Shown one piece after another: positions 1-32,048 of a DNA stretch of 32,048 bases. Positions within the stretch are counted from its first letter, which is position 1. The number at the start of each line of letters is the position of its first letter. Origin of the DNA: a virus. The translations under genes and the position numbers were made by a program. The notes under the pieces are model-generated. The model saw only the letters and a list, made by a program, of their open reading frames with translations. It was not told the origin of the DNA and searched no databases. The DNA is taken from the IMG/VR virus record IMGVR_UViG_3300022591_000542, positions 1 through 32,048 of that record; one strand, 5' to 3'.

Positions 1-1
1 T

Positions 2-1453
2 TCGTTAAGCAACTACGTAACAACCTCAGTCTTATCATCAGATTTGAGTTCATATGTAACTTCAACAACACTAAGTGGCTACAACTATGCTACACAAAGC
101 TATGTTAACGGACAAGGCTTTATCACAAGTTCAGCACTAAGCACCTATATCAACAACACAGCGACCAACACAGTATTAGGTGCTGTTAAAGTTGGTCCAA
201 CATTCTCTGCGGCCAACGACGGGTTAATCAACGCTGAGTCATTGCTTAACGGCGGATTTACTCTACGTCCAGTAGGTGTACCAACAGTACTAACTGGTAG
301 TGTAGGCGACACAATTGGCGATATTGCCAACGATGGCACCTACTTGTACTACTGTTCAGTAAGTTCAACACAAACCAACTACTCTTCTACTATATCAGGT
401 GGCGGTAGCGGTGGAGCATCACTTGATGTGCTATTTGGCAGTTACCCAACTCCGCAGATTGGGTGGACTGTTACATATTCTACATATGGTACGCGAACAA
501 TCACAGGTGTAACCAACATCAGTGGCGTTAAATGGAGATTGGCAGTAACTGGTGGCGCTATTTCATATACCAACGGTGACCCAGTTACATTAAGCACAGC
601 ACCTGCGTCAGGTAACATTTGGAAGAAGATTCCTTGGGACGCACTATCAAGCCAAACTACAGCTACTAACTCAGTATTGGGTGCTGTCAAAGTTGGTTCA
701 GGATTGTTAGCCGCAGGCGATGGCACAGTATCCGTCAACACAGGTAGTCTAACTGTTAACTTTGCCTCAAGTGCTGGTACATCAGGTTACGCTACAACAG
801 CAACTTATGTACTAAACGGCTATGTGTTAACCACAGCAACTTCAACAGCATTAGGCGGTGTTAAGATTGGTAGTGGTTTAACTGCCGCAAGCGATGGTAC
901 TATCAGTGCTACAGCACAGGCATTTAACACAGCAACTCTAGTACAACAAGCAGTAGGTGTTGTTACTGGCGGTAGTGGCGGTGCTTACCCAAGCCAACAA
1001 AACTATGTGACATTTGTTCCAGGCAACAGCAGTAACGTACAAACTCCAGGAACCAATTCAGGATTCTTGTACACACCAAGCGGCAACTTGTTAGAAGTTG
1101 GCAACATAAACGTTTCAGGTACTACTACAGTCAAAGACGTCCGTGACACAGTTTATTCTATTGGCACACAAACCAGTGGCGCGGTAACTATTAACGGGGC
1201 TAACGGTGACGTACAAACTGCTACACTAACTGGTAACATTTCAATTAGTGGATTTAGCAGTCCGGTATCAGGACAGACAGTAACCCTAATCCTAACTCAA
1301 GACGCTACAGGCGGAAGAACGCTAACTACTACTAATATAAAATTTGCCAACGGTTATAAAACCCTAAGTACTGCGCCAAATGCTGTAGACATGATGACTA
1401 TCAGTTATATTGGCACAACATACTACGCAAGTTTAGTAACCAATTTCGTATAA
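2..1453 (+). CDS. Tail fibre-like structural protein, 5' end cut by the window
   Basis: The reading frame is open from the first bases of the window, so the true start lies upstream; an internal TTG at 44 is not a convincing start. The visible 484 residues are rich in Thr, Ser, Gly and Asn, with few charges and no membrane segment, as in trimeric phage fibres. Three copies of a repeat of the form LGxVKxGxxxxAAxDGxI fall near bases 175-235, 675-735 and 850-910, each following a TATNS/T-type linker. A YATQSYVNGQGFITSSAL-type module lies at the very start. The C-terminal ~90 residues (QTATLTGNISISGF, then LILTQDATGGRTL and TISYIGTTYYASL) match the beta-rich end domain seen on many phage fibres. 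The same repeats recur in the 1131-residue protein at 5741, so the two are probably related fibre or baseplate-rim proteins that touch the host. The exact role is inferred. Confidence 0.75.
   Translation, partial: SLSNYVTTSVLSSDLSSYVTSTTLSGYNYATQSYVNGQGFITSSALSTYINNTATNTVLGAVKVGPTFSAANDGLINAESLLNGGFTLRPVGVPTVLTGSVGDTIGDIANDGTYLYYCSVSSTQTNYSSTISGGGSGGASLDVLFGSYPTPQIGWTVTYSTYGTRTITGVTNISGVKWRLAVTGGAISYTNGDPVTLSTAPASGNIWKKIPWDALSSQTTATNSVLGAVKVGSGLLAAGDGTVSVNTGSLTVNFASSAGTSGYATTATYVLNGYVLTTATSTALGGVKIGSGLTAASDGTISATAQAFNTATLVQQAVGVVTGGSGGAYPSQQNYVTFVPGNSSNVQTPGTNSGFLYTPSGNLLEVGNINVSGTTTVKDVRDTVYSIGTQTSGAVTINGANGDVQTATLTGNISISGFSSPVSGQTVTLILTQDATGGRTLTTTNIKFANGYKTLSTAPNAVDMMTISYIGTTYYASLVTNFV
83..910 (+). 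repeat. Fibre repeat modules shared with the 5741-9136 gene
   Basis: Two kinds of coding repeat occur here. One is an AACTATGCTACACAA...AAGGCTTTATCACAAGTT module at 83-142. The other is a GTTAAAGTTGG or GTTAAGATTGG module (bases ~183, ~684, ~859) followed about 20 bases later by GCxxxCGAxGGxxxxAT. Both recur at nucleotide level in the second fibre gene (83-142 versus 8129-8188; ~859 versus ~8423 and ~8520). They encode the YATQSYVNGQGFIT and LGGVKIG protein repeats. Confidence 0.7.
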
Positions 1454-1461
1454 GGCTAACG

Positions 1462-3084
1462 ATGTTCCAAGGACGCTTTCATAAAAACTATGCGGCTATA
1501 CAAGCCGCTGTACTACAAGCAGAAGCCTCAAGTGGCAACGCTTCTGCTCTGGGTACTCCAAACTTTTGGTTTGACGGTAGCCTGTATCAGTACGTTATTC
1601 CAACAGGTGCGGCAACCACTTCAAACTACACTACTCTAAACATGTTGAGTAAGTTCGTAGGCGGTCCTGGATTGGCTATTAAAGCGTTTGGTATTGGTTC
1701 AGCAACAGCCATGTCAAACCCAGACTACTATATCAGTTACAACGCATTTAACTCTAAAGTAGTCAATACGTTTACTGCCTATATCGCTACAGGTACAGCA
1801 GTACAGGTACAGGGTACGGTAAGCACAGGCACTAACGTCTATACAGGACAAAGCCAATCAGTACTAACCTTGTCCAGCGCACCTGGTACAGGCATTACAC
1901 TTGGAGCCGCTATCACAGGCGGCACGTTACCTGCCAACACTTGGGTGTTTAGTACTGTAACTAATACATCAACTTACTTCCTTGCTAACTCAAATGGTTC
2001 TACATTTAGTGCCAATACTGTAACTGCTACCTACACAGTGACTCCTGTCATAATGACAGTGACTACAAGTACTGGCGGCATATTCAGCCAAGGCAACGTT
2101 ATCAAAGCATCAACCGCAACTTATGTCGCGGGCTTGACACAAATAACACAGGTAGTATCACAAGCAGGTGGTACTGGCACATTCTATGTAAGTAATCCAC
2201 AAACACAGGGTTCAGCAGGCACACCTAATACAGGCTACTATGCTTACATGCCTAGTTTTAACTTTAACTCAAACGACGGCTTCCGTGTTGCTATGACAGC
2301 ATCTAACGTGCTCACAGGTTATACTTGGATCATGGCGGCACGTATTGGTACAACATCAACTGGCTTTACAGGTATTCTAAGTACGGACCACAACTTTAAC
2401 AACACTACAGCAACGGGTTATTCTGTAATAGGTGAAGGTATGAACCGTAACGGCAAGTATCTAACTTATAAAGCCGCAGGTTCTACTGCGACTGGCGCTG
2501 TAATTACTACAGGCACATGGCAAATATTCTCAGGTATCTATGATGGTACACAGTCAACTCCTGCTACCATATTCCAAGCACGAGTAAACGGTACAGCAAC
2601 TACATTGACATTTACTGGTACTCCTACAACTGCTACACTAAATCCAGGTACACTGACATTCACAGGTACTAACGTAACTGCTCTAACAGCCACAGGTGCT
2701 ATTGCTACTGCTACTGTTGTAAGTCCTAACAGTCAGTTCTTTAACGTAGGACAGACTATTACGCTAGGCGGATGGGTAACTAGTGGTACTGCTAACATCA
2801 ATGGTACACAAACTGTTGTTGCTTGTACAAGTCAAACAGTAAGTTTCTCTATCTCAGGAACTATTACCACAACAACTACCAAAGGTTACATTTCAGGAAC
2901 ACCTATTGTTAACCTATACGTAGACGGAAATCAACCAGCCACTTATGGCTCTGCTATTGCCAACGCCAACGCGGCTACTAACGGACTAGAACTAGGTGAA
3001 TTAGTTTGGTTTAACTCTGCGCTAGGTACAACTGCGGTACAAGCCTTTGAAACTTATATGAGTAACAAGTGGTTAGGAAAATAA
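1462..3084 (+). CDS. LamG-like tail adhesin with an inserted beta-rich segment
   Basis: This 540-residue protein starts at ATG 1462, eight bases after the previous stop, behind a weak AAGG. The first ~260 residues are Thr/Ser/Gly-rich beta-type sequence with no recognisable domain. From about residue 265 it reads as a laminin-G/concanavalin-like fold: GFRVAMTASN, TWIMAARIG, a TGTWQIFSGIYDG strand, VNLYVDGNQPA, and the typical closing segment LGELVWFNSAL ending in YMSNKWLGK. An unusual low-complexity block (about residues 375-478) interrupts this domain between the ARVNGT strand and the VNLYVDG strand. LamG domains in phage tails usually bind surface glycans, so a receptor-binding role is inferred. 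It sits between two other fibre-type genes and probably belongs to the same late transcript. Confidence 0.7.
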   Translation: MFQGRFHKNYAAIQAAVLQAEASSGNASALGTPNFWFDGSLYQYVIPTGAATTSNYTTLNMLSKFVGGPGLAIKAFGIGSATAMSNPDYYISYNAFNSKVVNTFTAYIATGTAVQVQGTVSTGTNVYTGQSQSVLTLSSAPGTGITLGAAITGGTLPANTWVFSTVTNTSTYFLANSNGSTFSANTVTATYTVTPVIMTVTTSTGGIFSQGNVIKASTATYVAGLTQITQVVSQAGGTGTFYVSNPQTQGSAGTPNTGYYAYMPSFNFNSNDGFRVAMTASNVLTGYTWIMAARIGTTSTGFTGILSTDHNFNNTTATGYSVIGEGMNRNGKYLTYKAAGSTATGAVITTGTWQIFSGIYDGTQSTPATIFQARVNGTATTLTFTGTPTTATLNPGTLTFTGTNVTALTATGAIATATVVSPNSQFFNVGQTITLGGWVTSGTANINGTQTVVACTSQTVSFSISGTITTTTTKGYISGTPIVNLYVDGNQPATYGSAIANANAATNGLELGELVWFNSALGTTAVQAFETYMSNKWLGK

Positions 3085-3085
3085 T

Positions 3086-4501
3086 ATGTCATTAACAATT
3101 AACCCAGGCTCAGTAATCAATCCAGGCAACGCACTCTATGGCTGGAAGAACGATTTAGTATTTCACATAGACGCTAACGATTCAACCAGTTATCCGGGCT
3201 CAGGTAACATGTGGTATGACATCAGCGGCTACGGACATCACGTGACCCTACACAATGGTGCGTCATTTGATACACACGGTATCAATTTTGACTACACACA
3301 AAGCCAGTACGGTGACTTCCCTACAACATCAATGTTTGGAGAAAATTCTACTGCCATTGGTTGGGTCTATGTTCGCAGTTATCAAGCATGGAGTCGCTTG
3401 TTTGACTTTGGTAACGGCGCTGAACAACAAAATGTAATCGTGGCAATTAGCCAAGGCGATAGTGGGTTTCCTGTGTGGAGTACTGATGGCGGAGACAATA
3501 TAACCAGTAGCCAACAACTGCCCTTAAATCAATGGGTACAGTTAGTGGCTGTTCAGGCAGGCACAACAGGTACCATTTACATGAATGGGCAACAGGTAGC
3601 CACTAGCACAAACAACGCAATAGCTCATACAACACGCAGTCTTAACTATATTGCTCGTAGCAACTGGAGTAGTGATGCTTACTTAGATGGCAAAATTGCT
3701 TCTATTAAAATCTACAACAGAGCACTAACAGCCTCTGAGATCGTCAACGACTTTCACCATAACAATCCTCTTCCAAGAACAGGAACCAGCAGTCTTGATC
3801 CAGGTGTTAGTGCTTGGCAAATCAAACAGGATCATCCAGACTCACCAGATGGCTTGTATTGGATACAGAATGCCAACATCAACAGTGGCACCCCATTCCA
3901 AGTCTACTGTGACATGACTACCTTAGGTGGTGGGTGGACTCTATTAGTACAAAACTGTAATCCAGACTGGACTACGACAGATGGCTTAATACTCAATGCT
4001 GGTGCACCTCCTGAAGTATTAGTTGACTTTAACAGCGCAGGCTCTGGCATAAACTACAGCATCTTAGGTTGGGCGGATTATATCAAACGTTCAGCCAGTG
4101 GCTTTGACTATATGTTTGATGCCGCCTATAGAAGACACAATGGCGGTGCTTATACTGCTAACTCAGCCTACAGTTTTATTGAAACAAACACTAATCAATT
4201 TATGGCAGGTCCTGAATTGGCTAATAATGGCTGGCGTAAAAACATTACAGAAATTGCACATTTCCCAGCAGGCAGTCCTGGCAATGAAACAACTTGGAAC
4301 TACGACCCTAACGGTGTAGAAGCCCGTATGCCTTGGTACGCTTATGGGGGTCAAGATAATCAAGCAATATTAACCACAGATGGTATAGGTAACGGTGGCT
4401 GGTGGGGAACACTTATAGCAACCAATGGTTGGAGTCCAGCACCTTGGCAAAACGACTCAGGTTGGCCCGCTCCAGGTGTTATCTGGTACTGGGTGCGTTA
4501 A
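3086..4501 (+). CDS. Two-domain adhesin: LamG-like plus fibrinogen-like C-terminal domain
   Basis: The gene encodes 471 residues and starts one base after the previous stop. Residues ~20-225 form a LamG/concanavalin-like domain: FHIDANDSTSYPGSG and WYDISGYGHH at the front, then WVQLVAVQAG, GTIYMNGQQVATS, and DGKIASIKIYNRALTASEI at the end. Residues ~232-471 look like a fibrinogen-related domain: DSPDGLYWI, FQVYCDMTTLGGGWTLL (Cys near 275), and a Trp-rich C-terminus ending in VIWYWVR. Fibrinogen-like domains act as glycan-binding lectins in ficolins and tachylectins, so a sugar-binding receptor-recognition protein is the natural inference. Its stop overlaps the start of the pirin gene (TAATG), which implies translational coupling. 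The fibrinogen assignment rests on the YCDM..GGGW signature and should be tested with a profile search. Confidence 0.75.
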   Translation: MSLTINPGSVINPGNALYGWKNDLVFHIDANDSTSYPGSGNMWYDISGYGHHVTLHNGASFDTHGINFDYTQSQYGDFPTTSMFGENSTAIGWVYVRSYQAWSRLFDFGNGAEQQNVIVAISQGDSGFPVWSTDGGDNITSSQQLPLNQWVQLVAVQAGTTGTIYMNGQQVATSTNNAIAHTTRSLNYIARSNWSSDAYLDGKIASIKIYNRALTASEIVNDFHHNNPLPRTGTSSLDPGVSAWQIKQDHPDSPDGLYWIQNANINSGTPFQVYCDMTTLGGGWTLLVQNCNPDWTTTDGLILNAGAPPEVLVDFNSAGSGINYSILGWADYIKRSASGFDYMFDAAYRRHNGGAYTANSAYSFIETNTNQFMAGPELANNGWRKNITEIAHFPAGSPGNETTWNYDPNGVEARMPWYAYGGQDNQAILTTDGIGNGGWWGTLIATNGWSPAPWQNDSGWPAPGVIWYWVR

Positions 4502-5145
4502 TGCGTATACGCCCTGCCGCAACTAGGGGCTATCTTAATGCGGGTTGGATAGAATCACGTAGGACATTTTCAAACAACTCCTACTGGGATCCCAAGTACA
4601 TGAACTGGGGTAACCTAAAGGTTATCAACGATGATGTACAGGAGCCTGGCAATATGGTGCCAAATCATGAGCATAAGAATTGCGATATCCTAGGCTATCT
4701 TGTAGCAGGTGAATTAGAACATGTAGATAGTTTGGGCAATACTCAAAGGGCAGTAGCCGGACAAATACAGCACATGTGGTGCGGATCTAGCATTTGGCAC
4801 ACAGAAGCCTCAGTAGGGCAAACACCCGCCCGTTATCTACAGTTGTGGATTACTCCTAGACCTGAACTACGTGATACCGAACCCTACTACGAAATTATTG
4901 AAAAAGACCCGCAAACATACGGTCCTATACTTGTAGATCTTAAACAGGATATGACTATCCACGCAGGATGGATTCGTGGAGAAACTACGCTAAATACTTC
5001 TAGAGCGTACTTGTATGTTGTAGAAGGTACAGTTACAGGCGCAGATTTTAAGTTAAACGAAGGTGACGGAGCAGAGTTAGACGCTGATTTCACAGCAGAT
5101 TTTAATGCCCATATTTTATTGTTTCAGGAACAACACAGGTCCTGA
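4501..5145 (+). CDS. Pirin-family cupin protein
   Basis: The start is placed at ATG 4501, which shares its A with the stop of the upstream adhesin; the open frame runs further upstream, but family alignment begins at this Met. The 214-residue protein matches bacterial pirins (YhhW/YhaK type): MRIRPAATRGYLNAGWIESR at the start, then SYWDPKYMNWGNLKVINDD, LEHVDSLGN and YLQLWITPRP. The four metal ligands of pirin are present as His56, His58, His100 and Glu102 (PNHEH and IWHTEAS), so an Fe-type cupin site should form. Known members include quercetin dioxygenases and redox-responsive regulators. A pirin inside a phage adhesin operon is unusual. It may be an enzyme acting on a host-surface or small-molecule substrate, or a host-derived metabolic gene; the sequence does not decide. 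C-terminal GDGAELDADFTADF fits the second cupin barrel. Confidence 0.9.
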   Translation: MRIRPAATRGYLNAGWIESRRTFSNNSYWDPKYMNWGNLKVINDDVQEPGNMVPNHEHKNCDILGYLVAGELEHVDSLGNTQRAVAGQIQHMWCGSSIWHTEASVGQTPARYLQLWITPRPELRDTEPYYEIIEKDPQTYGPILVDLKQDMTIHAGWIRGETTLNTSRAYLYVVEGTVTGADFKLNEGDGAELDADFTADFNAHILLFQEQHRS

Positions 5146-5157
5146 CAAAGGAAAAAC

Positions 5158-5451
5158 ATGTTATCAAAACCACTAGGCCCAACAGGCTTATATCAAATTT
5201 CAAGTACAACTGGTACTCACAATGCAACCACATTCGCAGGTGTTGCTCCACTTAAAGTAAGAATAGCCACATCAGGACAGCCATGTGTTATCAATTTTGG
5301 CGGAGAAGGTACAGCAGACAATAATTCAGACTTGTTGATTCCTCCAGGTACTGTAGAACACTTTAAACTAGATTCAACCAGCACTATCACATTTGTAGAA
5401 GTTACAGGTGGTGGAGCAAATGGTTGGATTTCAATCACACCAGTAGCCTAA
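5158..5451 (+). CDS. Small beta-rich protein, unknown
   Basis: This 97-residue protein has a good ribosome-binding site (AAAGGAAAAAC) just before ATG 5158. It is not a family I recognise. It has no signal peptide or membrane helix, and alternating hydrophobic and polar residues (LKVRIATSG, CVINFGGEG, STITFVEVTGGG, NGWISITPVA) suggest a small beta-sandwich. Its place between the pirin gene and the large fibre gene, 12 bases after the former, suggests a tail-associated or decoration protein, but that is inference from position. Confidence 0.6.
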   Translation: MLSKPLGPTGLYQISSTTGTHNATTFAGVAPLKVRIATSGQPCVINFGGEGTADNNSDLLIPPGTVEHFKLDSTSTITFVEVTGGGANGWISITPVA

Positions 5452-5460
5452 GGAGACACT

Positions 5461-5727
5461 ATGAGAGCCTCAGAAATACTAAGACAAATAGCAGATGTTA
5501 TCGACCGCGTAGAAGGCGGCCAACCAGCAATGGCACCTCAAGTACACCCAGTAGCAAGTGTTACTGTAGTTGATCAAGAGCCAGCAGTTGCTAAATTACT
5601 GCCAACCAATCAAGAACCACAATCAGCATCTGATGCTGACACGATGGCAAGTCCATTACAACAAGAACTAGAACTACTAAAGAAAGTAGCGGGTGTTCCT
5701 TCGGCGTTTGACGGCCACCAGCAATAA
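5461..5727 (+). CDS. Small unknown protein with helical ends
   Basis: The gene encodes 88 residues behind an AAGGAG-type site (TAAGGAGACACT). The N-terminal part MRASEILRQIADVIDRVEGG is a short amphipathic helix; the middle is Pro/Ala/Val-rich and probably disordered; the end, SPLQQELELLKKVAGV, is again helical. I do not recognise a family. The helix-linker-helix layout and the position directly before the large fibre gene would suit an assembly or adaptor factor, but nothing in the sequence proves this. Confidence 0.6.
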   Translation: MRASEILRQIADVIDRVEGGQPAMAPQVHPVASVTVVDQEPAVAKLLPTNQEPQSASDADTMASPLQQELELLKKVAGVPSAFDGHQQ

Positions 5728-5740
5728 GGAGGCCGACTAA

Positions 5741-8700
5741 ATGGCTTTCTACAAGATCAAATCAGGGCGTGTTACAGGAGAAAGAGGTGTCCTTACCTTT
5801 GTAGGTGAAATTGGACATTTATTCTACTCACAAGACGACAATGTAATCCGCATATCAGACGGACATACTCCAGGCGGTATTCCCCTAAGTGGCGGAAGCA
5901 TCACATTCATCAGCATTGGCGCTCCACCTAATCCTCAAGACGGACAGTTATGGTTTGATCCTGTTACAGGACGCCTGTACGTTTGGTACGACAACAACTG
6001 GGTAGACGCAAGTCCAGACATAGCGTCTACTGCCACTGGCATCACATTGAGCATGTTGACCGTAGGCACAGGATCGGCTACCGGTGGCGGCGCTCTGTCA
6101 TATGATCATACGACAGGTGTGTTTACATTCCAACCGGCGGATACGACCCAATTAGTCAACGGTGGTCCCAGTGTTACAGTAGACAGTTACGGCAATCTTA
6201 CTGTTCCTGGTAATGTCTCTGCCGCTGGATTCGTTACCACCGGAACTATTGTTATACCTAACGATGGTGTTGCTGGTGGTTTAATTTCGCAAAACGGTCA
6301 AGGTAATATATATTATAATACTGATAATAGCCTTAACTTTATTATTACTGGCACATATCAACATATCTTCAATGCTGACGGAACTATAACATTCGGTGGC
6401 GGATACATATTCCCTAATACACAGGGAACTCAAGGACAAATTTTAGTTTACGACCCGGCCGGCAATGGTGATTATAAACTAAGTTGGCAAAATCAAATAA
6501 CCGCTGTTTCATCACTGACTAATGATATAGGATATCTAACTTCCGCCACGGTAAACCAGTATGTAAATTCATTCACAGTAACCAATGTCAGTTATTTTAC
6601 CAATGATATAGGCTATCTCACCAATTCAAGTGTTGGTCCTATAATTGCCAATTCACTAACCAACTATGCTACGAAAGTGTATGTTAACAGTCAAGGCTTT
6701 ATTACCGCTGACATATTCACCGTTACCAATGTATCAACGTTTGTCAATGATGCACACTATCTACAGGTAGAAACAGGTGTACACTCTGTTACAGGCACAG
6801 CCAATCAAGTTATTGTTACAGACTTGGGCAACCGTGACATAAAACTCAGCACCCCACAGAATCTCAACACCACAGCCACAGTTACATTTGGTAACTTGAC
6901 TGTCAACAACCTAAACGTTCTGAACACAATTACAAACCTAACTCCAGCAGTTGTTGAGGGTTACAGACTGTATCTAGCATCAAACTCTACACAAGACACA
7001 CAAATTGATGGTGGCGGTATCGTACTGGGAACAAGCACTTGGACTACAGGCATACTCTATAGTCTAAACAACAACTACTGGTACACGATGGATGATGCTG
7101 GCTTCCAAACAGAACATTTGATCGCGACTAAGACCACAGTAACTACCCTAACTGTTACTGGTGGAGCTAATATTGGCTACTCAAACCTAATGGGCCAGTT
7201 CAGCAACGCACTACTACAGATAGATGCGGCCGCAGATACCTATTCACAGGTCAACTTCCAAAACCATTCCAGCAGTACATGGGCAAGCGGTGACTTTGTG
7301 GTTACAAACGATATAGGCACAGACGGCAAGCACTACATTGACATGGGTATCAACTCCAGTCGTTGGTCTACTTCATCGTGGGTTATCAATGGTGCCAATG
7401 ATGGTTACCTGTACATAGACTCGGGCAACCTTGCCATAGGAACCACAGCCACTGAAATCGTCACATTCATTGGACCTACTGACACAACTGACAGTATTAT
7501 AACAGTGGCCAATGCCACAACCATTACCTACTCTGTGGACCTAATGCCCAGCATTGATGCCCAGTATCTATTGGGTCGTCCAGGCCAGCGTTGGAAAGGT
7601 ATATATGTAGGTACAGGGTCAGTATGGATCAACGACATTTCATTGGGCACAGACGCTGAACTTACAGTAGACAATGGTGTGCTGTATGTAAACGGTGCGT
7701 TCCAACTACAGGTAGGACAGCTAAAGTTCTTCCAAAATACTATTGAATCTACAACTGGTGGTACTGACATTCAAATTGGCCAGACAACATCCACAGCCAA
7801 CCTGGTGTTAAATCGCAACACAGTCATTGCCACAGGTAAGACTCTAGTATTTGGTTCAGGCGGAGTGCAGTCAGTAGCATGGAATTCAACAGCCACAGTC
7901 TTATGGAGCCAGATTACAGGCGTACCTGCGATCGGCGTTACCAGCATTACCACAGGCACAGGCATACGTGTTGACCATTCTACAGGCACAGTGAACATAT
8001 CCTGGGCCAATGATGGTGGATACATCACAAGTTCCGCATTAACTGGATACGCTACACAATCATATGTATTAGGATTAGGTTATACTACAACTGCCACAGT
8101 AACAAGCCTAATTGCAAACAGTTTAACCAACTATGCTACACAAACTTATGTAAACAGTCAAGGCTTTATCACAAGTTCTGCACTAAGTCCTTATACTACA
8201 ACTGCTACAGTAACAGCATTGATAGCAAACAGTTTAACCAACTATGCTACACAAACTTATGTAACCACTAGAGGTTATATTACTTCAAGCAGTCTAAGCG
8301 TTACAACAGGATCAGCAGTAAGTGGAGGAGCATTGGCCTACTCTACAACCACTGGAGTGTTTACATTTAATCCTGCTACTGCTTACACATTATCAACAGC
8401 AACTAACTCAGCACTAGGTGGAGTTAAGATTGGCGCCAATATCACAGCCGCAGGCGATGGTACAATATCAGTAGCGGCTCCATACACATTAACTACAGGT
8501 ACAGCAAGTGTATTGGGTGGAGTTAAGATTGGCTCTGGTATCAATGCGGCAGGCGATGGAACGATCAGTGTTACACCATTTAATACCAGCACTCTAGTCG
8601 CACACGCAGTTCTAGCAGATACCGCAACTACTGCTACTAACGCTGGTTACGCATACAGTTTCAATACTGGTACACTGGTTACTACAGCAGTAACAGCTAA

Positions 8701-9136
8701 CACAGTAGCAGGTGGATATGTAAGCAGTATCACAGCAGGTACAGGCACACAAGTATCAACATCAACTGGTGCTGTTACTATTTGGGCATTGCCAGCACAG
8801 GCTATTACTTCAACGGCAACTACCACTGCCAGCAACTATACTTTAGATTTATCTGGTCCAACTTTTATAGCATGGCAACCTAGTGCTAACGGTAGCAGAA
8901 CTATCACTCTAAGCGGCTTTGCTCCTGGCAGAAAAGTTGAGTTGTGGATCACACCACACGCTATTACCGATGTCTTTACAGTGAGTGGTGTTACAACCGG
9001 TCAGTGCAGTAATAATAAAAACACCTTTACTTTGAACGGTGTTGGTGCGTCACAGCAGACCAGTTTCATACTACAGATCTACTGTACTACAAATGCCATA
9101 GGCGGTGTTTGGATCTACGGAAACGGAAGCGTATAA
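5741..9136 (+). CDS. Large repetitive tail fibre or baseplate-fibre protein
   Basis: An 1131-residue protein with a strong AAGGAGG site before ATG 5741. The N-terminal ~50 residues (ERGVLTFVGEIGHLFYSQDD, then VIRISDGHTPGG) match the head of many phage fibre and tropism-determinant proteins that start with a GE(I/L)FY...ISDG pattern. The body holds several linker/coil modules of the form NDIGYLT, NSLTNYATKVYVNSQGFIT (near bases 6650-6710, 8100-8190, 8230-8290), and two LGGVKIG..I.AAGDGTISV repeats (8415-8475, 8510-8575) in common with the truncated fibre at the window start. The C-terminus (SNYTLDLSGPTFIAW, GSRTITLSGFAPGRKVELWI, GGVWIYGNGSV) is a beta-rich end domain. A trimeric fibre contacting the host surface is the likely role. 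Its stop overlaps the next start (TAATG). Confidence 0.8.
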   Translation: MAFYKIKSGRVTGERGVLTFVGEIGHLFYSQDDNVIRISDGHTPGGIPLSGGSITFISIGAPPNPQDGQLWFDPVTGRLYVWYDNNWVDASPDIASTATGITLSMLTVGTGSATGGGALSYDHTTGVFTFQPADTTQLVNGGPSVTVDSYGNLTVPGNVSAAGFVTTGTIVIPNDGVAGGLISQNGQGNIYYNTDNSLNFIITGTYQHIFNADGTITFGGGYIFPNTQGTQGQILVYDPAGNGDYKLSWQNQITAVSSLTNDIGYLTSATVNQYVNSFTVTNVSYFTNDIGYLTNSSVGPIIANSLTNYATKVYVNSQGFITADIFTVTNVSTFVNDAHYLQVETGVHSVTGTANQVIVTDLGNRDIKLSTPQNLNTTATVTFGNLTVNNLNVLNTITNLTPAVVEGYRLYLASNSTQDTQIDGGGIVLGTSTWTTGILYSLNNNYWYTMDDAGFQTEHLIATKTTVTTLTVTGGANIGYSNLMGQFSNALLQIDAAADTYSQVNFQNHSSSTWASGDFVVTNDIGTDGKHYIDMGINSSRWSTSSWVINGANDGYLYIDSGNLAIGTTATEIVTFIGPTDTTDSIITVANATTITYSVDLMPSIDAQYLLGRPGQRWKGIYVGTGSVWINDISLGTDAELTVDNGVLYVNGAFQLQVGQLKFFQNTIESTTGGTDIQIGQTTSTANLVLNRNTVIATGKTLVFGSGGVQSVAWNSTATVLWSQITGVPAIGVTSITTGTGIRVDHSTGTVNISWANDGGYITSSALTGYATQSYVLGLGYTTTATVTSLIANSLTNYATQTYVNSQGFITSSALSPYTTTATVTALIANSLTNYATQTYVTTRGYITSSSLSVTTGSAVSGGALAYSTTTGVFTFNPATAYTLSTATNSALGGVKIGANITAAGDGTISVAAPYTLTTGTASVLGGVKIGSGINAAGDGTISVTPFNTSTLVAHAVLADTATTATNAGYAYSFNTGTLVTTAVTANTVAGGYVSSITAGTGTQVSTSTGAVTIWALPAQAITSTATTTASNYTLDLSGPTFIAWQPSANGSRTITLSGFAPGRKVELWITPHAITDVFTVSGVTTGQCSNNKNTFTLNGVGASQQTSFILQIYCTTNAIGGVWIYGNGSV
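6650..8575 (+). repeat. Internal fibre repeats
   Basis: The module AACTATGCTACACAAACTTATGTAA occurs at 8129 and again near 8240, and a more diverged copy sits at 6662-6704. The GGTGGAGTTAAGATTGG module occurs near 8417 and 8516 with CGATGG following each. These match the repeats at 83-142 and ~859 of the first fibre gene and could support recombination between the two genes. Confidence 0.7.
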
Positions 9137-9381
9137 TGAGAATACAACAAATCTTTGAAGCGCCAATAGCGGCTACAGATGATCCTAACAGTCCTATGAT
9201 TTATGGACATGAAAAAGCCAACCCCATGGATCTAAAAGGACGCATTCAACAAGCCCGCAGGTGTAAGATATATGAGTCTAGACCGGAAGGATGTAGGACA
9301 TATCCTGAAGTAAGACACATACAACGTGATATCTGGCATTTTCCAGGATGCGGATATTATCTAGAAGAAGAAAAAAAATAA
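9136..9381 (+). CDS. Small Cys-containing protein, possible YkgJ-type fragment
   Basis: The start is taken at ATG 9136, overlapping the fibre stop as TAATG, rather than an in-frame TTG at 9109; this gives 81 residues. It begins MRIQQIFEAP, one of the recurring short N-terminal peptides of this phage (see findings). The core RRCKIYESRPEGCRTYPE resembles part of the CxIYExRPxxCRxFP signature of YkgJ-type metal-binding proteins, but the upstream cysteine cluster of that family is missing and only three Cys are present overall. The C-terminus is a run of Glu and Lys. The function is unknown; the YkgJ similarity may be a remnant or chance. Confidence 0.65.
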   Translation: MRIQQIFEAPIAATDDPNSPMIYGHEKANPMDLKGRIQQARRCKIYESRPEGCRTYPEVRHIQRDIWHFPGCGYYLEEEKK

Positions 9382-9387
9382 TAAATA
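9381..9387 (+). promoter_or_regulatory. Candidate T4-type late promoter for the nuclease gene
   Basis: ATAAATA (context TAATAAATATT) lies 26 bases before ATG 9414, close to the T4 late consensus TATAAATA and at the right distance for a short leader carrying the AAAAGG ribosome-binding site at about 9399-9404. Confidence 0.5.
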
Positions 9388-9413
9388 TTACTATACTTAA
9401 AAGGTAAAACAAC

Positions 9414-10130
9414 ATGAAAAAGATTCTATTAGCACTTGTTCTATTCGCAGTAGCAGGATTAGCACAAGCACAAATTAACCAACAATGCCCGCAATTCACA
9501 GTTAACGGCACACCGCAGTATCAAGCACATCCAGGCGATCAAGAGATTTGTCACATGAATTACGCTGTAATCCACCGTTGCGATGTTAAGGCTCCAGTGG
9601 CAGTATTTGAGCATTTAACAGTAGCCGCAATGACTGGCCCAGCAAAACGTAAAGACAACTTCCACCCAGACGCCGCAGTTACACCTAACTGCTCTGCTAC
9701 CCTAGCTGACTATGCGACAGTGGGTAAGACACATGACCGTGGACATATGGCGCCAGCAGGTAACAACACACAAAGTGATGCTATTATGTCAGAGAGTTTT
9801 AACTTATCTAATATGGTTCCGCAAGTTGCTAATAACAACCGCGGTATTTGGAAACAGTTAGAAACATTTGAACGTCAGTGGGCAACAGCTCCGGGCACAG
9901 ATTTCTACATTATTTCTGGTGGTATTTACGATCAAGGACATCCAGTAACTGGCAACGGTTTAGGTATCCCAACTCGTTTATACAAAGTTGTTATTGAAAA
10001 GAACAGCCGTAAAGTAGAAGCATGGTTAATGCCAAATGCTCCACTACCAGTAGCTGACTTACCTAAGTATCAAGTACCAATGGCCGCTGTAGAGCAAGCT
10101 ACTGGTATGCGTTTTAACTTAGGTCAATAA
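9414..10130 (+). CDS. Secreted DNA/RNA non-specific endonuclease (DRGH family)
   Basis: The gene encodes 238 residues. The first ~20 form a clear Sec signal peptide (MKK, a hydrophobic core, cleavage expected after AQA), so the mature enzyme would be periplasmic or extracellular. The catalytic motif DRGH is at residues 108-111 with His111 as general base, followed by NLSNMVPQ (130-137), the metal-binding Asn region VANNNRGIW (138-146) and Glu150, as in Serratia nuclease and NUC1. The mature length suits a single Endonuclease_NS domain. Cys25, Cys46, Cys56 and Cys93 could form disulfides outside the cytoplasm. The enzyme would cut DNA or RNA to short pieces; in a phage it could recycle nucleotides from lysate, thin viscous DNA, or destroy competing DNA. 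It follows a late promoter motif. Confidence 0.9.
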   Translation: MKKILLALVLFAVAGLAQAQINQQCPQFTVNGTPQYQAHPGDQEICHMNYAVIHRCDVKAPVAVFEHLTVAAMTGPAKRKDNFHPDAAVTPNCSATLADYATVGKTHDRGHMAPAGNNTQSDAIMSESFNLSNMVPQVANNNRGIWKQLETFERQWATAPGTDFYIISGGIYDQGHPVTGNGLGIPTRLYKVVIEKNSRKVEAWLMPNAPLPVADLPKYQVPMAAVEQATGMRFNLGQ

Positions 10131-10198
10131 TGGACTATCCAGTCTATCCAGAAGATGACGGCTATGACACTCCAAAAAATCCTTATAGCCCTGTATAA
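10130..10198 (+). CDS. Possible 22-residue peptide
   Basis: An ATG overlapping the nuclease stop (TAATG) opens a 22-codon frame, MDYPVYPEDDGYDTPKNPYS plus two residues. It is acidic, rich in Pro, Tyr and Asp, and has no relatives I know. The same overlap type links many real genes in this window, which is the main support. It fills most of the gap before the metallopeptidase gene. Confidence 0.35.
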   Translation: MDYPVYPEDDGYDTPKNPYSPV

Positions 10199-10239
10199 AT
10201 CCGTTGCCCAACTCGGGCTCGGACTTGCTGGACTATCTT

Positions 10240-10668
10240 ATGAAATTTAAAGAGTTACTAGCAGAACAAGTAGAATCATCTAGCAATCTAATACAGATGC
10301 TAGGTGATTTTTTACCAATGGCTATGAAGGAACTTGATCTTAAAGAGTTACCAAGATTTAAACTTATGCTACGTGTTCCCTCAGGACAACAACCAACCTT
10401 TGGTCGATATGAGGATAGCGAAAGAGTTATCTATTTGGCAATCGAAGATCGTCATCCGTTAGATGTTATCCGTACATTAGCTCATGAACTAGTACACTTC
10501 AAACAAGGAACTGAGCATGAATTAGAACCGACATCGGGACATACAGGTAGCCCGCAGGAAAATGAAGCTCACGAGTTAGCAGGAATTATTATGAGGCATT
10601 TTGATAAGAAATTTCCAAAATACTTTAATGCACCTGCTATCAATATACAAAAGAATACACTACCTTAG
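10240..10668 (+). CDS. HExxH zinc metallopeptidase-like protein
   Basis: ATG 10240 is preferred to an upstream in-frame TTG at 10204, because it gives the MKFKELLAEQ start shared with other proteins of this phage. The protein has 142 residues. The zinc-binding motif HELVH lies at residues 82-86, preceded by VIRTLAHELVHFKQG, and a downstream ENEAHE (107-112) offers a third ligand of the gluzincin kind. The layout (short domain, HExxH in the middle, Glu ~25 residues later) resembles the small metallopeptidase-like proteins of T4-like cyanophages and the SprT/IrrE group. The substrate is unknown. The N-terminal LLAE could be a prohead-protease cleavage site, which would suggest packaging in the head. 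Confidence 0.75.
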   Translation: MKFKELLAEQVESSSNLIQMLGDFLPMAMKELDLKELPRFKLMLRVPSGQQPTFGRYEDSERVIYLAIEDRHPLDVIRTLAHELVHFKQGTEHELEPTSGHTGSPQENEAHELAGIIMRHFDKKFPKYFNAPAINIQKNTLP

Positions 10669-10675
10669 GAACGTT

Positions 10676-10743
10676 ATGCGTTACTCAGTGTATGGCCGGG
10701 TGCTGGCCTAGCGTAATTGGAGTCGTGCCCGGAATGTTACGCT
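10676..10743 (+). ncRNA. Structured intergenic RNA candidate with a tiny reading frame
   Basis: Two interleaved perfect helices can form: CCGGG 10696-10700 with CCCGG 10728-10732, and AGCGTAA 10710-10716 with TTACGCT 10737-10743. This is the order of an H-type pseudoknot. An 11-codon frame (MRYSVYGRVLA, 10676-10711) with a well-spaced AGGA overlaps the 5' part. The stretch lies between the metallopeptidase stop and the terminator. It may be a regulatory or 3'-end-stabilising RNA; no known family is recognised. Confidence 0.3.
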
Positions 10744-10761
10744 CAAAACGACCACTCATTA

Positions 10762-10787
10762 AAAAAGGAACCCGAAGGTTCCTTTTT
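10762..10787. terminator. Bidirectional Rho-independent terminator
   Basis: The hairpin AAAAAGGAACC-CGAA-GGTTCCTTTTT has an 11-bp perfect stem with a CGAA tetraloop, then GTTTTT. The A-tract on the other side lets it work on the minus strand too. It separates the plus-strand late genes from the convergent minus-strand island. Confidence 0.9.
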
Positions 10788-10836
10788 GTTTTTATAGTAT
10801 AACTTACTGTAGGGGCTATGCCCAATGTATTGTATA

Positions 10837-11103
10837 TTATTTCTTTGCGCCTGTATTTACGAAAGCATACATTTTTTCCGCTGTCTCAAGAACTTTATCA
10901 AGTCCTGGAAACTCTGGCATAGCAACTTTGCTAACAATTTGACCAGTTTTCTCGTCACGCTCGGCTGTCATTTCCCAACCTGCGAACTTAACTTGGAAAT
11001 CTTGTTGAACAATTTCTTTAGCCATAGCTAAGATATCTGTACGGATTTCGTAACCGTTTTTATTAAATTTAACTTCTGGTAATTTTGGTGTATTGTCTGA
11101 CAT
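10837..11103 (-). CDS. Conserved small phage protein, unknown function
   Basis: This 88-residue protein starts two bases after the stop of its upstream partner (70-residue gene), so the two form one operon. The sequence VKFNKNGYEIRTDILAMAKE followed by a FAGWEMTAERDEKTGQIV segment and FPGLDKVLETAEKMYAFV recalls small proteins I associate with T4-like marine phages, but I know no function. It is soluble and mixed alpha/beta, with no Cys and no membrane segment. It ends close to the terminator at 10762-10787, which would stop this transcript. Identity with any named family is not claimed. Confidence 0.75.
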   Translation of the reverse strand: MSDNTPKLPEVKFNKNGYEIRTDILAMAKEIVQQDFQVKFAGWEMTAERDEKTGQIVSKVAMPEFPGLDKVLETAEKMYAFVNTGAKK

Positions 11104-11105
11104 GA

Positions 11106-11318
11106 TTAAGCCGCCTTCTTGTAAACTGCATCGCTTGCGTTTTTAACGAAAGCTTCTGCGATTGAAAGGGTAGTTTGAACTTGACCTTTAGCAAACGCTG
11201 TTTGAGCGTCAACTAATTTAATAAGTTCTGCTTGGAATTTCTTGTCAGTAACGAAGGTATTGACGAAAATCTTTTTAGCGCCTTGTACGCTATCGATGAT
11301 AAAATCAAATGTAAACAT
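11106..11318 (-). CDS. Small helical, phasin-like protein
   Basis: The protein has 70 residues, is almost wholly helical by composition, and its segment LIKLVDAQTAFAKGQVQTTLS with following AEAFVKNASDAVYKKA resembles the amphipathic helices of phasins that coat polyhydroxyalkanoate granules. The similarity is only by pattern, and a short coiled-coil protein of other function is equally possible. The ribosome-binding site AGGAGAA is well placed 6-8 bases before the start. It is the first gene of a two-gene minus-strand operon. Confidence 0.7.
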   Translation of the reverse strand: MFTFDFIIDSVQGAKKIFVNTFVTDKKFQAELIKLVDAQTAFAKGQVQTTLSIAEAFVKNASDAVYKKAA

Positions 11319-11353
11319 TTTTAAATTCTCCTGTGTGTTAATGTTTGTGTGTT

Positions 11354-11370
11354 GACAACATTATGTTGTC
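11354..11370. promoter_or_regulatory. 8-bp palindrome in the leader of the minus-strand operon
   Basis: GACAACAT-T-ATGTTGTC is a perfect inverted repeat with a one-base centre. It lies between the candidate promoter at 11376-11386 and the ribosome-binding site of the 70-residue gene, where a repressor dimer could bind. As RNA it could also form a 7-bp hairpin with a three-base loop. Confidence 0.45.
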
Positions 11371-11375
11371 TACTT

Positions 11376-11386
11376 TATTTATTATA
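11376..11386 (-). promoter_or_regulatory. Candidate promoter for the 70/88-residue gene pair
   Basis: Read on the minus strand this is TATAATAAATA. It contains both a perfect TATAAT (11381-11386) and an AATAAATA (11376-11383) close to the T4 late consensus. No good -35 is visible upstream, which favours the late-promoter reading. Confidence 0.4.
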
Positions 11387-11392
11387 CAGATA

Positions 11393-11947
11393 TCACTTTA
11401 ACAAAGCAAATGGTTTGGTGAAACGTTTGCTCCAGTAATCCATGACTGCTAAATTACTATCTGTTGCTTCATTAATAAATGTACTCGGAGTTGGCATGGC
11501 AAGTTCTATGTCTGCTAGCGTTTCCCCGTGGTCATTCTCCATTGTAATACCGTACTTAGAGCATAAATGCTTGATCTTACTATTTGTGCTTAAACATACC
11601 ATACATCCTTTAAGGATGTTGTGTGTACGGCAGTATTGGATACAACGATGCATTAGTTTGTTGCCCATGCCTTGTCCTTGATATTCTTTAAGTACACTAA
11701 ACGCTAATTCCATCTCGCCTTCTAAGGCAATATGTCCAATAGCTACAAACTCTAAATTACTATCTTCGATAGCAAAGAGAACGTGTTTATCAGGACGGGC
11801 TTCAAAACCATCGCAAAGTTTGTCAATAACGTCGTTGCTGAGTGGGTTAGCAAACCTAAGTATCTTACTATCGGCATCCAGGGCCTTAAGATGTGTGCGG
11901 TATTTGCCATATTCATGTGGCAGTACACGGCGAACTGTTGTAAGCAT
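11393..11947 (-). CDS. GNAT-family N-acetyltransferase
   Basis: The gene encodes 184 residues. The acetyl-CoA-binding motif A is clear: ELAFSVLKEYQGQGMGNKLM, with the Q/RxxGxG/A loop at residues 90-95. It is preceded by the central strand FVAIGHIAL and followed by the helix HRCIQYCRTHN and a CLSTNSKIKHLCSKYGI segment with the usual N and Y positions of motif B. The N-terminus (LKALDADSKILRFANPLSND) is like a group of bacterial GNAT proteins, so the gene was probably taken from a host. The acetylated substrate cannot be read from sequence: a protein, an antibiotic or a small amine are all possible. It is the third gene of a minus-strand operon, three bases after the 30-residue peptide gene, with no good ribosome-binding site of its own, so it is probably translated by coupling. 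Confidence 0.88.
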   Translation of the reverse strand: MLTTVRRVLPHEYGKYRTHLKALDADSKILRFANPLSNDVIDKLCDGFEARPDKHVLFAIEDSNLEFVAIGHIALEGEMELAFSVLKEYQGQGMGNKLMHRCIQYCRTHNILKGCMVCLSTNSKIKHLCSKYGITMENDHGETLADIELAMPTPSTFINEATDSNLAVMDYWSKRFTKPFALLK

Positions 11948-11950
11948 TGT

Positions 11951-12043
11951 TTAATACCAGTGGTGCCCGTTAGCAATAGCTTGAGCTCTGATTTCTTGAA
12001 CCTGCTTAAATGCTTCCCAAAAGTCTTTAAAAAATTGTTTCAT
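11951..12043 (-). CDS. 30-residue peptide gene
   Basis: A short frame between two accepted genes encodes MKQFFKDFWEAFKQVQEIRA plus ten more residues ending GHHWY. It has an AGAGG ribosome-binding site inside the end of the upstream gene; its start is one base after the upstream stop and its stop is three bases before the GNAT start. This tight fit is strong evidence that it is translated. The sequence is one amphipathic aromatic helix (FFKDFWEAF) with a His-His-Trp-Tyr tail. It may bind a membrane or a host protein; the function is unknown. Confidence 0.65.
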   Translation of the reverse strand: MKQFFKDFWEAFKQVQEIRAQAIANGHHWY

Positions 12044-12044
12044 T

Positions 12045-12230
12045 TTAAAAACCTCTTAACCACATGAAGTCGTTTTTCTTTGTTTCAAATTCGCGAGTTA
12101 ACCGATCAACATCGCCTGCGTCTTTTGGGTCGTTTGTTACAATATAGTGTTCTAGTGCTGAACCGTAAGTTTGTGGCTTACTGAATGAATTTTCCAGGCT
12201 TTTGGCCCAAGTTTTGATTGAATCTAACAT
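12045..12230 (-). CDS. Small conserved-type protein, unknown
   Basis: The 61-residue protein MLDSIKTWAKSLENSFSKPQ... ends in VDRLTREFETKKNDFMWLRG. The layout (helical start, YIVTNDPKDAGDVDRLTREFE in the middle) is like short bacterial proteins that carry a D(V/L)xxLxRxxE motif, such as the DUF3563-type group, but I make no firm assignment. AGAGGAAATATAA gives a good ribosome-binding site. It is the first gene of a three-gene minus-strand operon with the promoter at 12291-12319. Confidence 0.7.
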   Translation of the reverse strand: MLDSIKTWAKSLENSFSKPQTYGSALEHYIVTNDPKDAGDVDRLTREFETKKNDFMWLRGF

Positions 12231-12254
12231 TTATATTTCCTCTGTGTAAAATGT

Positions 12255-12280
12255 GTGTAGAACTCATGGTTTCTACTGAG
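12255..12280 (-). promoter_or_regulatory. Leader hairpin of the minus-strand operon
   Basis: GTAGAA (12257-12262) and TTCTAC (12271-12276) form a 6-bp helix with an 8-base loop in the untranslated leader upstream of the 61-residue gene. It could stabilise the mRNA or be a binding site; the effect is unknown. Confidence 0.3.
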
Positions 12281-12290
12281 TATTTAGTGT

Positions 12291-12319
12291 AGTATATATT
12301 ACAGCTAGATTAAAATCAA
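12291..12319 (-). promoter_or_regulatory. Sigma70-like promoter for the three-gene minus-strand operon
   Basis: On the minus strand TTGATT (12314-12319) is followed after exactly 17 bases by TATACT (12291-12296). The match to TTGACA/TATAAT is 4/6 and 5/6. This suggests early expression by the host polymerase, unlike the surrounding plus-strand genes that have T4-type late motifs. A minus-strand CTAAATA at 12281-12287 is also present. Confidence 0.55.
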
Positions 12320-12365
12320 CGTTGTATTTTGCCAAACATTAATATATAATAGACTACAGTTGCCG

Positions 12366-12372
12366 CTAAATA
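12366..12372 (+). promoter_or_regulatory. Candidate T4-type late promoter
   Basis: CTAAATA (context CGCTAAATATC) lies 24 bases before the GTG start at 12396 and upstream of its AAGGA site. It is the first plus-strand promoter-like element after the minus-strand island and probably starts the next late operon. Confidence 0.5.
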
Positions 12373-12395
12373 TCATAATAACAAAAGGAAATGAC

Positions 12396-12695
12396 GTGAA
12401 ACGCCATACCCGTAGCTTACTAGAAGAACTAAATGATATCGCAGTCCGCAAAGATGCTGACAACGTAATTGAAAGTCGTGCTCAACATATCATTGACAGC
12501 GCAATTAACTTATTACATTTAATTCGCGAAAACTTCAATCCGGAACAAGCCTACGAACTAGAACGTAGATTTCTTAATTCAATTAAAGGTGCAGATCCTG
12601 CCAAATTTACACGTGGTATCCGTAAACTACGTGATAGTAAAGAAACAGCAAGTACACTAAAAATTATCGAAGGTAATCTTAAGGACGAGGATTAA
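12396..12695 (+). CDS. Conserved-type phage protein, GTG start, unknown function
   Basis: GTG 12396 is chosen because AAGGA sits six bases upstream and a late promoter motif lies before that; the longer frame from TTG 12360 would run through the promoter. The 99-residue product is strongly helical and charged: it begins (M)KRHTRSLLEELNDIAVRKD and contains SAINLLHLIRENF and KGADPAKFTRGIRKLRDSK. I associate this pattern with small proteins of T4-like cyanophages but know no function. The LLEE near the start matches the T4 prohead-protease rule. Its stop overlaps the start of the 681-residue gene (TAATG), so the two are probably co-translated. Confidence 0.8.
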   Translation: MKRHTRSLLEELNDIAVRKDADNVIESRAQHIIDSAINLLHLIRENFNPEQAYELERRFLNSIKGADPAKFTRGIRKLRDSKETASTLKIIEGNLKDED

Positions 12696-14740
12696 TGCGA
12701 GCCATTGATTTATTCCTTAGTGAAGGTGGCAACGTTGATATAGGTGGCCAACAAGCACAGCGTATCGACCTTACACAAATTTCCAGAGAAAAGATTCTCC
12801 CAACTATTGATGCTACATTACAAGCAATCAATAACGCATACTTCAAACAATTTAAACAGCCCTTATGGAGTCCTGAGCTAATTAAAAGTCGTGAATTCTT
12901 AAGTGGTTCAAGTTATCATTTTTTTAATCAAGCTATTCCGCATACTGAGTTTGTTAAAGTTAAACCTATGGTGGGGGATATCGATACGCAAGTTGATATT
13001 ACTCAAAAAGATAATGTAGCAAAGTTCTTACAATCAATCCAGGGCAAACAAGTTGGTCCTGCTACACTTATTGGGTTTAAACCCAGCGGTGAACAATATA
13101 TTTCACTTTGGGATTTTCCTAATCCTCCTATTAAAATTCAAATAGACTTTGAACTTGTACAGTATGCCAAAGGCACTCCAACTGAATGGAGCAGATTTGC
13201 GCACTCTAGTTCTTGGGAAGATCTACAAGCAGGTGTTAAGGGCGTATTCCACAAATACCTAATGCGAGCATTTACTACTAATACTCTCCGTGAGCGTATT
13301 ATTCAAATGAAGAGCGGCAAGTTGAAAAAAGTGCTTAGTACTGATGTCGGCTTTGCGGCATCAGGTGGTGGGGGCGGCGGTGGCATGCGTGAAAAGTACA
13401 AGCCAGTCATCGATCCAGAAACGGGTGAACAGCGTCAAGTTGACGGGCTACCAGTGTTTACTGAGTTAGCAACTAGCGATAGTGATTATGTAAATAATAT
13501 CTCGGGTATGTTTGAAATGATTTTTAACAAGGCTCCAGATGAACAAGAAAAGAAATTACTTGGATCATTTACTGGTGGCATACAGTTAGCAAACAAATAT
13601 CTAGATGATGCCGCTAAACAAAAACTACTAAAAGGGTTTATACAAACTCTGTATGGTCCAGCGGCGCAAGCATTGTATAAAGGTGACCCAGAGTCAGACC
13701 GTGCTGAAAAAGAAGTTGCGCTTAACACATTAGTAAAAGGGCTGGGCGTTAATTATAACAAGGCTGACGTAGATAATCTACGAAATGGATTCTATACCAA
13801 ATACAAAGTAAAAGCATCAGTTACTGAAGACGTAAAAGCTAGTCCACGTCAGGGTGTACAGCATTTACAAAAAATGAAAGATGTTGAGTTTATCGACTTT
13901 ATTCGCAATGTCAAAGATGAATTAGGTGGCAAACTTAGTAATGTTAAGATGACATTAAAGATCGACGGCCTAGGAGCTCGCTTTGGTAAAGATGCTAACG
14001 GCAGAGTATTCTTCGAAAGCTCACGCAGTGGTCCTATCTTTACAGGTGGTATGTTTGCCGCACACGCTAAGAGTCGCGGCTTTGAAGGTGAGAACTTAGA
14101 ACGTGCGCATCACTATGATGAAATTTTTAATCTAGTAACAACCAGCCAGTTCGCTAAGAAGGTACCTAACAACACTAAAGTTGCTTGCGAGATTTTATAT
14201 AATCCAATGGCTGAAGAAACTGAAAAGGGTCTTAAGTTTGTTACCGTAAGTTACGACAAAGCAGTACTAGGTGCTAAGATGAGTATTGTACCATTGTATT
14301 GCGAAATAGCATCAACTAGCGAACCTCACCCAGACAGTGATAAAATTAAACAGATGCTAGTAAGCACTAAAGAAGAAAACGGTATCCGCTTTATTGATAA
14401 CAGATTAGGCTATCATAAAGAAATTGATGCTACTGCTATTATTGATCCACTGTTAACACTTGTGGACGATAAGTTCATTTCTACAATAACCAGCAGAACA
14501 AGAGCAGATGCTGGCGCTAAGTCAGAACTAAAAGCTCTAGTACAAACAGTTAAAGATCAGCTAGGAGCATTTATCATCCAACATCCTGATATTGCTGGTA
14601 AAGGCAGATTAGGTAAGGAAATAGAAGGTCTTATCCTATACAGAGACGGGCAAGCACCAGTAAAAGTTACTACTCCTGACTTTAAGCAAGCAATTGCCGC
14701 TAAGAAGCAACCAAATACCGCTCAAAATCCCCCTGTTTGA
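12695..14740 (+). CDS. Fusion of a Pol-beta-fold nucleotidyltransferase and a ligase-type adenylation domain
   Basis: The gene encodes 681 residues. The N-terminal part carries a Pol-beta-type nucleotidyltransferase site: GSS at 71-73, GDIDTQVDI with Asp95 and Asp97, and a third acidic residue Asp151 in IKIQIDFEL. A Gly-rich linker (GGGGGGG near 224-230) and a helical middle follow. The C-terminal ~270 residues carry covalent nucleotidyltransferase motifs in order: motif I LKIDGLGARF (Lys422 as the adenylated residue, Arg429), a SSRSG segment (442-446), motif III VACEILYNP (Glu499), motif IV EIEGLILYRDG (642-652) and motif V PVKVTTPDFK (Lys657, Lys664). This is the pattern of ATP-dependent DNA or RNA ligases. 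A nucleic-acid end-repair enzyme is inferred, adding nucleotides and then sealing. It starts MRAIDLFLSE/GG, a possible head-targeting peptide. I do not know a characterised protein with this architecture. Confidence 0.8.
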   Translation: MRAIDLFLSEGGNVDIGGQQAQRIDLTQISREKILPTIDATLQAINNAYFKQFKQPLWSPELIKSREFLSGSSYHFFNQAIPHTEFVKVKPMVGDIDTQVDITQKDNVAKFLQSIQGKQVGPATLIGFKPSGEQYISLWDFPNPPIKIQIDFELVQYAKGTPTEWSRFAHSSSWEDLQAGVKGVFHKYLMRAFTTNTLRERIIQMKSGKLKKVLSTDVGFAASGGGGGGGMREKYKPVIDPETGEQRQVDGLPVFTELATSDSDYVNNISGMFEMIFNKAPDEQEKKLLGSFTGGIQLANKYLDDAAKQKLLKGFIQTLYGPAAQALYKGDPESDRAEKEVALNTLVKGLGVNYNKADVDNLRNGFYTKYKVKASVTEDVKASPRQGVQHLQKMKDVEFIDFIRNVKDELGGKLSNVKMTLKIDGLGARFGKDANGRVFFESSRSGPIFTGGMFAAHAKSRGFEGENLERAHHYDEIFNLVTTSQFAKKVPNNTKVACEILYNPMAEETEKGLKFVTVSYDKAVLGAKMSIVPLYCEIASTSEPHPDSDKIKQMLVSTKEENGIRFIDNRLGYHKEIDATAIIDPLLTLVDDKFISTITSRTRADAGAKSELKALVQTVKDQLGAFIIQHPDIAGKGRLGKEIEGLILYRDGQAPVKVTTPDFKQAIAAKKQPNTAQNPPV

Positions 14741-14759
14741 CACGGTTTTTCCTAAATCG

Positions 14760-14767
14760 ACTAAATA
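14760..14767 (+). promoter_or_regulatory. Candidate T4-type late promoter
   Basis: ACTAAATA lies about 57 bases before ATG 14824, in an 83-base non-coding gap. The transcript would begin just before the hairpin at 14776-14797. Confidence 0.5.
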
Positions 14768-14775
14768 ATTTTACC

Positions 14776-14797
14776 AATGTCCCAGAGTAGGGACGTT
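14776..14797 (+). promoter_or_regulatory. 5' leader hairpin
   Basis: AATGTCCC-AGAGTA-GGGACGTT forms an 8-bp helix with one G-U pair at the expected 5' end of the transcript from the late promoter. Such hairpins often protect abundant phage mRNAs. The gene behind it has a strong AAAGGAGAA site and a terminator right after it. Confidence 0.45.
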
Positions 14798-14823
14798 AGA
14801 CATATCGAGAAAAGGAGAATATT

Positions 14824-15279
14824 ATGTCAGCAGGAATCACACGTGTACACGGTACAGCACAAACAGGTGCATCATTAAACGTAACAGGTACTAAATCAAG
14901 TTTTTTCAGTGGTTATCAACCGCTATTTGTAACAATCCAAACTTTAACATCAAAGTATGATTTTACAACAGGTTACAACCCAGCAGATGGTACATCAGCA
15001 GTTGACAGCGAGTTCGATCAATTAGTTCGTGCCGCAGAAACAGTTGGTTCAGTAATTATGTACGGTATCCCAGCAAACGCAAATTCAAGCTCTACAGTTG
15101 TTATTGCTTATGACGCTGGTTCAGTAAACCAAGGCGATGGCGCTGGTGGTCAAGGTGGTGCTACTACTGGTTTTGGCGCTCTAAAGGCAGCTTTAGCAAG
15201 CGTTACTGGTGGTGCCGCAGTTGCTAGCGACTTCGCAGTTGCTACATACACAGGCTTTACAGGTGCTTCATTAAGCTAA
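14824..15279 (+). CDS. Probable abundant structural protein, unknown family
   Basis: A 151-residue protein of low charge, rich in Gly, Ala, Ser and Thr. It begins MSAGITRVHGTAQTGASLNV and contains LFVTIQTLTSKYDFTTGY and a Gly-rich turn GDGAGGQGGATTGFGALKA. It stands alone between its own late promoter with leader hairpin and its own terminator, and has a strong ribosome-binding site (AAAGGAGAATATT). This isolated high-output layout is typical of an abundant virion protein such as a head decoration or tail component. I do not recognise the family. Confidence 0.75.
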   Translation: MSAGITRVHGTAQTGASLNVTGTKSSFFSGYQPLFVTIQTLTSKYDFTTGYNPADGTSAVDSEFDQLVRAAETVGSVIMYGIPANANSSSTVVIAYDAGSVNQGDGAGGQGGATTGFGALKAALASVTGGAAVASDFAVATYTGFTGASLS

Positions 15280-15301
15280 TTTTTTAGTTTAATTAAAATC
15301 C

Positions 15302-15338
15302 AAAGGGTGTCCTTTTTATTAAGGCGCCCTTTTTCTTT
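15302..15338 (+). terminator. Rho-independent terminator
   Basis: AAGGGTGTCCTT pairs with AAGGCGCCCTT (one bulge, one G-U pair) around a TTTATT loop, followed by TTTTTCTTT. It lies 22 bases after the stop of the 151-residue gene. Confidence 0.8.
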
Positions 15339-15340
15339 GG

Positions 15341-15358
15341 CTTAAATATCGCTATAAT
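15341..15358 (+). promoter_or_regulatory. Promoter almost touching the start codon
   Basis: CTTAAATA (15341-15348, T4-late-like) and TATAAT (15353-15358) lie just before ATG 15364. There is no Shine-Dalgarno sequence. Transcription from either element would give a leader of about 0-10 bases, so this gene may be read from a leaderless or near-leaderless mRNA. Confidence 0.45.
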
Positions 15359-15363
15359 TAACT

Positions 15364-15777
15364 ATGCAGAGAATACGCCTAACTACCCTCGTTGACATAA
15401 CATGTTCAAACGTAAAACGCCCAGGACAAGGTGATCCTGTTGAAGCAAATCAATATCGTAATTGGACTACGTTACTACAGTCAATCGGTCTTAGAGCATT
15501 GATATCATTTGAACACAATCCAGTAGTCGAAGAACGCCTAATAGACGACTACGGATTTGGCGAAAAATACACGGGTAAATTACGTGTATGGACATTTGAG
15601 TTTACTACTGAACGTGACGACAGTTATATGGAAGATGGAGACCCGTTATTCCTATTAACTGAAGATTTACACAATGTACCAATTATTAAAAACCTACTCG
15701 AAACGATAAATATTGATACGGCAGTTTTTGACTTAAAAAGTTTTGACAGTCGCAACACTACAATAAAAATCATTTAG
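15364..15777 (+). CDS. Conserved-type phage protein, unknown function
   Basis: The 137-residue soluble protein begins MQRIRLTTLVDITCSNVKR and contains NQYRNWTTLLQSIGLRALI, then a LRVWTFEFTTERDDSY segment. It looks like a compact mixed alpha/beta protein without signal or membrane segments. I associate it with unassigned proteins of T4-like phages. It lacks a Shine-Dalgarno site and sits directly behind promoter-like sequence (see the promoter entry), the first gene of a run ending near 17235. Confidence 0.75.
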   Translation: MQRIRLTTLVDITCSNVKRPGQGDPVEANQYRNWTTLLQSIGLRALISFEHNPVVEERLIDDYGFGEKYTGKLRVWTFEFTTERDDSYMEDGDPLFLLTEDLHNVPIIKNLLETINIDTAVFDLKSFDSRNTTIKII

Positions 15778-15831
15778 GCACATTTTAGGCATCCAATAAC
15801 ATAGAAGAAAACTTATTAGGAGAAATATAAA

Positions 15832-16062
15832 ATGGCCACCACGGACATTGAAAAAGAAAGTTTAGAAGCGCACGTCGAATTATGCGCAATACGTTACAGT
15901 CAACTTGAGACTCGATTAGGCTCTATTGAAAGCAAAGTTAGCAAATTAGCAGACTTAGTTGAGTCAAGCCAATCTAGCATGACTAAGGTTCTAATTGGAA
16001 CTGCTGGTACAGTAGTTACTGGTGTTATCAGCGTATTAATTGTACTTTTAACAAAACATTAA
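15832..16062 (+). CDS. Coiled-coil protein with C-terminal membrane helix, holin-like
   Basis: The gene encodes 76 residues with a strong site (TAGGAGAAATATAAA). Residues ~8-50 are a heptad-like helix (YSQLETRLGSIESKVSKLAD) and residues ~52-73 are one membrane helix (KVLIGTAGTVVTGVISVLIV) followed by Leu-Thr-Lys-His. This layout matches XhlA-type and other small phage membrane proteins that help or act as holins, and it would be the only obvious holin candidate here besides the 29-residue peptide at 31622. A role in lysis is inferred. It is followed one base later by the next gene. Confidence 0.7.
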   Translation: MATTDIEKESLEAHVELCAIRYSQLETRLGSIESKVSKLADLVESSQSSMTKVLIGTAGTVVTGVISVLIVLLTKH

Positions 16063-16063
16063 A

Positions 16064-16582
16064 ATGAAAATCTTAGAGCTTTTTGAAGTTGCTACTACTG
16101 ATAAAATGGGTATCGGCCAGACGTTCAAGTATAACATGGGCATGAATCCAGATAAAAGTATGGCCAAGAACTTAGGTTCAATGGCTGCAGCCGCTGGGGC
16201 AAAAGCACTAGGATTAAACAACACATCCGCAGGTATTCAACAAAATACTGGATTAGGAATGTATGGTAGTACACAAGGAGCAATGCCTCCGAACACAGTT
16301 AAAGGCGGTGTTGTTCCGCATGTAAACGACATCGCAAAATCATTAAATTTAAAAGTTGGTGGTCAAATAGATCTTGGTATGAATCAGAAAGCTAAGATTA
16401 TGAAGATTGATCAAACTGGAGTAATCCTAGAACCTAAGAAGCCAGGCGCAATGCCTTTTACTTTAGGCTCAGACGCATTAAACATGATGGTTGCTAAATC
16501 AAATCAACAGCAACAACAAAATAATCAACAAAAAAACAATCCAACAGCTAACATAGCTGGTATGCCGCAAAGTAGAGTATAA
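16064..16582 (+). CDS. Unknown protein with possible head-targeting start and Gln/Asn-rich end
   Basis: The 172-residue protein begins MKILELFEVATTDKMGIGQT; LFE/V fits the (L/I)xE cleavage rule of T4 prohead protease. The middle is Gly/Met/Ala-rich and probably flexible. Residues ~90-140 form a small beta-type unit (VGGQIDLGMNQKAKIMKID, GVILEPKKPG). The end is a Gln/Asn-rich run (QQQQQNNQQKNN). No known family. It starts one base after the holin-like gene and is followed one base after its stop by the next gene. Confidence 0.7.
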   Translation: MKILELFEVATTDKMGIGQTFKYNMGMNPDKSMAKNLGSMAAAAGAKALGLNNTSAGIQQNTGLGMYGSTQGAMPPNTVKGGVVPHVNDIAKSLNLKVGGQIDLGMNQKAKIMKIDQTGVILEPKKPGAMPFTLGSDALNMMVAKSNQQQQQNNQQKNNPTANIAGMPQSRV

Positions 16583-16583
16583 T

Positions 16584-16802
16584 ATGCGTATTCATCATTT
16601 AGTAGACACTCCGTCAATTTTTCTTACTAACGAAGAATATGATTTTGTAAAGAATCGTCCCGATGAAATCAAATTACGAGCCTTAGCAGAACGCGAAATT
16701 ATTATCGCTCGGAACCTTGTTCGCAAGGGCATTTATTCAATAAGTAAAGACAACCAGTCATTACATTTACAACATGCCCAAAGTCCAAAAGAACTTAGTT
16801 AA
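16584..16802 (+). CDS. Small unknown protein
   Basis: The 72-residue protein begins MRIHHLVDTPSIFLTNEEYD and is otherwise helical (LRALAEREIIIARNLVRKGI). It overlaps the next gene by 29 bases. It is charged and soluble, and I do not recognise it. The tight spacing on both sides supports a real gene. Confidence 0.65.
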   Translation: MRIHHLVDTPSIFLTNEEYDFVKNRPDEIKLRALAEREIIIARNLVRKGIYSISKDNQSLHLQHAQSPKELS

Positions 16803-17235
16803 TAAAGTACAAGTACTCGCTAACAGCGTTAAAGCTGATCTGCGAAAGAAAGGTATTGTAGTTCCTATCAAGCATAAGGATGGGTCTATTAGCTTTGACG
16901 AATATAGTGTAATTAGAGCAGACGGTGAATACTCAATTGTTGGTCCAAAAGGCCGAGTAGTTGTAGAACACATTAATCTAGCACAAACAGCAATAGTAGC
17001 CGCTAATAAATTAGCATTAGGCAATAAAGTAATTGATGATATTGTTAAACAAGATCAATGGTATGGTTGGAAATCCTTCGATGAAGAGATTTTTATAAAA
17101 TCAGCCAATACAAGCGTTAAAAACAAGGACTATGACAAGGCAGATTGGTGTTTTACCAGGGCTAGCATAGCAAAAACGCAAAAAGAAGAATATAAACGTA
17201 GTATTTTAAGTCAATACAGCCGCTTAAAGTCTTGA
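16774..17235 (+). CDS. Conserved-type phage protein, unknown function
   Basis: The gene encodes 153 basic residues. The first half (VPIKHKDGSISFDEYSVIRA, then EYSIVGPKGRVVVEHINLAQ) is beta-rich, and the second half is helical with a KADWCFTRASIAKTQKEEYK segment. I associate it with unassigned T4-like phage proteins; no enzymatic motif is visible. It starts inside the end of the previous gene and is the last of a five-gene run. Confidence 0.7.
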   Translation: MPKVQKNLVNKVQVLANSVKADLRKKGIVVPIKHKDGSISFDEYSVIRADGEYSIVGPKGRVVVEHINLAQTAIVAANKLALGNKVIDDIVKQDQWYGWKSFDEEIFIKSANTSVKNKDYDKADWCFTRASIAKTQKEEYKRSILSQYSRLKS

Positions 17236-17260
17236 CAAAAGAATATCACGTGCATAAATA
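17232..17260 (+). promoter_or_regulatory. Candidate late promoter, with a TTGACA 17 bases upstream
   Basis: CATAAATA (17253-17260) lies 30 bases before ATG 17291. A perfect TTGACA sits at 17232-17237 with 17 bases between it and TAAATA. The element could be a T4-type late promoter, a weak sigma70 promoter, or both. Confidence 0.5.
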
Positions 17261-17290
17261 ACATTACTAAATTATTTTAGGGAAACCTCG

Positions 17291-18781
17291 ATGAGAACCA
17301 ACGATTTTACAGCACCAATTACAGCACATGCTCTAAACGAGAGTATGTTTAAGAAGTTCGGAGTTAAGATTAACTTCGACAAATATGACCGTCCCCAGTT
17401 AGAAAATTACCGCAATCTTCTACGTACAAAAGTACATCAAGAAGAAGTGGGTTCTAACTTCAATGCTTTATTAAGCAATGAGTCATATCAGAAAGACAAG
17501 TATATGCTTGATCTTCTAAACACTAAGATTAAAGAAATGCTTGGTGAAAGTATTAATGTTATGGAACGTGCTGTGAGCAAAGCTCAACAGCAAGCCGCTG
17601 GTGCCGCATTGGCCGCAAAGCGTTCTGGCAAAGGTGCTAAGAAGGGTTCAGCAAGTGCTGAGATGTCCAAGATGAGTACTAAGGAACTAGAAAAGTTTGC
17701 TGGTACAAAACATAAAGGTCTTCCAAAGAAAGTTAAAGAAGGTAAAGCTAGTGCGGCTGAGATGGCTCACCATCACGCAGTAGAATACATGAAGCATCAC
17801 AAGATGGGCAATTTAGAAATGGCTCAACATCACCGCGATGCTTGCGAAGCATGTGGTGGCAAGATTACACACGGTGGTATGGGCGAATGTTTCCATACAC
17901 ACGGTGGAATCAATAAAGGTCAAGCATATCCAGTACAAGAAAGTGGTAGCATGGGCGGAGTTGGTGTAGGTGCCGGTGCTTCAATTGGTGGATCAGTTGG
18001 CGGCGGTATTGCTGGTACAATGGAATCTGTTGAAGAAGGAAAACTACCAATGAAGAAAGTTAACGGTAAGAGTGTTCCTGCATTCGCCGCAGATGGTAAA
18101 GGTAAAAATGACCTTACTAAGAAGAAAGCAAAAACAGAAGCTCTTGATCCAGTAGGTCAGGAAGATGACGATGTTAACAACGATCGCAAGAAAGACAAGA
18201 CAGACAAGTATTTAAAAAATCGTCGTGCCGCAGTTGGTAAAGCAATTAGTAAAAAGAAAACTAACGAAAGTATCATTGCTGAAAGTATTGCTTATTTCAT
18301 TACTGAAGATGAAGAAGGTAAAGCAAAAACAATTACAGCTGGTCTTGATATGGTTAATGACTTTACAAGCTGGATGCAACGTATTGCTACATACCAGACT
18401 AAGTCAATGATTGAATTAGCTGACCAAATCCGTGCTCACTTTGGTGATGCAGAAGCGCAACGCTTTAAGGATGAAGTTGGTGGAGCATTAGGACAATCGT
18501 TAGAAGCTCTAACAGGTTCACGTGAAGCAATTAGCAACTCAGTTGCTGTATTAGCTGGTGAAGCTCCTGCGCAAGAGCCAATGGGTTCCGACGGCGACAT
18601 GAGTGTTGATCCAGATGCGCAAGCAGGAATAGAAGAGCCAGGTATCGAAGATCAAAGTGCTGATATGGGCGATGACTTTGCTGGTGCTGATGCTGCCGCA
18701 GGTGGACCAGAAACAACAGGACGCATTAAGCGTGAATCAATCGAGCGCGGTAACCGCTTGATGAAAATATTAGGTGCCTAA
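17291..18781 (+). CDS. Large Ala/Gly/Lys-rich, His-rich protein, probable virion or head-internal protein
   Basis: The gene encodes 496 residues. The N-terminal ~90 residues (MFKKFGVKINFDKYDRPQLE, NYRNLLRTKVHQ) are like the start of unassigned structural proteins of T4-like marine phages. A basic Ala/Lys/Gly-rich linker follows. Residues ~159-205 are very rich in His with a CEACGG pair and further Cys/His (MAHHHAVEYMKHHKMGN, HTHGG), a possible metal-binding module. Near 293-312 DDDVNNDRKKDKTDKYLKNR resembles the Ca-binding loop of dockerin/EF-hand proteins. The C-terminus is acidic. Several NES, IAES and VEEG sites fit repeated prohead-protease cleavage. A core/scaffold or internal-head role is inferred, not shown. 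The stop overlaps the next start (TAATG). Confidence 0.7.
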   Translation: MRTNDFTAPITAHALNESMFKKFGVKINFDKYDRPQLENYRNLLRTKVHQEEVGSNFNALLSNESYQKDKYMLDLLNTKIKEMLGESINVMERAVSKAQQQAAGAALAAKRSGKGAKKGSASAEMSKMSTKELEKFAGTKHKGLPKKVKEGKASAAEMAHHHAVEYMKHHKMGNLEMAQHHRDACEACGGKITHGGMGECFHTHGGINKGQAYPVQESGSMGGVGVGAGASIGGSVGGGIAGTMESVEEGKLPMKKVNGKSVPAFAADGKGKNDLTKKKAKTEALDPVGQEDDDVNNDRKKDKTDKYLKNRRAAVGKAISKKKTNESIIAESIAYFITEDEEGKAKTITAGLDMVNDFTSWMQRIATYQTKSMIELADQIRAHFGDAEAQRFKDEVGGALGQSLEALTGSREAISNSVAVLAGEAPAQEPMGSDGDMSVDPDAQAGIEEPGIEDQSADMGDDFAGADAAAGGPETTGRIKRESIERGNRLMKILGA

Positions 18782-19143
18782 TGAGACTCTTTGAGTTCTC
18801 AGGAGACAGCGCCTCGGACGCGGCCGATGACTTAGAAACTGTTCTAAGAAATTTAATCGGCCGTGCCAACACTTTCCATGAACCAGTAACAATAGACTAT
18901 GAACGTCTATCTTCGTTACTAAACCCAATGGGCTATGGCGAAGTTAATTACAAACTAGTTAGCGCAATACACGATCAAGATCCAGAACGTTTTAAGGATC
19001 TTATTAGTGATTTTGATAACGAAGGTGTAACACTAGCTACAGACGCTCAAGAAGAAAAGCCAGAACAACAACTAACACCGAATAAGAATGCCGGTAAATC
19101 CGTTGATCAAATGGCTCATAATGTGGTATCCAAAGACTTGTAA
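18781..19143 (+). CDS. Unknown acidic protein with possible head-targeting start
   Basis: The 120-residue protein begins MRLFEFSGDSASDAADDLET. The LFE/F near the start fits the prohead-protease rule, like several other proteins here. The rest is helical and acidic (LETVLRNLIGRANTFHEPVT, then DQDPERFKDLISDFDNEGV), and the C-terminus is Gln/Glu/Asn-rich. It is coupled to the upstream 496-residue gene by a TAATG overlap. The family is not recognised. Confidence 0.7.
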   Translation: MRLFEFSGDSASDAADDLETVLRNLIGRANTFHEPVTIDYERLSSLLNPMGYGEVNYKLVSAIHDQDPERFKDLISDFDNEGVTLATDAQEEKPEQQLTPNKNAGKSVDQMAHNVVSKDL

Positions 19144-19166
19144 TCTCAGTAGTAAGGTTGTATAAT
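19138..19166 (+). promoter_or_regulatory. Sigma70-like promoter directly before the exonuclease start
   Basis: A perfect TATAAT at 19161-19166 lies nine bases before ATG 19176. A weak TTGTAA (19138-19143) lies 17 bases upstream. There is no Shine-Dalgarno between the promoter and ATG, so the transcript would have a leader of only about three bases. Confidence 0.45.
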
Positions 19167-19175
19167 TACTGTTAT

Positions 19176-19907
19176 ATGACTACAACAATAATAACACCTC
19201 CACCATTCGTCGAACGTTTTCAATATCAAGGCTGTAAACAAATTAATGATACTGTAACTCGCAAGCGTGTATATCTTACACCAGATGGCGAAAAACTTCC
19301 GTCAGTAACAACAATCCTAAGTGCTACAAAAGATATGACCCATTTGAATGAATGGAAGAATCGTATTGGACACGATAAGGCGCAACAGATTACAACAGAA
19401 GCCGCAGGCGTAGGTACTGCGATGCATGCTAACTTAGAACGCTTCTTATGCGGTATGGAACGACAGCCAGGCAACAATGCTGTACACGTACAAGCAAACA
19501 AGATGGCCGATGTTATTATTGAAAACGGCTTGTCTAAAGTAAATGAAGTATGGGCAATGGAACAGAGCTTGTACTTCCCAGGATTGTATTCAGGTACAAC
19601 AGACTTAGTAGGTGTACACGAAGGTGAACCAGCAGTAATGGATCACAAACAAACTAACAAGCCAAAGAAAGCAGAGTGGGTAGAAGATTACTACTTACAG
19701 CTTATGGCATATATCTTAGCGCACAACGAAGTATATAAAACAGACATCAAGAAAGGTGTTATCTTTATGTGTTCGCGAGATTTCCAATACCAGCAGTTTA
19801 CTCTAGAGCCTAAAGACTTTAACAAGTATCAAGATCTATGGCTTGCTAAAGTAGAAGAATACTACACTTTAGGTATGCAGGGCTATAAACAATTATTAAC
19901 ACAATAA
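19176..19907 (+). CDS. RecB/Cas4-like PD-(D/E)xK exonuclease
   Basis: ATG 19176 is preferred to TTG 19158, which would lie inside the promoter. The protein has 243 residues. The nuclease core is readable: LPSVTTILSAT and GTAMHANLERF (His84) at the front, Glu129 in AMEQSLY, GTTDLVGVHEGEPAVMDHKQ with Asp143 and D156-H-K158, and the Gln/Tyr motif YYLQLMAYILAH. This is the PD-(D/E)xK arrangement of RecB-type nucleases and of MGME1-like exonucleases found in T4-like phages. It probably trims single-stranded or flap DNA during replication or recombination. It is followed one base after its stop by the first methyltransferase gene. Confidence 0.88.
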   Translation: MTTTIITPPPFVERFQYQGCKQINDTVTRKRVYLTPDGEKLPSVTTILSATKDMTHLNEWKNRIGHDKAQQITTEAAGVGTAMHANLERFLCGMERQPGNNAVHVQANKMADVIIENGLSKVNEVWAMEQSLYFPGLYSGTTDLVGVHEGEPAVMDHKQTNKPKKAEWVEDYYLQLMAYILAHNEVYKTDIKKGVIFMCSRDFQYQQFTLEPKDFNKYQDLWLAKVEEYYTLGMQGYKQLLTQ

Positions 19908-19908
19908 T

Positions 19909-20643
19909 ATGTTAGATCATCTTAAAGCCGGAATAGCCCCTGATATTAGTCACTGGATGTACGACGGTGCTTACATTGAGTTGCTATCAAAAATTGATCC
20001 TAGTCTATATCAAGGTATATCCTGCGTAGTAGAACTTGGCGCACGTGATTGTTACGACAGCATACACTTAGCTAACTTTTTTAAATGTCCTGTACATGCG
20101 TTTGAAGCAAATCCTTCAGCTGTAGAATTTTGTCTAGAGCATATCAAAGACAGATCCGACATTACATTATATCCTGTAGCAATTGGCGATACTACTGGCA
20201 AGATTGAGTTTCACGCTGTTAACTTAGACAAGTATAGAAACATTGGCGCAAGCAGTATTTTTAAGTTTGATATGAACGAACAAATACAGCCGCCCGAAGT
20301 ATTAGCCGCAGGTAATGATATTCAATATACTGTAGAAGTAGATATTGACAGGTTAGACAGCTTTGATATTAATCCAGATGCTATCTTCATGGACATACAG
20401 GGCGCAGAATTAAAGGCTCTTATTGGCTTAGGTACTAAGATTGATAATGTTAAATTAATAGCATTAGAGACTCAATATCATAGTTGCTACTTAGGCGGCC
20501 CGACATTTGATGATATCAACAACTTCCTAACAGAACGTGGATTTAAAATAGCGTACTGTAAACAAACAAGCTCAGACCAACCACCGGAAGTACCTAACCC
20601 ACCGAAAGAGTTTTGGTTTGATTTATTATACATAAAGGCATAG
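19909..20643 (+). CDS. FkbM-family SAM-dependent methyltransferase (first of three)
   Basis: The gene encodes 244 residues. The SAM-binding strand-loop is ISCVVELGARDCYDS (about residues 37-51); the acidic ribose-binding residue is Glu66 in VHAFEANP; FMDIQGAELKALIGLG near residue 160 is the FkbM motif (D-x-(E/Q)-G-x-E) and is followed by LIALETQYH. FkbM proteins put O-methyl groups on sugars or similar hydroxyls. Three such genes follow one another without gaps, which suggests stepwise methylation of one glycan, perhaps on the virion or on the cell surface. The substrate is not visible from sequence. Confidence 0.85.
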   Translation: MLDHLKAGIAPDISHWMYDGAYIELLSKIDPSLYQGISCVVELGARDCYDSIHLANFFKCPVHAFEANPSAVEFCLEHIKDRSDITLYPVAIGDTTGKIEFHAVNLDKYRNIGASSIFKFDMNEQIQPPEVLAAGNDIQYTVEVDIDRLDSFDINPDAIFMDIQGAELKALIGLGTKIDNVKLIALETQYHSCYLGGPTFDDINNFLTERGFKIAYCKQTSSDQPPEVPNPPKEFWFDLLYIKA

Positions 20644-20645
20644 AA

Positions 20646-21311
20646 ATGAGTGTATTAGCACCTGTAATTGTTGATATTTTTAGTAAAATTGGCACTACTA
20701 ATAAATTTTGCGTAGAGTTTGGTACTTACAATGCCCTCGACGATAACACCACTAAATTGATAAGAAATCAAGGGTGGACTGGAATGTACATTGAGTGTGA
20801 AGAACATCAGTACAATCAAATTGTGTTTAACTGTATGGGCTTTCCTGTAACAGTTATTAAGAGTTTTATTACAGCAGAAAATATCAATCAAATATTTGCG
20901 CAAGGCAATGTTCCACAGGATCTAGACTTTCTTAGCATTGATGTAGATGGCATGGATTATTGGATTTGGAAATCACTAACCTATCGTCCGCGAGTATTGT
21001 TTATTGAATACAACGGAATTCAAGTTCCTCCTACACTAGCAGTACAACCTTATAATCCCACAAACGTATGGAATCGATCACGATGGTTTGGATCAAGTTT
21101 ACAAAGTCTAGTAAACTTGGGCAAGGAAAAGGGCTACGAATTAGTAGGGTGCGATAGCCAAGGTGCTAATGCGTTCTTTGTAGTTAAAGAAGAATTTGAT
21201 AAAATGGGCATTGAAGATAATTCAATAGAAAAGTTATTTGTACACGCAAACTACGGTGTAGAAGCAGATGGCGGACATCCATACCCAGACGGCCCGTACT
21301 TGGAGATCTAA
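20646..21311 (+). CDS. FkbM-like methyltransferase (second of three)
   Basis: The 221-residue protein has the SAM-binding segment NKFCVEFGTYNALDDNTTKL near the start, an acidic residue after strand two (YIECEE), and LDFLSIDVDGMDYWIWKSL, the equivalent of the FkbM DxExxE motif but with Asp in place of the first Glu. RVLFIEYNG follows as in the family. It is more diverged than its two neighbours and may use a different acceptor. It starts two bases after the first methyltransferase and its stop overlaps the third start (TAATG). Confidence 0.75.
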   Translation: MSVLAPVIVDIFSKIGTTNKFCVEFGTYNALDDNTTKLIRNQGWTGMYIECEEHQYNQIVFNCMGFPVTVIKSFITAENINQIFAQGNVPQDLDFLSIDVDGMDYWIWKSLTYRPRVLFIEYNGIQVPPTLAVQPYNPTNVWNRSRWFGSSLQSLVNLGKEKGYELVGCDSQGANAFFVVKEEFDKMGIEDNSIEKLFVHANYGVEADGGHPYPDGPYLEI

Positions 21312-22072
21312 TGAATAACTTTGAAGCATACGACTCTTTATACGGCAAGTGGATTGTAAACACTAGTCAACCTGGCTATCAGCAGAATGTGCTAAACACA
21401 TCGTTACAGTCTAGCTACCAATCAGAAGTCCAACACATGTTTAAGATTATCGATACGTTGCCAGATAATGCTGTTATCATGGATGGTGGAACAAACATTG
21501 GTACTATTACTATTCCTATTGCTACTAAACTTAAAAATACCAACGCAAAGATTATATCAATTGAAGCACAGCGCAGGATATTTTATGCTCTAGCAGGTAC
21601 AGTAGCACTTAACGATCTATATAATGTATTCTTATATAATCTAGCATTAGGCGAAAGTCGCGGATTTGTTAATATGCCTGAAGTAAATTATGGACAAACA
21701 CAGGACTTTGGCTCTGTATCTGTAACAGGCTCAACCGATACGTTAGATTACCTTAATTACAATACTGTATTAATGACTAACATTGATTCCTTTAATTTGC
21801 CTAGATTAGACTTCTTAAAACTAGATATCGAAGGGTACGAGCCTGGCGCATTACGTGGTGGATTAGAGACTATTAAAAAATACCGTCCTTGGATGTGGAT
21901 TGAGTACTACGATTGCGTAAGCAAGTACAACCAACAGGAAATTAAGGCTATTTTAGAACCTTTAGGGAACTACAGTTTCCACTATCTAGCTGTAGATGGG
22001 CAGAATATGCTGTGTATTCCTAACGAAAAGCGTGAGGGCGTTAACTTAGATTTTATAGCAGGTCCCGTTTAA
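21311..22072 (+). CDS. FkbM-family methyltransferase (third of three)
   Basis: The gene encodes 253 residues. The N-terminal ~55 residues precede a clear SAM site, NAVIMDGGTNIGTITIPIA, then IISIEAQRR (ribose contact), a VALNDLYNVFLYNLALGE segment, and LDFLKLDIEGYEPGALRGG, the signature FkbM motif. WMWIEYYDC follows. It is the most typical FkbM protein of the three. It is coupled to the second one by a TAATG overlap. After it come 41 bases with a late promoter for the tailspike gene. Confidence 0.88.
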   Translation: MNNFEAYDSLYGKWIVNTSQPGYQQNVLNTSLQSSYQSEVQHMFKIIDTLPDNAVIMDGGTNIGTITIPIATKLKNTNAKIISIEAQRRIFYALAGTVALNDLYNVFLYNLALGESRGFVNMPEVNYGQTQDFGSVSVTGSTDTLDYLNYNTVLMTNIDSFNLPRLDFLKLDIEGYEPGALRGGLETIKKYRPWMWIEYYDCVSKYNQQEIKAILEPLGNYSFHYLAVDGQNMLCIPNEKREGVNLDFIAGPV

Positions 22073-22083
22073 GTTTAAATCCT

Positions 22084-22091
22084 GATAAATA
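22084..22091 (+). promoter_or_regulatory. T4-type late promoter for the tailspike gene
   Basis: GATAAATA lies 22 bases before ATG 22114 and upstream of an AGAGGATAT ribosome-binding site. Spacing and motif fit T4 late promoters best of all candidates in the window. Confidence 0.6.
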
Positions 22092-22113
22092 TCCTTACAA
22101 AGAGGATATATTC

Positions 22114-23736
22114 ATGGCCGTAGTCCAAATCTCAAAAATTCAGGTTCGTAGAGGATTAGAAAATCAAACAGGTATTCCGTACCTAAGTTCTGGCGAATTT
22201 GCTTGGGCAATTGATACCCAAAATTTATACATTGGACCAGGTGCAGTTAGCGAAGGATCCCCGAGTGCTTATCCTCCTGTTCGTGTATTAACCGAACGTG
22301 ATTTTAACAACATTTTTCAATTAGCCGGTACATATACCTATCAGGGTAACAGCCCAAGCGTAGAAACTCTACTAGCAGGTACAGGTACTAACTATTCAGT
22401 ACAACGTTCATTACAAGACAAATTAGACGACTACGTTAGCCTAGCAGACTTTGGTGCTGTAGGTGACGGAGTTGCTGATGATACCAAGGCACTACAAAGT
22501 GCTATTGATCAACTATACCTAAATGTAGACCAAAACGATCCACGTAGCCGCAGAACATTAAAATTTCCAGCAGGTACGTACTTAGTTACTGGAACCATTT
22601 ATATTCCGCCATTTGCAAGTATATCAGGCGAAGGTAGTTCAAGTACCTTTGTTGTTCAATCATCAGCTAGTGTTCCAATATTCCAAACAGTTGGTGGATC
22701 AAGTACTCCTTCCCATAAGGTAGTAATTCCAGCAATTCAAAGTACAACACAACCTACTAATATTCGAATGTCCGGAATGACTGTTCGTTATTTAAATTCT
22801 ACTTTACAAGGTGGAACATTAGGACTTGTTAATATTGACTGCGCATTAGACTCAACACTTGACGATGTTGGCTTTATGGGCATGGCCGCAGATCCAACTA
22901 ACGACATACAGCCGGGATTATATATTCGTGGGCAAGGCGCAACAACAACTAAGAATTTAACTATTAAAAATTGTAAGTTTACAAATTTATCGTTTGGTAT
23001 TTTTTGTGATTACGATGTAAGTAATATCAACATCGAGCATACTAGTTTCTTTAATTTAAATCAAGGTATTTTCCTTAGCGGTGGTCCGTTATCAAGTCAG
23101 TTAAAAGGTCCTTCGATCGTAAACATCTCATCTAACCGTTTTGAACAGATTAAACGTCAAGCGGTGTATGTTAACTTTACAGTAGTCGACAGTCGAGTAT
23201 CTAGCGTATCAAACATATACAACAACTGCGGAAATTCAAATAGTTTAAATTTAGATCAAGTACAATCTACTGAAGTTATATTCTTTGGACCAGGTGGAAA
23301 TAAATCAGTATCTGATTTGTTTAGTAGAGAATCCGCAAACTTTTCTGGCAGTCCAAGTCCAATGCTTCCTGCGATTAGCGGAACAATATACATTTCAAAT
23401 ACTGCTCCTATCCAGCAGACATTAATTGCTAGCAATATTCCAGCTGGATTATTAACAGTAGCAAAACCAATTACAGATACACAGATTATTATCAACTACA
23501 ATGCTAGTCAGCCTACGTTAGGTGTTACTCGTGTTGGACAATTACAAGTGTTAGCTGGAGCAAATACAGCTACAGTACTTGATAGTTTCCAATGGTCTGG
23601 AGCAACTACCTTAGTCGGTGACCTAGAGTTTTCAGCAACTTTAAATACTAGCACTAATGCCTTATCAGTATTAGTAACAAACCCAGTTGGTAGTGTAACA
23701 ACCGATTTAACTTATCAAATAACGTCACTGTATTAA
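22114..23736 (+). CDS. Tailspike with pectate-lyase-like beta-helix
   Basis: The gene encodes 540 residues. The first ~110 residues are a phage-fibre type attachment region (ISKIQVRRGLENQTGIPYLS, then GEFAWAIDTQNLYIG). The DFGAVGDGVADDTKALQSAI motif (about residues 111-130), followed by KFPAGTYLVTGTIYIP and ISGEGSSSTF, is the start of a Pectate_lyase_3-type right-handed beta-helix; the helix rungs continue to about residue 400 (LTIKNCKFTNLSFGIFCDYD, IFLSGGPL). The C-terminal ~130 residues form a separate beta domain. Such proteins bind and often cut surface polysaccharides, so this is the clearest depolymerase candidate. Its stop overlaps the next gene (TAATG). Confidence 0.85.
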   Translation: MAVVQISKIQVRRGLENQTGIPYLSSGEFAWAIDTQNLYIGPGAVSEGSPSAYPPVRVLTERDFNNIFQLAGTYTYQGNSPSVETLLAGTGTNYSVQRSLQDKLDDYVSLADFGAVGDGVADDTKALQSAIDQLYLNVDQNDPRSRRTLKFPAGTYLVTGTIYIPPFASISGEGSSSTFVVQSSASVPIFQTVGGSSTPSHKVVIPAIQSTTQPTNIRMSGMTVRYLNSTLQGGTLGLVNIDCALDSTLDDVGFMGMAADPTNDIQPGLYIRGQGATTTKNLTIKNCKFTNLSFGIFCDYDVSNINIEHTSFFNLNQGIFLSGGPLSSQLKGPSIVNISSNRFEQIKRQAVYVNFTVVDSRVSSVSNIYNNCGNSNSLNLDQVQSTEVIFFGPGGNKSVSDLFSRESANFSGSPSPMLPAISGTIYISNTAPIQQTLIASNIPAGLLTVAKPITDTQIIINYNASQPTLGVTRVGQLQVLAGANTATVLDSFQWSGATTLVGDLEFSATLNTSTNALSVLVTNPVGSVTTDLTYQITSLY

Positions 23737-24170
23737 TGTTCAACACTGAAACAGATCAAAGACTTCATCTTTGGTTTGAGTTTAGAAATTCTTTAGAGAT
23801 TTCTGACCAGCCTTTAGATGACGTAATCACATTTTGGGATCCTGCTCCCAGGATACCTTACAACAATAGAATAGATCCATACTATGATGGAAATTGGCCT
23901 ACACCTTGGGAAATCATAGACTACAACAAATACGACGATTTTACCTTGTCATTAATGATGGGATGGTCGTTGTTGTTAACCAAACGATTTGAAACAAATC
24001 AATTAGCAATACATACACTCGTTGACGAAACAGCTAACCGAGTGTATAATGTATTAAACATAGATAACACATGGGCATTAAATTTTAAAGATCACGAGGT
24101 TGTACCATTTAATTCTGTACCTAGTTTATACAGGGTTGAAAATATCGTGCCATTGAAACGCCCAAGGTAA
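23736..24170 (+). CDS. Conserved-type phage protein, unknown
   Basis: The gene encodes 144 residues rich in Trp, Tyr and Asp (LHLWFEFRNSLEIS, ITFWDPAPRIPYNNRIDPYY, GNWPTPWEIIDYNKYDDF). The pattern is soluble and globular. No enzyme motif is seen. Position behind the tailspike and overlap by TAATG suggest a partner such as an adaptor or assembly chaperone; this is inference. Confidence 0.7.
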   Translation: MFNTETDQRLHLWFEFRNSLEISDQPLDDVITFWDPAPRIPYNNRIDPYYDGNWPTPWEIIDYNKYDDFTLSLMMGWSLLLTKRFETNQLAIHTLVDETANRVYNVLNIDNTWALNFKDHEVVPFNSVPSLYRVENIVPLKRPR

Positions 24171-24209
24171 ATATCAATCTAAGTCAAAAAGCATTAACGC
24201 AGTACAAAA

Positions 24210-24215
24210 TATAAT
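24210..24215 (+). promoter_or_regulatory. Weak promoter candidate before nrdA
   Basis: A TATAAT lies 15 bases before ATG 24231 in the 60-base gap after the previous gene. No -35 is visible at 16-18 bases. A GTAAATA (24167-24173) overlaps the preceding stop and could also serve. The ribosome-binding site AGGTGAAG is good. Confidence 0.3.
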
Positions 24216-24230
24216 AAAAATAGGTGAAGA

Positions 24231-26561
24231 ATGATCACAGTTGTCAAACGTAGTGGGGAACGAGTACCTCTAGACATTAGTAAGATACAGAGACAGGTAG
24301 CATATGGTTGTAGAGGAATTGATGGAGTGAGTCCATCGATGATTGAAATTAAAGCGCAGTTAGAATTACACGACGGTATGACAACCGAAACAATTGATGA
24401 ACTACTATTAAAAGCAATGGTAGACTTAATTGACGAAACAGAAAATCCAGAAATCAATAATGTAAACTATCAATACGTTGCTGGCCGCCAAAAGGTATCT
24501 ATGCTACGTAAAGAAGTGTATGGCGAGTATGATCCTCCTGCGATATACGACATTGTAAAGAAAAACGTAGAAGTAGGAATGTACACTAGTGAGTTATTAG
24601 ATTGGTACACTGAAGATGAATGGAAGATTATTGACTTATTCTTAGATCATTCAAAAGACGAAAGCTACACCTATGCGGCTATTGCTCAACTAGCAGAAAA
24701 ATATCTAGTACAGAATCGTGCTACTGGACAAATTTATGAAACCCCTCAGATACGTTACGCTATCGCGGCAGCTACTGCTTTTCATAACGAACCTAAAGAG
24801 AAAAGATTAAAATATGTTAAAGAATACTATGAATGTGCCAGCGATGGCCACTTTACTCTTGCAACTCCTGTCCTTGCTGGCTTGGGCACTCCAACTAAAC
24901 AGTTTAGCAGTTGTGTTCTCATTTCTAGCGATGACACTTTGGATTCAATATTCGCCGCAGGCGAGATGATGGCAAAGTATGCTAGCAAACGTGCTGGCAT
25001 TGGATTAGAGATTGGTCGTATTCGTCCAGTTGGTGCTCCTATCCGTAATGGTGAAATTAAACATACAGGTCTAATCCCATTCCTAAAGAAATGGTTCGCT
25101 GACTTACGTAGTTGTTCACAAGGCGGTATTCGTAATGCGTCATGTACCGTTACAATGCCTGTGTGGCATGCGCAGTTTGAAGATTTTATTGTACTAAAGA
25201 ACAATCAAGGTACTGAAGAAAATCGTGTTCGTCAAATGGATTATTCAGTTGTTGTTAATAAGATGTTTTGGAATCGTTATCGTAACAATGAAAACATTAC
25301 ATTATTTGATCCGCATGAAGTTCCAGACTTGTATCAAGCATACTATCGTAATAGTGCTGAGTTTGAAAAGCTCTATTTAAAATACGAAGCAGATAAAACT
25401 ACTAAAAAGAAAGTTGTATCAGCAGAAGATATCTTTAAAAATGGTATTCTAAAAGAAAGAACTGATACTGGCCGCATATATCTAGTAAACATTGATAATG
25501 TTATTAACCAAGGGCCGTTTGATACTACTGTAGATCCTATCTACCAAAGTAATTTGTGCCAAGAAATCCTATTGCCCACGAGGCCTTTCCAGCGTATAGA
25601 AGATCCAGAGGGACGTATTGCCCTATGTACGCTGGGTTCAATAAATTGGGGTGCTTTCCGTAACCCAGCAGATATGCGTAAGGCATGTCGTGTACTAGTA
25701 CGTAGTCTAAGTAACTTATTAAGCTATCAAGACTTCTTATCAATCCAAAGCAAACTAGCAAACACAGATTTTGAACCACTAGGTGTTGGTATTACTAACC
25801 TAGCATACTGGCATGCTCGTAAAGGATTTAAGTACGGAACTCCAGAGGCACTTGCTGAAGTTAAAAAGTGGATGGAACATCAAGCATACTTCCTTACTGA
25901 AACTAGTGTCGAGCTTGCTCAAGAAAAGGGCCCATGCGGACGTAGTCAGTACACTTATTACGGTAAGGGAGTATTTCCTTGGGAACGCCGTGCTGTTGGT
26001 AGCAATGAATTAACTGACTTTACTCCTAGTGCTAATTTAGATTGGGAAGGACTACGTGCTAGACTGTTGCAATTTGGTATTAGAAATGCTACACTAATGG
26101 CAGTAGCACCAGTTGAATCAAGCTCTGTTGTACTTAACAGTACTAACGGTATTGAAATGCCAATGGAAATGATTTCAGTTAAAGAATCAAAAGCAGGATC
26201 ATTTGTACAGGTTGTACCAGAGTATCGTCGTTTAAAAAACAAGTATCAAATGATGTGGGAACAATTAGACTGCGTAGACTACTTAAAGACTGCGGCAGTA
26301 CTAGCAGTATATGTTGACCAAAGCCTAAGTACAAATACATTTTATAACCCTGCGTTCTTTGAAGGAGGCAAAGTTCCTGGAACATTAATTGCCAAGAACT
26401 TAATGTTAGCCTACAAGTGGGGATTGAAAACTATCTACTACAGCTTGATTAACAAAGTTGGAGCAAAAGTATCAGTAACTGGAACTCAGTCGATGCCTGT
26501 TATAAGTAGTGAGCCAATAACTATATACGAAGATGACGATTGCGAAGCATGTAAGTTATGA
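24231..26561 (+). CDS. nrdA: Ribonucleoside-diphosphate reductase, alpha subunit (class I)
   Basis: NrdA reduces ribonucleoside diphosphates to deoxyribonucleotides with NrdB and a glutaredoxin or thioredoxin. The 776 residues are full length. Seen: an N-terminal ATP-cone-like start (VVKRSGERVPLDISKIQRQV); redox Cys228 (FSSCVLIS) and Cys466 (ALCTLGSINWG); the active-site NLCQEI with Asn441, Cys443 and Glu445; the Tyr736-Tyr737 pair for radical transfer (KTIYYSLINK); and the C-terminal CxxC tail (DDDCEACKL) that passes electrons from glutaredoxin. All catalytic residues are intact, so the enzyme should be active. It heads a nucleotide cluster with nrdB, glutaredoxin and thyX on one strand. The stop overlaps a small unknown gene (ATGA). 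Confidence 0.97.
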   Translation: MITVVKRSGERVPLDISKIQRQVAYGCRGIDGVSPSMIEIKAQLELHDGMTTETIDELLLKAMVDLIDETENPEINNVNYQYVAGRQKVSMLRKEVYGEYDPPAIYDIVKKNVEVGMYTSELLDWYTEDEWKIIDLFLDHSKDESYTYAAIAQLAEKYLVQNRATGQIYETPQIRYAIAAATAFHNEPKEKRLKYVKEYYECASDGHFTLATPVLAGLGTPTKQFSSCVLISSDDTLDSIFAAGEMMAKYASKRAGIGLEIGRIRPVGAPIRNGEIKHTGLIPFLKKWFADLRSCSQGGIRNASCTVTMPVWHAQFEDFIVLKNNQGTEENRVRQMDYSVVVNKMFWNRYRNNENITLFDPHEVPDLYQAYYRNSAEFEKLYLKYEADKTTKKKVVSAEDIFKNGILKERTDTGRIYLVNIDNVINQGPFDTTVDPIYQSNLCQEILLPTRPFQRIEDPEGRIALCTLGSINWGAFRNPADMRKACRVLVRSLSNLLSYQDFLSIQSKLANTDFEPLGVGITNLAYWHARKGFKYGTPEALAEVKKWMEHQAYFLTETSVELAQEKGPCGRSQYTYYGKGVFPWERRAVGSNELTDFTPSANLDWEGLRARLLQFGIRNATLMAVAPVESSSVVLNSTNGIEMPMEMISVKESKAGSFVQVVPEYRRLKNKYQMMWEQLDCVDYLKTAAVLAVYVDQSLSTNTFYNPAFFEGGKVPGTLIAKNLMLAYKWGLKTIYYSLINKVGAKVSVTGTQSMPVISSEPITIYEDDDCEACKL

Positions 26562-26746
26562 TATACATTAGAGAAGAAGGCGAAATCATTCGCCCAGGAT
26601 TTAACTTCTATCCATTAAACAGTAACCAAGTTGGTTTTGTTTTTAAGTTAAGAAGTTTTGTTTTATTTGTAAGATACAATAAAAAATTAGGTAAATTAAT
26701 ATGTCAAAAGCCCAGTATGATTTTAGAAAGCCAACAAACTATCTAA
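26558..26746 (+). CDS. Possible small protein between nrdA and nrdB
   Basis: A 62-residue frame begins at an ATGA overlap with the nrdA stop and runs 46 bases into nrdB. It reads MIYIREEGEIIRPGFNFYPL and then KLRSFVLFVRYNKKLGK. Without it the nrdA-nrdB gap would be 139 bases, which is long for this genome. The composition is plausible for a small basic protein, but no family is recognised and no strong ribosome-binding site is present. Confidence 0.4.
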   Translation: MIYIREEGEIIRPGFNFYPLNSNQVGFVFKLRSFVLFVRYNKKLGKLICQKPSMILESQQTI

Positions 26747-27801
26747 AGCGCAAGATGTTTTTGGACCCAGCTGGTCCAGTTACAGTACAACGTTTTGAAG
26801 AAGTTAAGTATCCAAAGATACAAAAGTACGAAGAACTAGCCCGAGGTTTCTTTTGGGTTCCAGAAGAAATTAGTCTTACTAAAGATAAGATTGACCATAA
26901 GGAAGCTAGCGATGCTGTTAAGCATATCTTCACTAGCAATTTGTTACGTCAAACAGCATTAGACTCAATTCAAGGTCGTGCTCCGTTTCAAGTATTTGGT
27001 CCAGTTAGTTCTATTCCAGAATTAGAAGCACTAGCACTTACATGGAGTTTCTTTGAAACATCAATTCATAGTAAGTCATATTCACACATTATTCGTAACG
27101 TCTACGGTGTTCCTAAGGAAGAGTTTAACAAGATTCACGACACAGCAGAAATTATTAATATGGCCGCTAGTGTCGGCAAGTACTATGAAGAACTACACGT
27201 TCTTAACATTCGTAAAGAATTAGGTGAAGAAATTGTATTACACGATCATAAGCGAGCTATTTGGATGGCACTACACGCTAGCTATGCTTTAGAAGCCTTA
27301 CGCTTCATGGTATCATTCGCTACAAGTTTAGCAATGGTTGAAAACAAGATCTACATCGGTAATGGTAATATCATTAGTCTTATTTTACAGGACGAATTAT
27401 TACACACCGAGTGGACAGCGTGGCTAATTAATAATGTAATTAAAGACGATCCAGATTTTATTTCTATCGAACAAGAATGCGAAGCTGAAGTATATTCTAT
27501 GTATATGGAAGTGATTGAAGAAGAGAAACAGTGGGCAGACTACTTGTTTAAGTTAGGTCCAGTTATTGGTTTGAACGCAGATATCCTTAAAAACTTTGTT
27601 GATTATACAGCATTTACTCGTTTGAAAGAAATTGGTATCAAGTACTTAGGCGAACATCCTAAGAGCAGTCCTATTCCGTGGTTTAACAAGCACGTGAATA
27701 TTAACAAGAAACAAACAGCATTACAAGAAAACGAATCCACTAACTATGTCATTGGAGTTATGAGTGATAATGTTAGTCGTGATGAATTACCGGAACTATA
27801 A
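26701..27801 (+). CDS. nrdB: Ribonucleoside-diphosphate reductase, beta subunit (class I)
   Basis: NrdB holds the di-iron/tyrosyl-radical cofactor that starts catalysis in NrdA. The gene encodes 366 residues. Seen: LLRQTALDSIQGRAP (first Asp ligand), LALTWSFFETSIHSKSYSHI with the His123 ligand and Tyr127 in the place of the radical tyrosine, KYYEELH around the next Glu, and LQDELLHTEWTAWL (Glu and His ligands). One feature is odd: the Glu-to-His spacing in the FFETSIH helix is four residues, where the well-known SETIHSRSY version of E. coli has three. The C-terminus ends in acidic/aromatic residues as needed for NrdA binding. It is directly followed by glutaredoxin. Confidence 0.95.
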   Translation: MSKAQYDFRKPTNYLKRKMFLDPAGPVTVQRFEEVKYPKIQKYEELARGFFWVPEEISLTKDKIDHKEASDAVKHIFTSNLLRQTALDSIQGRAPFQVFGPVSSIPELEALALTWSFFETSIHSKSYSHIIRNVYGVPKEEFNKIHDTAEIINMAASVGKYYEELHVLNIRKELGEEIVLHDHKRAIWMALHASYALEALRFMVSFATSLAMVENKIYIGNGNIISLILQDELLHTEWTAWLINNVIKDDPDFISIEQECEAEVYSMYMEVIEEEKQWADYLFKLGPVIGLNADILKNFVDYTAFTRLKEIGIKYLGEHPKSSPIPWFNKHVNINKKQTALQENESTNYVIGVMSDNVSRDELPEL

Positions 27802-27803
27802 TT

Positions 27804-28025
27804 ATGAAAGCTATTGTATGGAGTAAAGATGCCTGCCCTTTTTGCGTTCAAGCAAAGGCATTGTTAGATTCTAAAGGAATCGAATACGAAGAACGCAACG
27901 TAATGAAAGACTGGACCAAGGAGCAACTTTTGGAAGCAGTTCCAAATGCGAGAACACTACCGCAAATCTTTTTAGACGAGGAATATGTCGGTGGCTTCAA
28001 CGATCTTAAATCCCGGTTACAGTAG
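27804..28025 (+). CDS. Glutaredoxin
   Basis: The 73-residue protein has the Cys-Pro-Phe-Cys active site at residues 11-14 (WSKDACPFCVQAKALLDSKG), the cis-Pro segment TLPQIFLDEEYVGGF, and a GGFNDLKSRL C-terminus. It is of the short classic Grx type. It would reduce NrdA, whose gene lies upstream. It begins two bases after the nrdB stop. Its last 41 bases overlap the next gene in another frame. Confidence 0.95.
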   Translation: MKAIVWSKDACPFCVQAKALLDSKGIEYEERNVMKDWTKEQLLEAVPNARTLPQIFLDEEYVGGFNDLKSRLQ

Positions 28026-28380
28026 TGGCGCAACCGTTACTATCGGTTCAACCGCTAGTAGCTATAGTGCAGGAACAATTACAGTACCGGCAAGTTATAC
28101 CAGTCAAATAGTCAATGGAGGATCAGCTTGGTCTTCCATAACTACTTCTGCTTATCCAACCCAAGCAAGTCTTAATGTTTCTGGTGATGGCAACATCGAC
28201 GGCAATTTAATAGTAGGCGGCAAAGATATTGCTAAAAGTTTATCAGAAATTGAAAAACGCCTTGCTATACTTGTACCCGATCCGGCTAAACTAGAACATT
28301 TCGAAGCACTCAAAAAAGCATACGAGCATTACAAATTATTAGAAGCATTATGTCAACTACCAAAGAAAGAAGAAAAATAA
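27985..28380 (+). CDS. Probable structural or fibre-related protein, overlaps glutaredoxin
   Basis: The gene has 131 codons. The N-terminal ~65 residues are Ser/Thr/Gly-rich beta-type (NPGYSSGATVTIGSTASSYS), then LNVSGDGNIDGNLIVGGKDI, then a helical end IEKRLAILVPDPAKLEHFEALKKAYEHYK shortened here to its key parts IEKRLAIL and LEHFEALKKAYEHYK. The GNIxGNLxxGGKxI...IExRLAIL pattern is one I associate with virion proteins of T4-like cyanophages. The start at 27985 lies inside the glutaredoxin gene; GTG 27991 is an alternative. A structural gene inserted inside the nucleotide cluster suggests a module boundary. The stop abuts thyX with no gap. Confidence 0.65.
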   Translation: MSVASTILNPGYSSGATVTIGSTASSYSAGTITVPASYTSQIVNGGSAWSSITTSAYPTQASLNVSGDGNIDGNLIVGGKDIAKSLSEIEKRLAILVPDPAKLEHFEALKKAYEHYKLLEALCQLPKKEEK

Positions 28381-29049
28381 ATGAATGTAAAATTACTCAG
28401 TTATAGCCAGCCTACAGAAGAATTTGCTAGTCTAGGAATCGACGATGCGCAGGAACTTATTGCTTACTGCGCACGTGTTAGCAATCCAGCTAATCAGTTT
28501 AATACTGAAACAGCAGACAAGCTAATTCGTTACCTTGTTAAGCATCAACACTGGAGTCCATTAGAAATGGTTTCAGCCTGTTTAGAAATTGAAACAACAC
28601 GTGATATTGCTCGTCAAATTTTACGTCATCGTAGTTTTAGTTTTCAAGAGTTTAGTCAACGATATGCTGATCCAACAAAGGACTTAAACTTTGTTATCCG
28701 CGATGCTCGACTACAAGATACAAAGAATCGTCAGAACTCGATTGAAACAGAAGACGAAGCATTACAAGCATGGTGGACAGCTAAACAGCAGGCCGTGATT
28801 GATCTTGTAACAGCAACCTACGGCGAAGCTATTGACAAGGGTATTGCTAAAGAACAAGCTCGGGCGGTATTGCCAGAAGGTAACACAGTAAGTCGTTTGT
28901 ACATGAACGGTACTTTACGTAGCTGGGTACATTTTATCGAACTACGTAGTGCTAATGGTACACAAAAAGAACATCAACTAATTGCTAAGGAATGCGCCTG
29001 CGTAATTGCTAAAGTATTCCCAATGATTAATGAATTTATAAGCGAATAA
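28381..29049 (+). CDS. thyX: FAD-dependent thymidylate synthase
   Basis: ThyX makes dTMP from dUMP using FAD and methylene-tetrahydrofolate. The gene encodes 222 residues, the normal length. The signature RHRxxSxxxxSxR is present as RHRSFSFQEFSQR (residues 82-94), flanked by IETTRDIARQIL. HWSPLEMV, PEGNTVSRLYMNGTLRSW and FIELRSANGTQKEHQLIA give the substrate-binding strands and the catalytic Ser/Arg. It continues the deoxynucleotide pathway begun by NrdAB. The gene starts immediately after the previous stop. Confidence 0.96.
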   Translation: MNVKLLSYSQPTEEFASLGIDDAQELIAYCARVSNPANQFNTETADKLIRYLVKHQHWSPLEMVSACLEIETTRDIARQILRHRSFSFQEFSQRYADPTKDLNFVIRDARLQDTKNRQNSIETEDEALQAWWTAKQQAVIDLVTATYGEAIDKGIAKEQARAVLPEGNTVSRLYMNGTLRSWVHFIELRSANGTQKEHQLIAKECACVIAKVFPMINEFISE

Positions 29050-29057
29050 GGAAAAAT

Positions 29058-29348
29058 ATGCTAATCAATAAAGGTTTCTCCAACGGAGATGTAGTAAGTG
29101 TTAAATTAATTAACGGTGACGAACTCATCGCACGTTTCGAAGAAGAAGATGCTGAATCAGTAACTATCGCTCGCCCGCTAGCCTTAACAATGGGCGCACA
29201 GGGCTTGGGTATGATTCCGTGGTGTTTCTTAGGCAAAGATGACAAGATTGTGTTACTTAAGAAAAACACGTTTTTTGTAGTGGCTAGCAAGAAGGAAGCC
29301 GCTGATCAATACTTAGAAGGTACCACCGGAATTGCTCTGGTTAAATAA
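29058..29348 (+). CDS. Conserved-type small phage protein (Sm-like?), unknown
   Basis: The 96-residue protein has an AAGGAAAA site before ATG 29058. The start (GFSNGDVVSVKLINGDELIA) looks like an Sm/SH3-type beta-barrel strand pair, followed by LGMIPWCFLGKDDKIVLL and ADQYLEGTTGIALVK. I associate this protein with T4-like marine phages. A role in RNA binding or in the virion cannot be decided. Confidence 0.75.
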   Translation: MLINKGFSNGDVVSVKLINGDELIARFEEEDAESVTIARPLALTMGAQGLGMIPWCFLGKDDKIVLLKKNTFFVVASKKEAADQYLEGTTGIALVK

Positions 29349-29366
29349 GCATAATAGGAGATTATT

Positions 29367-29978
29367 ATGCCAACCGTAGTTACATTAACAGGACCAGGAA
29401 CAGCAACCGTTACAGATGATGCGGCGGCAGCTATTATTTTACAGACCGCAGAATTAGAAAGATTTCGGGCTGTAGTTGCCAACAACGTGGGTGTCATGGT
29501 CGATCTTAAGAAAGAAATTTCTGCGTTATCAGACGCATGTAACACGCTTAAAACTTCTATTGGTAGTATCGCAACAATGAGCGCAGGTACTAATGCTATC
29601 ATTGCCATGCAGGCCGCTAACCAAATTAAGACAAATAACTTTCAGGTACAGGCAACTAAGGAAGCGTTGGCTCGTACAGATCAGCCTGTTCCCGTTGAGC
29701 CAACTGTTAAAGAACAATTAACTACTGCGGTTAAAGATAGCGCAGTCCTTATGGAAACTGCGCAAGCAGAAGGTGCTATAACAAATCAGATTAATGTAAT
29801 GATTGGTAGCTTTACAACATGGATTGGTGGATTCTTACCGAGCTTTACTGATGTCGGCGAATGGATTAAACGTAAGTATCTAGCAGTAATTCAACCTAAT
29901 CCACCAAGCAACGCTCAAGATATCGCAACTAAATTAAACAGTCAAGCAGGTACTGCTGACAACGGTAACATCGGATAA
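29367..29978 (+). CDS. Helical protein, paralogue A
   Basis: The gene encodes 203 residues with a TAGGAG site. A short beta-type start (VVTLTGPGTATVTDDAAAAI) is followed by long helices (LKKEISALSDACNTLKTSIG, MQAANQIKTNNFQVQATKEA), a more hydrophobic stretch (IGSFTTWIGGFLPSF) and the end PPSNAQDIATKLNSQAG. The next gene encodes a protein of the same length and layout that shares ELERF/VLEQF, AMQ.A..I.TNNF, QAEGAI and PPSNAQDIATK, so the pair arose by tandem duplication. They lie directly upstream of the PAAR-hydrolase gene. They could be baseplate, spike-loading or chaperone proteins; this is inference. Confidence 0.75.
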   Translation: MPTVVTLTGPGTATVTDDAAAAIILQTAELERFRAVVANNVGVMVDLKKEISALSDACNTLKTSIGSIATMSAGTNAIIAMQAANQIKTNNFQVQATKEALARTDQPVPVEPTVKEQLTTAVKDSAVLMETAQAEGAITNQINVMIGSFTTWIGGFLPSFTDVGEWIKRKYLAVIQPNPPSNAQDIATKLNSQAGTADNGNIG

Positions 29979-29979
29979 G

Positions 29980-30597
29980 ATGGCACACGGTGACATTATA
30001 ACAATGACATGGACTGGAAATCCAACCACTCCAGTTCCTGCTACATTAACTGTCGCTGATACTTATGGTGCCGCAGTAATTGAACAAACTTTGGTGTTAG
30101 AGCAATTTCGAAATGATGTTGCCGCGTTAGGTGATCTATTAATAGAGTTGAAGAAAACTGTTGCTACTATGAATTATTTGGTTAGTACTTACAATAAGGC
30201 AATATTATCTATATCTGCACAAAGTGGACAACGAAATGCTATTGCGGCAATGCAGGTGGCATCAACTATACAGACCAATAATTTTTATACAGCAGTGCAG
30301 GGAGAAAATCCTACTATGCCTAGTACTGTACAACAATTAGAAACGACTGCTAAAGACGGAACAACGCTACACGGAGTATCCCAAGCAGAAGGTGCTATTA
30401 TTTTGCAGACCAATGTTATGAACCAATATTTCCAATCGTTTGTTACTGACGCATTGGAGCCGTTTACTAGTGTACTGTCTAACTACTCTGATAGATTAAA
30501 AACAGCAATATTAGGTAATCCTCCTAGTAATGCGCAAGATATCGCAACTAAGGCGGCAACTCAAGCCGGTGTTCTTGATTCTGGAAATACAAAATAA
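29980..30597 (+). CDS. Helical protein, paralogue B
   Basis: The gene encodes 205 residues and starts one base after its paralogue. Shared features: DTYGAAVIEQTLVLEQFRND against DDAAAAIILQTAELERFR, LLIELKKTVATMNYLVSTYN, AAMQVASTIQTNNFYTAVQG, SQAEGAIILQTNVMNQYF, and a final PPSNAQDIATKAATQAG. Both proteins end in a short D(S/N)GN tail. Divergence is considerable, so the duplication is old. The stop overlaps the next start (TAATG), linking it in translation to the PAAR-hydrolase. Confidence 0.75.
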   Translation: MAHGDIITMTWTGNPTTPVPATLTVADTYGAAVIEQTLVLEQFRNDVAALGDLLIELKKTVATMNYLVSTYNKAILSISAQSGQRNAIAAMQVASTIQTNNFYTAVQGENPTMPSTVQQLETTAKDGTTLHGVSQAEGAIILQTNVMNQYFQSFVTDALEPFTSVLSNYSDRLKTAILGNPPSNAQDIATKAATQAGVLDSGNTK

Positions 30598-31625
30598 TGT
30601 CGGACTATTCAGTAGGACGTGTAAACAAAGATAAGGCCGCAAGTTTAATCGAAACTGGCGCAAAGACTGTATGGGTAAATTCAGATGCCCTTCCCGGAGT
30701 TAATCAATATAAAACTGCCGCTATCAAAGGCAGTATGATGAAAGGACCTCCTAACAAGGGCGATGTCGTTGTATCTAGTAATGTAACTGTATTTGTTGAA
30801 AATAAAGAAATTGCCATTGAAGGCGCAGTAACAGCACAAGGTAGACACGTAGGACCAGGAAGTCAGAATGTATTTGCTGGCAATGGTGGAAGTATATCTA
30901 GTGTATTTGTTTTTAGTCGTCCCGAAGTTATTGCTAATACTCCTACTCCACAACAGGCGGCACAATCTGCTAGCTGGAGTCAAATTGCTACTAACGGTAC
31001 CGTTGCTCTCCCTCCCACTGATGCTCCTGAAATTAATACAAGTCCACTAGGTGCTCAAGCAACTGAAATCAAAGCGTTCCTAGATAGAATTTTACCAGAA
31101 GCATCAAAATGGACTCGCGGAGCTCAACCGCAAGGACAAGGTGGCAATCAAAACATTATGGGAATCTTTAAAGACCTTAATGTACTACAATGGGCAAATA
31201 GTGATTCAGTTCCGTGGTGCGCCGCATTTGTAAACTTTGTTTTAAAAAATTGCGGATACAAGTACACTCAAGATTTATCAGTAGCACCTTTCTTAACTAA
31301 ACCTGAGAAATGGGGTGCTAATATATTCTACTCTGCTAAGACAGGTGGCTCTAGTTGGATGCAGGCTCAACCCGGTGATATCGCTGTTTGGGATTATGAT
31401 CGTGGTCATACTCCTAGCCATGTAAATTTTGTATATTCCTATTCAAACGGATTCTTAACATTTTGCGGTGGCAATCAAAGTGGTAAAGCACTAAACAATA
31501 ATAACCCTAGCGGCAGTTCAGTAACTGCTGGGTCAAAATGGAATCCTAACATAGACAAATCTAATGCGGGCGCCGGTACATATCATCTAATGGCATTACT
31601 AAGACCGCAACAAAGGGGAACATGA
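30597..31625 (+). CDS. PAAR-like spike tip fused to a CHAP-type peptidoglycan hydrolase
   Basis: The gene encodes 342 residues. Residues ~15-100 look like a PAAR-type spike-tip domain: MMKGPPNKGDVVVSSNVTVF, AIEGAVTAQGRHVGPGSQNV and VFAGNGG are the pattern of the beta-hairpin cone. After a Pro/Thr-rich linker, residues ~155-340 form a cysteine hydrolase of the CHAP/TIGR02594 kind: VPWCAAFVNFVL with Cys208, QPGDIAVWDY, PSHVNFVYSY with His275, and FCGGNQSG. In T4 the tip protein gp5.4 is separate and the lysozyme belongs to gp5; here a wall-cutting domain sits on the tip itself. It would open the peptidoglycan during injection. A lysis role is possible but less likely because of the PAAR domain. 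The stop overlaps the next start (ATGA). Confidence 0.85.
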   Translation: MSDYSVGRVNKDKAASLIETGAKTVWVNSDALPGVNQYKTAAIKGSMMKGPPNKGDVVVSSNVTVFVENKEIAIEGAVTAQGRHVGPGSQNVFAGNGGSISSVFVFSRPEVIANTPTPQQAAQSASWSQIATNGTVALPPTDAPEINTSPLGAQATEIKAFLDRILPEASKWTRGAQPQGQGGNQNIMGIFKDLNVLQWANSDSVPWCAAFVNFVLKNCGYKYTQDLSVAPFLTKPEKWGANIFYSAKTGGSSWMQAQPGDIAVWDYDRGHTPSHVNFVYSYSNGFLTFCGGNQSGKALNNNNPSGSSVTAGSKWNPNIDKSNAGAGTYHLMALLRPQQRGT

Positions 31626-31711
31626 TTATATTTTGGGCATTGACATTTGTTATAGCCTGCGCTATAATATATGCTATGATAGTTGGCAAGGACTACTTTG
31701 AGGATAAGTAA
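31622..31711 (+). CDS. 29-residue single-pass membrane peptide
   Basis: The ATGA overlap with the preceding hydrolase gene and an AAGGGG seven bases before the start support translation. The peptide, MIIFWALTFVIACAIIYAMI followed by VGKDYFEDK, is one membrane helix with a short charged tail. It might be a small holin-like or accessory lysis peptide; no family is recognised. The tmRNA promoter lies inside this reading frame. Confidence 0.6.
   Translation: MIIFWALTFVIACAIIYAMIVGKDYFEDK
31640..31668 (+). promoter_or_regulatory. Perfect consensus sigma70 promoter for the tmRNA gene
   Basis: TTGACA (31640-31645), a 17-base spacer, and TATAAT (31663-31668). Both hexamers match the consensus exactly. 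Transcription would start near 31675, about 40 bases before the first structured part of the tmRNA. It points to expression by unmodified host polymerase, so from early infection. Confidence 0.85.
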
Positions 31712-31716
31712 TTTTA

Positions 31717-32048
31717 TCCGTAAAGCGTACAGGCATAGCTAGTTCAGTTTAATATCAGACGGGGGTAGTTTTTTACGGGCCCGTCAAAAAGAATTGTTGT
31801 AACTCCTTTCTAGTAAAGGCATTGTGGACCCGGGTTCAATTCCCGGCATCTCCACCGAAGCATATTGAAGAACCAGCTCGGTCCCCTTGAAATAATAGGA
31901 ATGATGTCTGGGACATAGGACTTAGTATGCTTCGTTGGGGATGATCGGCTTCGACATGGTGAGATAGCGAAGAAGGCAACACGGTAATGTGAAAACCGTT
32001 AGGATTGGGGTAACCCGGTCGTAGAAGCAAATAACGTAAAAGCAAACG
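31717..32048 (+). ncRNA. ssrA: Circularly permuted (two-piece) tmRNA gene, 3' end cut by the window
   Basis: tmRNA rescues stalled ribosomes and tags the unfinished protein. The order here is permuted: acceptor piece first (31717-31856), an 80-base intervening segment (31857-31936), then the coding piece from 31937. Acceptor stem: GGGGATG (31937-31943) pairs with CATCTCC (31847-31853), all seven positions, including a G3:U70 pair, the alanine identity mark. The T arm is CCGGG-TTCAATT-CCCGG (31830-31846). GGGGATGATCGGCTTCGAC matches the tmRNA 5' consensus. P2 is formed by CATGGTG (31955-31961) with CATTGTG (31820-31826). CCGTAAA/TTTACGG (31718-31724 with 31772-31778) and GACGGG/CCCGTC (31758-31763 with 31780-31785) form an H-type pseudoknot. 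In the intervening segment CGAAGCATA (31856-31864) pairs with TATGCTTCG (31926-31934). The tag resume codon is GCA at 32042, then AAC, so the tag begins Ala-Asn; the rest is outside the window. The 3' terminal A of CCA is not encoded. Confidence 0.93.

Follow-up and report, generated by a model that had tools for sequence, protein, structure and literature searches.

A probable two-piece, circularly permuted tmRNA gene in a phage and the virus lineage to which it belongs

The stretch of DNA analysed here, referred to as the window, is the complete IMG/VR record IMGVR_UViG_3300022591_000542 (32,048 bases), from a phage that is represented solely in metagenomes. We are confident that its 3′ end carries a phage-encoded tmRNA gene of the circularly permuted, two-piece type, which looks functional as judged from the sequence. 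The gene is cut by the end of the window and is complete in a second contig, IMGVR_UViG_3300023311_000174 (12,274 bases), referred to as L002. The locus contains the following features.

31622..31711, plus strand: micro-ORF for a hydrophobic, membrane-like peptide of 29 aa, MIIFWALTFVIACAIIYAMIVGKDYFEDK (sequence reading)
31640..31668, plus strand: perfect sigma-70 promoter, TTGACA-17-TATAAT (L002 5709-5737)
31729..31854, plus strand: leader and acceptor (3′) piece, including one P2 strand (the RF01850 match starts at L002 5798, equal to window 31729; the RF04321 match starts at 31795)
31830..31846, plus strand: T arm, CCGGG-TTCAATT-CCCGG (sequence and RF04321; the stem covaries in relatives)
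31847..31853, plus strand: acceptor 3′ strand CATCTCC, with U70 (sequence and RF04321; stem variants across relatives)
31854, plus strand: discriminator A, A73 (sequence)
31855..31936, plus strand: intervening segment of 82 nt, with no ORF filling it (closing-helix analysis)
31856-31868 / 31922-31934, plus strand: closing helix of the intervening segment (helix analysis)
31937..31943, plus strand: acceptor 5′ strand GGGGATG, with G3, at the 5′ end of the coding piece (sequence and RF04321)
31937..32048, plus strand: coding (5′) piece, cut by the contig end (it runs on in L002 to about 6210, which would be window 32141)
31981..31999, plus strand: helix ACGG/CCGU, corresponding in position to the first pk1 stem (supported by compensatory changes among relatives)
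32003..32020, plus strand: extra hairpin GATTGGG-GTAA-CCCGGTC, an insert relative to the Rfam model
32042..32048, plus strand: start of the tag, GCA AAC G.. (complete tag in L002)

The sequence and the Rfam models agree that the acceptor/T-arm piece is encoded 5′ of the GGGGATG coding piece, which is the gene order that a preliminary description of this DNA had proposed. The 7-bp acceptor stem and the T arm named there are likewise borne out: CATCTCC pairs with GGGGATG, and the resulting stem carries a G3·U70 pair that, with A73, constitutes alanine identity elements. The encoded 3′ end after A73 reads CCG (to 31857), CCA being absent from the gene. The helix closing the intervening segment extends to as many as 13 bp (CGAAGCATATTGA / TTAGTATGCTTCG), compared with a median of 3 bp in shuffled segments, and the 9-bp helix originally described is its perfect part. 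The H-type pseudoknot claimed at the same time stands as far as its first stem, where relatives show compensatory changes; beyond that stem lies the extra hairpin, which also occurs in some related phage tmRNAs. The resume codon GCA occupies 32042-32044.

Promoter sites with at least 11 of 12 matches lie upstream of 35% of viral tmRNAs, compared with 4.6% of control windows. The micro-ORF overlaps the stop of the preceding CHAP/PAAR ORF and lies outside the RNA, and the perfect sigma-70 promoter of the tmRNA sits within its coding sequence. Similar membrane micro-ORFs, of 23-37 aa, are present within other viral intervening segments (L061, L100, L008, L016 and L087).

Searches with Rfam models, one of the checks suggested in the preliminary description, gave significant matches. 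Window 31795-32048 scores 101 bits with RF04321, the Rfam model for permuted tmRNA (E 8e-19; cut-off 47); the match ends early where the contig end cuts the 3′ part of the gene. In an IMG/VR scan with a 23-base piece of the locus, the sole other match was L002, which shares 100% identity with window 25932-32048 across 6,117 bases and extends 6 kb beyond it. The whole gene in L002 matches RF01850 (beta_tmRNA) over the full model length with 139.8 bits (cut-off 84), and RF04321 with 125.8 bits. ARAGORN, the other program suggested, calls no tmRNA on the window alone, where the gene is truncated; on L002 it reports ‘tmRNA*’ with the tag ANDEQFALAA-stop. The full tag frame and stop expected downstream of 32048 are therefore found in L002, where the 3′ end of the gene is formed by a terminator hairpin followed by T residues. 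This complete gene upholds the original reading of a phage-encoded, circularly permuted two-piece tmRNA. On the sequence evidence, the locus is not a chance match, and it is not a piece of host DNA at the edge of a contig, since L002 completes the gene and then continues through the terminator hairpin into groES and other phage genes.

Upstream of the tmRNA, the window encodes a CHAP protein (30597-31622) that also matches PAAR weakly, along with thyX and the genes for a class Ia ribonucleotide reductase, with phage structural, tail-fibre, nuclease and methyltransferase genes farther upstream. Downstream, L002 encodes GroES, a NUMOD3 homing-endonuclease-motif protein (minus strand), an NMN adenylyltransferase-NUDIX protein and NAMPT, and phage genes thus flank the tmRNA on both sides. 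The CHAP/PAAR protein, used as a route to relatives, yielded L002 only. A role for groES as a constant tmRNA neighbour was considered and rejected, as any match was found in 8 of 25 records, 7 of them above the cut-off. The best match of the L002 NAMPT is in Acidovorax phage ACP17, in which no permuted tmRNA was found. The window also encodes, at 9414-10127, a DNA/RNA non-specific endonuclease (Endonuclease_NS, E 8e-39), which might degrade nucleic acids of the host and in this way give rise to nonstop messages.

The earlier label ‘T4-like’ draws its support from relatives. No T4 hallmark gene, Gp23 included, was found in the window, and the T4-type capsid protein Gp23 is absent from both the window and L002, each a fragment of the phage genome. 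Gp23, the T4 major capsid protein, is present in 15 of the 25 tmRNA-linked records tested, including jumbo contigs of up to 364 kb. The NrdA of the window is closest to that of Xanthomonas phage X1 (61% identity), followed by Stenotrophomonas phages of the IME-SM1 group; two members of this group, Mendera and Moby, are called T4-like or described as sharing T4 characteristics by their authors. A T4-type ancestry of the window’s phage is likely on the basis of these relatives.

The tmRNA belongs to a large set of viral genes. A search with back-translated ANDEQFALAA returned at least 120 viral stretches, in most of which ARAGORN calls a permuted tmRNA with this tag. A tag-free pattern also returned at least 120 viral stretches, with varied tags that include ANDSQFALAA, ANDEKFALAA, ANDSRFALAA and ANDELFALAA; their middle is variable and nearly all end in (F/Y)ALAA. 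ANDEQFALAA as a fixed phage tag was consequently discarded as a search artefact. The lineage comprises over 200 IMG/VR loci, on T4-type contigs of up to 364 kb. Among 84,980 bacterial and archaeal species genomes, the ANDEQFALAA pattern gave 16 matches, 15 of them in one-piece genes and one in a permuted gene, the latter on a 3-kb MAG contig that nests among viruses in the tree. This viral-type permuted tmRNA (L128/L139, CAIMTR010000195.1) comes from a Gammaproteobacteria MAG. The same MAG has a further, standard tmRNA on a different contig, and the 3-kb contig is therefore probably phage.

A tree was built from 199 alignment columns of 82 viral sequences, 32 permuted bacterial sequences and 14 standard ones. 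In it, 79 of the viral sequences fall into two main groups that are separate from bacteria and are joined only by the MAG contig; the deep branches are weakly supported. The window falls in a virus-only set of nine (SH-aLRT 96). Of the remaining three viral sequences, L274 (tag ANDNTVGSQAQALAA) and L200 cluster with tmRNAs of alphaproteobacterial type, which points to an independent second origin of permuted tmRNA in phages. Covariation among relatives is strong: both partners vary in 15 of 17 consensus pairs, and 98.5% of cells are paired. The acceptor stems of 186 viral loci comprise 17 combinations, nearly all with G1-C72, G2-C71 and G3·U70, and another stem survey gave 11 types, every one with these pairs. 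Neither count is unbiased, and G3·U70 conservation is somewhat overstated, as the stem finder required or favoured TCC/CCC endings. Taken at the level of sequence, the window’s gene is a member of a new, virus-only lineage near, yet apart from, betaproteobacterial permuted tmRNA.

Cultured phages also carry such genes. Permuted tmRNAs were identified by Rfam and/or ARAGORN in Stenotrophomonas phage IME-SM1 (L319, KR560069 149260-149512, 120 bits), Xanthomonas phage X1 (L320, OQ427096 121009-121337, 77 bits) and Synechococcus phage BUCT-ZZ01 (L318, ON615601 about 116900-117300), and the three GenBank records have no tmRNA feature annotated at the locus. Compared at the DNA level with 50,697 phage records, the window’s locus had no significant match, and BUCT-ZZ01 was recovered in such a search only with a query from a more typical relative. 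All three phages share a permuted tmRNA with the window’s phage and have a T4-type Gp23; IME-SM1 and X1 also resemble it in NrdA. ARAGORN reads the tags as VAANDDSYTVRIAA (L319), VAANDADYSVARYA (L320) and ANDETFSMALAA (L318), where the leading VA of the first two as printed may precede the true start. The last residues of the IME-SM1 and X1 tags are ...RIAA or ...ARYA, and those of the BUCT-ZZ01 tag are ...ALAA, as in the window’s phage (L002). The hosts of IME-SM1 and X1 are gammaproteobacteria, which normally have a one-piece tmRNA of their own, so that the phage RNA could be told from that of the host.

The viral genes differ from bacterial ones in their intervening segments. Those of the bacterial permuted genes measured span 8-50 nt, whereas in viruses 60-120 nt is the usual length and 534 nt the longest, with the MAG contig L128/L139 (88-nt segment) counted as viral. 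An exception among bacteria is an alphaproteobacterial-type gene in a sampled genome (L305, G387:C7:3477-3808), whose segment is unusually long (about 130 nt by eye) and shows no obvious ORF; the tag frame of this gene is also long. Most of the 159 distinct viral segments have a closing helix of 10-15 bp, compared with a shuffled median of 3.

Complete protein genes are present in 22 of these 159 segments, the window’s own segment having none. The ORFs span 37-152 codons and fill 78-96% of the segment, which dinucleotide shuffles rarely equal. They start just past the CCA end and stop 1-13 nt ahead of the coding piece. A clear Shine-Dalgarno motif precedes 16 of the 22, typically CCATAAGGA, a sequence that doubles as the 5′ strand of the helix closing the segment. 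Several unrelated protein families are represented, including a DUF2061 membrane protein in L019 (Pfam E 3.5e-20), a CxxCxxCC protein in L017 (E 1e-5) and a homing-endonuclease-like HNH protein in L281 (PHROG E 2.6e-15). The loci are L019 and L035 (223-nt segment), L021/L077, L253/L255/L068, L284/L262 and L017/L062/L075, together with L007, L010, L022, L112, L114, L116, L119, L187, L016, L227 and L281. By their pN/pS values, the homologous segment genes that could be tested show purifying selection: the ratio is 0.08-0.26 within L019/L035, L021/L077 and L253/L255/L068, and 0.36 for the more distant pair L284/L262. These ORFs are very likely real genes. It is probable, though less firmly so, that the excised intervening segment acts as a gene cassette in this virus tmRNA lineage, in which case the precursor would be both tmRNA and messenger.

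The preliminary description had implied that a permuted tmRNA in a phage would be novel. Two-piece tmRNA has already been published for several marine phages, among them OM43 phage Melnitz and Pelagibacter phage Mosig, in a study whose ARAGORN count gives 53 two-piece forms among 133 unique tmRNA structures of phages (Buchholz et al. 2022, PMC9004378). According to that study, the Melnitz-type gene is, like that of the window, phage-encoded and circularly permuted; it resides in T4-type myophages, is kin to alphaproteobacterial tmRNA and has a glutamine riboswitch alongside. The window’s gene differs in its match to the betaproteobacterial model (139.8 bits) and its separate virus clade, and no riboswitch was found in the window or L002. 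It resembles betaproteobacterial permuted tmRNA (RF01850 / RF04321) in gene order, P2, T arm, tag style and terminal hairpin, whereas the viral sequences form their own groups and have longer intervening segments. The tmRNAs of Bxz1-group mycobacteriophages and of Bacillus phage G are standard one-piece molecules and are not known to be permuted. They are phage-encoded like that of the window and represent a different lineage (PMC4131195).

The kind of RNA is thus known; what is new is the virus lineage, the unannotated copies in isolated phages and the segment genes, and some of the isolates may already be listed in the supplementary tables of PMC9004378. No prior description was found of the beta-like virus lineage with its enlarged, closed segment, and no earlier report of genes in an intervening segment, in the largely open-access literature that was searched.

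None of 21 virus records was found to encode SmpB; 20 of these records span 100-357 kb, and most may be fragments. This count rests on relatives, and both contigs of the window’s phage are genome fragments. The SspB adaptor was likewise found in 0 of 25 viral records. It follows that the phage RNA would rely on SmpB and ClpXP of the host, in keeping with the dependence on host SmpB originally proposed. The accompanying suggestion of a phage-specific degradation tag is unsupported because ANDEQFALAA is an ordinary ...FALAA degron, found in bacteria too.

The most economical function would be ordinary trans-translation that recycles ribosomes during infection. Host RNA polymerase would transcribe the gene early, and host RNase P and a 3′ nuclease would excise the 82-nt intervening segment. 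The CCG end would be completed by the host CCA-adding enzyme and the RNA charged by AlaRS. Host SmpB and EF-Tu would then bring it to ribosomes stalled on broken mRNA, and the tag would send the product to host ClpXP. The likeliest benefit may be that ribosomes are kept circulating while host messages are destroyed and host tmRNA is limiting or attacked; the reason for carriage may be host tmRNA that is limiting, damaged or attacked.

The RNA might instead serve as a decoy, tying up SmpB or AlaRS of the host and so blocking its trans-translation, a role proposed for the tag-less tmRNA-like RNA of mycobacteriophage DS6A. With no phage SmpB found in the records searched, the RNA would have to compete for that of the host, and an expressed tmRNA tRNA-like domain inhibits tmRNA, in work cited in PMC4131195. 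However, almost all viral relatives keep a full tag frame ending in ...ALAA, which a decoy would not need, and we consider this role unlikely. Less probable still, at long odds, is a recently captured host tmRNA gene, acquired by transduction or imprecise excision and carried as a non-functional passenger. Some Betaproteobacteria, such as Limnobacter and Uliginosibacterium, share the ANDEQFALAA tag, but their copies are one-piece, and the sole permuted copy lies on the MAG contig within the viral clade. Moreover, viral members preserve pairing through compensatory changes, and no integrase was recognised among the scanned L002 genes. That host DNA was joined to phage DNA by misassembly or a contig-end error, as the position of the gene at the extreme end of the window could suggest, is very unlikely, because the longer-reaching L002 reads through into groES, NAMPT and NMN adenylyltransferase/NUDIX genes of phage type, so that the tmRNA has phage genes to its left and right, and relatives lie on hundreds of viral contigs.

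Trans-translation by a phage-encoded RNA is thus our preferred reading. Phage two-piece tmRNA is a widespread virus lineage and no marine oddity, and it is mostly unannotated even in cultured phages. Why lytic phages carry a ribosome-rescue RNA is testable in cultured BUCT-ZZ01 or in T4-like Stenotrophomonas phages. The segment genes, if true, would represent a gene-within-RNA-gene arrangement.
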